64,000 nt of DNA from positions 86,015,539 to 86,079,538 of the forward strand of contig CM051519.1 of the NCBI GenBank assembly GCA_028015205.1, in the 5' to 3' direction. The DNA comes from Mytilisepta virgata. Lineage: Eukaryota; Mollusca; Bivalvia; Mytilida; Mytilidae. Shown here in pieces: positions 1 through 64,000 of this stretch. The notes under the pieces were generated by a model that worked only from the letters and a program-made list of their open reading frames with translations, had not been told where the DNA came from and did not search any database. Made by a program: the position numbers and the translations under genes. Positions within the stretch are counted from its first letter, which is position 1. The number at the start of each line of letters is the position of its first letter.

Positions 1-3000
1 AAAACTCTTCATAGTTTTGAGATGTGCCAAGACCCATTCTACCTCCCAGTACCCATTTTATATCTATAAAAACAATGTTTTTCTAATTATTAGAAAAAAA
101 GTTTACCTCAACATATGTTGGAAATCTATAATTTTAAGAGATACAGCTAAAAGTTGAGGTAATTCTAGAAGTACTATAAAATACCAAAATGCTGCATCAA
201 ACACAAATATGAAATACTGCCAAAACAATTTTGCGCCAAGAAAAAAAGTTTTTTTTTTCAAATTTTTCAATCTTCAAATATTTTTCTTTTTTTTTTCATT
301 TTTTGTCTTACGAAAATGGATAATAACATATTTTAAATGATTCCTATTAAAAAAAATGCATTTTTGAACAAATTCCATGTATTACACTTCAAATATGAAA
401 AAAATCATTTTCTAGAACATGACCTTGACCTTTGACCTTGACACCATTTTGAAGGTCACTTGTCCCTGGTGTCAAAACAAAAGACCCCATGCCTCTATCT
501 TGTACCATTATTAAGTTATTAGCCAAAAACCGTAAATTTAAGCGTTCAAAGGCCAATAACTCATAGAAGATGACGTCATACGACTTGACTTAAGAAAAAC
601 TATGTATTGTCTCGATGTCCCCGACATTTTGCCCATTACATTTTATCAGCTATCTTCTACCGTTTCAGAGGAGATCTGATAACAAGGAAATTTCAAAAAT
701 TAGACCGTGACCTTGACCTTTGACCTTGACCTAATTTTACTTGGTACAAAAAATGATGCCTAAATATGAAGGCTCATGTATGTATCTTAACTCAAACTTA
801 ATATTTGCCTGAAAAATCAAAAGTGAAACTTATATAAAGGGAAATAACTCTTATAAGATGTCGTCAGATCCTTTTCGGCAGATGTGATTAATGTGCGCAC
901 AGATGAACCAAAGAAATTGCAAAAGGTTTCATGTCGATATCTCTTACGGGTTTTGAGGAGATCTGATAACAGGCATAACTGTAACAAGGGAGGAAACTCT
1001 TATAAGGTACATGGGAACCCTTAGCGGCCTCACCACGTGATAGCTTATGTCTGACTGATACTTGGTGCCAAATTTCATGTCAATATGTCTAAAAACTTTT
1101 CCGACAAATTTATTTGAATTTTGGCAGGAGAAAGAATAATAATAATAATAATAATAATCATAAGAAATACAGTAAGGACTTTCCTTTGTAAAGGAAAGAC
1201 CTTAATAATCATGCGAAAAAGAGACAGATCTTTCTCAAAACTTCAACAAATTGATAAAGAGTGAACTTATGTTGAATTAGATCATTTTTAAGCAATTTTT
1301 ACCACATTCCCCCCCATTTTGTAAAATTGAAAAATTGCTTCAATCAAGCATATATGGATATTTTTGAAATCTTATCATCACTGTCATCAATTTGCCACAC
1401 TTTTTAAGTTGATATCATGAAAAAAAATCACTTCCGGTTGATATTTTTAAATTTTCAATTTTTGAAAGGCCAGAACTCTTACTATATTAAATCAGATTTA
1501 AAACTCTTCATAGTTTTGAGATGTGCCAAGACCCATTCTACCTCCCAGTACCCATTTTATATCTATAAAAACAATGTTTTTCTAATTATTAGAAAAAAAG
1601 TTTACCTCAACATATGTTGGAAATCTATAATTTTAAGAGATACAGCTAAAAGTTGAGGTAATTCTAGAAGTACTATAAAATACCAAAATGCTGCATCAAA
1701 CACAAATATGAAATACTGCCAAAACAATTTTGCGCCAAGAAAAAAAGTTTTTTTTTTCAAATTTTTCAATCTTCAAATATTTTTCTTTTTTTTTTCATTT
1801 TTTGTCTTACGAAAATGGATAATAACATATTTTAAATGATTCCTATTAAAAAAAATGCATTTTTGAACAAATTCCATGTATTACACTTCAAATATGAAAA
1901 AAATCATTTTCTAGAACATGACCTTGACCTTTGACCTTGACACCATTTTGAAGGTCACTTGTCCCTGGTGTCAAAACAAAAGACCCCATGCCTCTATCTT
2001 GTACCATTATTAAGTTATTAGCCAAAAACCGTAAATTTAAGCGTTCAAAGGCCAATAACTCATAGAAGATGACGTCATACGACTTGACTTAAGAAAAACT
2101 ATGTATTGTCTCGATGTCCCCGACATTTTGCCCATTACATTTTATCAGCTATCTTCTACCGTTTCAGAGGAGATCTGATAACAAGGAAATTTCAAAAATT
2201 AGACCGTGACCTTGACCTTTGACCTTGACCTAATTTTACTTGGTACAAAAAATGATGCCTAAATATGAAGGCTCATGTATGTATCTTAACTCAAACTTAA
2301 TATTTGCCTGAAAAATCAAAAGTGAAACTTATATAAAGGGAAATAACTCTTATAAGATGTCGTCAGATCCTTTTCGGCAGATGTGATTAATGTGCGCACA
2401 GATGAACCAAAGAAATTGCAAAAGGTTTCATGTCGATATCTCTTACGGGTTTTGAGGAGATCTGATAACAGGCATAACTGTAACAAGGGAGGAAACTCTT
2501 ATAAGGTACATGGGAACCCTTAGCGGCCTCACCACGTGATAGCTTATGTCTGACTGATACTTGGTGCCAAATTTCATGTCAATATGTCTAAAAACTTTTC
2601 CGACAAATTTATTTGAATTTTGGCAGGAGAAAGAATAATAATAATAATAATAATAATCATAAGAAATACAGTAAGGACTTTCCTTTGTAAAGGAAAGACC
2701 TTAATAATCATGCGAAAAAGAGACAGATCTTTCTCAAAACTTCAACAAATTGATAAAGAGTGAACTTATGTTGAATTAGATCATTTTTAAGCAATTTTTA
2801 CCACATTCCCCCCCATTTTGTAAAATTGAAAAATTGCTTCAATCAAGCATATATGGATATTTTTGAAATCTTATCATCACTGTCATCAATTTGCCACACT
2901 TTTTAAGTTGATATCATGAAAAAAAATCACTTCCGGTTGATATTTTTAAATTTTCAATTTTTGAAAGGCCAGAACTCTTACTATATTAAATCAGATTTAA

Positions 3001-6000
3001 AACTCTTCATAGTTTTGAGATGTGCCAAGACCCATTCTACCTCCCAGTACCCATTTTATATCTATAAAAACAATGTTTTTCTAATTATTAGAAAAAAAGT
3101 TTACCTCAACATATGTTGGAAATCTATAATTTTAAGAGATACAGCTAAAAGTTGAGGTAATTCTAGAAGTACTATAAAATACCAAAATGCTGCATCAAAC
3201 ACAAATATGAAATACTGCCAAAACAATTTTGCGCCAAGAAAAAAAGTTTTTTTTTTCAAATTTTTCAATCTTCAAATATTTTTCTTTTTTTTTTCATTTT
3301 TTGTCTTACGAAAATGGATAATAACATATTTTAAATGATTCCTATTAAAAAAAATGCATTTTTGAACAAATTCCATGTATTACACTTCAAATATGAAAAA
3401 AATCATTTTCTAGAACATGACCTTGACCTTTGACCTTGACACCATTTTGAAGGTCACTTGTCCCTGGTGTCAAAACAAAAGACCCCATGCCTCTATCTTG
3501 TACCATTATTAAGTTATTAGCCAAAAACCGTAAATTTAAGCGTTCAAAGGCCAATAACTCATAGAAGATGACGTCATACGACTTGACTTAAGAAAAACTA
3601 TGTATTGTCTCGATGTCCCCGACATTTTGCCCATTACATTTTATCAGCTATCTTCTACCGTTTCAGAGGAGATCTGATAACAAGGAAATTTCAAAAATTA
3701 GACCGTGACCTTGACCTTTGACCTTGACCTAATTTTACTTGGTACAAAAAATGATGCCTAAATATGAAGGCTCATGTATGTATCTTAACTCAAACTTAAT
3801 ATTTGCCTGAAAAATCAAAAGTGAAACTTATATAAAGGGAAATAACTCTTATAAGATGTCGTCAGATCCTTTTCGGCAGATGTGATTAATGTGCGCACAG
3901 ATGAACCAAAGAAATTGCAAAAGGTTTCATGTCGATATCTCTTACGGGTTTTGAGGAGATCTGATAACAGGCATAACTGTAACAAGGGAGGAAACTCTTA
4001 TAAGGTACATGGGAACCCTTAGCGGCCTCACCACGTGATAGCTTATGTCTGACTGATACTTGGTGCCAAATTTCATGTCAATATGTCTAAAAACTTTTCC
4101 GACAAATTTATTTGAATTTTGGCAGGAGAAAGAATAATAATAATAATAATAATAATCATAAGAAATACAGTAAGGACTTTCCTTTGTAAAGGAAAGACCT
4201 TAATAATCATGCGAAAAAGAGACAGATCTTTCTCAAAACTTCAACAAATTGATAAAGAGTGAACTTATGTTGAATTAGATCATTTTTAAGCAATTTTTAC
4301 CACATTCCCCCCCATTTTGTAAAATTGAAAAATTGCTTCAATCAAGCATATATGGATATTTTTGAAATCTTATCATCACTGTCATCAATTTGCCACACTT
4401 TTTAAGTTGATATCATGAAAAAAAATCACTTCCGGTTGATATTTTTAAATTTTCAATTTTTGAAAGGCCAGAACTCTTACTATATTAAATCAGATTTAAA
4501 ACTCTTCATAGTTTTGAGATGTGCCAAGACCCATTCTACCTCCCAGTACCCATTTTATATCTATAAAAACAATGTTTTTCTAATTATTAGAAAAAAAGTT
4601 TACCTCAACATATGTTGGAAATCTATAATTTTAAGAGATACAGCTAAAAGTTGAGGTAATTCTAGAAGTACTATAAAATACCAAAATGCTGCATCAAACA
4701 CAAATATGAAATACTGCCAAAACAATTTTGCGCCAAGAAAAAAAGTTTTTTTTTTCAAATTTTTCAATCTTCAAATATTTTTCTTTTTTTTTTCATTTTT
4801 TGTCTTACGAAAATGGATAATAACATATTTTAAATGATTCCTATTAAAAAAAATGCATTTTTGAACAAATTCCATGTATTACACTTCAAATATGAAAAAA
4901 ATCATTTTCTAGAACATGACCTTGACCTTTGACCTTGACACCATTTTGAAGGTCACTTGTCCCTGGTGTCAAAACAAAAGACCCCATGCCTCTATCTTGT
5001 ACCATTATTAAGTTATTAGCCAAAAACCGTAAATTTAAGCGTTCAAAGGCCAATAACTCATAGAAGATGACGTCATACGACTTGACTTAAGAAAAACTAT
5101 GTATTGTCTCGATGTCCCCGACATTTTGCCCATTACATTTTATCAGCTATCTTCTACCGTTTCAGAGGAGATCTGATAACAAGGAAATTTCAAAAATTAG
5201 ACCGTGACCTTGACCTTTGACCTTGACCTAATTTTACTTGGTACAAAAAATGATGCCTAAATATGAAGGCTCATGTATGTATCTTAACTCAAACTTAATA
5301 TTTGCCTGAAAAATCAAAAGTGAAACTTATATAAAGGGAAATAACTCTTATAAGATGTCGTCAGATCCTTTTCGGCAGATGTGATTAATGTGCGCACAGA
5401 TGAACCAAAGAAATTGCAAAAGGTTTCATGTCGATATCTCTTACGGGTTTTGAGGAGATCTGATAACAGGCATAACTGTAACAAGGGAGGAAACTCTTAT
5501 AAGGTACATGGGAACCCTTAGCGGCCTCACCACGTGATAGCTTATGTCTGACTGATACTTGGTGCCAAATTTCATGTCAATATGTCTAAAAACTTTTCCG
5601 ACAAATTTATTTGAATTTTGGCAGGAGAAAGAATAATAATAATAATAATAATAATCATAAGAAATACAGTAAGGACTTTCCTTTGTAAAGGAAAGACCTT
5701 AATAATCATGCGAAAAAGAGACAGATCTTTCTCAAAACTTCAACAAATTGATAAAGAGTGAACTTATGTTGAATTAGATCATTTTTAAGCAATTTTTACC
5801 ACATTCCCCCCCATTTTGTAAAATTGAAAAATTGCTTCAATCAAGCATATATGGATATTTTTGAAATCTTATCATCACTGTCATCAATTTGCCACACTTT
5901 TTAAGTTGATATCATGAAAAAAAATCACTTCCGGTTGATATTTTTAAATTTTCAATTTTTGAAAGGCCAGAACTCTTACTATATTAAATCAGATTTAAAA

Positions 6001-9000
6001 CTCTTCATAGTTTTGAGATGTGCCAAGACCCATTCTACCTCCCAGTACCCATTTTATATCTATAAAAACAATGTTTTTCTAATTATTAGAAAAAAAGTTT
6101 ACCTCAACATATGTTGGAAATCTATAATTTTAAGAGATACAGCTAAAAGTTGAGGTAATTCTAGAAGTACTATAAAATACCAAAATGCTGCATCAAACAC
6201 AAATATGAAATACTGCCAAAACAATTTTGCGCCAAGAAAAAAAGTTTTTTTTTTCAAATTTTTCAATCTTCAAATATTTTTCTTTTTTTTTTCATTTTTT
6301 GTCTTACGAAAATGGATAATAACATATTTTAAATGATTCCTATTAAAAAAAATGCATTTTTGAACAAATTCCATGTATTACACTTCAAATATGAAAAAAA
6401 TCATTTTCTAGAACATGACCTTGACCTTTGACCTTGACACCATTTTGAAGGTCACTTGTCCCTGGTGTCAAAACAAAAGACCCCATGCCTCTATCTTGTA
6501 CCATTATTAAGTTATTAGCCAAAAACCGTAAATTTAAGCGTTCAAAGGCCAATAACTCATAGAAGATGACGTCATACGACTTGACTTAAGAAAAACTATG
6601 TATTGTCTCGATGTCCCCGACATTTTGCCCATTACATTTTATCAGCTATCTTCTACCGTTTCAGAGGAGATCTGATAACAAGGAAATTTCAAAAATTAGA
6701 CCGTGACCTTGACCTTTGACCTTGACCTAATTTTACTTGGTACAAAAAATGATGCCTAAATATGAAGGCTCATGTATGTATCTTAACTCAAACTTAATAT
6801 TTGCCTGAAAAATCAAAAGTGAAACTTATATAAAGGGAAATAACTCTTATAAGATGTCGTCAGATCCTTTTCGGCAGATGTGATTAATGTGCGCACAGAT
6901 GAACCAAAGAAATTGCAAAAGGTTTCATGTCGATATCTCTTACGGGTTTTGAGGAGATCTGATAACAGGCATAACTGTAACAAGGGAGGAAACTCTTATA
7001 AGGTACATGGGAACCCTTAGCGGCCTCACCACGTGATAGCTTATGTCTGACTGATACTTGGTGCCAAATTTCATGTCAATATGTCTAAAAACTTTTCCGA
7101 CAAATTTATTTGAATTTTGGCAGGAGAAAGAATAATAATAATAATAATAATAATCATAAGAAATACAGTAAGGACTTTCCTTTGTAAAGGAAAGACCTTA
7201 ATAATCATGCGAAAAAGAGACAGATCTTTCTCAAAACTTCAACAAATTGATAAAGAGTGAACTTATGTTGAATTAGATCATTTTTAAGCAATTTTTACCA
7301 CATTCCCCCCATTTTGTAAAATTGAAAAATTGCTTCAATCAAGCATATATGGATATTTTTGAAATCTTATCATCACTGTCATCAATTTGCCACACTTTTT
7401 AAGTTGATATCATGAAAAAAAATCACTTCCGGTTGATATTTTTAAATTTTCAATTTTTGAAAGGCCAGAACTCTTACTATATTAAATCAGATTTAAAACT
7501 CTTCATAGTTTTGAGATGTGCCAAGACCCATTCTACCTCCCAGTACCCATTTTATATCTATAAAAACAATGTTTTTCTAATTATTAGAAAAAAAAGTTTA
7601 CCTCAACATATGTTGGAAATCTATAATTTTAAGAGATACAGCTAAAAGTTGAGGTAATTCTAGAAGTACTATAAAATACCAAAATGCTGCATCAAACACA
7701 AATATGAAATACTGCCAAAAACAATTTTGCGCCAAGAAAAAAAGTTTTTTTTTTCAAATTTTTCAATCTTCAAATATTTTTCTTTTTTTTTTCATTTTTT
7801 GTCTTACGAAAATGGATAATAACATATTTTAAATGATTCCTATTAAAAAAAATGCATTTTTGAACAAATTCCATGTATTACACTTCAAATATGAAAAAAA
7901 TCATTTTCTAGAACATGACCTTGACCTTTGACCTTGACACCATTTTGAAGGTCACTTGTCCCTGGTGTCAAAACAAAAGACCCCATGCCTCTATCTTGTA
8001 CCATTATTAAGTTATTAGCCAAAAACCGTAAATTTAAGCGTTCAAAGGCCAATAACTCATAGAAGATGACGTCATACGACTTGACTTAAGAAAAACTATG
8101 TATTGTCTCGATGTCCCCGACATTTTGCCCATTACATTTTATCAGCTATCTTCTACCGTTTCAGAGGAGATCTGATAACAAGGAAATTTCAAAAATTAGA
8201 CCGTGACCTTGACCTTTGACCTTGACCTAATTTTACTTGGTACAAAAAATGATGCCTAAATATGAAGGCTCATGTATGTATCTTAACTCAAACTTAATAT
8301 TTGCCTGAAAAATCAAAAGTGAAACTTATATAAAGGGAAATAACTCTTATAAGATGTCGTCAGATCCTTTTCGGCAGATGTGATTAATGTGCGCACAGAT
8401 GAACCAAAGAAATTGCAAAAGGTTTCATGTCGATATCTCTTACGGGTTTTGAGGAGATCTGATAACAGGCATAACTGTAACAAGGGAGGAAACTCTTATA
8501 AGGTACATGGGAACCCTTAGCGGCCTCACCACGTGATAGCTTATGTCTGACTGATACTTGGTGCCAAATTTCATGTCAATATGTCTAAAAACTTTTCCGA
8601 CAAATTTATTTGAATTTTGGCAGGAGAAAGAATAATAATAATAATAATAATAATCATAAGAAATACAGTAAGGACTTTCCTTTGTAAAGGAAAGACCTTA
8701 ATAATCATGCGAAAAAGAGACAGATCTTTCTCAAAACTTCAACAAATTGATAAAGAGTGAACTTATGTTGAATTAGATCATTTTTAAGCAATTTTTACCA
8801 CATTCCCCCCCATTTTGTAAAATTGAAAAATTGCTTCAATCAAGCATATATGGATATTTTTGAAATCTTATCATCACTGTCATCAATTTGCCACACTTTT
8901 TAAGTTGATATCATGAAAAAAAATCACTTCCGGTTGATATTTTTAAATTTTCAATTTTTGAAAGGCCAGAACTCTTACTATATTAAATCAGATTTAAAAC

Positions 9001-9505
9001 TCTTCATAGTTTTGAGATGTGCCAAGACCCATTCTACCTCCCAGTACCCATTTTATATCTATAAAAACAATGTTTTTCTAATTATTAGAAAAAAAGTTTA
9101 CCTCAACATATGTTGGAAATCTATAATTTTAAGAGATACAGCTAAAAGTTGAGGTAATTCTAGAAGTACTATAAAATACCAAAATGCTGCATCAAACACA
9201 AATATGAAATACTGCCAAAAACAATTTTGCGCCAAGAAAAAAAGTTTTTTTTTTCAAATTTTTCAATCTTCAAATATTTTTCTTTTTTTTTTCATTTTTT
9301 GTCTTACGAAAAATGGATAATAACATATTTTAAATGATTCCTATTAAAAAAAATGCATTTTTGAACAAATTCCATGTATTACACTTCAAATATGAAAAAA
9401 ATCATTTTCTAGAACATGACCTTGACCTTTGACCTTGACACCATTTTGAAGGTCACTTGTCCCTGGTGTCAAAACAAAAGACCCCATGCCTCTATCTTGT
9501 ACCAT
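1..9505. repeat. 1,499-bp tandem satellite, about 6.3 copies
   Basis: The same sequence recurs at 1, 1500, 2999, 4498 and so on. Landmarks such as the 'atgaaaaaaaatcacttcc' segment fall at 1417, 2916, 4415, 5914, 7412 and 8913, giving spacings of 1498-1501 bp. The copies I compared differ almost only in homopolymer lengths, for example one C fewer near 7304 and one A more near 7591, 7715 and 9308. Each unit holds two stretches of TGACCT-type motifs, an (AAT)n run and an imperfect hairpin. A 79-codon open frame appears in every unit. It is Lys/Asn/Phe/Ile-rich, matches nothing I know, and loses its frame in the copy at 7412 through a homopolymer change, so I do not call it a gene. The array runs off the left edge and into the N gap, so its true copy number is unknown. 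Confidence 0.98.
1135..1203. repeat. (AAT)n run followed by imperfect hairpin, once per satellite unit
   Basis: An AAT microsatellite (about 1135-1160) is followed by AAGGACTTTCC-TTTG-TA-AAGGAAAGACCTT, an imperfect palindrome at 1174-1203. It recurs at the same place in every 1,499-bp unit. A hairpin next to a trinucleotide run suggests that the unit, or part of it, began as a transposable element whose end lies here. That origin is inference. Confidence 0.7.
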
Positions 9506-9605
9506 NNNNNNNNNNNNNNNNNNNNNNNNNNNNNNNNNNNNNNNNNNNNNNNNNNNNNNNNNNNNNNNNNNNNNNNNNNNNNNNNNNNNNNNNNNNNNNN
9601 NNNNN
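9506..9605. other. assembly gap (100 N)
   Basis: Exactly 100 N bases interrupt the last satellite unit. The sequence to the right is not satellite. A round 100 is a common placeholder for a gap of unknown size, so the satellite may be much longer than shown and the join may not be physical. Confidence 0.99.
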
Positions 9606-10631
9606 CGAGAAGTTTAATCTCTCAATATGTTAAATGCATTTTATAGCTGATAAAACTATTCTTTTTATGTTTGACAAATCACAACAGTGTTTCCCAAATG
9701 CTGTCTGTCCGAAGAAATGTCAGACAAAAAATCTTTCGAAATTTTGAGATTTTTTCATTGAATATATAGGAGGAAGAGACCAAATTAATGTTTCGGACAG
9801 ACAAACCCTTGAACAATTTGACACAGACTGTCACAATCCTGTAATTTTTGCATTTATACATGGGTATGTGAAATTACTCATTGTTGAAGGCCTCATGGTT
9901 ACTTCAAGATGAAGAACAACAATAAAAGCGTTGTAAGCATACTTTGCCAGTCATGTTTATGTTTGTTGACAATCCCGCATCCGTAAAATTAAGACAATGT
10001 GGGTGTAGCATTGATCGACATCTAGCAATGAATTCTGCTGAAACTGGTGCTAGGGGCCGTCTTGAACTTGCTATGAGGTATGGGAAATTACTCATTGTTG
10101 AATGCCTCAGGGTTACTTAAAGATGAAGAACAACAATAAAAGCGTTGTTCCATTGCTTTTTTAACCATGTACAGTATTAATTGGGATTTTGTCTCGTGTA
10201 CATTTACGTCATATTCCTTCATTTTTCATGTGTATCACAGTATATTTGTTCATATGACAATTTGTTTTTACATGCACTTTGCCTCATCAAAAAATTTTAT
10301 TAACGGGAAAGGAGTGATGAGGGAGGTCCTGAGAACCTAGTAATTTTTTTATTATAAGCCTAATGTTTTTGTCTTATAACTGACATGGAAGTACAAATAT
10401 TTGCAGTTCAAAAATCAATCAAAAGTTATAATTCTAATTGATGACCATACAGCTGACTGTCGAAATAAAGATATGAATTGTTGAGAAAAGTGAGGAAACA
10501 ATCTAGGACAGGACCATGAGCACAGACACCACTATAACTTCCAATTCTTTCAAAGATGGGGAAAGGAAATATAATTTTATGGGTAGATTTATGCCATAGT
10601 GACTGGAAACACTTATGCTTTGCTTAAATAC
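9606..10631. other. no gene recognised; 73-bp direct repeat pair
   Basis: Two similar segments sit at 9862-9934 and 10076-10149 in the same orientation, sharing the pattern 'gaaattactcattgttgaa...acaataaaagcgttgt'. The 140 bp between them read as a minus-strand open stretch (9904-10095) with no recognisable domain. Nothing else stands out. Confidence 0.5.
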
Positions 10632-13600
10632 CTGTACACTCTGCACTGTCTTCAGATATCTCCTCCTGTTCTCTAATTTTTCTTTAAGTCTCTCTCTCAC
10701 TGCATCCCGACAGGGAGCTAGGGTAGGACAGGAAAAGAACAACTGAAACAAAGAGGAACACTGATATACCATCCTATGCATGTGTCATTTGTTGATACCA
10801 ATCTGTTAACCGAGTAAAAATATATACTTTCAACTAAGCTTTAAAAGAGCCAATTATTTATAAGCAAATAAATATCCTAGAAGCTGGCAACAATAAACAA
10901 CTGAGCTGTTATGATGGTTTTCTTTTTAACTGAATTCTTTATTTATTTTAAGAGGCGAGTAAAATATAGCCCCCCTCAACTTCAATTGAGGACAAATAAA
11001 ACACCAACTGCTTAAAAAGACATCAAAATTAGAAAATAAAGGAATTCATGATGATTATAATATTAGATTACATGTCTTTAGAATATTTGTCTGGTACAAT
11101 CAATCAGAGACATATAATTCCATAGGATTCTTTGTTTAACTATATTCCCAGTTAATGGTCATGTTGGATAACAGATCAGCACGAAAAATATAAACCAAAA
11201 ACATGAATTGGATAGAGAATTGACCCAATGAAAATTCGTGCCAAGTTTGGTTCCATTTGACCAAGTGGTTTTAAAGGAGAAGATTGAAGTTTATGTACGA
11301 CAGACGACGGCAACGACGGACGCAAAGTGGTCCTTTGGAACTGGTGAGCTAAAAATCTAAAGGAAGTGGTCAGGTTATATAGGCTTAAAAATATCTTTTT
11401 GCTGTTGGCCTAGCCGCCTTCCATACTTAGGCCTGGGTTGTTGGTAGGCTTTCTTTCATTTTTTTGGAAAGGTGTCTCGTATTGATATTATAAAGCTATG
11501 CATGTTTTATATTTGATTAAAGTCAGTTATTAGTGTTTCTATTTAGATGAAAAGAAATACATATATGCATTTAATTTCCAGAGAAAAATTACAAATCCAG
11601 AAATTACTGCTAGTGTAGCCATAATTGAAAAAAAAGTCATACTAAGGGTCAATAAAAATTTTGGAGTAAGCATAATTTTTAGATGGTTGGTAGGCCAGTA
11701 GCAAACAACCCCTATTTTTATTTTTTTGCCTGAAGGGGAAATCTGTAATGTTGCACAGGCATTTGTGGACAGACGACAAGACTCACACAATTTTATAAAA
11801 GACAATGTGTGTTGCGCTTAGTTAAAACTAAATATGAAAAACAAATGGTAAAATGTAGCCACTAATAAAAGGTAAATTGTTTAAAGCATGTCACGCACAG
11901 GTAATTTCAAGGTTACACTTAGCTTTTAACGGTCATTCCACGTATCTCTTTCAAGGTGACAGCAGCTCGCCTTCGTTCTTTTTTATCTTTTGTATGCTTC
12001 CCTGAAGAAGGCCGTTAGGCCGAAAATTTGGGCCCCCTATTTTATATCTTAGTTCTTTTTTACATTTTAATTGTATATTTTTCATTTTTACCTTTTATTA
12101 GTGGCTACATTTTACCATTTGTTTTTCACACAATTTTATGGCTGCCAAAAATGAAAATTTGCAGCTCTGTTGTTTAAAAACTGGTGAAAACAGAAAGTTA
12201 AACACAGTTACATATCTACACCATATACCAAGGATCGAGGATAAGGAAAGATAGTGTTTGCAGTTTGCTTGCCATACATCAAACATTAGCATGTGTGATT
12301 TGAATTTTAGAGACCTTGTATTCAGGTATGTTTAAAATGGTGTTTTTAACATCTCTCAACTTTATAATTTCTGTTCAAAAATGAAAAAAAAAAAAAGATT
12401 GTACAGTTAAGTTTTGTCAGATATATAATCAGTCCATCAAAGCCTTCTTCATCTGGTGAAGAAACTAAAAGCAATTCCCAAATTTCAGGAAAGATTCTTT
12501 TGTGCAAGTTACAATGGTTAAGCAATGATAGAAGCAAGCAAATGCATGTAGAAGGCTATGAAGGCAGTTATGCCAGGTATGATTAGCAAACTAAACAATT
12601 TTAGGAATTAAGTGGTATGCATTATGGCATATAATTTATGTATGCATATACTTACAGCTGTGTGTTATCAAGATTCCTTAAATGGTAAACACAAAGTATT
12701 TAATGTTAAGCTCTTAGAATTTGTTTCAAACAACTATAACATGACATACCTGTACTAAATGTACATATTATCGGTAATCTTGCATATTTTGCCATTGGTC
12801 GTAGTGCCTTTAATAATTTCAGTAGACATGGACAGACCATAATATGAAAATTATTGGGTTAGTGTCAAAAATTATGTCATGTTGCTATGCATTGACATCA
12901 TGTTTTTGTGTCCATACACATCATTTTATCAATGAAATGCGCACAAAGCAATTCATAGTTCTAACCGAACATTGTATTGGTGCATTAGGTCCGCTGTAAA
13001 AAAAATTCCTTCAATTTTGCTTATTAATCATGTTAATTCTGAAATTTCACCTTATAATTGTTTATTTCTTGAAAATTACCGATAAAAAGAATAAAGGACA
13101 TTTTGTTTTTTGCAGCAGACTTGTCATAGCTATCAGGATCACCCTAACAGGCTCACCTAATATTTGCCATGATAAAGTCGCCACTGTCGGTATGAAAAAC
13201 AAAATGTCCTTTATTCCATATTCCTACAAATTACAAATGTTCAACAATGAATTATAAATATAGTGTATTATTTCAAATTTTGTTGCTTTCCAAATTGGAA
13301 ATTTACAATGTATAACAAAGTAATGTAATCAGTCAGGGGCACCACTTATATAGGTGATTTTTGTAATCACCTAATCAAGTGATTTTAAATGCAACATTTT
13401 CAGTTTATTTTTATCAAAATCACCTGTTTGTGTGATTTTAGCAATTTCTTAACATTTTTCAAACACAAAAAATACAATTATTCCATTTTTTATGGAAAAT
13501 TAAATATTTTTCCCTAAGAGATCAATCAAACACCATTTTGATACACTAATTAGTATTTTGGCACTTTGTATGTAAAGGAAGGGCTGTGGCTTTGAAAATC

Positions 13601-16600
13601 ACACCCTAGGGACTTAAAATTGCCATAATCTTATTAATTTACAGTTCATTACCAAATTAACTTATAAATGTCTTTGTCATGGTCTTTTTGCATCTTTGAT
13701 AAACATAGTGCTTATGGAAAATTTTTAATTATCTAAAGATAATTGACATGCTTTGATTTCCTACTAATCTTGACTATAATCACCTGTTTATGTGATTTAG
13801 TCTAAAATATAAAAAAAAATCAATTGAATTAAATATGTATTGAAAGAATAAATCTTTAGAGACTAATTAAATCTATATTTAGAATCAATTTTTGAGTAAA
13901 ATGCTGGCTTCCATAAGGAACTTGAGAAATAACTTGTTTAAGTGATTTTCATCAAAAAGGGAGATAACTCTAATATTTTATATGTCTCTGAATGAAAAAA
14001 AAATACCTAGTCTGGTGATTTTCTAAAATCACCTATTTAAGCGGCACCCCTGACTGGTAATCACAGCAACACAGTCACTAAAGGAAAAAATATTCATATT
14101 CTGTTAACGTTCTAGATATATTTCTTTAAATGTTTCTAAACTAGTATCCAAATAGGAACATTGAAGGTGTCAAATAAACAGACAATTTATTCCATTTATT
14201 TTGTTCATTGAATTCCTCTGATTTACATTTTGTAAATGTTTTCATTTTGTTTCGTTTCCTTCTATTCGCTTCATTTAGTCGATTTCCATATTTTTATTTC
14301 TTTTCGTTTCTTGATTTCCAGGTACCTGTCAACTTTAAACTTGGAACTGAAGAAGTGTGACATATAGGTAATTTTCAAAGTATGCTGAACTTTAAATTCA
14401 CGATAGTCATACAAAATGTATGGTCATCAAAGATGTCTTTACAAAACAAACTACATGTACCTGGGTCCAAAACTTTTCCCACATTCTGTCTGTTATATCT
14501 GTCAATAAAGGTGCTGTTTTCCACATCCTAGCCACTTGGCAAGCTTGCCTTATTATATCCTAAAGAAAATTTTAGAAGAACTTGAACATTTTTTTCAAAT
14601 TTCAATTATACAATGTGGCACACATTGGATTCTGAGAATCTAATTGCTAAATTTGTGTGCATCACAGTTTTTTCACTCATGGTTTTTGTTTAAACAGCAG
14701 TTGTTTTAAAAACAATTCTTATACTCTTGTTGGGGCCTGACCAGGCTTAAAATATCTGTTTGCTGTTGGCCTACCCATACTTAGAAGGACTGGGTCAGAA
14801 GGTAGGCTTCTTTTTTTAAAGGTGTCTTGTATTGATATTATAAAACTATGCATATGTTACAAATTTATGGTTTTGATTAAAGTCGCTGTTATTAGTGTCT
14901 CTATTTACAATGTAAATTCAAAGAGATTCTTCCATTTTGATAGCTAACATTTGCATTTTTGGAAAAAAGTACAAATCCGGAAAATACTGCTTATGCCTTA
15001 TGCATAGTTGAATTTTTTTTGTCACAGGGGCTGTAAAAAATTTTCAGTAGGCACCACCAGTAGACCAACAGCAAGCAAACCTAACCACAGGCTGTCATAC
15101 AGTGTTCTAGCTAGGCGATTTTCGCAGGGCGCTGCACCAGCCATATTTTATAACTGCCCTCTGCCGTTTTTATTACTTCTGAGGATGCCACTGCCCTTTT
15201 ACAAGCTTCCCTTCCGTTTTATTCAACTCTGCAAAATCACAATCTTGACAACCGTTTTCACAGGTGTTTTAAAGAGGTCAAAATGCGGACAGAACCAATC
15301 TGTGTAATTGAAGTGCTGCATTGATATCGTAGATGATTAGATAATTATAAGGCCTAAATAAAATTGCGTTTTCGGTAACATCATTTAGAAAAATAGGGTT
15401 GGTAGGTCGGAAAATCTTTTGTTTGTGACAACTTAAACGAAATCTGGAAAATGGTTGTGATTCCGAAATTAGTTTCAAAAACTGGAAATTGCGCCATTTG
15501 CAATGTTTTGAAAGAACTTGTGTATATTTCTTGGATTTTAACCTATTTTGGAACGTTTTATGACAAAAATAAAATGTTTCAGAGCTTATTTCAAGGGCTT
15601 TCTGTGCCAATTGAAGCATTAAACAAAATAGTTGGGTCAATTAACGGAAACCTGTATGAAAATTAGGGTCGTTCGATATCAATCTTTTTTCTTTTTGAAA
15701 ATCTAATAAATAAATTAGTGTCGGGGGGTAAAAAGTAGGGTCGGTCGGGTTACCGGAAACACAAAATTTATTTTTAGGCCTAATCCAATAAGAAAACAAT
15801 CCCAACTATCTCTGCTACCTGCGTCAAATTAAAATAGAAATTCCTGCTAGAGTTGAATAAGTTACATGTATAAAACACATTAAAATCATTCTTCAACTGT
15901 TTCAGCCTTTGAGGAAAAACTAATATAAATATATTTTAATGTGAATGTATAAATAAAAAGAATAATAGAAAAAAATCTAAATGAAAAAAAGTAAAAATTA
16001 ACTTCCTTTTTTGGCCTCACGGCTCACGATAAAGTTAACTTCTAAATTACACATGTACACGCCCAAATATAATTCAAAGAATTACAGGCTTGTAAAAGAA
16101 AGTATCACAAGACCTGTACTAATATTGATGAACCTGCTGTAATGGCACTGCATTGAACTTACAGAGAAATATCTTTGTGCAGGTGTAGCTTTCGGTGAGC
16201 CCTCATTTTTAACATGAGTTCTAATGGCCAACATTGATGCTGTACTGTATCTGCAAACAACTAAAAAAAAAAGAAAACAAAAAAATGTCAGACTGACACC
16301 TACATTTGTACAATATCAAGTAAAAAACACCCGATCACGCATCACGAAACCCCCCCCCCCAATGTACATGTAATTCAGTTCTGCTATACTGTAAAGTCTG
16401 CCACGATCATAATGTGAATGAAAAAAATTGCAATTGACGATTACCACAATTTTGGTAGTTATACTGTTTTGAATTTTGACAACAAAAGTTAGAATCTGTA
16501 TGCATTGAAGCTTACATGACATGTTTATTTCTTCTGACTTCCCATTCGAGAAGAAGTGAAAGTAGATTTCCTGACGGTATTTTTTGTTGGTGTGGAAAAA

Positions 16601-17616
16601 AGTGTTAGGGTTTGGGTATAAATTCCAAGCAGGCGTTCAAAATTATGCAGGTCTGAGGTTAGGGACCTATAATTTTTCAACATGGGCCTTTCATTTTCAA
16701 AATTCATAAGTCTTGGGCCTTCCATTCCTGGTGCTCATTTTAAACAGATAACCTTTTACTTTTTAAGGGTGGACCTTTGATTCTGATTCATCAAAGTCCT
16801 TAGCTTGAAATACAATGTACCTGCAGGGTTCAACACTAACAGTACACTAGTCCTTAGCTGCGGAATCGTAGCTCTTTAGGTCCTTTTTTTTTTCTTTTTT
16901 TTTTTGGTCCGCAACTATCAAAAAATCAGCACAAGGACCATATGAGCTACGGTTCCGCAGCTAACTAGTCCTGTGCCTACCTATTTTCGGGGAGAACTGC
17001 AAACTATTTCACAAAGCTAGTCCTTCGGACTACTAGAACTGGACGAAGTCAGTAAGATTCCACCTTAATAATTTCAAAAGGACCATATGCATTCTCATAG
17101 GATTACATGTAGCAGAGTCAGAGACATAAAATACATGTCTCTGCACTGGGTTGTACCTTAGAAATTTTCATGTAGTAGCCAAGGACTATATTTTCAATAG
17201 AAAACTGTTATATGCTTATGCCGTAATAAACAAAATTTCAGTGGCCTACATGTAGGTCAAATTTTAGGGGCCGTGGGCTACTTGGCCCAGCTAATTTAGT
17301 AATATGACTACAGCATACCTGGATTTGCATTTGATGTCTTCGAGTCATGATCAGCACTCAAACTGGCCAAATTCTCGGAATCTAGATCTGCAGGTACATC
17401 ATTACTAATTACACTCGTGGTGTTACCGACTGCCGTTGTCATACTTGTGTTTTCCTCACCACATCCAACGCAAAACTTATAATTATGCAATTCTGTATCG
17501 CAGGTCAAACACCGTACTAACGTACTTCTAGATCTGCCACAACCTCCACAAAATTTGTGGTTGGGATTAATATTGTGGCCACACGAACTGCATTTTGCAG
17601 TTGAACTTGAAGCCAT
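10632..17616 (-). CDS. tentative multi-exon gene with N-terminal double zinc ribbon
   Basis: I do not recognise this as a named family. Exon 1 (17319-17616) begins MASSSTAKCSSCGH and has two CxxC...CxxC ribbons (CSSCG-x9-CGGCG and CLTCD-x8-CVGCG), followed by a Ser/Asn-rich tail. It ends at CCAG|GTATGC. Candidate exons follow at 16163-16260 (acceptor TTTTAG, donor GTAAGT, reading ...SMLAIRTHVKNEG...), at 14461-14559 (acceptor CTTTAG, donor GTACAT, 33 codons with two Trp-rich patches) and at 10632-10742 (acceptor TTTCAG, donor GTATTT, 37 codons, basic and helix-like). The phases agree: exon 1 leaves one base, exon 2 supplies two, and the later joins are phase 0. No terminal exon was found, and exons may be missing between 10.7 and 14.4 kb. 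The 10.6-kb piece alone also resembles the Cys-rich tail of some LINE proteins. Zinc ribbons suggest nucleic-acid or protein binding. The gene could be cellular or transposon-derived. Confidence 0.45.
11381..11720. repeat. dispersed repeat, copy 1 of 2
   Basis: This segment (pattern 'ggcttaaaaatatc...tgctgttggccta...ggtgtctcgtattgatattataaa') matches 14741-15080 in the same orientation with many substitutions. Both copies lie in introns of the tentative zinc-ribbon gene. It is an old interspersed repeat of unknown class. Confidence 0.75.
11797..12139. mobile_element. small inserted element with 13-bp flanking duplication
   Basis: The 13-mer CACACAATTTTAT occurs at 11784-11796 and again at 12127-12139, as a target-site duplication would. 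Between them lie near-perfect inverted arms of about 40 bp, starting AAAAACAAATGG near 11837 and ending CCATTTGTTTTT at 12126. The core contains 'ccctgaagaaggccgttaggccg'-like sequence. About 40 bp on the left lies outside the inverted arms, which argues against a simple cut-and-paste MITE. A foldback or retroposed element fits better. No coding capacity. Confidence 0.65.
13089..13216. repeat. 128-bp foldback element
   Basis: GAATAAAGGACATTTTGTTTTT at the left end is matched by its reverse complement at the right end (AAAACAAAATGTCCTTTATTC), about 22 bp each. The centre is about 85 bp. It resembles a very short MITE. No target duplication was identified. Confidence 0.7.
13330..14056. mobile_element. 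727-bp MITE with TIRs and GTAAT target duplication
   Basis: The left end reads CAGTCAGGGGCACCACTTAT... and the right end is its imperfect reverse complement (...CGGCACCCCTGACTG), giving about 32 bp of terminal inverted repeat. GTAAT directly precedes the left end (13325-13329) and directly follows the right end (14057-14061), consistent with a 5-bp target-site duplication. The interior repeats the motif 'aatcacctgtttatgtgattt' in both orientations and has no coding frame. CAGGGG near the tip resembles hAT termini, but hAT elements duplicate 8 bp, so the superfamily is left open. Confidence 0.85.
14741..15080. repeat. dispersed repeat, copy 2 of 2
   Basis: Divergent direct copy of 11381-11720, sharing 'ggcttaaaatatc...tgctgttggccta...ggtgtcttgtattgatattataaa'. 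Confidence 0.75.
15349..15783. mobile_element. MITE-like element with AGGCCTAAA inverted termini
   Basis: The left end (AAGGCCTAAATAAAATTGCG...TTCGGTAAC) is matched as an imperfect inverted repeat by the right end (GTTACCGGAAACACAAAAT...TTTAGGCCT), about 30 bp per arm. The interior gives open stretches on both strands (the minus frame covers 15278-15640) with no domain content. From memory, similar sequence is abundant in mussel DNA. Confidence 0.75.
15784..16162. other. intron sequence, nothing recognised
   Basis: AT-rich sequence between candidate exons of the zinc-ribbon gene. No domain, repeat arm or RNA fold was noticed. Confidence 0.4.
16846..16969. repeat. 124-bp foldback element
   Basis: ACTAGTCCTTAGCTGCGGAA...GTAGCTC at the left is matched by GAGCTAC-GGTTCCGCAGCTAACTAGT at the right, with a two-base indel in the arms. 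The centre contains long T runs. It lies in the first intron of the tentative zinc-ribbon gene. Confidence 0.75.
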
Positions 17617-18162
17617 GATTTTCAAAATTGCAAATTGCGCCTTTTTTAAAACTGTTCCCAGCACATCTCAGGTACCAGTCAATGCTGTGGTTAAAAAGGG
17701 TTCAATAATTACTGATACCTAGTACATTAGTTTATTGTCTTTTCTCCTTAAAAATACGAAGTTTTACGTTATATAGTCACTTGAATAATATTTAAAGAGT
17801 TTATGATATATACTGGCCTTATATACATATTCACAATAATTTCGATTTTGTAGTAAGGTCAGGGTTGGATTACAGGTTTTAAGCCGATGCTTTATGTATT
17901 TATGGTCAATTAAACGCTTTCAATAATATGTTTTCGAAATGGTCATTTTAGAAATATTATGATCATGATCACAAAATAGCACGACACAATTGACGAGATG
18001 TTAAGTAAACATGCAAAAAAGGCTACATTCTATTGTCCATGTCAAATGACTAATTGCAAAGGGAAGCATCAACAAATCCTAAAAAGGACGATTGCAGATC
18101 ATTTTTTAAAATGCAACCAGATCATGGTACATTTTATATACTGTAGACTAGAGTAGAGACAA
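17617..18162. other. intergenic, possible promoter side of the zinc-ribbon gene
   Basis: This is the 5' flank of the ATG at 17616 on the minus strand. No TATA box, CpG cluster or repeat stands out. Confidence 0.3.
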
Positions 18163-19395
18163 ATACCGAATCCGGGTGGTTTCGCCTAACTCGAATAATT
18201 CTGCGCCCTCTGGCGGCTGTTCACCTATCGAGTGCTTGAACGCACCCAGTGTTAAAAATCCTTCAACTGCTCTCTGAATTACGTGACCAATCATAGTGAT
18301 TCTTTCCTATGAGTATGAGCAATCGCACTTCCGTTCAAGCTATTGTTTACAAACCGCTGGTCTGAGTAAATGTCGCATTGAGATCAATCGAGACGAAATA
18401 CGCAATTTTAGATTGTTAAAGTTAAATACATGGTTACAATATACACATGTCGTATTAGATCGTTCCATTAAACATGTTTACAAACATTGATAAGCTCCAC
18501 TTCTTTTTCGTGCTAAATTTTAAGTAAAAAATACCCATGATGCAAAGCGCTAACAATTATTCCAATTGAAGGATTTCCCAGGTAAATGCATTCAGGCGTT
18601 AATGTAACGAACGAGTGAGTGTCATATAACGACTGGATTATTCGGGTTAGGTTTCGCCGTAATCCCGGTTCGCACCTGAGTTGTTTCGCCCTACTTCCGG
18701 TTCGCCCTGGGTTGTTTCGCCCTATTTCCGGTTCGCCCTGATTTTTGTAGATTTTTATATATCAATACAAAATAATGAATTTAAGGATTTATCGATCTCA
18801 AATGCTACAGTTGATTGATAATTTCCCAAAATAATTTTATTTTTTTATAGTCTTGGAATGCATGATAAACAAACAAACTGTGTGAATAGACCGTTCTTCA
18901 TAGAGTCAGCAAGCCCCCTTTTAATATTAATAATATGTCTGTCTATGTGTTAACAAATATGCTTTTTATTTCTATTCAATTTTATACATATATGGTTGGG
19001 CTTTAAGTTTATACACATTTCCAGTACATTATATCCAATCACAGGCCTTCTGACATTTTCTTCTACCTTCAATTTTGGGGTAATTTTTTCCCGGTGAAAT
19101 GTAAACTAATAATTGCGCAATTGTAAACGTATTCTTTATGCACAAAATTTTCGTATTTCTTTTTCAGTGAATTTATTCATCTGCAAACATGTTTATTTAA
19201 CGATTTCCTTTAATTGGCTTTATCAACATTTTCAAAGAGTACTGATTAGTTGCATTACAATACTTTTATTAAATAAAAACATTTATTATTTACCTAATAA
19301 TATAGGAGGGCGAAACCACTCACTGATAAGGGCGAAACCACTCAGGCGAAACAACCCAGGGCGAACACGTAACTAGGGTGAAACCACCCGATACC
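18163..19395. repeat. nested inverted repeats on a GTTTCGCCC motif
   Basis: 'GGGTGGTTTCGCC' near 18175 faces 'GGTGAAACCACCCG' near 19378. 'CCTAACTCGAATAAT' at about 18186 faces 'ATTATTCGGGTTAGG' at about 18637. Between 18650 and 18745 GTTTCGCC/GGTTCGCCC recurs six or more times on the plus strand, alternating with 'ACTTCCGG'. Between 19306 and 19380 the reverse complement GGGCGAAAC recurs four or more times. The centre is AT-rich with no convincing gene. It looks like a large foldback element or two inserted into each other. Confidence 0.7.
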
Positions 19396-19707
19396 CTAAA
19401 TACTGTTTTCCTAAATCTAACTTACACCATATGACTTACACTGGACACTGTTATAGTTGTGTCATTTGTTTTCGTACATTATATGTTTTCGTATGACCAT
19501 TTTATTCACTTATATCTGTCGCATGTGGAGTGTTGAATTGCAATGTCACTTCTGGCTTCTATTTTTAGCTTGTAAACACATTTTTCACGCTACAACTGTC
19601 AAACAAGTCTTAGACCAGTTTAAACTATAAGAATTATATGTAAATACACATGTATGAACTGGTGCTTTTTACCATTTTTTTATTAAAGTCAAATGCCCAA
19701 GAAATCA

Positions 19708-20170
19708 GGTGGCTACAGTGGCACATAGTTTAACATTGAACCCTATGGGAAATCACATATTTTTTGTTTTCTTGGAAACTACTGGGCCAATTATAATGAA
19801 ACATGAAAGGAGTGATGTATGGAAGGGCTTTTATTATACATCCTCATTTGGTGCCGATCAGACTTAAAACATGGCCGCCACAGCCAATTCTTGTTTCTGA
19901 TTGGCCGATTTTCAAAATTCTTCTCCTCTGAAATTACAAACCAAATGTTTTGAAAGTTTATAGTAATGGTCATTGGGAGGTCCTCTACAAAGAGTCCTCA
20001 TTTCGTTCCAATCGGATTGCAAACATGGCGGCTATGGTGGCACATTGATATATAGATTAACATTGGACCCTATGGGAAATAACATATTTTTTTTGTTTTC
20101 TTGGAAACTACTGTGCCAATTATAATGAAACTTGACAGGAATGATGTATGTAAGGTCATCTATTATAATA
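19708..20170 (+). repeat. dispersed repeat in tandem, period about 318 bp
   Basis: 'ttaacattgaaccctatgggaaat' near 19729 recurs with few changes near 20059, and the following 'cttggaaactactg-gccaattataatgaaac' recurs as well. The second copy is truncated. A related sentence-like block closes the window (63310-64000). Confidence 0.8.
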
Positions 20171-20543
20171 TTTCAAAAAGTGTAAAAAAAAAGGTCCAAA
20201 ATAGAAAATTGCTGAAAAGTAGGGTTGTAATATCTGTGTTAAGGTTCTGAAGTGCAGATAACATAAATGACTATTTAAAGGACCTTGGACCCCATTTTAG
20301 GGAAATAAGGGTCCAAAAAGGATTAAAAGGTCCAAAATTTAAAAAAAAATTAAAAAACAAAACAAAACAAAATACAACGAAAAGAACAAAAAAATGCATC
20401 TAGAATATAGAAAGGTTGTTTAACATATCTGATCTTAACCATCAGGACCATATGCATTGTTCACTGATTTGTATTTGCCAAAAAATTTTACTTATGACAA
20501 CTTATCATGATCACTCCACTACTCAAAGTAATTTTTTTTGTAG

Positions 20544-23500
20544 GAGTCTGATGAGTTCCTATTGAGTTTTATTCCACAAATAAATAAAGAAAAGTTGGAA
20601 TCAAGTTCAGATTCAGACGAAATAAACAGTGACAACTTCGGCAATATCTCTGATGAAAATGTTGCATGTACTTTGGAAGTCAATGATGCTACACCTGTCC
20701 CATGCACATACAATAAATACATAAACATGACAAACTCAGAGACTGAGAGCTCCAGTGAGGATGAATCTAGATTTGATTTTGATATTAGTCAAGGTAAACA
20801 TGATATAGAGACATGGGATCCTGAGTTTAGTGCCAAAATGTTCAACAATAAAATTGGTGAACAGAAGCTATTTTTAGGTAGTGACAAATCAGTTTTATGT
20901 GCTATTGGAGAACGATTTGCAACTTACACAAATACAAACATATCAAAAGGAACAATGACTAAGTTATTAGAAATAGAAAAAGAAACTTTACCACAGCCTA
21001 ATTTCTTACCAAAATCCTATTATGAAGCAAAGAAACTAATACAAGAATTTCTTCTTCCAGTTCGTAAATACGATGTGTGTATAAACCACTGTGCTGTATA
21101 TAGAAACATGTCAGAGGGCAAATTATACCGTGATTTAGAGGAATGTCCTGTTTGTAACACACCAAGGTATACAGCAACAGGTCGGCCTAAGCGTCAAATT
21201 AAATACATACCTATTGGCCCAAGACTTGAAAGGATATTTGGCAATGTTAGCCTAGCAGCAATGCTACAGACAGAAATTCCTGCTTATAATGGCAATATAG
21301 CACTTAGAGATATACAAGATTCTTCTGAATTTTTAAAACTGTTTAGGAAAGATGACTACTTTGAAGGAGATACAAATGGCATAGTTATCGGTTTGGAAGC
21401 AGACGGTGTCGCACCATATCATTCTTTTAATCAAACTTATTCGTTTACCGTGGTTACTGTTCCATTTTTCAATTTAATACGTAAAGTCAGAATGTTGTTT
21501 CGAAATATTTTCGTTATCATGATAATACCTGGTGATGAGAAATCTGAGGCATCTTCTCAAGATACATACTTTGAAATTCTTGTTGATGAATTATTATATT
21601 TAACACAATACAGTTATGTAAAAGATTACCAAGGTGCTCCTATCAAATTAAAAATCAAGCTGCTTCTTTACATCCTAGACTACCCAGGATTCTGTAAAAC
21701 ATTCCATCTCTCAGGCTCTGGAGCCTTTCACGGCTGTATCTGGTGTCACATTACTGGCATCCATTGCAAACACTTATATAAAACTGTCTATTTAAGAAAT
21801 AGAAGCTACTTGGCAGAAGGTCACCAGTTAAAAGTTATCACTGGATTTCCATTAGCAACAGAAGTTGCTGATAAACCAAAGATGAGAACAGAAGAGGAGT
21901 ATTCATCTTATGCAAAGGCATTTAAAAGAGCTAAGAACAAAGCACAAGCCACAAGCATTGCAAGTGCAACAGGATGCAAGGGTCCAAGTCCTTTAACTCG
22001 TTTGCCAGGTTATAATCGTCCATTGGAATCAAACCCCGATGGGATGCATACCATTCAACGGTGCATGTTAAACATTCATAACTTAATAACAGGCAAAGAA
22101 GATTCACAAAAGGTTAGATTACAAGAAAAAGAATTCAACAGATTTCAAGAAATTTGGCCTGTGGAATACTGGAATATAGAACAAGTTAGACCTAAGAACC
22201 CAAAGAAAAGGAAGTCTAATCAACCTGTATCAAATACTCAGTCAGCCTTAACACAAGAAGATGAAAAAGTTGTATCTTACACAAAACTGCCGCATCCACC
22301 TTATGTTATCAAAGATATTTCTTTGTGCAATGACAGATTTGGTAAACTAAGGTTTCCATTTGGAGCAGCCATTAAAAAATCACCAATATTTTCTACAACC
22401 ACAGCTTTAAAATCGCATGATTGGAAGGAGTTGGCATGTAGGGGAATTTTAAAATACTGTCTTAGAAACCAGTTAGGATTATCTCAAGAGCAGACCCTCT
22501 TTCAGTTTTATGACTGCCTGGCTAGATTGTTTGCAGAAGAACACCAAATTAATGATTTGGATAAGTTGGAAGAAGATCTTAACACTGTGTTAGCATTAAT
22601 AGAAAGAAACTTTCCAGTTTCAATACAGGTATTTGTCAGTATTACTGTGAATATGATTTTGAACACTCAACATGTGCAATCCTACACTCATGAAAAGAAA
22701 CAATGGACAATTAAATGCTGATGTTTACCGACCATTCCTTTGCATTTTTTAAACAGCAGTTATAAAAGTTTCAGAAAAATTATCACCAGTAGCACAGCTC
22801 GTCCTTCATACTCATTGTGATACTGGTGATAATTTCTGTCTCAGACTTTACATTTTTAATTTGCAGTTGTTCAAAACACACACAGACACACATATATATA
22901 TATATATCAGTCTTCACGATAGAAATTTTTTGCCCGTAGGCCTGGATCTTCTTTTTCAAAAGTTTTAAAATAGAATGCATTGACCTGTAATTTTTTTACA
23001 GGTTCAAAGGTATTTGTTCAAGACTGATATATATGTGTGTGTGTAGGTCAAAACTTACACAAGGAATAATACAGATAAAGTAAATGAAGAATGCTTCTCT
23101 GCAAATATGTATTCAAATAATTAGGTTTACATGGTATACGTAGCAACGTCCATCACACAAAATCCAACCTGTTTCAAGGGGTAATGTCATTGTTATATGC
23201 AATGTAGTTATGGCCGCTAACAGCGACATTACCCTGAAGATACATGGGGCATTGAAACCAGTTGAATTTTGTGTGAAGGACTTTGCTACATATACCATGT
23301 ATACCTAATTTTTTGAATATATATTTGCAGAGAAGCATTCTTCATTTAATTCACATGTGAAGCCCTTTTCTGGATTAACCTTCAGATATAGCTTTTATGT
23401 CGAGGTCAGATAAAGCATAAAATACACAGTGAATTGCAATGCAGTTTAGTTGCAATGTACAAGACATGACAGGATTAGAAATAATTTACATCTTGGATTA

Positions 23501-26500
23501 GGGATACAGCAGTGGTTGAAGAAAATCATATATAGATATACAACAGTTCCAAAGCTATAATAATATGTGGATCATAAAGTGGTCTAATTCAGACTAATAA
23601 TTTACATGTTTTTTGGATTATTATAATTTCATATGGCTGAAGTAAATAATCTTGAAAATTGAAAATTATACCACATAACTGAGAAAAAATATCAATCACT
23701 GATTTGATTTTTTATACAACCGAAAACAAATTTTTGAGGTCGTATAATCATGATAATGGTATGATGCAGTCGTCGTCGTCCACGTCCGCGTCTGTAGACG
23801 CTTCGTTTCCGGATGATAACTTCAGTTCCAGTTGACCAATCCTTATGAAATTTTAACACAACATTATTTGGCACAAAAGGAAGGCTGGTATTGATTTTGG
23901 GTATTGTGGCCCCACCTGTTTTTAAAAAAAAAGGACCAAAAAGGGGAAAATTAGGTGTTTTTGTATATTTTGATGTAGAACATTCATTATTTGTCAGAAT
24001 TTGATGGGATTTCTTTTATTATGTTCCTTATGAAATTCCCTCTCTGGAATATGTCCACGGATTAAATGTAATATTTACCGTTTTTGAGATAAATGGGGCT
24101 AAAAAGGGGTAAATATCCAAAAATTTATTTATTTTAAATTTTGTCATATTTCAATGCAGTTTTTTTAATGGATTCCTTATAAAAAAAATTAACATGGCGC
24201 TCAGCAATCAAATTTTTGAAAACTTTTTCCGTTTCTGAGCTATAAGGGGCCAAAAGGGGTCAAAGTTGCACTTTAACAAAGTACCTCAAATTTTTATTTT
24301 TTATCGGATTTTGATTGGATTTGATTCTTTGGATTCCTCTTGACCTAAGCTTTCAGTAGTATGCCAACGGATTTTATGTAGCTTTTACTGTTTCCGAGCT
24401 ATAAGGGACCAAAGGGGCCAAATTTGCACTTTAACAAAGTACCTCAAATTTTTATTTTTTATTGGATTTCGATGGGATTTGTTTCTTTTGATTCCTCTTG
24501 AGATAAGCTTTTGGTAGTATGTCAACAGATTTTATGTAGCTTTTACCATTTCTGAGCTATAAGAGGCCAAAGGGGGGACAAATTTGCACTTAAACAAAGT
24601 ACCTGAAATTTTTATTTTTTATTGGATTTTCATGGGACTCCTCTTGAAATAAGCTTTCGGTAGTATATGAATGGATTTTGCGTAGCTCTAAACATTTCCG
24701 AGCTATAAGGGGCCAATGGGAGGCAAATTCGCACTTTTACAAAGTACCTCAAATCTTTTTTATTCTCTCAAAATATCTTAGTTAGTGTATGTCTAACAAG
24801 ATATTGTCTACCCTTACTTTAAATGTACACTTATTCAACATTATTGTGTCAACATGCTTCAGTCATATTAAGCACTCTTAGTGCAGCTGTTAATTTTAAA
24901 TTTCTAACCCGATTTTGACAAACTTTTATTGTATATGGTATGATGAATACATACAAAGAATTTTACCATTTTGCAGCCATTTTGATGTCCAGCAAATGAC
25001 TGTGTCATGCTCAAAATTGTTTCCACATTCACTTTTAATACACACTTGTTTAGATTTCCCTTGTCAACATGCTTCGGTCGTATCATGATGCGCTTGCGGT
25101 AGCCCTTTATTTTTCTGGCAATAGTATTTAAATAATCATGATAATATTTTTGCACTAGTACTGTATGTTTATTATTTTTCAGAACATTACACAGCATTTA
25201 TTGCATCACATTATAGATGGCATCAGAAGATATGGTCCTTTATATTCCACATGGATGTTTGGCTTTGAGCGACTTAATGGATGGATTTCCAAAAGGGCAA
25301 TAAATAAAAGACATCCAGAATCAACCATAATAGAGACATATTTAGTAAGTAATTCAAGGTAAACTTGAACATGATAGTACTGTGTAGACTCGTTAGACAG
25401 TGAAAAGGCAAAAAAAATGATAGGTAAAAAGACAAAAATAAGTAAAACTGTATTTTACAATGATAACACAAAGCAAAATTATAAATATTACACTCCATGG
25501 AACAACTTTGACCTTTTATTTTCCGTGAATATAAAAATTATAGCTGGATTTAATTTCATTGTCAAACACTTAAACGCAATTTGTGTTGAAGTGTTTGACA
25601 AACAGAAAATGGTCGTATTATGGTAGGGGTATGTCTTTGTCGTCTTTGACGTCTGTAGACAAATTGGTTTCCGTCAGTTAATTTGAGTTTGCCTTGACCG
25701 ATCCTCATCAAATTTTAACACAATGATACTTATGACAAAATACAGATCAAGTTCAAAGATTGGGGTCCTGGCCCCACCCGTTTATCCAACGCACATACGT
25801 GTTTACGTTTGTTCATATTTAGATGTGTGCATTTGTTTCTCTTTTATGTTCCAAATACAGTGAGAAAGAGAAAATTTTGATATAAATTTGAATTCCTTTT
25901 AAATACTTGTTTGTCTGAATAATTAGGTCAAACCATCAGTAACTTTTCCATTTTATCTTTGCTTAATTTTAATTTGTTTATTTCAGCTTTACGATTTTAG
26001 CCAATTTTTAGCGGCAACTAGGATAATTGACATGAAATTCCTAGAATCAAGTGATCTCACAGGTGATTTTGAGTTAGATGATGAATCCAATTGCAAAACC
26101 AAGCAGATTCAGCTGAATGAGGAATTACTAAATGACATTTTCGTTTTACAATGTACCAAAATCCCAGAGCTAAATATGTTATGGGAGATGTATATGACAG
26201 AAAGAAAAAATACTCGAAACTTTATCCCCTTTGAGGAATGGCAGCCTAGGGGTAGAAGCCTAACACAAAGAGAAGCTATTTTAACTAAACCTTTAGATGC
26301 AACTGCAAAAGTACTAAGAAAATATCATTTGACAAATGACTACACTGGACGTGTCACAATTTTTAGTGCTGCCAGTGCAGCAACAGGAAACAGAGATTCA
26401 TCAATTATAAGTTTAAACCTTGCAATTGAAAAAGGAAATTTTGGCAAAATTGTCAAAATTTTTATTCATTCTAGTTATAACGTTGAGCATGTTTACTGTA

Positions 26501-26655
26501 TTGTTGAAGTTCTTGATGTTGAACTACATATTCCGACAGGATTATATAAATGTAAAGCCTTAACTGGTACAATTAAAAAGCTTGTGGAGATCAAGAGTTT
26601 GAGTTCTCCACTGGTTTATGCACAAGATGAGGAGGGATTCTGGATTATGTATTAA
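20544..26655 (+). CDS. CACTA/EnSpm-type (Tnp2) transposase, three exons
   Basis: The likely CDS is join(20544..22628, 25183..25344, 25987..26655), about 970 codons, with no internal stop and all joins in phase 0. Splice sites are CAG|GTATTT (a weak donor), TTTTCAG|AAC, TTTA|GTAAGT and TTTCAG|CTT. The N-terminus is Ser/Asp/Glu-rich. Then come a CINHC...ECPVC zinc pair, an EADGVAPY block, an IIPGDE block, GCIWC and an NPDGMH motif, in the order seen in Tnp2 transposases. Exon 2 carries the DUF4218 signature (HLLHHI...GPLYSTWMFGFERLNGWI...NKRHPESTI). The protein should cut and move a CACTA-type DNA transposon in the nucleus. The start is open: TTTTGTAG at 20543 looks like an acceptor, so a 5' exon may exist upstream. 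The first in-frame ATG is 20727. I could not find CACTA termini. It could be live, recently dead or domesticated. Confidence 0.85.
22772..23040. repeat. two small hairpins with CA/TA microsatellite (intron 1)
   Basis: CAGAAAAATTATCACCAGTA (22772) pairs with TACTGGTGATAATTTCTG (to 22838). Next, a CACACA-(TA)n-TCAGTCTT stretch near 22880-22915 pairs with AAGACTGATATATATGTGTG near 23018-23040. Both lie just inside the first intron of the transposase gene. Confidence 0.65.
23081..23348. mobile_element. 268-bp foldback/MITE with arms of about 85 bp (intron 1)
   Basis: The left arm starts TAAATGAAGAATGCTTCTCT and continues through GGTTTACATGGTATACGTAG. The right arm is the imperfect reverse complement, ending AGAGAAGCATTCTTCATTTA. 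The whole element is almost all stem. No coding frame. Confidence 0.8.
23690..23985 (+). repeat. dispersed mussel-type repeat, GTCGTCGTC family, copy 1
   Basis: Pattern 'aaatttttgaggtcgtataatc...gtcgtcgtcgtcc...tctgtagac...gaccaatccttatgaaattttaacac'. Related copies lie at 25610-25800 and 27246-27490, all on the plus strand in and after the transposase gene. Confidence 0.75.
23990..24760 (+). repeat. degenerate tandem array, unit 143-165 bp, 4-5 copies
   Basis: The landmark 'tttccgagctataaggggcca' recurs near 24228, 24391, 24547 and 24690, each followed by 'gcactttaacaaagtacctcaaattttta'. The array continues the dispersed repeat to its left and lies in intron 1 of the transposase gene. Confidence 0.85.
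25610..25800 (+). repeat. dispersed repeat, GTCGTC family, copy 2 (intron 2)
   Basis: 'gtcgtattatggtaggggtatg...tctgtagacaaattggtttccgt...ttgaccgatcctcatcaaattttaacac' matches copies 1 and 3. Confidence 0.75.
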
Positions 26656-27245
26656 TTATAATTTATTTAATGCCCTATAATGAACGGTCTTCCATGCATC
26701 TGTCAGTCTGTCCGATCATCCATCCAAAGTCATGACTACTCTGTCTTGAGTCACAGACACAGTTTAACTTTGCATACCCTTGGTTCATGTTCACATATTG
26801 CCCCTGCTCTATATTTCAAGTACTTCTTGGAGTTTCATCATTATGCTTTGTATGACTATACAGTGCTATTTGAATGTGTCTTTAGGTTGAAATATCTACC
26901 TTCACAAACTTTATTAAACATTGCACTCCCAGTTCTATTTTTTTTCAAATCGTGACCACTGTAAATGAATACTGTTTGGGGTTAATCATGTTATGCTATT
27001 TTATATGATTGAAATATGTTACAATTTATGGCTTAAAGGTCAAGGTCACAAACTCAGAAATTTTTATTTAGGTCACAAATAGTTTAATTTCTTGGTTCTA
27101 GGCCCTCCTTCATGTCTTTTTAGGACCAAAATAAAGATTTTCAATGCGGCCTCATTTGTAAGTTTTGTAGTAAAATGTGAAAAATCCACTCCCTCATATC
27201 TTTCTGCAGTTTTGAATATTGTGAAAGCACTCTCACTACCTTTTT
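26656..27245. other. 3' flank of the transposase gene, no gene recognised
   Basis: AT-rich DNA. An AATAAA at about 27129 could serve as a poly(A) signal. No terminal CACTA repeat was found. Confidence 0.4.
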
Positions 27246-27490
27246 TTATAAGACCCCAACAAAATTTGTGGTCGTTTTATGGTATGGGTCTGTCGTCGTT
27301 GTCGTCGTCTGTAGACAATTTGGTTTCCGTTGATTAATTTGAGTTTCCCTTGACCGATCCTTTTCAAGTTTTAACGCAATGGTACTTATGTAAATATGCG
27401 GACATGATTTAAAAATGAGGGTCCTGGCTCCACCCATTTTAGAAATAAGGGACCCAAAAGGGCCAAAATTTGAAAGTTTTTTAAAAGTAG
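27246..27490 (+). repeat. dispersed repeat, GTCGTC family, copy 3
   Basis: 'ggtcgttttatggtatgggtctgtcgtcgttgtcgtcgtctgtagacaatttggtttccgt...' matches 25610-25800 closely. Confidence 0.75.
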
Positions 27491-27964
27491 GATTGTAATA
27501 TATCATTACAAAAGTATTGACTTGTAGATTACAAAAATGAAATTTTTGATGATCCAGGCCCTTTCTGCTGAGAAAAAAGGGAAAGTCCTTGACATTATTA
27601 ATCCATTTGGTGCCGATCAGGTTGCCAGGTGAGCGATACAGGCTCCTGGGAGCCGCTTCTTCTAGTTTAAGTTTATAAATAAATGGAACAATTTTAAAAG
27701 AACTTTAATATATAGTGTATGTTTATAAATATGCAACAAATATTGATGTTGTTTGAATCAAATAAAACAATTGTGAACTTTATCATAGGATACATATGTA
27801 TGTGTATCAGTTATGTAAATAATGTAATGTGAATTCAATCAGTTTATCATATGTATTGAATATTAAATACATTCCAAAGGATTATTGTACTGTCATTGAT
27901 AACATGCAATTGTCAGATTGATTCACCACAATTCTGTATTAATATATAATATTCCAAAGTTTTT

Positions 27965-28262
27965 ATTTCACGGGTTGACTTTCACGACAGACACATTTCA
28001 CGGTTATTTATATAGGTTGTGTTTTTTGCAGTAATATATTTCACGGGTATTTGTTCACAACATATTTTCAGTTTTCATTTCACGGGTTTAATTTCATTGC
28101 TTTTTCACGACATATGTTATTTCACGGCATATGTTTTCACAGCTTTTTTTTTTCACGGTCTCTGAAATTTTTCCCTGAGAAAAATTCACGGCATTTTTTC
28201 ACTGGATTTTCACAATTCCGTGAAAATTCATGGTCTTTTCACGATAGATTCACGGTATATTG
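27965..28262 (+). repeat. cluster of TTTCACGG-type motifs
   Basis: About fifteen short TTTCACGG/TTCACGR words occur in 300 bp, irregularly spaced in T-rich DNA, with a few CCGTGAA reverse copies near 28220. This is not a regular tandem array. Confidence 0.65.
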
Positions 28263-28762
28263 TTACAGTAGTGCATGTGTAGACTGCTTTTGTCGATTTT
28301 AAAAAAGTGGCGAGATTTGGTACCGTGCTTCCTGAATTCGCCTTCGCGCATGCGCACCAATCCGGAAATTGTCATGGTCAAGGACAAACGGTACTTCACA
28401 GATGTCAACAGTGGGGTAACTTTTGGGATAGGGTGTAATGTGTGAATATTGAGAGAGAATATAAGAGATGTAGCACACCAAACAATCTTTTAATATAAAC
28501 TTCGTATAGTTCGATCATGCATAATTCCTCGCAATAATTCAAAATATAGACTTTTTCACAATTTTGAGATTGTTTTGGTTTGTCATGTTTGATCATTTTG
28601 ATGGTTAAATTTGTTGTAAAAAACATCCCAGAACTGAGGTCTACCGTATAAAAACTGACAGAAAATATTGTAAATACTTCCTTTTAACAATTATACATTA
28701 TGGGTTACAAGATATGTGCAAATATGGAGTCAAAATACCAGAAGTTCTTACCTTACGTGTAA

Positions 28763-28888
28763 ATGGCGTCCTACAAGTTCTTTGTGTCCTTGTACGTCAA
28801 AGACAGCGGGCCTATCGATGACGTCATGCACACGTTTTGGGGGAAATTCCTTCTACAAGTACCCGTACACGTTTACAGATTATTTTAG
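28763..28888 (+). CDS. possible small ORF or orphan exon, 41 aa
   Basis: ATG at 28763 opens a 41-codon frame starting MASYKFFVSLYVKDSG and ending at TAG (28886-28888). The first 100 bases are clearly more GC-rich than the surroundings and use codons like a real exon (TTC, GTC, AAG, GAC). I recognise no family. It could be the first exon of a fragmentary gene or chance. Confidence 0.2.
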   Translation: MASYKFFVSLYVKDSGPIDDVMHTFWGKFLLQVPVHVYRLF

Positions 28889-28889
28889 T

Positions 28890-30300
28890 AATGATAAATA
28901 ATTCACTTTTGACCGATTTCATATGCCTAAAGCGCTGTTGATTGGCAAGTAAGGTAGGCGTGTCATACATCATTGTGTTGATAAATTAATATCTTTTTTA
29001 TTGATCCAAAAGTTTTGAGCGAGACAGAAAGGTGAAATCTATAATTCTTTTGAAATCGAAGCAGGCGCGTAAAATTGTGTTGCCAGAGTTGGGGACCTTT
29101 TCTTTTCTCTTGGCATATATAGTAATTTTTTTTCTGAGACAAGCGCCTGTGCATTTTGTGCTTGGTGTTGATTTTTTATTGTTATGACGCATTTGTATAG
29201 TCGCTGCACATGCCACAGGTCAACGATGCAGCGACTCTACAACCTCATTATATCAATATATTTATTTTAAAATGATATCATTTTTATTCACTGACAAAAG
29301 TATAAAAGTATAACGGTTTCTTCATGCTCTTAGTGTTATTATGAACTTGTATAGCTGTTGCACATACCCTGCAGTAGCTCTTTTTTTTATGGTTTAACAT
29401 ATGGATATTTGACCTTATTCTGGAGCTGAAGCTCCAAGAATGATAAAGTGCATTCTTATTGAATACAATAGTGTTATTTAGGCTTTGCTTTACTGTTATG
29501 GTGATATTTGTCCTTAAAAATGGCCTTAATTTGGCAAATTTATAACCGCAAGAAAATCTGCCAAAATTTCAAAGTTCAAATTGTCATAACTTGTGAACCG
29601 ATTGACCGATTTTCAAATTATCTGGACCAAAAGTTTTCATTTTTTGCACTCTATCATTCTTTGTACTTCAATTTTTGGCTGACCTCCCTATCTAAAGCAT
29701 CTGTAAATTATTGTTGTATTAATAAATCTAGTGCCTGGAGGTTGTGACGAGATCAGTTTTCGTTTTCTGGCGTTGATTTTCATTTAAAATATGACGTCAT
29801 CCAATGTGGTGTTGTTGAACGCGCGCGATAGTTTCTATTTTAAAGTTTGACTCATGTTGACTTTCAAGATCCTTATTCAAAATGTGCAATATTATAGCAA
29901 AAGCACAGCTTTGTCTTTAGAAAATCAGTTCATAGGATAGGGGTCTGTACGTCTGGAAGTGATTAAATACGGAATCATTAGGATTAAGATCAAAGGAGTA
30001 AACGGAACAGTTTTCTGCAAATTTGCTTAAAAGACGTCAGCAAAAACTGGCTAACGTTGATGTATAACGTTGCAGTCTGACAAACATAAAAGAAAACTAA
30101 AACAAATAAAGTCTGATCTTTTAGCACAGAAATTGAACGGCTAAATACAGAACTCTTCTTATTTCATTTATCAAAAAATACCTTTTTAGAAAATATATAA
30201 TGAAAATGCATATTTCATGGTGACTATTGTTCCTATTATCAGAATCAGAAAATTTATTGAAATCCAAAAAACAATAACAATATAAAACTAGAAATTGGTT
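28890..30300. other. no gene recognised
   Basis: AT-rich DNA with short open stretches on both strands and no domain. Nothing supports a gene, RNA or well-defined repeat. Confidence 0.4.
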
Positions 30301-30359
30301 CCATCAGAAACGATGTCAATCATCGCACTACACAAGTCAAAAAACAATTAACAGTGAAA

Positions 30360-31690
30360 ACTTTAACAATTTCAGTCTGAAAATTGGAACCCTGAATCAA
30401 ATTTAAAAATTGAAAACCTGATTGCACATCTACACACAGTGAAGAGCAATATTATACACAAATGAATCCACTGAAACAAAAAAATGAATGAGTATTTCCA
30501 GAGACAAAGCAAAATTGGCAATTTCACCATTTAAGGTGCCAAAATTTGATCCCTTAATAGATTTTCAAAATTAAAAACCTTTTCGCATATCTACAGATGG
30601 ATGGATGAATTATTGTTTAACGTCCAGTGGTAACCAGGTGCATATCAGGACGAGAACATGTTGATATCATAATGAATATGATCCCTGCTTTGTACTAGAC
30701 CGACACGCTAAGTTTTTAAGGATTTTTAATGTGCTAGCTCATGAGGTAACTGTCCGCAGGAAGACATATCACCTCACTCGGACACATTATACTGACTCCG
30801 AGCCGACCAGTCTTTGCTCTTACTCCTAGATGCCGCGTGCTTGGCGGAGAAGCAGCAAATACCAATTTTAATGTCTTTGGTTTGACCCGGCCGGGGATCG
30901 AACCCGCGACGTTCCGCACTCGGGGCGAGCACGCTACCACGAGACCACCGAGGCGGTCCATATCTACAGAAAATAAAGAACAATATTATATATATACAAA
31001 TAAATTTGTTAAATCTACATGAAAAATGAAAGAGGAGTTTAAGTCACAAGCTTAAATTCACTGTTTCCGAAATACAACCTCTGTTGGCCACAAGTTGTCA
31101 AAATCAAAATTCTAAAACTTTATTGCGCATCTACATACAGTATGTGACAATATGGTATAGAAATTAAATGCATGACGTGAAAAATGAATGAGCAGTTTAG
31201 GTCACAAGCTTAAATTCTAATTTTCGAAATTCGACCCATGTGAGCCCCAATTTTTAAAAATCAAAATTCCAAAACCTCATTGTTCATCTATATACAGTAT
31301 GCGATAATATTGTATAGAAATTAAAGCATAAAACGAAAAATGTATGAGGAGTTTAGGTCACAAGCTTAAACTTCCAGTTTTTGAAATTGGACCCATGTGG
31401 ACCCCAATTTTTAAAAATCAAAATTCGAACACCTCATTGCCCATCTACATACAGTATGTGATAATACTGTATAGAAATTAAATGCATAAAATGAGAGATG
31501 AATGAGAAGTTTAGGTCACAAGTTTAAATTTCCAATTTTCGAAATTCGACCCCTGTGGCCCCTATTTTTGAAAATGAAAATTCTAAAACCGTATTTCGCA
31601 TCTCCATCCAGTTTGTAACAATACTGTATAGAAATTAAATGCATGAAGTTAAAAATGAACGAGGAGTTCTGGAGACAAGATTAACGGACG
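30360..31690 (+). repeat. tandem array of about 158 bp, interrupted by a SINE
   Basis: The landmark 'catctacatacagtatg' and variants falls near 30427, 30585, 31124, 31285, 31443 and 31600. Each is followed by 'agaaattaaatgcat...aatgaatgag...gtcacaagcttaaattc'. Removing the SINE at 30598-30958 restores the period between 30585 and 31124. Confidence 0.85.
30598..30958 (-). mobile_element. tRNA-headed SINE, full length, with 12-bp target duplication
   Basis: On the minus strand the 5' end (30958) starts GGACCGCCTCGGTGG. It carries a tRNA-like head with an A-box region at about 30931-30950 and a B box GGTTCGATCC at 30895-30904, so it would be transcribed by RNA polymerase III. The 3' end has 'tctcgtcctgatatgcacc...ggacgttaaacaataattcatc' and ends in a short ATCC run. 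CATATCTACAGA flanks both sides (30586-30597 and 30959-30970) as target-site duplication. Short relatives of its tail occur at 35026-35095 and 60945-61000. Open frames on either strand here are shadows of the SINE. Confidence 0.93.
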
Positions 31691-32129
31691 GCCATCCGGA
31701 CCTATTACAATTATCCCCGAACTCCATTTGAAGATTCAATTCAAATCCAGCTAATTATACAAGATAATTGTAATTTCATTCATATTTATTACTTGCATAA
31801 TAATGCAAAATGTAAAGGCACTGCAAATGAACAATCATATATACAAAAAAAAAAAACAAAAAAAAACAGACAGGTCAGTACAAGTAGTTATACAATCAAG
31901 TTCGAATAACTTTATTTTTCATATTGAAGATATGGTAGGCCATGACAAGGACAATAAAATATTCCTGAAATTGAAAACTTTTTTTAAAATAATTTTTATT
32001 TAAGAAATGCAAGTCCACTGTCAAAAATGTAAGGAGTGTCCCAACTCTAGGAGTAAAATAAAATAAGAAGGGGGAACTTTAACCAAATGTCAATCACGTG
32101 ACTTTCGTAGGCGGCCATGACGTATCCAG
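31691..32129. other. no gene; left flank of the Harbinger element
   Basis: AT-rich with A runs near 31846-31870. It becomes GC-richer from about 32085 at the edge of the element. Confidence 0.4.
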
Positions 32130-32149
32130 GGGCCCGCTTGATTCACTGT
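32130..32149 (+). repeat. left terminal inverted repeat of the Harbinger element
   Basis: Twenty bases, perfectly inverted at 41049-41068. Several CACTGT/ACAGTG words follow within 80 bp and could be transposase-binding sites. Confidence 0.88.
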
Positions 32150-32266
32150 CCAGGTTGTCCGTCACAGTGATGTACAACAATCGAACGCCGCAGAACAGTG
32201 TTCCGGAACTGTCCGGTCTGTACCGACTCGGGAGGTGGTGTGGCCGGCACAATCTACAATTTCAAG

Positions 32267-35200
32267 ATGGCGTCGATAGAAACAGAAGCAGCTGATCAAA
32301 CGTAATATTATGTGTTTAGCAACATATGGTTGGATGCAAAGTTATTTACCTTGCATAAATATTTTATTCATTGACCAAGCGATTTGTAATAAATTTTAAA
32401 ATGATGGATTCGACCATTTTTTTAGAGGAAATCCCGATTTTTCACCGGATAGGTTAGCCATAGACATTTCATTAAAAAAAAATACCATTACCTGGCTACT
32501 TATACATTGTAAATGTGAATTTTTGACCAAAAAAAAACCCACTTGCTTATACCAATACCTTGGAACAACCAATTTAAGCCATTTAAAGGTTGGACATGTA
32601 ACTGTTAGTGTTAAACTGATTCTAGCTCTAGGGCAGTGTAGCTAGCTGGGTTGTGCATGGGGTACCCTCATGGCCTCATTAAGCTAAATGGTAAACAAGA
32701 TTATCAAATCATTATTTTTAATGTTTTCTTGGCTTATTTTTCAGTTGTAACAAGCTATGACAAACAAATATGTACGGATATAATGCATCTGAACATTCCT
32801 ATTTAAGGTAGTTAAAAAGGTCGCTGTCAGAAGAATGCTAATTAAATGCTATTATTTAAAGGCCATTCAAGGACTATTGTAAATTGCACGATTCAAACAC
32901 TCTGTTTTGAAATTGTTCAGTGAAATCCAAAATACATCATGTACATATATATATACATGTTTACTTACTTATATACAGTGCCGTATGGTACGTCTGCGCA
33001 CCTTCTATGTCTGCGCTTTACATTGACGTTCAGTGTAAAGCACAGACATAGAAGTGACTTACATTGACGTTCAGTGTAAAGCACAGACATACAAGTTACA
33101 TCTATGTCTGCGCTTTACACTGAACGTCATTGTAAAACGCAGACATAGAAGGTGCGCAGACTTACAATATTTGACTGTATAATTATATAAAACATGAGAA
33201 TGTTGTTGGTGATAATACATTGCATCATAAGAATCTGACTCTACCTATTTAAGTTTGTTAAAATTGTTCTGTTTTCATTGTAGAAACAAGAAGATACCTG
33301 TTCAGGTTGAATATGGTGGAATCGTTTATAATATACTTGTGAATGAAGACCTGCACCAAAAATTAAATTCATTAAGTAGGTATAAATGTATACACTATAC
33401 AATACGATCTTTTATTTCCAAATTTATACCCCAAGAATGATTTTAAAAAAAAAAATTCAAATTTTTCCGTATTTTTTTCCTTAGTTGGACTTAGTTTTTT
33501 TCATGATAATTTATGGTGAAGACCTACATGTATATTCCAGCAACTATAAGTTATAGGGATATGATAGTTGGTCAGTGGATACATCATGGGTAACCACAAA
33601 CGTCAGTACCAGAATTAGGTCATCTTGACCTACATTTTTCCGCATGAGTGACTTTGGTTAAATGTTTGGTGGAGGTCCATATCTCAGCATCTATAACTTA
33701 TAGTGGCATGATGATTTGTCATTGTACAGGTTATAAGTAACCAACAACATCAATACCAGAATTAGGTCATTTTGACCTACATTTTTCCTCATGAATGACT
33801 TTGGTAAAATTGATGGTGGAGGTTCATATTTCAGCAACTATAACTTCTAGTGGCATGATAGTTAGTCAGTGGATACATCATGGGTAACCACAAACGTCAG
33901 TACCAGAATTAGGTCATCTTGACCTACATTTTTCCGCATGAGTGACTTTGGTTAAATTTTTTGTGGAGGTCCATATCTCAGCATCTATAACTTATTGTGG
34001 CATGATGATTTTTCATTGTGCAGGTTATAAGTAACCAACATCAATACCAGAATTAGGTCATTTTGACTTACATTTTTCCACATGAGTGACTTTGGTTAAA
34101 TTTTTTCAGACAAACATTTCTTACTAACCACAGGGACAGCAGGCGAGACACAGGGATGCGGGCAACCTTACGTACTTTTTACTTTAATGTGTAGAAATCA
34201 TTTACATGTTTTTGGCATTTCATATTAAAATTTGTTTTAAATAACTTTTTTTCTGATTACAGATATGGCAGAACGCAATTCTACTAGGAATAGCTTGATT
34301 GAATTAGTAAAAAGACTTAAAACAAAAGGTAAGATTTAACTTTTTTAAAAGTTATTTTATCTGACAGTGTACATAGTCTGGTTTTCAGAAGCAGAAATTC
34401 ATTCATTGCTTCAAAATAATCAAGTCTAAAATTGATGACATACTTCACATTTCATATACAACGGATGACTAGAATATTTTTATTGAAAATGTGGAAAGGT
34501 GTTCTAATTTGAAAAAAGCAATTATGTGTCCTTGAATTACACCTGTAGGCTGTAGATGGATTTTGAAATTAGCACATGCTTCTACCTACTTGAAAATATG
34601 ATAACCATTTGCACAAGAATGTTGAGCATTATTATCTGATTATTAACAGTTTTGCACAAAAATTAAATATTGTCGTTTCACATCAATTTTTGAGTAATAA
34701 AATTTTATATCTCAGCAACAGTATGTGTGTCTAGGATAAGTTTGAAGTTGTTTGGCAGATGATTTGCTTTGATGTAATGTATCTTGTAACTGATTTGAAG
34801 ACCTGTGGGACATCATCTTCATATTCAGTATTGTTAAGGGCAAATCTTTTAATTACTTTCCAGACATGGTTAAGGAGGATTCTGATGATGAGGAGACATT
34901 AACATATTGCAACAAATGCAAGCAAATGGTTAAAGGGGGACATAGATGTGATCAGGGTAAGTGATTACTAAAGTAAAATGAAATTTATGACTATTCTAGA
35001 GGACTAGTCTAGGTAGATCATTGATTGATTGATTGTTTAGAGTTTAACGTCCACTCAACAATATTTCAGTACATGTGTACATCAGGACGAGAAAAAGTTA
35101 AATAATTAAAAATTTATCAGAAGGGTGAAAAAAAGGAATGTTGGGCAACTGGAACAACGACTTAAGGCTGCCACATGAAAAAGGGGGACAGAAAATTTAG

Positions 35201-36598
35201 CCTAGTGTAATGGGTCTGCTTTTTTTCGAAAAATATAGAAGCAAACTCTGTACTGCATGAAGCATGGGAGTTTCTCCACACAGTTTATCTATAATGGTTC
35301 ATGGTTAGGCTTTCAGTATTATGACCTGACCCCTGCAACGACAGGGCATTCCCCTATTTACAACTTTGGGCATGCTAGGGCAGTTTTGTAGATGGAACCC
35401 CTGAAAACTGATTCAGGTTCCTTGGAGGTAGATTACAATTAACATGAAATCAACAGTGTGCCCCCATCACCATAAACTTAAATCTTCTCATTAATTACAT
35501 TATCTTTTTTTTTCATGAAATGAAGGATTTACAGTTGTATGCAATAGTCATGTTTACCAATATGCTGAAAATAACTATTGAAATAAGCATGTGGCTAAGA
35601 ATTGTCAAACATGTAAAATTAAGCCTCTGTTATTAATGTAGTCAATTACAATGTATTTTTTAGCATCAAAGTCTATGGAAAGTCAGACTGATACTGCAGA
35701 AAATCCAACCCAGAATGAAGGGAAACAAGAAGGTACAGGTAGCTTTCAACCTGTTTCATGCATATGGTTAAAGGGTCCCACTCTTGAACTCGTTGAGCAT
35801 TATAATAGTTTCAAAGACAAAATTAACTCAGGATTAATTACCAAAAAGGCTGTATAGGATCAAATTTCTTGTAAGATGAAATCAAGTGGTCATGATTTCA
35901 CTCCTGACCAAGTACAAGGAAGGTGGAAGTCCCTTTGTCGTGCTTATAAAAATGTCAAAGATCATAACAACAAAAGTGGAAATAATCCAAAACACTACGA
36001 GTATGAAAAAGAGTTGGATAAAGTATTTGGTGATGATCCTCTGATTGTACCAAAATTAGTGTCTAGTTCTCTTAAGAGAAAAAAACTGTCAATAGATGAT
36101 TTAGAAAATAAAGGTCAAGTACATGTAAATGCCGATACATCTGATAATGAGGAAAACTCTGATTCAGAGCTGAAAAGGTTGAAAAAAAGTGATAATTCCA
36201 CACCAAGTGATAAGCCATCTTCTAGTGGTAAATCATCTACTAGTAAACCATCATCTGTTTTGGATTTCCTGAAGGATTTTGTAAAACAGCAGGGAGAAAA
36301 AAGTGATAAAGAAGCAGAGCGTAGAGAAAAAATGCACAATGAAAAAATGGAAGCAATGAACAAATTAATTCAAGCAATAGCTTCAAAGAAATAATTTTTT
36401 ATCAAGTGATGATCCATTAATGCTTACAATTTTGTTTTAATAGATCCAGAGTGTGTGGTATGTATGGATGAAATTGCAGACACAGTTCTTAGCAAGTGTG
36501 GACATTTAGCCTCCTGTTTGTCATGTAGCAGAAAAATTAAAAAGTGTCCAATATGTCGTTCTAAAATAACAGACCGCATAAAAATTTATAAATGTTAG
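32267..36598 (+). CDS. RING-finger protein encoded inside the Harbinger element
   Basis: Model: join(32267..32301, 33284..33375, 34263..34328, 34864..34956, 35664..35738, 36444..36598), 171 aa. Every join keeps phase and uses GT-AG sites (donors GTAATA, GTAGGT, GTAAGA, GTAAGT, GTAGCT; acceptors ending TAG or CAG). Exon 1 starts MASIETEAADQT. Exon 2 gives a beta-rich stretch (KKIPVQVEYGGIVYNILV). Exon 4 is acidic with a small CNKC...GGHRC cluster. Exon 6 is a C3HC4 RING (CVVC...CGH...CLSC...CPIC) at the extreme C-terminus, as in many small ubiquitin E3 ligases. AATAAA at 36886 may be the poly(A) signal. Introns 2-5 share phase 1, so exon 4 can join exon 6 directly, and exon 5 can instead read on into the Myb-like region. 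Function as an E3 ligase is inferred from the RING only. Confidence 0.75.
32992..33161. repeat. 170-bp palindromic foldback nested in intron 1
   Basis: GTCTGCGCACCTTCTATGTC at the left is perfectly inverted at the right end. The interior repeats 'gctttacactgaacgtca' several times in both orientations, so almost the whole element can fold. Confidence 0.85.
33539..34130 (+). repeat. tandem array of about 148 bp in alternating A-B-A-B order
   Basis: Four units start near 33539, 33690, 33836 and 33985. Units 1 and 3 share 'ggtcagtggatacatcatgg'-type text, while units 2 and 4 share 'gtcattgt-caggttataag'. The array therefore grew by duplication of a roughly 297-bp dimer. It lies in intron 2 of the RING gene. 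Confidence 0.88.
35026..35095 (-). repeat. SINE/LINE 3'-tail fragment
   Basis: 'ttgattgattgtttagagtttaacgtcca...catcaggacgag' matches the 3' end of the SINE at 30598-30958 in the same orientation, but no tRNA-like head follows. It is probably a fragment or a different family sharing the tail. Confidence 0.6.
35739..36394 (+). pseudogene. Myb/SANT-like Harbinger accessory region with one nonsense codon
   Basis: It continues in frame from exon 5 of the RING gene if the donor at 35739 is not used. It reads a helix-turn-helix-like region with ...IWLKGPTLELVEHY..., then TAG at 35855-35857, then in the same frame DQISCKM...QVQGRWKSLCRAYKN, the WK-x-LCR-x-YK pattern of Myb_DNA-bind_4/MADF-like accessory proteins. 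A Lys/Ser-rich linker and a charged C-terminal helix follow, to TAA at 36394. The TAG sits where the family usually has Trp, so a single TGG-to-TAG change would explain it. In Harbinger elements this protein helps bring transposase to the nucleus and the ends. Alternatives are true decay, a polymorphic stop, a sequencing error, or a separate start at 35876. Confidence 0.7.
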
Positions 36599-37134
36599 GA
36601 TATTGCAGTGGCTGCATACTAGGGAGGAGCTAATTTTGTGACATTTGTTTTTGCAAATCAAGTATTTTAGTTCATAGTTTACCAAAAGATTGATGCTGTT
36701 TTCTTGTTATGTTTTTGCTGTATTTTTTCAAGTTTATTTTAAAAAGTAATTAACTCAGGTTGAGTGTTTATAATACTTATATCCATAATTTACCTCAAAG
36801 ATTGGTGCTTTTTTTATTGTTGAGATATTTTTTGTTATATGTTACAAGTTGAGTGCACACAATACATTTACTTTATTTGATGATGAATAAAAAAAATATT
36901 CATTGGTTTTCATTGTTGAGCTACTTTATTCCTCAGAAATTTGTTGGGCACACCTTTTCAATTGTCTTCATACACTTGTGACATGAATTGTAACAGAGAT
37001 TTACCAGTAATTGCAGGTCTAGTCACAGGTCACATTGCAGGGTGCTGGCTGTTTTCTGTTGCAATGTTTTAAATTGTGACATGTAAAGTTTAGCAGGTTG
37101 CATCTAGTACACTTATTCCACATCTCATTTTCTT

Positions 37135-37330
37135 AAATATAAAAAATGGGAGATGTGGTATGATTGTTTATGAGACAGCCATCCACAAAAAACAGACAAA
37201 TTATAACTTCTACAGGTCGCATTACGGCCTTCAACAATGGATCATGATCCATACCATAAAGCAAGCTGTAAAAAGCCCTGAAAAATACAGAATGTGGCAA
37301 TATTCGTGACATACAACAATCGACCTAGTC
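37135..37330 (+). repeat. mussel-type dispersed repeat nested in the Harbinger element
   Basis: 'gggagatgtggtatgattg...gagacagccatccac...gcattacggccttcaacaatgg...aaaaagccctgaaa' is a sentence I associate with very abundant repeats in Mytilus DNA. Confidence 0.7.
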
Positions 37331-37679
37331 TATTCAAACAACAAAAAACAAATAACAATAAACAGGCAAACAACAACAACCACTGGACTACAGGTTCCTG
37401 GCTTGGAACAGGCACATAAAATATGTGGCGGGGTTAGCATGAAATACATGAAAAAGGTTCCAAGATTGTGTAATCTGAAGCTCAAACTGAATTTTCCCCA
37501 AAAAAGTAAAAACAAAACAATGAACTGGGATGATCAATCTGCATATCAAGGAAGAAAAGACAAAAAACATACCAGACTTGAAGGATTTGGCCATCTCAAA
37601 AGAAATGGTGGGGTTAAGCCAAAATTTATAATATATATCTCACTTTAATATCCATATCTGATCTTCTTGCTCCGTTGCT

Positions 37680-38500
37680 ACATATTTTTATGCCCCACTG
37701 ACAAATGTGGATGGAGCATATTGTATCACCCTTCGTACATCAGTAAACATCCATCTGACATCCATTATGTTCTAATAGATTCACCATTGGGAGTACATAC
37801 CATACATGGAAACCTTGAGTCAGTTTCACCTACATTCTATGCTCCTGTGACTGTTAAATTTTGGGTTAAATTCAGTTTGTATGAACTACACCTTATATGG
37901 CTGTTCAAATGTACCAGTATAATCATTAGAGTGGTAAAGTCCAAATGTGCAGGTCTTGGGTGACTGACCTACATTATATGCTCCATTGACTTTGGTTAAA
38001 TTTTGCGTTTAGCTCCATTTCTCTAGAACTATATCCGTCATGGCTGTCCAACTGTACCAGTATATTCATCTAAGGATACAGTAGAAGTTCTTATTTACTT
38101 GGTCACTTTGACCTACATTTTACGCTCCAGTGACTTTAAATTTTAGTTTAGCTCCACTTCTGGGCAAGTATACACATTATGATTGTGAAACTTTACCAGT
38201 TTATTCATCTGAAGGAGTAAAGTCCAGAATGGTGGGACTTTAGTTTTGTCACTTTGATCCACATTTTATGCTACATTGACAGTTTTGCATTTCGATCCAT
38301 TTTTGGACGAATATATATAAAGAATGATTGTCAAACTTTGCCGTAAATGTTGTGCTACTTTGACAGTTTTGCATTTAGCTCCATTTTTGGGCAAGTATAT
38401 ATATAATATGATTGTCAAACTTTGCCAGTATATTTATCTTTAGAAGTAGTCTACTTTGACCTACATTCAATGCTACAGAGACTTTGATTAAATTTAAGAT
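37680..38500 (+). repeat. degenerate tandem array, unit about 145 bp
   Basis: 'tgacctacatt-tatgctcc-ttgacttt' recurs near 37827, 37968, 38109, 38257 and 38461, followed by 'agctccatttctgggcaagtat' and 'ccagtatattcatct'. It lies between the two convergent genes of the element. Confidence 0.8.
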
Positions 38501-39102
38501 CGATAATAAAAATAAAGGGCAGGGCATTCCTGTCTTACAGACACACATATTGCATTTGTGGTATTTGGTTGGTATTACCTCATAAAGACAAATTATAATT
38601 TTTTCCTCTATTTGGTGTCAAGTAAAGTAAAACACAAAAGTTGTGAATCTTTTTATTGTAAGAGATTTGTTTGAAACATACTCATCATAATAATTATTGA
38701 AAGGTTTTTGAATCCGTGGGTGAAATTCTCAGAAAAGTCCTGCTTTCATTCCTTTATACCCTGGTATCACTAGTATAAAAAGACAAAATTTTTGGGATAG
38801 GTATTCCTGTCTGCCTGCATAAGTCCTCTTAAACAATCTGATGAATTTAGGTAAAAACCCATTTTGAAATTAAATTATCAACAGTAAAGACAGGAAATTA
38901 ATGTTTTTTTCACTTTCAATATATTTTTATATATAAACTTTAAAAGCACTTATAAAGTCATATAACACTGATTAACAATATTTTTCTTTTCCTACAGAAA
39001 AATTAGTTTAAAAAAAGTATTTCTTCAATGCATGTAATTCATGAACATACTAAATAAGGAAAACTAATAGAATGTATTTGTAGGTAGAAAAAAGTAAATA
39101 GG

Positions 39103-40974
39103 TTAATGTCTGGCAAGTAATCTTGCAATGCTGTTACGTTTAACAACACCTTCATTTTCAGCTTCTTGTAACTGTAAATTTAAATGATTCAAATGAAGAT
39201 TTTCATCAGCTTCTGCAAAGTCGTCAATCCTATCAAGACTAAAAAGGCAAATATTGTGAACGACACAGCAGCAGTTAATTATGTGAATAGCTGTCTCAAC
39301 TGACACTGTTTCCAGATTAAGTAAACGCCTGAACCTGCCTTTAAGCAATCCAAAAGCCCTTTCTATGACTACCCTATTTTTAGAATGCAAGTGGTTAAAG
39401 TTTTTTTGTTCATTTGTTAAGTTCCCTGTGTCTCTATACGGAGTCAGGAGCCATCTGCGCAACGGGTATGCACCATCTGCAATAACATGTTTACCATCAC
39501 AGAGTACTAAGCCCTGGTCCCAAAAGTCTGATTGTCGCAAAACCCTAGCATCATGGCAACTTCCTGGAAAACCAATATTGCAATACATAAATTCCATGTC
39601 TGCATTGCATATGGCTTGGAGATGGATAGAATGAAATTTTTTACGATTTATGTATGACTGAGGATGATCTTTAGGTGCACGTATTTTAATATGGGTGTCA
39701 TCAAGGGATCCAACAATTCCCGGAAAATTATTTCTTTCACTAAATTTAGATGTAACATTCTCCATCTGTTGACCTCTAGGCCAGCAAATCACTTTTGGTA
39801 GAACATTGTTAATAAGAGCTATAATAATGCGATTTCTGGATAAAATAATCGATGATTCCGAAACCCCAAATCTGTCGGCTATTCTAATAATTGGATCCTG
39901 GCCTCCAAGGTACCACAATGTGATCATCAACTGTTTCCTTACAGATATTGGGGTCTTTCCACCATAACCTCTTTTTGATAGCTCCGGGGATTCTTCAAGA
40001 TATGACAATAAAATCTCAAATGTGTTTAAAGACATCCTGAACAGTCTTCTGAATTGTTCTTCATTAAATTGTGGTACTACATTCTCCACATAACCATATA
40101 TTTTAGGTCTTGGATTTGGCAGTCTGCAAAATACAAATAATAAAAGACTGAATATCTTGAAATTTATAGTTCAAATATGTGAAAAAACAAAAGATATTAG
40201 GAATAAAAAATACATGGATAACATTACATACAATGTACGTACTAAAATTGAACATTGTATATGCTAATAGAACTGACAAGAAAAATGTTGATTTTGGCTA
40301 AGCCAACAAAATGATGTATAAACATCAGCATGATGAGCTCTTGAAATTTTATAACAAAAATGGTATTAAGAACAGACCATTTGATTTTCGGGGGGGGGGG
40401 GGGGGGGGTCCTGGGAGTGGGATTTTACCTTAAGCTGAACATTTTTTCCACCTGCAATGCGGGCTAGATTATTTTTTTCCTACACTAACAATGCAAGAAA
40501 TTTTTTTCTTTTTTTTTTAATTGCAAAAATTGAAGTCAGATTACCTTTTTCAAACCACGGTGCTGGTCAGAAGGTTTTTTGGACAAAAATAAGGACAAGG
40601 AAATTTTTTCTAAAAAAATCCCAGCCCCCTCCCTTCCTCGTATTTTGACTAGAGTACAACATAAGTAGGAGGGGAGTTACCATTTAAATAAAGTTACATA
40701 CAGCATAAATTACATTAATAACATACCTTGAGGACTGGTATGTAGATGGATGTGGAATTATTACAATAGTGTATGTTATACAACAGTTGAAGTAAATGCT
40801 TTATTTGTTTATTATTAAATTTTTCACAAATCAATGAGGATTGCATGTAAAAAAAACCTACAGTGCAATGCAAGATGCCACTACAACCAAAACTGCCGTG
40901 TCATCTTCCTCACATTCCTCATCATTTTCCAAAAACAAGTCCGTCGATATAGCTGTTGTAACATCGACATCCAT
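39103..40974 (-). CDS. HARBI1-like: HARBI1-like PIF/Harbinger transposase (DDE nuclease), two exons
   Basis: CDS is complement(join(39103..40123, 40862..40974)), 377 aa. Exon 1 starts at ATG 40974 (MDVDVTTAIS...), is acidic, and ends GCACT|GTAGGT. Exon 2 begins after TTTTGCAG; the joined codon is Leu, giving ...IALLPNPRPKIYGYVENVVPQF. The DDE_4 domain shows RRLFRMS, SKRGYGG, the helix-turn-helix ADRFGVSESS, catalytic Asp in GSLDDTHI, catalytic Asp in VIADGAYPL, and catalytic Glu in RVVIERAFGLLKGRFRRL. No stop or frameshift interrupts it. The enzyme would cut at the TIRs of this element and its relatives in the nucleus. The length fits HARBI1 proteins. Its ATG lies about 75 bp inside the right TIR, so the promoter must be in or near the terminus. 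Confidence 0.93.
40390..40408 (+). other. 19-base poly-G run
   Basis: An uninterrupted G run lies in the single intron of the HARBI1-like gene. It could form a G-quadruplex and is a likely place for length errors. Confidence 0.9.
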
Positions 40975-41048
40975 TTTGAATTTGTGACTTCCTGTTCCCA
41001 CGCGTGCGATTCGATTGTCCAGAACAGTGTAACTGGAACAAGTAATGC

Positions 41049-41068
41049 ACAGTGAATCAAGCGGGCCC
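41049..41068 (-). repeat. right terminal inverted repeat of the Harbinger element
   Basis: Reverse complement of 32130-32149 without mismatch. Read inward on the minus strand, the next 60 bp contain ACACTGTTCTGG and ACAATCGAA, which have counterparts at the left end. Confidence 0.88.
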
Positions 41069-43185
41069 GAGATCTTATCAGCAGTAGGGGCAAATAATTG
41101 GAGGAAGATGAATTGGTATTAGTAAAATAGCATCGATTATTGACTCTGCGTTTAAAAGATGAATAACTTACCTCAAAGAGCTTCACCTTCAACATTATCA
41201 AAACACACGTATAGTTTGTTATGTTCTTATTCGACAATCTCAACCGAACATAAAACATTTATCAAATAAAAACAAACACTTGTTTCTAGGCATAGCTCTG
41301 CCACATGTGCAGTGCAGTTTTATTTTATTATAATAAAATATACTCTGATGCCACCATGGAGGTCCACCAATTTACAAAAGAAAAACCAATATAAGTACAA
41401 GAATTCATAAATTATACAACCACAGGGTGGGAGGGTATACATATCGAAAACTGAACTGCACTGTACTGAAGTGGAGAGTCGAATGACCAATACCCCTTCT
41501 TAACTTGAAAACGAAAATGTTTCCCGCTTAATTATTAGCTCGTGCTAAACGTGCTATTTATCAAATCCTAGCCACCTATCGAACCATTTAAATTACATCC
41601 AATCATAGTTAAAATCGTAATAGTCATAATAAAGAGTACACACGTGTGCAACTGTTTACAAATATATACACGTGGACCTGTCAAAAACAGCGGATTGCTC
41701 AACTTTGACAAATGCATTTGTTGTCAAAAATAGCAACGATTATTACGTCACCGGTGCCACGGAGAACACAAGAGGGTCGAAATTAAGACACGGGGCGATA
41801 AATAGACTACCAATCAAATATAAAAATGCATAAAATGAGGATTAATTTATTTAGCCGAGGATGGGGACTAACTATGGAAGCATTTCTTATCAAAAGTTGC
41901 CATAGATTGTGTTATTTGCAAATTATACAAAAATCTATAAATAGGTGTCGCCGTATATAATAAGTTTTCAAAGTGGTTTTATTGATTTTGACTTTTGGTG
42001 TTCAGTGTACATGAAATTTATATTTATTATCGTTTCATTTCATATTTCATCTTAATGACATATCTTTTACTTTGACGAATGACGTCACATACGCATGTTA
42101 TAAACATTCACTATAATGCATGAATTTAACATTTACATTTTTATATTATTATATTTGCAGTTAATAAAACAAAGTGCAGGACATTGTTACATATTTGTTG
42201 ATTATTATGCCCTGGTATGTTGCTATAGTTCGTCTGTGGCATTTGAAAATAGGCCAGTAACAACTTGAATTAAACAAATACAAGAGATACTTTAAGCAAT
42301 AAGTGTTAAACTTTAAAATACTACAATAATATTTTTTGTTAAAGATGTGCCCCGTAATAAAATTTATTTTATGGAAACACAATTTATGATATTTTATTGC
42401 ATCCAGCGTGTGACCATTCTTCAGGATTTTGGTTGTTATTATCTTTCATGTTCAGGCAGTTATGTCGTATGTGGTTCCATAAAAGGAAGTAGATGAAACT
42501 TTAATACCAAGCAAAGGACACGGCGTAATGAAACAATATATTCCTTCTAAGGCGGCAAAGTTGCGATAAAGTTCCGGATGCTTTGCATTAAACATATAAT
42601 GATGAATTAATAAGCACAACAATAAAAAATCAAAACAATTAAAATAAAAAGGTAACCAAACTCAGCTAAGGGTTACCTCTGCATCAAAAGGAAGAGCCTT
42701 GGAAATTTCTGATAATTTTTGTCAAATTTTGAACTGAAAATTTAAAGGCATTTGAGAAATAAATCATGCCAGGACAAAAGTTCTGGCTATTGGGCTGATA
42801 ATGCCCTTTTTATGAAGAAAGGCTTTTTTTATGTGTCGCGTACAGGGACAAGGAGGGAAAGAAACAAGTACGTTCGTTAAGTGCATTTTTTGCCGCTCAG
42901 AAGTTGCAACGTTTAGTAAATGCTTACAACAAAAACGTGGGTGCAGTAGATGCCACGGTCTATATTATGAAGGCTTAAGGCGGACAACGCAAGAACAAAA
43001 AAAAACTTGGAAAAAGATCGTCATACATTTTTACAACAGAATTCTCCACAATGCATATATATTGAAAAAAAAATCATTCCACTGAAATGCCCGTAAAATT
43101 CGCGCCATGATTTATACAGGGGATTTGGGGGGAGGCGGAGGTGAATCCTTGCCCGAGACAAGATACGCTGATGTTGATTCTTTAC
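41069..43185. other. no gene recognised
   Basis: Mostly AT-rich intergenic DNA. A plus-strand stretch at 42831-43085 has a CIFC...CSRC pair and a GC-richer patch but no recognised domain. Confidence 0.4.
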
Positions 43186-43189
43186 GACT

Positions 43190-44995
43190 TTTTAGCTCAC
43201 CTCACGAAAGTGAGGGGGGCTTATGTGATACCCCCGGCGTCGGCGTCGGTGTCGGCGTCCGCACCCACTTACAGAAGAATGGTTAAGATCCATACACGCT
43301 TCTTGACAAATGCCACATCAATCATATTGGTATGGTAGGTGCACCTAATGATGCTAAGCACAATGCATGTTTCGGATACTGGCTCTGACCTATATTTTCC
43401 GCATGAATGAACACTTACAGAAGAATGGTTAAGATCCATACACACTTACTGACAAGTGCTACATCAATCATATTGGTGTGGTAGGTGCACCTAGTGATGC
43501 TAAGCACAATGCATGCTTCGGATGCTGGCTCTGACCTATATTTTCCGCATGAATGACCACTTACAGAAGAATGGTTAAAGTCCATTCCTGGTTACTGACA
43601 CATGCCACATCGATCATATTGCCATGGTTGGTGCACCTACGGATGCTAAGCACAATGCATGCTTCGGATGCTGGCTGTGACCTACTTTTTCCGGATGGAT
43701 GACCACTTACAGAAGAATGGTTAAAGTCCATTCCTGGTTACTGACACATGCCACATCAATCATATTGCCGTGGTTGGTGCACCTACAGATGCTAAGCACG
43801 ATGCATGCTTCGGATTCTGGCTGTGACCTACTTTTTCCCAATGGATGACCACTTACAGAAGAATGGTTAAAGTCCATTCCTGGTTACTGACACATGCCAC
43901 ATCAATCATATTGCCATGGTTGGTGCACCTACAGATGCTATGCACGATGCATGCTTGGATGCTGGCTGTGACCTACTTTTTCCGGATGGATGACCACTTA
44001 CTTTTTTTTCTGAGCCAATATAGTCCCACTGTTTTAAGATTTGAAAAATTTTCGTACTCAGCTTTTACTGAAGGGATTGACTTCAAATTTGGTACACAGC
44101 TTTAGTATGATGAGTTATACCATGCCTCACCTTTCCATATCAGTTGGTTGTCTCCTTGTTTTTTTTATAATGGTCAAACGATAGCAGCAACTGTGGCAGT
44201 TTTATCAAGCAATGTTTTATATGCATCTCCAGATCCCAAGCACAACAGGTTCAAGATTAATGAATCTTTACATCAGTACTATACTGTTAAGTTTCAATGT
44301 TCATCTTTTGACCCTAACCTTTGATGTTTCAACCTCTAACACACAAAAAAATATGGCCCACCTAGCAAAACCTTTTTTTTTTATTGTGCTGCACTTTGTT
44401 CTATTTTAAGTTACCAATATTTTACTAATGAAAAAAAGTTATTCCATACTGGATAAAAAAGGTGAGTTAATCGACAGCTTAGGATGCTGCCTGTCAATAA
44501 ATTTTTCCACATGGATGAAACTTTTTAAATGTTTTATTCCATTCCCGCTTATGTAACATTAGTACTACATGGACCATATTAGCATGGTAGGTCTACCTAA
44601 GAAAGCTTAAAACACAAAGCAGGCTTAGAATGCGGGCTGTGACTTCCTTTTTCTGGATGGATGACCACTTACAGACCTAAGAATGGTTAAAGTCCATTCC
44701 TGCTTACTGACAAGTGCCACATCAACCATATTGGTATGGTAAGTGCACCTAGTGATGCTTAGCACAATGCATGCTTTGGATGCTGGCTGTGTCCTATATT
44801 TTTTGCATGGATGACCACTTACAGAAGAATGGTTAAAGTGCATTCCTGCTAACAGGCAAGTACCACATCAACCAAAGCATCCAGAGATGCTTTGTAGGAT
44901 GCATGGTTCAGATGCTGGCTGTGACCTTCTTTTTCTGCATGGATGAGCACTTAAAATTTTGAAAAGTTTAAGTCAATTACGGCTTAGTGATAATA
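43190..44995 (+). repeat. minisatellite, unit about 146 bp, split into two blocks
   Basis: 'cacttacagaagaatggtta' recurs near 43264, 43411, 43558, 43703 and 43850, then again near 44668 and 44817. The shared text includes 'cacatcaatcatattg-catggt-ggtgcaccta' and 'gatgctaagcac-atgcatgcttcgga'. 44000-44600 is an unrelated interruption. The left edge is a 'tagctcacct...ggcgtcggcgtcggtgtcggcgtccg' block, a known style of bivalve repeat. Open frames inside are shadows. Confidence 0.9.
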
Positions 44996-46294
44996 ATGCG
45001 TTACGAGGTGAGCTTTGTAATCGATAGATTACCTATGTTTAAGTATTAAACTAATGTGTCACGGTTGGCATATATATCTAATACATACAATAAATTAATA
45101 AAATAAATTCTTATTTAAACATACAATGTCCGTGACAGATATCAACCCTTTCACTGCCATGCCAAAAATTGGTTGTAATTTTGTTCACTGTCAAGCCTTG
45201 TTATTTTGAGAAAATTTGAAGTACTTTTATGACGACGACAATGAAAAAAAAACTTCACATTTCAACGCCGGCGACGTTCCACGGTGACCACCTGTTATAT
45301 TTTCGCTGCATTTTATTATTGGAATATTCATCTTCATATACTGGAACTTGTATAACGTATTAAAATGTGCCTTTGAAAATATATACATAATTCGTTTTCA
45401 TTATTTCTTTGCTTCTCGCATCCAAAGTGGGAAAAAAACGAGAAAAATATAATAGAGTTTTCAACTTTCTCGCCCAAAAACTACAATTTTGGTGACATTT
45501 CCTTGTTTACATGTACAATGCACATTTCTAGATTAATCTTCATCAGGAACGCTCGTGACTAAAACTTTTGAAAACGAAAAATAATATGAAAATAGTTTTG
45601 GCAGTGTCCCTCGAAGCACATTTACTGTATGAAAACAGTTTGAACTTAAACATGTTGAATGAAATAAAATCCTGAATATTACTTATACTTCTCAGACTGA
45701 GACGCATTGTACAAATGTATGAAAAAGGACTGACCTTCCAGTAAATGTTTTCATTTTTGTTAAAGGATAGTTTCATGTTGTCTCAGGTTTGTTTGGTAGG
45801 TACAAGATAGTTTACGTAGTTTGTTAGTAGAGTAAGAGGCTTGGTTGGAACTTTGTAAGAAGTTCATTTTTAACAGAGTGATGTTTTCAGTTAAAATGAT
45901 GACACAGTTGCCTGGCTTGTTTAATGTCATATTTTCCCCTCGGGATGTCACTACTCAACTGGAACAAAAAAGGTTGTCAAAAATCATTTTACCTGGGATT
46001 CGACATATCTCGAGCTATTTATAATGAAGATTTTTGTTTTCAATTTATATACACAAAAAAGTACAAGTACACATATTCATTTAAAAAAACAGTTTTATTT
46101 GAAATTTGTTTAAGTTTGCACATAGTATAAGTACCTACATTTATCTATTCTAACTGAAAGAAGTTTGGATTATCTGCCCCTAGTTTCTGGTTTATAGAAA
46201 GGGTGAATTTCATAATTATTACTTTGATAGAGGTTTTTTAAAATCCAATTATTGATGTAAAAGCGTAATAGTAAAAACAAATTCGGCAAAAACG
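44996..46294. other. no gene recognised
   Basis: AT-rich DNA with short chance frames. It lies downstream of the 7SL gene on that gene's strand. Confidence 0.4.
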
Positions 46295-46298
46295 AAAA
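46295..46298 (-). terminator. Pol III T-run terminator of 7SL RNA
   Basis: Four T residues on the minus strand directly after the 7SL body, at the distance expected for a transcript of about 300 nt. The exact 3' end is not fixed by sequence alone. Confidence 0.55.
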
Positions 46299-46593
46299 GG
46301 ATCGAGTCCAATTATATTGAACAGGCTACTAACCGCTGCCTATTCACAGGCGCGATCCCACTACTGTTCGACACGGGGACTTTTGTCTGCTGTGTTTCCA
46401 CCCTGGACCAGTACGTCCCTCCTTAGACAACCTGGGCACATTGAGCTCCCCCAACGTGACCATATTGATGCCGAACTTAGTGCGGACGCCCGATCGACAT
46501 AGAACAACGGAGAGCAGGGGTCCTGCACTCAAACTGTCCTCAACCCTGGCCTCCAAGTAGCTGGATTACAGGAGCACGCCACAACTCCCAGCC
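46297..46593 (-). ncRNA. 7SL: 7SL RNA (signal recognition particle RNA)
   Basis: On the minus strand the RNA starts near 46593 with GGCTGGGAGTTGTGGCGTGC and continues CTCCTGTAATCCAGCTACTTGG, the Alu-domain 5' part. The S domain is very well kept: GATCGGGCGTCCGCACTAAG, then TTCGGCATCAATATGGT, CCCAGGTTGTCTAAGGAGGG, and GAACAGTAGTGGGATCGCGC before CTGTGAATAG. This order and spacing match metazoan 7SL RNA as I know it. A TTTT at 46295-46298 on the minus strand would end RNA polymerase III transcription and gives about 297 nt, close to the usual 300. The RNA scaffolds the SRP proteins, pauses translation and delivers ribosomes to the ER. Whether this copy is active or a good pseudogene cannot be told here; I see no damage in the S domain. 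Confidence 0.93.
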
Positions 46594-46599
46594 GATAAG

Positions 46600-47210
46600 T
46601 ATTTGGAAATTTCTAATATTTGAATTTCATATATTGATTAAACGAAAGAAAGCTATTAGTATGTTTTTGCTATCACAGGCTGGTAGTTCAATATTAGAAG
46701 CAAAATCACAAATAATATAGGAAATATAATCGAGTGTTTGTTCTTTGTAAGTGTATAATAACAAATAATGTCAACGACCTTTAAAGCGCCACCTAGTTAA
46801 CATATTGATTTAATCTATAAATAACCCAGGATGTGTATACTATAGGATTTTATTAAATTCTGTCTTCAAAGGACCAACAAATTAGTTATAACTTCGTACT
46901 AAAACAAACATGCACAATTTTCATTTATAACTGTTCTGCAGTCTGTCGTGACTGTCGCAAACAAGTTATTTTAGTGTTTGAAAATTAAAAACCATTGTTT
47001 TCGCAAATGTACGTAACGTACGTGGTTCATGAAATTTTATTAATCTGGAAATATGAACTAATCATATAAACTTTTTTAAAATAGTTTCCCATATTTTAAA
47101 TGAGAAAAAAAAAAATAGACACTATCGGGCCGCACATATGTAGTTACCATTATATAGGAAGTTAAATTACCCCCACCCCAGTGACTTACGTGGTTAATTA
47201 TTATTATCAT
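46600..47210. other. no gene; 5' flank of 7SL RNA
   Basis: AT-rich. Upstream control elements of 7SL genes are expected here, but I can identify none with confidence. Confidence 0.35.
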
Positions 47211-47214
47211 GGAT

Positions 47215-47880
47215 CTGACAAATCATTTGTATTAAGGTATTCCTCTAAATTACGGATTTTTATGAAATTTTACATGCAGCTAGAAAATTCGAAACTGCAT
47301 CTAAATATCGAAGAAAAATTATTTTTAGATTACCGTATAATAATATTTTTTCAATAAGTCAAGTTGATTTAAAATCCATATAAAACAAAAGTCGTTTACT
47401 GTAGATTTCATATTAAAACTGCCGAAAAAAATATTAATAGTTGCAATTCAAATTGTCATTTCTCAAAAACTAATCCCTAGAATTTTCTATAAAAATGATA
47501 TATGTTAGTTCTGACAACCTTTATATTTCATTGATACTAAATAAATATAGCATGTGTGGGGTCACCAGCTTCAAACTCTGTGCGATTTATTCAACTGTAT
47601 GTCCTGTCTGTTAAAACCGCAAAAATCTACATTTTAGCCCGAAATTGATACTTAAAAGGTACTGTTACAAATTGTTAAATTTTTTAAAAACTAAGGAATA
47701 TATCTTCCTGTCCTTAGACGGCTTTGGCTTTAGCCGTTTGGTTATTTTGGCGTGTTTCAATTTGCTCTTTTTGGATTAAATTTATTGGTTTGGTTTTCAA
47801 CATTTTAGGCCTTGAGCACAACTGATGAGTCGTAAATCGACGAAATGTGCACATCTTGTGCATCAAAATTGGTATAAAAA
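47215..47880 (+). repeat. probable dispersed repeat ending in an 'actgatgagtc...gacgaaa' block
   Basis: The stretch ends with 'ggccttgagcacaactgatgagtcgtaaatcgacgaaatgtgc', which resembles a repeat end I recall as common in mussel sequences. Boundaries are approximate. Confidence 0.4.
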
Positions 47881-49505
47881 ATGTATATTTACATCGCGAT
47901 GTCGTGACAACGTAAAAATACCCTTATAAAATTTATATAAATAAAAAGAGAATTTTAGTGACAACAATATATCTTTTTTTTTTAATTCTAGGATTTTTGA
48001 GAAGTCTAAAGATTTGAATTTTGGCAGCGATACTATGTATTTACTCATTCTATTCGCCAAAACGTGATACAGCAATATAAATTGGGAAGTATTATAAAAA
48101 GTGATATACATTATTTTTTTTTTAATTTTTAAATGCAGTTCAACGTGCTCTACTTGCATGAACAATTTTAAATTTTGAAATATAGCTCAGTTAGGTACCT
48201 CATACCTTAGTTCACACCTTGCCCAATGCCTATTTTACAATGCTATATTTAGTTGAAATAAGAAATGTTAAACAATTAGATTTACTTCCCTTTAATCGTT
48301 TTAGTACACGGATTTTTTTTGCCACGCTTTAATAAATAGAAAGGGCATGGGAAAGACAACATCCCACATTGTATGTTTCAGGCTATACATATCAGAAATT
48401 ACTAAATTAATACTTGTTCGGAACCCTTCTCTACAATAACCTTATTTGTGTACATTCATTATATTTGCTGAAATATTGAGAATTAATCTCAATGTCTTAT
48501 TATTTGGACCAACGAAATAAAGATTAAATGTATGATTTTTTTTTATTCATATCTTCCCAACACAATTAAAATATCTATAAAATTTGTATAAAATGTTCTT
48601 TTGGGTGACTTTTCCAGTATGTTTCGTTGCATTATAAATAACTCCCTCGTGTTCTTCCATTTTTAGCCGGATGAAATCTTTTGTTTCCCTCAACCAATTA
48701 TATCGAAATTTTGGTATGTTGATTTTGACTCAGAAATCACATATTTTGAGAATTAGCAATATCTAGTTTAGCCTCGTCTAAATATTACTAAATGTATTTA
48801 TTTCTGGTGCATACACGTAGTACCAAACTAGTATTAACATGTGTTGATACACGTGGTTATGTTTACTACCTTGTTTATATACATGTTACGTTTAGAAAAT
48901 AGGTTAATTCTTTTGGTCTAATTAGACCTTTAACATTTGCTTATGTTATTGGTTAAAGTTAATTTAATGTTTCACGGGTTCTAAAAGCGGGAAGAGATTT
49001 CTTTGTTGAAAGAAATGGTATCTTAAATCATTCGACGCTCGGTCCCCCCAGCTCCCGCCCTTAAGTGGCAAATGTATGTTTATTTGTAATACATAATTAT
49101 GTATAAGATCATTTAGAAATGTATTGACTGTTAGTTAATGATTATTATTTTGTCGTTGTAGATATGTTAGTGTTGCAGCGGCCAGTGCAGTGCAAACTAG
49201 GACAATCTAACTTTTCTGTATTTATCTAAATAAATGATAGCTGCACTTCTGGCGAGCTGATCCCAAAATAATATGGGTTTGTGTTTGTTTAGGCCAAGTG
49301 TATGGTTAAGCTATAAATACTTTATATTCGGTTGAGGCACGAATAAGACTATAAACTTCAATATGTTGTTAACTTGCAAGATGAGATTCTAAAACCTTTT
49401 CATTCCGGTGTCAGTCGATGACATATTTCTGGGAAAAAAAAAAAAAAACATTATTTTCACCAGGAAATGCGATTTTGATAATTTGCATTTAATATCTTTA
49501 TAAAT
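47881..49505. other. no gene recognised
   Basis: AT-rich DNA. The minus-strand open stretch at 47863-48165 is Lys/Phe/Ile/Tyr-rich with no domain. Confidence 0.4.
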
Positions 49506-49506
49506 A

Positions 49507-49640
49507 AACAACAAAATGGATAACAGAAAAATCAACAATGACATACCAATCGATCAACGCCATTCAACAGACAAAACCCCGGAAACAAAGTAAGATAAAA
49601 GAGCAAAAGAGAAATAGTCCGCTTTGGTACAGACACTGAA
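49507..49640 (+). repeat. dispersed repeat, also present at 63150-63290
   Basis: 'aaaatggataacagaaaaatcaacaatgacataccaatcgatca...caacagacaaaaccccgga' matches 63150-63290 with moderate divergence in the same orientation. Confidence 0.75.
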
Positions 49641-49671
49641 CAGTGGTGGGGTTAAATAGGTTTTATGGGTA

Positions 49672-49686
49672 CCCCCCCCCCCCCCC
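49672..49686 (+). other. 15-base poly-C run
   Basis: An uninterrupted C run in intergenic DNA. Length uncertain. Confidence 0.85.
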
Positions 49687-50359
49687 TATCTATTCTGACA
49701 CTGGTGTATAAAAGCTTATATACACTGTAGTATGATTACCCACAAGGTGACCATTTGTTAGAACTGTTGCAAAAATTCGTTGGACGATGCAAAATGTAAA
49801 TAACGAATTTTTTTCTTTTCACTTTAAGGCTCTCATAGCTGCTGCCAGATACAGTCGCTCGTTTCAACGAAAAAGTCACAAATAACACAACAGGGAAGAT
49901 TTAGTGCTATAATATCGTCATGGAGGTCAATAGAAATCGGCAGTATTCGTGAGAGGCCAGTGCAAATCTAAAGTCTTCAAGTCGTTGGGAGAAAGAGCAA
50001 TTTTTACAGAATCACACTAAATTTCATATTAGTAGCCCCTTAGTATGTCTCAGGTGAGTTCTACCGAACTTCAATATTTTGTTAAACATCCTGTTAATCA
50101 GTGTCTGTTTGAGAAGGAAACTATAAAACCACATATTTTGAAATTTGACGATATCTTTTTGTTTTAAAAATCAGCAGATTTCTAAGATTTCTACAAGTCT
50201 TCAATATATTGTTAAATAATTTGACCCTGAAGTCTATTCATTTTGGTGTCATTCCATAGCATTGGTATGGAGAAACATTTTTTTTCCCAAAACACATCAC
50301 CTTTTTGAGATTTTACTGTACAAAGCTTGATCTCAGAAAACGTTTTGCTGGGTTGATTA

Positions 50360-50940
50360 AATATATAATAGTTTACCCAGTATTTGTAAGGCCGTCGTAC
50401 ATGGGACGTATTATGCTATACCAATGTCCGCCCGTCAACACTTTGTACTATAACTCAAATTTGCTTCAATCAATTCTCACGAAATGTAAACACAACATTA
50501 GGATTAACGGAAGAAAGCGCCCTTTCGATTTTGTCCATTTTCAATTTTGTCATTCTGAATTTAGGGACTTAGATTGTCCAAATATAATCAATTTTTCACA
50601 TGTCGCACACTAACTCCAGTATGCCTTGACTGATTTTCTTCATACTTTAATAGATTATTACAAATAATGGTCTGAGGGTCGGTATACTTTTTGAAGATTT
50701 TCATTTTTGTCTTTCTAGAGTTATCGGACTTAGATTGTCCAATATAAACAATTTTCACATGTTGCACACTAAAGTTTATTTAACAAATTATTGCAAATGG
50801 TGGTCTGAGGGTTTGTATACTTTTTGACGATTTTCATTTTGTCATTCCAGAGTTATGGGACTTAGATTGTCAAAAAAGCAATTTTTCACATGACCCACTA
50901 ACCCCAGTATGCCTTGACCGATTTTTTTCAAACTGCTTAC
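50360..50940 (+). repeat. dispersed repeat with about three tandem units of 133-159 bp
   Basis: 'gggacttagattgtcca' and variants fall near 50565, 50724 and 50857, each followed by 'caatttttcacatg-c-cacta' and, in two of them, 'gtatgccttgac-gatttt'. Confidence 0.75.
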
Positions 50941-50986
50941 ACAAAGATGATATTTAGTTTGTTGTTACAGTGTTATAAATTAAGCC

Positions 50987-51820
50987 CCTGTCTCACCGTC
51001 CCGGATAATGCTAACGGACGTCGAACGGAAAGCAAAATTTTCAATCCGTTCTTATCCGTTAACATACGTTTGTCGTCCCTTTCTTATTCGGCAAATGCGT
51101 TACTTGTCCGGGGAAGTTCGGTGAAGTCCGTTCAGTCCAGTGGAAAATTTTGAACATGTTCAAAACTTGGAACCATCACCGAATAGAGTGACCGTTAAAT
51201 GTACGGTAGGTATGCGTTATTTGCGGTACTAGTCCGTTCCTTTTCCTTTTCTTGTCCGTTACTTGTACGGTTCACATCCGTTGGTTTATTGACGAAACGG
51301 ACTATTACTGAACAGATAACGGATTAAACTGATATGTTCCGAATACTGACCGTAAGTTAAAAGGACAAAACGGAAGAAACCGCATAGAAATATCAACTTC
51401 TAGATGATATAAAAGGGTTTTTTAGCATGCATTTTATTTCTTCTTGTGAGAATGAATTAAACTTTAATTCACATAAGTATTTATTAAGTATATTTGTGTC
51501 ACATAACAGATAAAAATACGTGTTATATCTTTTTAAATTCGTTTTATCCGGTACCTCTCCGTTACGTTTGCGTTGTAAGTCCGTTTTATTCGGTGCTCGT
51601 CCGTTACATTTACGTTGTACGTTCGTTTAATCCGGTACTAGTCCGTCACGTGTACGTTTCATTTCCTGTACGCGTCAAGCATTCATGCGGTAAATGGTTT
51701 TGTATGGTTCATGCACCGATCGCGAGAGCTTTGAGTTGCAACAGAGACTATTTTTGTCAACGGATAACTATTTTCCTATCTATTCGTCGTCCGTTTGCTT
51801 TATCCGGTAATGTGACAGTG
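50987..51820. mobile_element. MITE of about 834 bp rich in TCCGTT words
   Basis: The left end CCTGTCTCACCGTCCCGGAT-AATGCTAACGGACG is matched as an imperfect inverted repeat by the right end CGTCCGTTTGCTTTATCCGG-TAATGTGACAG, about 33 bp each. TCCGTT/AACGGA and CCGTTAC words recur more than twenty times inside. The open stretch at 51494-51844 has no domain. Confidence 0.75.
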
Positions 51821-51844
51821 ACTTTAGATAGGTTAAGTCGTTGA

Positions 51845-53190
51845 AAAAGTAACATGAAACTTAATTTGCCAAAAACAAAATCAATATTTTCCTACTGTTT
51901 ACAACTTCATAGCTGTTGCTGGGGACGGGTGTGTGTGCATAAGGTGCAGAAGTTTATTATAAATATCCTGGACAATTGCCAGGATCTTTAATTTTTTTGG
52001 AAAAGTGATAATATGAAATAGCAATTGTTTGGAACAATTGAATTTCAAGCATTTCAATTCCGTCTTTGGCTAATATTCTGGAAATCTGTTTAAGACGTTT
52101 TTGAAAAACTAACCAGCAACCATATGTTCTGGACATTTGAATACTAATTTCTTGGAACATTTCAGACATTGCAATCACATGTATATCTTTGGCATATTTC
52201 ATGAAAATCTCACAAAAATCTGTTATTTAGGAAGAAGTACTTTAAAACCATGTATCAGGGAAATCATCATTGGAATAGCAATTGATTGGCACGATTGAAT
52301 TTCAAACATTGCAATCCTAACAACAGAAAATATATTTCTTGGCATGCTCTCAGATATTAACTGTTTGGATAAATTCTTAGTACGTTTCAGTGATAAGAAT
52401 GTAACAGGAATGGGTACGATTTTTCCAGTTAATACAAATTATTGCTTGCATGGTTATATATCTTAATAATCCATTCAAATTATGTTACAACTCGGCTTTA
52501 AATTTTCTTCTGAAGTTTCCTTATTAAAAGTTGAAATAGATATGTTAAATCACCTGCTTAGGATGAATCGACTTAAAGGTACTGTGTTTTGGATCAAAAG
52601 GAAATAAATGTTTCTATATTTTTTGCCACATAAATAAATTTTCAGACTCTCATCCAAACAAATGCAAATAGGACAAGGATAATGATTCATATTATTGTAG
52701 CTTATTTTGGCGCATATCCACCGCCAAATGTGCAAAATACACTTTGGTATTCTGTGATACATAGTAGACTAGCGGCCTAAAATCCCCTCCCAGAAAAAGA
52801 AATCGCCCGAAGTATACAGAAAAAAATTGAAGTCGAAGTCATTCACGCCCCTAAATTTCTGCCTTTCTCTTACATTCATTTCAGTAACAGAATTTATTTT
52901 GTTGAACCAACAGCTAAGTACCGCAAAAAGTTTGTCGGAATAAGTATTACATTACATGTGTTTAGTTGTGGTTTAAATATGTTTTTTAGATACCATTAGA
53001 ACTTGAGAAAGTTCATCTATGGCAGGATAAAGCGACATGTATACAGAGTTTTCCCAACAACAACAATTTAGAAAAAAATCTGACAGGAAATATTTGTTTT
53101 TGGTAAGTTTTTAAGGTTCTTTATGAACATGTGACATAAGCTCATTTTATTTCACTAGATCTTAACCCATTTACATTTGTAGTATATTAT
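51845..53190. other. no gene recognised
   Basis: AT-rich DNA with no repeat arm or domain that I could identify. Confidence 0.4.
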
Positions 53191-53197
53191 ATCATTT

Positions 53198-53358
53198 TCA
53201 TTCAAATTCCATTTTTATAAAAACGTTGTGTTTTATAGCTTTTTCTTCTGCAGTCTTCTCCATCATTTCTTCTTCAATTTCCGCGACTGCTTCTCGCATA
53301 ATGTTCATTAAGTTTGATTGTTTCTTTTTTATATACTCCTTAGTGGCTGATCGGACAT
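53198..53358 (-). CDS. orphan terminal exon A (Glu-rich C-terminus)
   Basis: After a candidate acceptor (CATTTAG) it reads VRSATKEYIKKKQ... then MREAVAEIEEEMMEKTAEEK...EFE and TGA at 53198. It is a highly charged, probably helical C-terminus. Its family is unknown to me. It is clearly related to the exon at 54101-54300 (shared LMN-x-I-x-REA and EEEMMEKTAEEK), which supports real coding ancestry. No upstream exon was found, so it may be a duplicated fragment. Confidence 0.45.
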
Positions 53359-54030
53359 CTAAATGATTCAGAAGAAAAAAGTATTTGTAGTAGAAGCAAC
53401 AACCAGAAATGTAGCAGCATTTAGTGTAGTAGAAAAAAGAATCGCATAATTTAATGGGCACTTGAAAAAGTTGGGAAAAAGAGGCAGTGGTATTATATGT
53501 TGTTATAATACAAATTAAGTGTAGTGATAGTAATATTACTAGCAATATAATAATACAAGTAGTTTAAATTGTACTTGTAGTTATTATTGCTTTATAAGTG
53601 TAATGGACTTTTTTAGACTTATCATAAATGTATGTGTTACAAAATGTAATCTTTTTACTCTTACTCATGAAACAAACAATATAAAAAATATTTCCGACTT
53701 ATCAATTAATATTCAAACTTACTGCTCATTCTCCAATAATCCATAGGAAATTTGCAAGACGATACTGCTTAATGTATAAAGCGTCTTGGTGGTAAACCAG
53801 CGATCGCGAAGACTACGTTGCTATTAATTCTGTGGTTGTCATTAAAATTTACGCTCATTGTGACGTTTTGCTCTTTTTTCTGAAGCAGTCGGCATGGTTA
53901 CGATTTTTGCTATTTGACCTTAAAGACGCTTTCTATGATAACATCATGAGCGTTGTGAAACATGTTCTGTGATTGGAAAAAATATTTTATTTTCGATTTT
54001 GAAGAAACGTCTTTGAGTACCATTATTAGT
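53315..54030. repeat. segmental duplication, copy 1
   Basis: Matches 58825-59800 in the same orientation over its whole length, with scattered substitutions and small indels. The distance is about 5.5 kb. Landmarks are 'gtagtagaaaaaagaat', 'tagtaatattactagcaata' and 'gcgtcttggtggtaaacc'. Confidence 0.9.
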
Positions 54031-54100
54031 TACCTACGTTTTTAGCCGTGTGATTTTAGATTGAACTACCGATCAGCGCTTCTGTGCAGCCATATGTATA

Positions 54101-54300
54101 TTATATATTTTTTAATTCGACTTCCATTTGTATAAAAACAAAAACAAAAACATTGTGGTGTTTTGTAGCGTCTTTTTCTTCTGCAGTTTTCTCCATCATT
54201 TCTTCCTCAAGTTGAGTGATTGCTTCTCGGATGATAGTATTCATTAAGGATGTGATAGTTTGTTCTTTTTTGTGTCGCCTGCGGAACGGATGGTCACTTA
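54101..54300 (-). CDS. orphan terminal exon B, paralogous to exon A
   Basis: Candidate acceptor CTACAG, then ISDHPFRRRHKKEQ...LMNTIIREAITQLEEEMMEKTAEEK... and a stop at 54101. The shared EEEMMEKTAEEK core with exon A is kept at the protein level, while the first 15 residues and the splice phase differ. That could mean alternative last exons or tandem gene duplication. An AAACA repeat near the 3' end has added a short Val-Phe run. Confidence 0.45.
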
Positions 54301-54325
54301 TCTGTAGTTTTGCGTCGTCACACTT

Positions 54326-54392
54326 TTCTTCTATCCTCAACTACTCAACCGCTCAAAGGAATTTGATGAAACTTTCTCTGTGCATTAACCTT
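54326..54392 (+). repeat. single minisatellite half-unit
   Basis: 'tctatcctcaactactcaaccgctcaaagg...ctgtgcattaacc' equals part of the minisatellite at 57930-58780. The LINE fragment lies between them, so the array was either split or seeded twice. Confidence 0.85.
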
Positions 54393-54469
54393 TTTTTCTC
54401 CAATCTCCTGTTACAACTCCCTTAGAAACCCAGGAGTGCTGTCTAAGGTTCCCTGTTTTACATGATTTA

Positions 54470-55140
54470 CACCTACCCAGGGAAAGCAGGTGTGTTATTT
54501 AGCCCACTATTTGTATAAATACCTAACTAAATGTATCAATCTTTTTTGTTGTGAAAAAATATATATAATATGCATCTGCAATATCCAAAAGATAAAATCA
54601 TAATAGTACTATTTATACACTATAATTTATAAATAATTTACAAAAGCGTTTAACTTTGTAACAAACTAAATACTTGTAAGCATTCCCAATCCTAATGGGG
54701 ATTTTCGATTAACGTCGATAAACATAAAACATACACAAAACAGTGCATTAACTAGCACTTTTTATTATTTTTAACGATACAAGAGAGGTAACTCGAAGGC
54801 TTAATGTATGGTGTTTATGCTTGTCGACTTTAGTTGAAAATCCCTATTAAACAAATAAGTAATCGAATAAATCTTTCTAGTAGCTTTATTCGAGCATGCC
54901 ATGTGTATTTTAATGTTTTGGGATGTATGATGAGCTTTTCAGTAAGTAAATAATTGTACATTAATTGTACATTGAAAACAGTTGTAAATTGCAAAACAGT
55001 CAATAATGTTTAAATAGTTTGTTTATCCACATTATTGCAAGATTATTTTTTAAACCGTTACGCCAAAAGGAGATAAACGAGTCGTTTTGTATTGGTATTT
55101 TGTCGTATTTAACTGTATTACGAAATTTCCAAATTTCCGG
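54470..55140. other. no gene recognised
   Basis: AT-rich spacer between the minisatellite half-unit and the LINE. Confidence 0.4.
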
Positions 55141-55143
55141 TTT

Positions 55144-57930
55144 TTAATAGAAGATTACTATATTTATAAAGTTGGTTTGATTAAATGTGCCCTTTATAAC
55201 CCCTAAAATCATGTTTTCTTCAGAGATAGTCAGATCGTGTAAAATACCTGTCGTCTTGAAAATCTCTTCTATTTCTTTTATGATTATTTTCGATAAGTTA
55301 CATCTAAAAAATAAATGTTCCAAGTTTTCAAAATTATTTCTATGCATTTCCCATCAGATAAATTCATTTTTTGCAAACGACATTGCGTGTATATAATATT
55401 ATGAACACATTTCCATTGAAATTCTTTAACTTTACTGTGAATTTGGACTTGTTTTAAAAAGGACCATATTTCATGCCATTCTATTTCCCGGTTAAAAACC
55501 TGCTCCCACTTGATTTGGCATTTCGGCAGCGTTTTAATTGTTAAGCAGTCTCTAATGTTTTTTATACTGATTACCCTTGTTTATTCACAAAATGCAAATC
55601 ACTATCTATCTGTAACCTGAAATGGTTTTTATCAGGTACAGTCAGATTTCCCTTTAATATATTTAGAAATTTGTTGGGAATAGCTTTTTTAAGTCTAGAG
55701 TATTCCGAAATACAGTTTCGTTTATCTCTTAACAAATTGAAAATAATATCGCAGTTCTTAAAATTTTTATTTTCTGCATCCCAGATATCATTTAAAGTCC
55801 TTATATTACTTTTCAAAAAAGACGGGAATAAAAGGGTTTTATTCTTAAATTTAATATCAGGATTACAAAATAATCTTTGTAGTAACACATCTTGAACTGT
55901 GCATGATTTCTGTATTATACGGTACAATTTTGCCCAAGCCTTAATTACTATTTGGTAAAATTTTGGTAACTTATTCATCTGAAGATGCTGTGTGTGCGCA
56001 CATTTTGTTATAAATAAATATTCATTATGTTTTTCATCAAATTTTCTGAACCAATATTTACCTATGGCATTCCAGCTCTCTAAAGGTTCGTGAATGATTC
56101 TATATAACAGCTTAATTTGTTTACTCTCAATTAAAGTCTCTAAATTTATCATACCAATACCCCCCTTTTCAGTTTCTAAGCAACATACATTTCTTTCTAT
56201 TTGATTTGGCCCCCCTCCTCCCCCGTCCCAAATAAAATCCCATATTATAGTCGTAATTTCTTTTGAGTACCTGTCTGGTATGCCTCGCATTTCAATTTCA
56301 TATAAACCGCACAAGGAAATTAGTTTACTTTTTACTATAAGAGTTTTTCCGCTACATACGTGAGATTTCTACTTTTCCAAACATGAATGCAGTTTTTTAT
56401 TCTTTCGATAATAGATTGCCATATATTATCAGTATCGATTTCATACCCATGGTGAAAGTTTTGACGTTATTTGTAACCCACGAAATTTTATTGTATTTTG
56501 GTTTTCTTCTCCTTGCATTGCCAATATACAAACCTTTTGTTTTTTTCGAAGTTTATTTTTGAACCAGAAGCGTTTTCGTATAACTCTAATATTGAAAAGG
56601 AATTTTTAATAGATTGTTCATCATGTGTATCGTCCGCGAACATACAGTTTTGTTTCAATACATTCACCATTCCTTTCCCCTGGTAGCTTTATGCCCTTTA
56701 TACTATTGTCCCCCCTGATAGCGCAAGCCATTGGTTCTGCTTGTAGAATGTACAAGAGAGGCGCAATTGGACATCCCTGCCTACAAGAACGTGTTATTTT
56801 AAAACATTTTGAAATAAAACCATTTGTTTTTATACAGGTTTCAGCATGTTTAAATAGCATTTGGATCCACCCTCTAAATTTCTCTCCAAAAATTCCGCTA
56901 ACACATAATCTACCCAACCCTATTCTATTCTATCAAAAGCTTTTTGTTGATCTAAGAAAATTAAAATAGCTTCATCATCTTCTGCTTCTATATAGTCAAT
57001 TATGTCTTGTATCAATCGATTTGCTTCACTTATATTTCGACCTTTTACAAACCCTTTTTGGGTCTGTATGTATCAATTTTGGTAAAACCGATTTTAGTCT
57101 TTCGACTAAAATTTTTGCAATTATTTTATAATCAGTATTAAGAAGAGTTAGAGGGCACCAGTTACGAATATTTTCTCGTTCACCCCCTTTGTATAATAAA
57201 GTTAATACTCCTTTATATTGGGATTTACTTAGTTCATTTTTTTCGAAAATGTTCTCTAAAAGTCTAAAGAATTCATCTTTGATTGTATCCCAAAAAGTAC
57301 ATAAAATTCCGATATTATAGCGACTTCGCCAGGCGATTTGTTTTGTTTGAGAACTTTTAATATTTTTTCAACTTCGTCTTGTGTAATTTCAGATTCGAGG
57401 AAGTTTTTATCTTCGTTATTCAATTTATTTTTAATGAATTGAGTCAAGGTTGTTGCACTTCCCATATCCCAACCCTCAGAGGTAAATAGATTTGAGTAAA
57501 ATTTTACTTGTTCTTCAATAATTGAGTCAATGTCGTATTTATATTGCCCGTGGGGGGTTTTAATTCTATTCCACAATTTATTTTGACCTTGTTTCTTTCC
57601 AAATTTAAGAAGAAACGTGTCGATTTCTCGACTTCTTCTACCCATTTTATCCGCGAGCGTATTTTTGTTGCCTCTGCTTGTCTTGTGTAATACTCCTTTA
57701 TTGAATGTTCAATGCTTTTCATTTTACAATGATCAGTACATGTATTTCCGTTTGAAGAATCTTTTAAATTCTCTAATGATTTTTCTAAATTTTCAATATC
57801 TTTTTTCGTATACCCTTTATTTAATTGCCTACTGACCTCCATTGTTAAACTTTTAATTTTAACCTTTGTAAGATTATATTTTCGAATCTATTTATTTCAT
57901 TTTTCCATTCTGCCCACCAAGTTTCGAAAG
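55144..57930 (-). pseudogene. broken L1/Tx1-like LINE ORF2 (reverse transcriptase) fragment
   Basis: Read from right to left on the minus strand: a linker with KWVEEVEKSTRFFLNLER (57504-57842), a YSNLFTSEGW and KSPGE block (57256-57600), NW-PLTLLNTDYKIIAKIL (about 57120), FVKGR, FLDQQKAFDRIE with the first catalytic Asp (about 56950), a CRQGCPIAPLLYIL block (56700-56800), FADDT with the catalytic Asp pair (about 56630), then a 247-codon open stretch (55571-56314) with the FIWDGG...GGIGMINLE region typical of the LINE C-terminus. Frame changes separate these blocks and TAG replaces Trp after AFDRIE. The endonuclease domain is absent. It is a dead 5'-truncated copy. Confidence 0.88.
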
Positions 57931-58780
57931 TTAACCTTAATGCACAGGTGTGCATATATATTTAATTTTTAGAAATTTAAAAAAAAAATTGTAAAAATTT
58001 ACATTTTTGAAAAAAGGGGGGGGGGGGGGCAAAACTTCTATCCTCAACTACTCCATAACCGCTCAAAGGAATTGATGAAACTTTCTCTGTGCATTAACCT
58101 TAATGCACCGGTGTGCATATATATTTAATTTTTAGAAATTTAAAAAACAATTTTGTAAAAATTGACTTTTTTGAAAAAAAGGAGGGGGTTCAAAACCTCT
58201 ATCTCAACCACTCCATAACCGCTCAAAGCAATTTGATGAAACTTTCTCTGTGCATTAACCTTAATGCACAGGTGTGCATATATATTTAATTTTTAGAAAA
58301 TTTAAAATATTTTTTCGTAAAATTGACATTTTGGAAAAAAAAAGGGGGGAGGGGTCAAAACTTCTATCATCAACTACTCTATAACCACTCAAAGCAATTT
58401 GATAAAACTTTATCTGTGCATTAACCTTAATGCAAAGGTGTGCATATATATTTCATTTTTAGAAAATATTGACATTTTTGAAAAAAAAGGGGGGTCAAAA
58501 CTTCTATCCTCAACTACTCCATAACTGCTCAAAGCAATTTGATGAAACTTTCTCTGTGCATTAACCTTAATCCAAAGGTGATCATATATATATATTTCAT
58601 TTTTAGAAAATATTGACATTTTTGAAAAAAAAGGAGGGGCAAAACTTCTATCCTCAACTACTCCATAACCGCTCAAAGCAATTTGATGAAACTTTCTCTG
58701 TGCATTAACCTTAATGCAAAGGTGTGCATATGTATTTCATTTTTAGAAAGTTTTAATATCTTTTGTAAAAATTGACGTCC
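57930..58780 (+). repeat. minisatellite, unit 140-165 bp, five to six copies
   Basis: 'ttctatcctcaactactccataaccgctcaaag' recurs near 58037, 58196, 58362, 58502 and 58649, followed by 'ctttctctgtgcattaaccttaatgca-aggtg' and a poly-A/poly-G junction of varying length. Similar minus-strand peptides here are products of the repeat. Confidence 0.92.
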
Positions 58781-58824
58781 GCAGGCGACACATGTCTTCC
58801 TTGGAAGACTCACACATTTTTTAT

Positions 58825-59800
58825 ATACTCCTTCACGACTGATCGGACAGCTGATTGATTCAGAAAAATACAGTAGTAGTAGCAGAAGCAACAACAGGAA
58901 ATGTAACAGCATTTTGTGTAGTAGAAAAAAGAATGTAGTATCAGTCACAGCGTTATTTAATGGGCACTAGAAAAAAGTGGGGGAAAAGAGGCGGTGGTAT
59001 TGTATGTTGTCATACAAATAAGGGGTAGTGATAGTAATATTACTAGCAATATAGTAATACAAGTAGTTTACATTGTACTTGTCGTTATTATTGCTTTATA
59101 ATTGTAAAGGACTTTTTAGACTTATCATAAATGTATGTGTAACAAAATATAATCTTTTTACTCTTACTCGTGAAACAAACAATATATAGGTTTCAAAACA
59201 TGGCCTTTCAAAAAATATTCCCACAGTTCCTTCTCCATACAAATTTCCTTTACATTCAATCATTTTTATTTCCTCTGAATCTAAAGTGAAATAATTTCTT
59301 GCAATAATGACCTGAAATTCTATAAGAAAATCTGTACATATGTTTTTATTCTATTAAACACATACTTGTTCAAGGCAAGACATGAAAATTACCATTCTTT
59401 CTTTTTCTTGTAAATAAACAAATTGTTGTACATTTGTTTATTAAACACATACTTGTTTATTAAACAAATTTTTGTTCATTCGTGGAATTGAAATTTAAAT
59501 ATTCTAATAAAAAATATTTCCGACTTGAATTAATATACTGCTCATTCTGCAAAATCCATATGAAATTTGAAAGATACTACTAGTTTATGTACCAAGCGTC
59601 TTGGTGGTAAACCGGGGATCGCAAAGACGACCTTGCTATACATTCTGTTGTGATTAAATCGTACGCTCATTGTGAGGTTTTGCAGTTTTTTGTTACGATT
59701 TTTGACGTTTGACCTTAAATACGCTTTTCTATGATGTTGTGAAACATACATTCTGTGATTGGACGAAATATTTTATTTTCGATATTCGAAACGTCTTTGG
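58825..59800. repeat. segmental duplication, copy 2, with an insertion
   Basis: Direct copy of 53315-54030. Sequence at about 59186-59510, with 'cacatacttgttta' repeats, is absent from copy 1 and looks inserted next to 'aaaaatatttccgac'. The coding part of exon A is lost here and replaced by minisatellite. Confidence 0.9.
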
Positions 59801-61576
59801 ATCTGGACCTTTTTTTGTGTCAATAATATATGATTTTTCATCGAAAATTTATGCATAAAATGCCCTCCTTTCCTATGGTACCTACCACGGGGTTTTTTTT
59901 AAAATTATTTTACGTTATAATAGCTTTGCCGTCACTGGAAAGAAGATTTTCTTCATGCAACAAAAATAACTCCATACAACTCATTTCATTATAAAGATTT
60001 AATAAAAACAGAAAACTCTGAGGTTGATACCTATCCTCGACATGGAAAGAAAGGCCTTTTCTGCATAAATTTGATGACTGCTGTTTAAATGCCTAATGTT
60101 TCCAAATTCATGCGAAGGTCCTAATTTAACAGCAGAATTGTATGATACCATCAGAATCTCCAAAACAGATTGCACATGTCTCATTGTATACAACTGATCT
60201 TAGAGTAAACAAGTACAAAATTTTAATGTATAACGCAACAGTAATCTGAGCAATCATTTCTCGGTGGTAAGATATGAATATGCCTTTTCTCCTAAAGAAT
60301 AATTTTTTTTATTATTTCCTTTTTAAGATGAAAAAAAAAATGTGTATGTTTATTGCACAGACAATCGGTATATTTATGAAACCCTATACATGTACTTTGT
60401 ATTTTTTAATAAAATATTGCGCATCGATAACTTATTAAAAAACTAAAAGGTTAATCAATGCCGATGTTTTTTACAAAGTCGAATATTTTTCTGTGTTCCT
60501 GTTTTTGATATGTTTTTTTTTAATTTTATTTCAGAACTATTGTCGCGTGAACTTGAAGTTGAATATTGACCGGCGAATAATTTTAGACACGTGTTTCGGT
60601 CTTGTCTCTTTACATTTCCTATGAGTACTCAAAAAAAAAAACAAGAAATGCTTGGTCAATCGCTGTTGTGTGGATAGAACTCCTCCATAATTTTTTTTTC
60701 AAAATGTTTAGTTCTACAGAATCTTTGTGACGTTTTTATTTATTATATTACCTGTTGTACGGTTTTATACTGGACAAGTACTTTACATTTGTATCGACAT
60801 ATGCTCTTATACTTTTGGACATTCTTCCTGCTGATGATCGTAACTCGCAAAATATGAACACGTTGTACATCAGAATTGCTATCATAGAATAAGTATTAAT
60901 TGGGTGGCCATATCTAACAAATTATCTATTTAAAATGAGAATTTGATGAATTATTGTTTAACGTCTAGTGGCCACCATTAGGTGCATATCGGGACGAGAA
61001 ATGGAAATTGGCAGACAGATACAATATATGTACGATAATATCTATTTTGATTTTCACATACGGTAATAACAATTCAATCAAATATTGATTCAAATTGCAT
61101 GTACAACTGCAATGCATTATTCGAATAAATTTCTTGTAATATTAATGTTTCCAATGCTGAAAAACCCGAAATTAATCACAAAAACATAAATAAACTCTCA
61201 TGGTATAAAATTTATATTTGCACACTTGCTTTTATATAATTCACTTTCTCTCTCCACTATCGTGCGTAATAATGTTATATCTGCTTACAAAACAATGTAA
61301 AAGCACATAGAAAACAAATTAAAAACTCACTCATCGATCAGACCCAATCCGTTTTACAGACTTTGTTTGCATTTGGGATGATCAAATATGCATTCGACGT
61401 GTTCTCGTGCATGTATACTTGTTTTAATGCCTCTAAATGTGTTAGCTGTTATTTCGAGTCGGGTGGTTAATTAGTCTTTGGATGAATTTCTAAAATAACA
61501 GTTAAACGTCCGGATACAAATTTTAAACAATTGAAAACATGTTCTGACTGTGGTCACTACAACCCATCAAACAAGT
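59801..61576. other. no gene; SINE-tail fragment at 60945-61000
   Basis: AT-rich 3' flank of the ITIH-like gene. 'gaattattgtttaacgtctagtgg...aggtgcatatcgggacgag' near 60945-61000 matches the tail of the SINE at 30598, without its tRNA head. Confidence 0.5.
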
Positions 61577-63084
61577 TTAACCTCCACCAAGTTTGTTAAT
61601 ATAGTCTGTTATATTTCGTCTATTAATGTAATCCATAAAATTGCCATCGAGAAGTCTTTTGCCATTATGAGATACCATCCAACATTCTACTTTTAAATTT
61701 GTTGCCAAATTTAATCGCCTACCAAGTGACGCTACAACCTTTCGTGGTTTTCTAGTATTACCAAATACTTTTAATTTGCCTCTGGTGCGACCATTTTTAA
61801 GAGTCTTTTTCTTCTCTAATGAAACTCTTCTGTATAAAAACTGCCCTGAAAAAAATAAACATGCATTGAAAAATATCTAAACGATTAGTGTTGACAAAAA
61901 TGTTTACGTCATTTGTTGGAAAAGTGTATAAATTCTTACGATATCACCAAATAATGGTAGAACGAGGACAGGCAGGAGAGTTGTGTTCTGTTAAGTGAAA
62001 TTTTAATTATCCTGTTGACAGTAAAGCAATAAATGCTTTCAGTAAACAACACGAGAGGATTGTAATCACAAGATATCCTTAGTTTTAATCGTAACTGTCA
62101 TGATGATAAGTCTTTATGTACTTTTAAACGCTCCTTCGTATGATCCTGTTGATCCCAAAATTCTACAATTTATACTTTATCCGTATAAATAGTATATACG
62201 GTATCTTCTATTACTCTCACTGTCCAACCGAAAAACATCATTCTTTATAATGTTTAAGTCAGCCGATGCAACAAAATCCAAATAATTCCTTCAGACTTAA
62301 AGGTTGAAATAAGTATCATGATCAAGTGAAATAGAACATTGTAATTATTGAATACCTAATTACTCAATGTTCAATAAAATATTTTTCAGAAACAAAAAAC
62401 ATACGCTTCTTAAATCAAAGCTTAGATATCTAACTTCAACCTTAACCTGAAATGCATATACTACCCTGAAGTTAGCAATCTTGGCATTTTTCTGCTGCTG
62501 CCAGGTCCTTTGTGGTTACTTTTAATTTTGTGATACCGGTTTTGGTAAGAGTACAGCCAAAACCATCTAAAGCAAAAAGCTATTGCATGGAGGAAATTCT
62601 CATTCGCTTTCACAGAACTTTTTTTCTAACAATAAAATTTGTCCGTTAATAAAAGCAAGGAAAATATATAATTGCATAAAAATATTACCTAACAATCCAT
62701 GGGTTGACTTTGAAAATCCTTTATCCTGCACTATATAAAATCCAAGGAAATCTACTTTTCCTCCACGTTTTTGAGATTTTGTTCGCATATGCCTCATCAC
62801 GAGTAACGTGATTCTGTTGGGAAACATAACAACAATCATTTCCCCTGTCCTGTCAGTCACTATTTTAGTTTTGTATGACGTCATTGCTTCTGACGACACC
62901 CATTTATGTACCTCGCCATTTAAAATCCACCTCTCCGGAGTTATACTAATATGTGTTCCTTTGCCAGAAATAACTATACTTCCTAAGTAGGTTTTTAGTT
63001 CTTGGCTTTCATTAATGTCATCTTTTCTCTTTTTTCTACTAAAAATTCTTTTGTTTGAAACTATTATTCCATTGACCACAATAC
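61577..63084 (-). CDS. ITIH-like: inter-alpha-trypsin inhibitor heavy chain-like protein, last two exons
   Basis: Exons 62689-63084 (acceptor TTTACAG, donor TTAG|GTAATA) and 61577-61845 (acceptor TTTTTTTCAG) join in phase and end with TAA at 61577-61579. Together they read about 220 residues of the ITIH C-terminal domain: VVNGIIV, TYLGSIVISG, ISITPERW, VDFLGFYIVQ, THGLLG|GQFLYRRVSL, then VECWMVSHNGKRLLDG-NFMDYI. In ITIH proteins this domain follows VIT and von Willebrand A domains. The proteins are secreted and bind hyaluronan or other matrix molecules. The 5' exons lie to the right of the window, since nothing upstream within it fits. The basic run KNGRTRGKLKVFGNTRKPRK is unlike the vertebrate copies I remember. 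Codons and splice sites look intact. Confidence 0.88.
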
Positions 63085-63149
63085 CTGTAAAGTATTATAA
63101 GACAAATTCTGATTAACTTAAGAAGGACCTCATGCTTTAATAGACAAAA

Positions 63150-63290
63150 AAATGGATAAAGCAAAGGTCAACAATGACGTACCAATCAATTATCGTCAAC
63201 CAACAGACAGAACTCCGGACAAAAAATAACAAAAAAGCACAACAAAGAAACATAAACACAACAGAGTCAGGATAGTCCATTAATAGACAA
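63150..63290 (+). repeat. dispersed repeat, partner of 49507-49640
   Basis: 'aaaatggataaagcaaaggtcaacaatgacgtaccaatcaa...caacagacagaactccgga' matches 49507-49640. It lies in an intron of the ITIH-like gene. Confidence 0.75.
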
Positions 63291-63309
63291 AATATTTATG
63301 TCATCCTTT

Positions 63310-64000
63310 TTAGCTCACCTGACCCGAAGGGTCATGTGAGCTATTGCCATCACTTGGCGTCCGTCGTCCGTCCGTCCGTCGTCCGTCCGTCGTCCGTCCG
63401 TCCGTCGTCCGTTAACTTTTTCAAACGTTAACTCCTCCAACACCATAAGTCCAACTGCAACCAAACTTGGTACAGTTATTAATTGGTATGGGTGCTACAA
63501 ATCTGTTGTTTGGATTTTTGATTCGTATAAAAACATGGCCGTCATGGCTAAAAATAGAACATAGGGGTAAATCGCAGTTTTTTGCAAATAAGTCAGAAAC
63601 GGTCACAGATATCAAAATTCTGGCATAGGGTAAAAGTGTTCAGCACCTCAAGATCTACCTGCCCTGAAATTTTGAAGAAGATCCAACGACCCATGTAGGA
63701 GTTATTGCCCTTTTTTTGACATTTTTGGCTTTTTTTTATGTTATTATTTAAAAAATCTTCTCCTCTGAAACTACTGAATGGATTTGGATAAAACTTAGCA
63801 TGGTTGTTCCTTAGGGTATCCTGCACAAAGTTTATGCTTCGATTTTTGATCCGTCGAAAAACATGGCCACTGTTGCTAAAAATAGAACATAGGGGTCAAA
63901 CAACAGTTTTTTTTATGTTATTATTTCAAAAATCTTCTTCTCTGAAACTGCTATTCAAAATCAAATGAAACTTGGTAAGATTGTTCCTTAGGGTATCCTG
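63310..64000 (+). repeat. bivalve-type dispersed repeat, tandem period about 328 bp
   Basis: It opens with 'tagctcacctgacccgaagggtcatgtgagct', then a GTCC/GTCCGTC run (63358-63413). 'aaaaacatggcc...gctaaaaatagaacataggggt' occurs near 63529 and again near 63857. It continues past the window edge. Confidence 0.88.

Follow-up and report, generated by a model that had tools for sequence, protein, structure and literature searches.

Can a DNA transposon carry a RING-finger exon in its own helper gene and make use of it? This question is raised by an element of 8,939 bp at positions 32130-41068 of the window, the 64-kb stretch of DNA that was analysed as a whole (region 31800-42500 inspected; single copy). 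According to our analysis, the locus is best explained as a DNA transposon of autonomous type that belongs to the PIF/Harbinger-related (PHIS) superfamily and comes closest to its NuwaI branch; the helper gene would have two alternative 3' ends, with the RING form serving as a feedback brake on transposition. We assign this reading, class assignment included, a probability of about 0.45. The features of the element are collected in Table 1.

Table 1. Coordinates of the features of the element, in window positions and ordered from left to right.
Feature	Position	Strand	Remarks
Left terminal inverted repeat GGGCCCGCTTGATTCACTGT	32130-32149	+	CAG directly before (32127-32129)
Subterminal motif ACAATCGAA, left	32177-32185	+	47 bases inside the left end
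Helper exon 1, contains ATG	32267-32301	+	gene model
Imperfect palindrome, intron 1	32972-33181	+	two 89-nt arms, 88% complementary
Helper exon 2	33284-33375	+	gene model; donor GTAGGT
Helper exon 3	34263-34328	+	gene model, codon usage
Helper exon 4, small Cys/His motif (C-x2-C...H-x-C)	34864-34956	+	aligns with the Cys/His stretch preceding the Pecten P0121 Myb domain
Helper exon 5	35664-36394	+	predicted short form ends at 35738 or 35732; long form enters Myb/SANT ORF, stop TAA 36392-36394
RING exon (C3HC4, IAP type)	36444-36598	+	phase-1 acceptor; stop TAG 36596-36598
Polyadenylation-like signal AATAAA	36886-36891	+	288 bases past the RING stop
Transposase exon 2, HARBI1-like DDE	39103-40123	-	377 aa open together with exon 1
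Transposase exon 1 (predicted)	40862-40974	-	joins exon 2
Subterminal motif ACAATCGAA, right partner	41010-41018	-	50 bases inside the right end
Right terminal inverted repeat	41049-41068	-	20/20 identical to left; GAG directly after (41069-41071)

The element is delimited by perfect 20-bp terminal inverted repeats that start with GGGCCC and thus fall within the NuwaI range of 12-61 bp with a GGG start. In DNA of 33% G+C, the repeat GGGCCCGCTTGATTCACTGT has two inverted matches in the window, versus none in any of 100 shuffled versions of it. The best plain local alignment paired two A+T-rich segments instead (31973-32007 and 38988-39023); this pair was attributed to chance, and the perfect G+C-rich pair was preferred. 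The two ends also share the motif ACAATCGAA, whose symmetrical placement is observed and which is possibly a binding site for the helper or the transposase. The start codons of both genes (32267 on the plus and 40974 on the minus strand) lie in alike subterminal sequence, TTCAAxATGG...TCGAT, as if both ends descended from a common ancestor longer than the terminal repeat. The perfect ends enclose all exons of the RING-encoding gene, in agreement with the initial annotation, which had placed this gene between terminal repeats. The same annotation had put its ATG 118 bp from the left end, a distance that holds from the inner edge of the repeat but becomes 137 bp from the outer edge.

NuwaI elements are described as having CWG target duplications, terminal repeats usually starting with GGG, a DDE transposase and a Myb/SANT protein, and they occur in animal hosts including one mollusc (PMC4482050; Han et al., 2015). 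Duplications of TWA are given for PIF/Harbinger proper (PMC4482050). The flanks found here, CAG on the left and GAG on the right, are not TWA, and they differ from each other by one mismatch in the 3-bp target duplication. Together with the GGG ends they appear to fit the NuwaI (CWG) branch better than the classical TWA Harbinger, the duplication being imperfect. Searches of the rest of the 64-kb window retrieved no further copy of the element, its Myb region or its RING (tblastn, E ≤ 1; blastn, E ≤ 1e-6). Viral contigs yielded no matches to the transposase, the transposase alignment, the RING or the terminal repeat, nor did prokaryote genome contigs to the transposase alignment or the terminal repeat; neither collection was aimed at animals, so that these blanks are expected and carry no weight on absence in molluscs.

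Just outside the left end of the element lies a tandem array of a 157-bp unit (4.1 copies, 31019-31668). A second DNA transposon, EnSpm/CACTA-like, is marked by a 725-aa ORF on the plus strand (20544-22721) matching Transposase_21 (tnp2, E 2.5e-19). Overlapping ORFs at 55571-57887 on the minus strand resemble LINE reverse-transcriptase remains by eye; for the three that were scanned, Pfam showed nothing of retroelement type at E ≤ 0.01. The ORF at 62600-63094 on the minus strand matches the inter-alpha-trypsin inhibitor heavy chain C-terminus (ITI_HC_C, E 8.5e-18) and is part of a host-type gene. A 119-aa ORF on the minus strand (17308-17667) matches a double zinc ribbon (DZR, E 1.1e-7), and an assembly gap of 100 N occupies 9506-9605.

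The minus-strand gene of the element is an open transposase frame. Its exon 2 ORF matches DDE_Tnp_4 in a Pfam scan (E 3.6e-38), and the candidate catalytic residues D157, D207, D232 and E270 fall in alignment columns that are invariant across 12 proteins. A protein search identified relatives among 373 of 2,090 candidates at E ≤ 0.001. Within the best 120 of these 373, the named proteins are HARBI1-like and the named organisms include many bivalves (Pecten, Ylistrum, Mytilus, Crassostrea, Saccostrea) at identities of up to 61%; one further match among the same 120 reaches 76%. These matches, taken with the base composition (33% G+C), suggest a bivalve host. Compared with the PDB, the transposase had no sequence match at E ≤ 0.01. 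A Pfam scan of transposase exon 2 found no RING, which sits in the helper gene on the opposite strand.

Exons 1 to 5 of this helper gene have the phases 0-2-1-1-1 and run in frame into the Myb/SANT ORF that ends at 36394. The Myb-like region, in frame with exon 5, thus belongs to the same predicted transcription unit, as had been proposed. The nearest helper relative found is P0121 of Pecten maximus ('trihelix transcription factor GT-1-like isoform X1'), which has the Myb part and, in the annotated isoform X1 to which this comparison is confined, no RING. It aligns with 35% identity over 272 columns that begin at the exon 4 Cys/His motif, take in the Myb domain and reach a C-terminal helix. 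Because the alignment extends across all of them, we regard exons 4 and 5 and the Myb ORF as one gene. The domain is recognized as Myb_DNA-bind_4 (Pfam, E 7.5e-10 with X at the stop codon described below and 3.7e-7 for the portion after it), and its match in the PDB is the plant protein GT-1 (E 9.8e-5). In this copy, a TAG at 35855-35857 interrupts the Myb domain, and since the Myb ORF holds a stop, the copy must be at least partly decayed.

Codon usage supports exons 1 to 5 jointly as coding, with a score higher than in any of 4,000 open null windows (null of 60 codons, query of 120); the bias is strongest in exon 4, and for exon 2 alone 10% of the null windows score as high. On a simple weight matrix for splice sites, the donors of exons 3 and 4 are strong, that of exon 1 is ordinary (34% of all GTs in the window score equally well) and the exon-5 acceptor is weak (41% of AGs score equally well). 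The palindrome in intron 1 is probably a nested repeat and may be a foldback element. Intron 2 contains a tandem array of a 147-bp unit (3.5 copies, 33590-34105).

The RING exon follows the Myb ORF. Its match to PF13920 (Pfam scan, E 6.5e-16) rules out a chance resemblance and confirms that the predicted product ends in a C3HC4 RING. The best solved relatives are BIRC3 (cIAP2; E 1.1e-10), BIRC2 and XIAP, followed by MUL1, MGRN1 and MYLIP. All eight zinc ligands are intact, with a spacing of 2-11-1-3-2-6-2 that is identical in BIRC3 and XIAP, and the domain also has a CPICR motif and an IAP-like C-terminal tail. Residues that matter for E2 binding and for activation are retained, among them the hydrophobic one that separates the first cysteines, the CPIC-R motif and the aromatic tail at the C-terminus. 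A structure model of the RING ORF from the single sequence was poor (mean pLDDT 51.4, all helix) and was set aside.

A stop at 36410-36412 closes the RING frame upstream, and ahead of the second cysteine of the RING this frame contains no ATG. The RING can therefore be made only as a spliced 3' exon and would otherwise be unused. The six exons of the initial annotation have compatible phases: joining exons 1 to 4, 35664-35738 and 36444-36598 yields a predicted protein of exactly 171 aa that skips the Myb region. According to the weight matrix, the donor at 35738, which is in phase, is the best-scoring one between 35664 and 36443; an alternative in-phase donor after 35732 gives a predicted 169 aa, and a second in-phase acceptor would start the RING exon at 36450. 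The RING acceptor is in phase with introns 2 to 5 and has a middling score, 15% of AGs being as good. RING codon usage is indistinguishable from open noise (13% of open null windows are as high). At E ≤ 1, a Pfam scan of the predicted 169-aa product found no BIR domain. No relative of the N-terminus plus RING product was found among 14 candidates in the protein search, which depends on shared 5-residue words and similar length, so that lone RING exons predicted as proteins of about 60 aa are missed. With N-terminus, Myb and RING placed end to end, 2 of 2,571 candidates were related, namely the Myb relative without a RING and an unrelated RING protein.

We posit that this arrangement may represent one gene with two 3' ends. 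The long form would be the Myb/SANT helper, which would bind the element ends and the transposase. In the short form, exon 5 would be spliced over the Myb region into the IAP-type RING exon, giving a small protein in which the helper N-terminus is kept and a ubiquitin-ligase domain replaces the DNA-binding domain. The common N-terminus would then bring the RING to the helper or the transposase, leading to ubiquitylation and limiting transposition. In PIF/Harbinger elements the Myb partner is reported to bind both the ends and the nuclease (PMC4671723), and a RING product sharing its N-terminus could join the same complex and cause its degradation. A feedback brake would be the most likely function; the ends, the open transposase frame, the Myb and RING domains, the phases and the exon coding bias are seen in the sequence, whereas splicing, expression, ligase activity and target are inferred. 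That the product is a working ligase directed at the transposase or at host silencing, as the initial annotation had suggested, is likewise an inference. A broader claim would be that a Harbinger/NuwaI lineage has built a ubiquitin ligase into its own machinery. Alternative splicing would then give either the Myb partner or a RING protein of IAP type that has its N-terminus in common with that partner and tags the transposase, the helper or host repressors binding either of them for breakdown, one gene being activator and brake; we consider this version rather unlikely. The preferred explanation is favoured by the perfect repeats around the whole element, the open DDE transposase with its candidate catalytic residues, the Myb domain in frame with exon 5 and homologous to P0121, the RING with its ligand spacing, CPICR motif and tail, the in-phase RING acceptor, the top-scoring in-phase donor at 35738, the AATAAA and a RING frame that has no start of its own. 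Some weak splice sites, the uninformative RING codons, the stopped Myb ORF, the imperfect target duplication, the single copy and the lack of an N-terminus plus RING relative among the 14 candidates count against this explanation.

The RING exon most likely derives from a host IAP-like gene, and the strongest rival to the feedback brake takes it to be a passenger. For the hard clam, 159 IAP genes are reported, with tandem duplication, retroposition and domain shuffling as their sources; a single terminal exon encodes the RING of clam IAPs, and DNA transposons are enriched around these genes (PMC7831173). The likeness to IAPs and the exon layout of the clam genes make exon capture plausible, and a terminal RING exon of IAP type within a transposon gene is the pattern that capture from a family of this sort would produce. 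On the rival view, the capture would have been a single event, confined to this copy or to a small lineage, and the exon would lie unused in the 3' untranslated region of the transcript that encodes Myb. The IAP type of the RING, the exon structure and transposon enrichment reported for clam IAPs (PMC7831173), the Pecten relative without a RING, the middling splice acceptor and the decayed Myb frame are consistent with such a passenger, the chance of which we put at about a third. Against a passenger speak the intact state of the eight zinc ligands, of the CPIC-R motif and of the tail, the acceptor in phase with the upstream gene (a chance of about 1 in 3) and the polyadenylation-like signal downstream of the RING.

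Two further explanations appear improbable. The usual product could be a single protein with Myb followed by RING, spliced from a donor inside the Myb ORF, which would turn the helper itself into a DNA-bound ubiquitin ligase. This is suggested by GTG|GTAAAT at 36228, a phase-1 site and the second-best donor between 35664 and 36443, and joining 36227 to 36444 preserves the frame; the joined frame, however, includes the TAG (one internal stop) and loses the conserved helix at the C-terminus, which is part of the alignment with Pecten P0121. A RING exon that is part of another gene, or of an insertion that landed in the element after its arrival, would agree with the great length (8.9 kb versus a reported NuwaI mean of about 4.5 kb; PMC4482050) and with the other repeats in the element, but long direct or inverted repeats of the kind that would flank an insertion do not stand out around 36394-36600, and the RING, which connects in phase, cannot be initiated on its own.

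The anatomy of the element is real and unusual, and would represent a new variant among known transposons, provided that the RING exon is used. Should the RING form be produced and kept by selection, the transposon would have its own protein-breakdown switch, situated outside the transposase and operated through alternative splicing of the helper gene, and self-limitation of cut-and-paste elements could be tested on a two-gene system. If the exon was merely captured, the locus would offer a direct view of a DNA transposon picking up the terminal RING exon of IAPs, a gene family expanded by domain shuffling in bivalves.

The statement that no example had been described stands for Harbinger elements, for which none with a RING was found in open-licence papers (a set that does not cover Repbase entries), but not for mobile elements in general, since RING fingers are known from Chapaev (PMC4411706) and from Gypsy- and Pao-type retroelements (PMC3630058). 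The element resembles NuwaI in its short, GGG-starting terminal repeats, DDE transposase and Myb/SANT protein, animal host and left flank CAG, which conforms to CWG (PMC4482050). It differs in that the right flank GAG breaks the duplication, in being about twice the mean length, and in its RING, which the available text on NuwaI does not mention (PMC4482050). With PIF/Harbinger proper, as described for Harbinger-Snek, it shares a transposase and a Myb-like protein, both of which are needed there, whereas its flanks are not TWA and it has the extra RING exon (PMC8437027). Isis-like/Osvaldo Gypsy elements and a Pao element also encode a RING, but these are retroelements that carry it in the gag or polyprotein (PMC3630058). 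Chapaev is a DNA transposon with a RING finger, and the RING of RAG1 is a ubiquitin ligase; in Chapaev, however, the RING is part of the transposase, behind the Chapa domain, whereas here it is IAP-like and lies in the helper gene (PMC4411706). With the RINGs of the IAPs BIRC2/3 and XIAP the exon shares the zinc spacing, the CPIC motif, the C-terminal tail and the single terminal exon, while the predicted product is without a BIR domain and the likeness in kind is confined to 51 residues.
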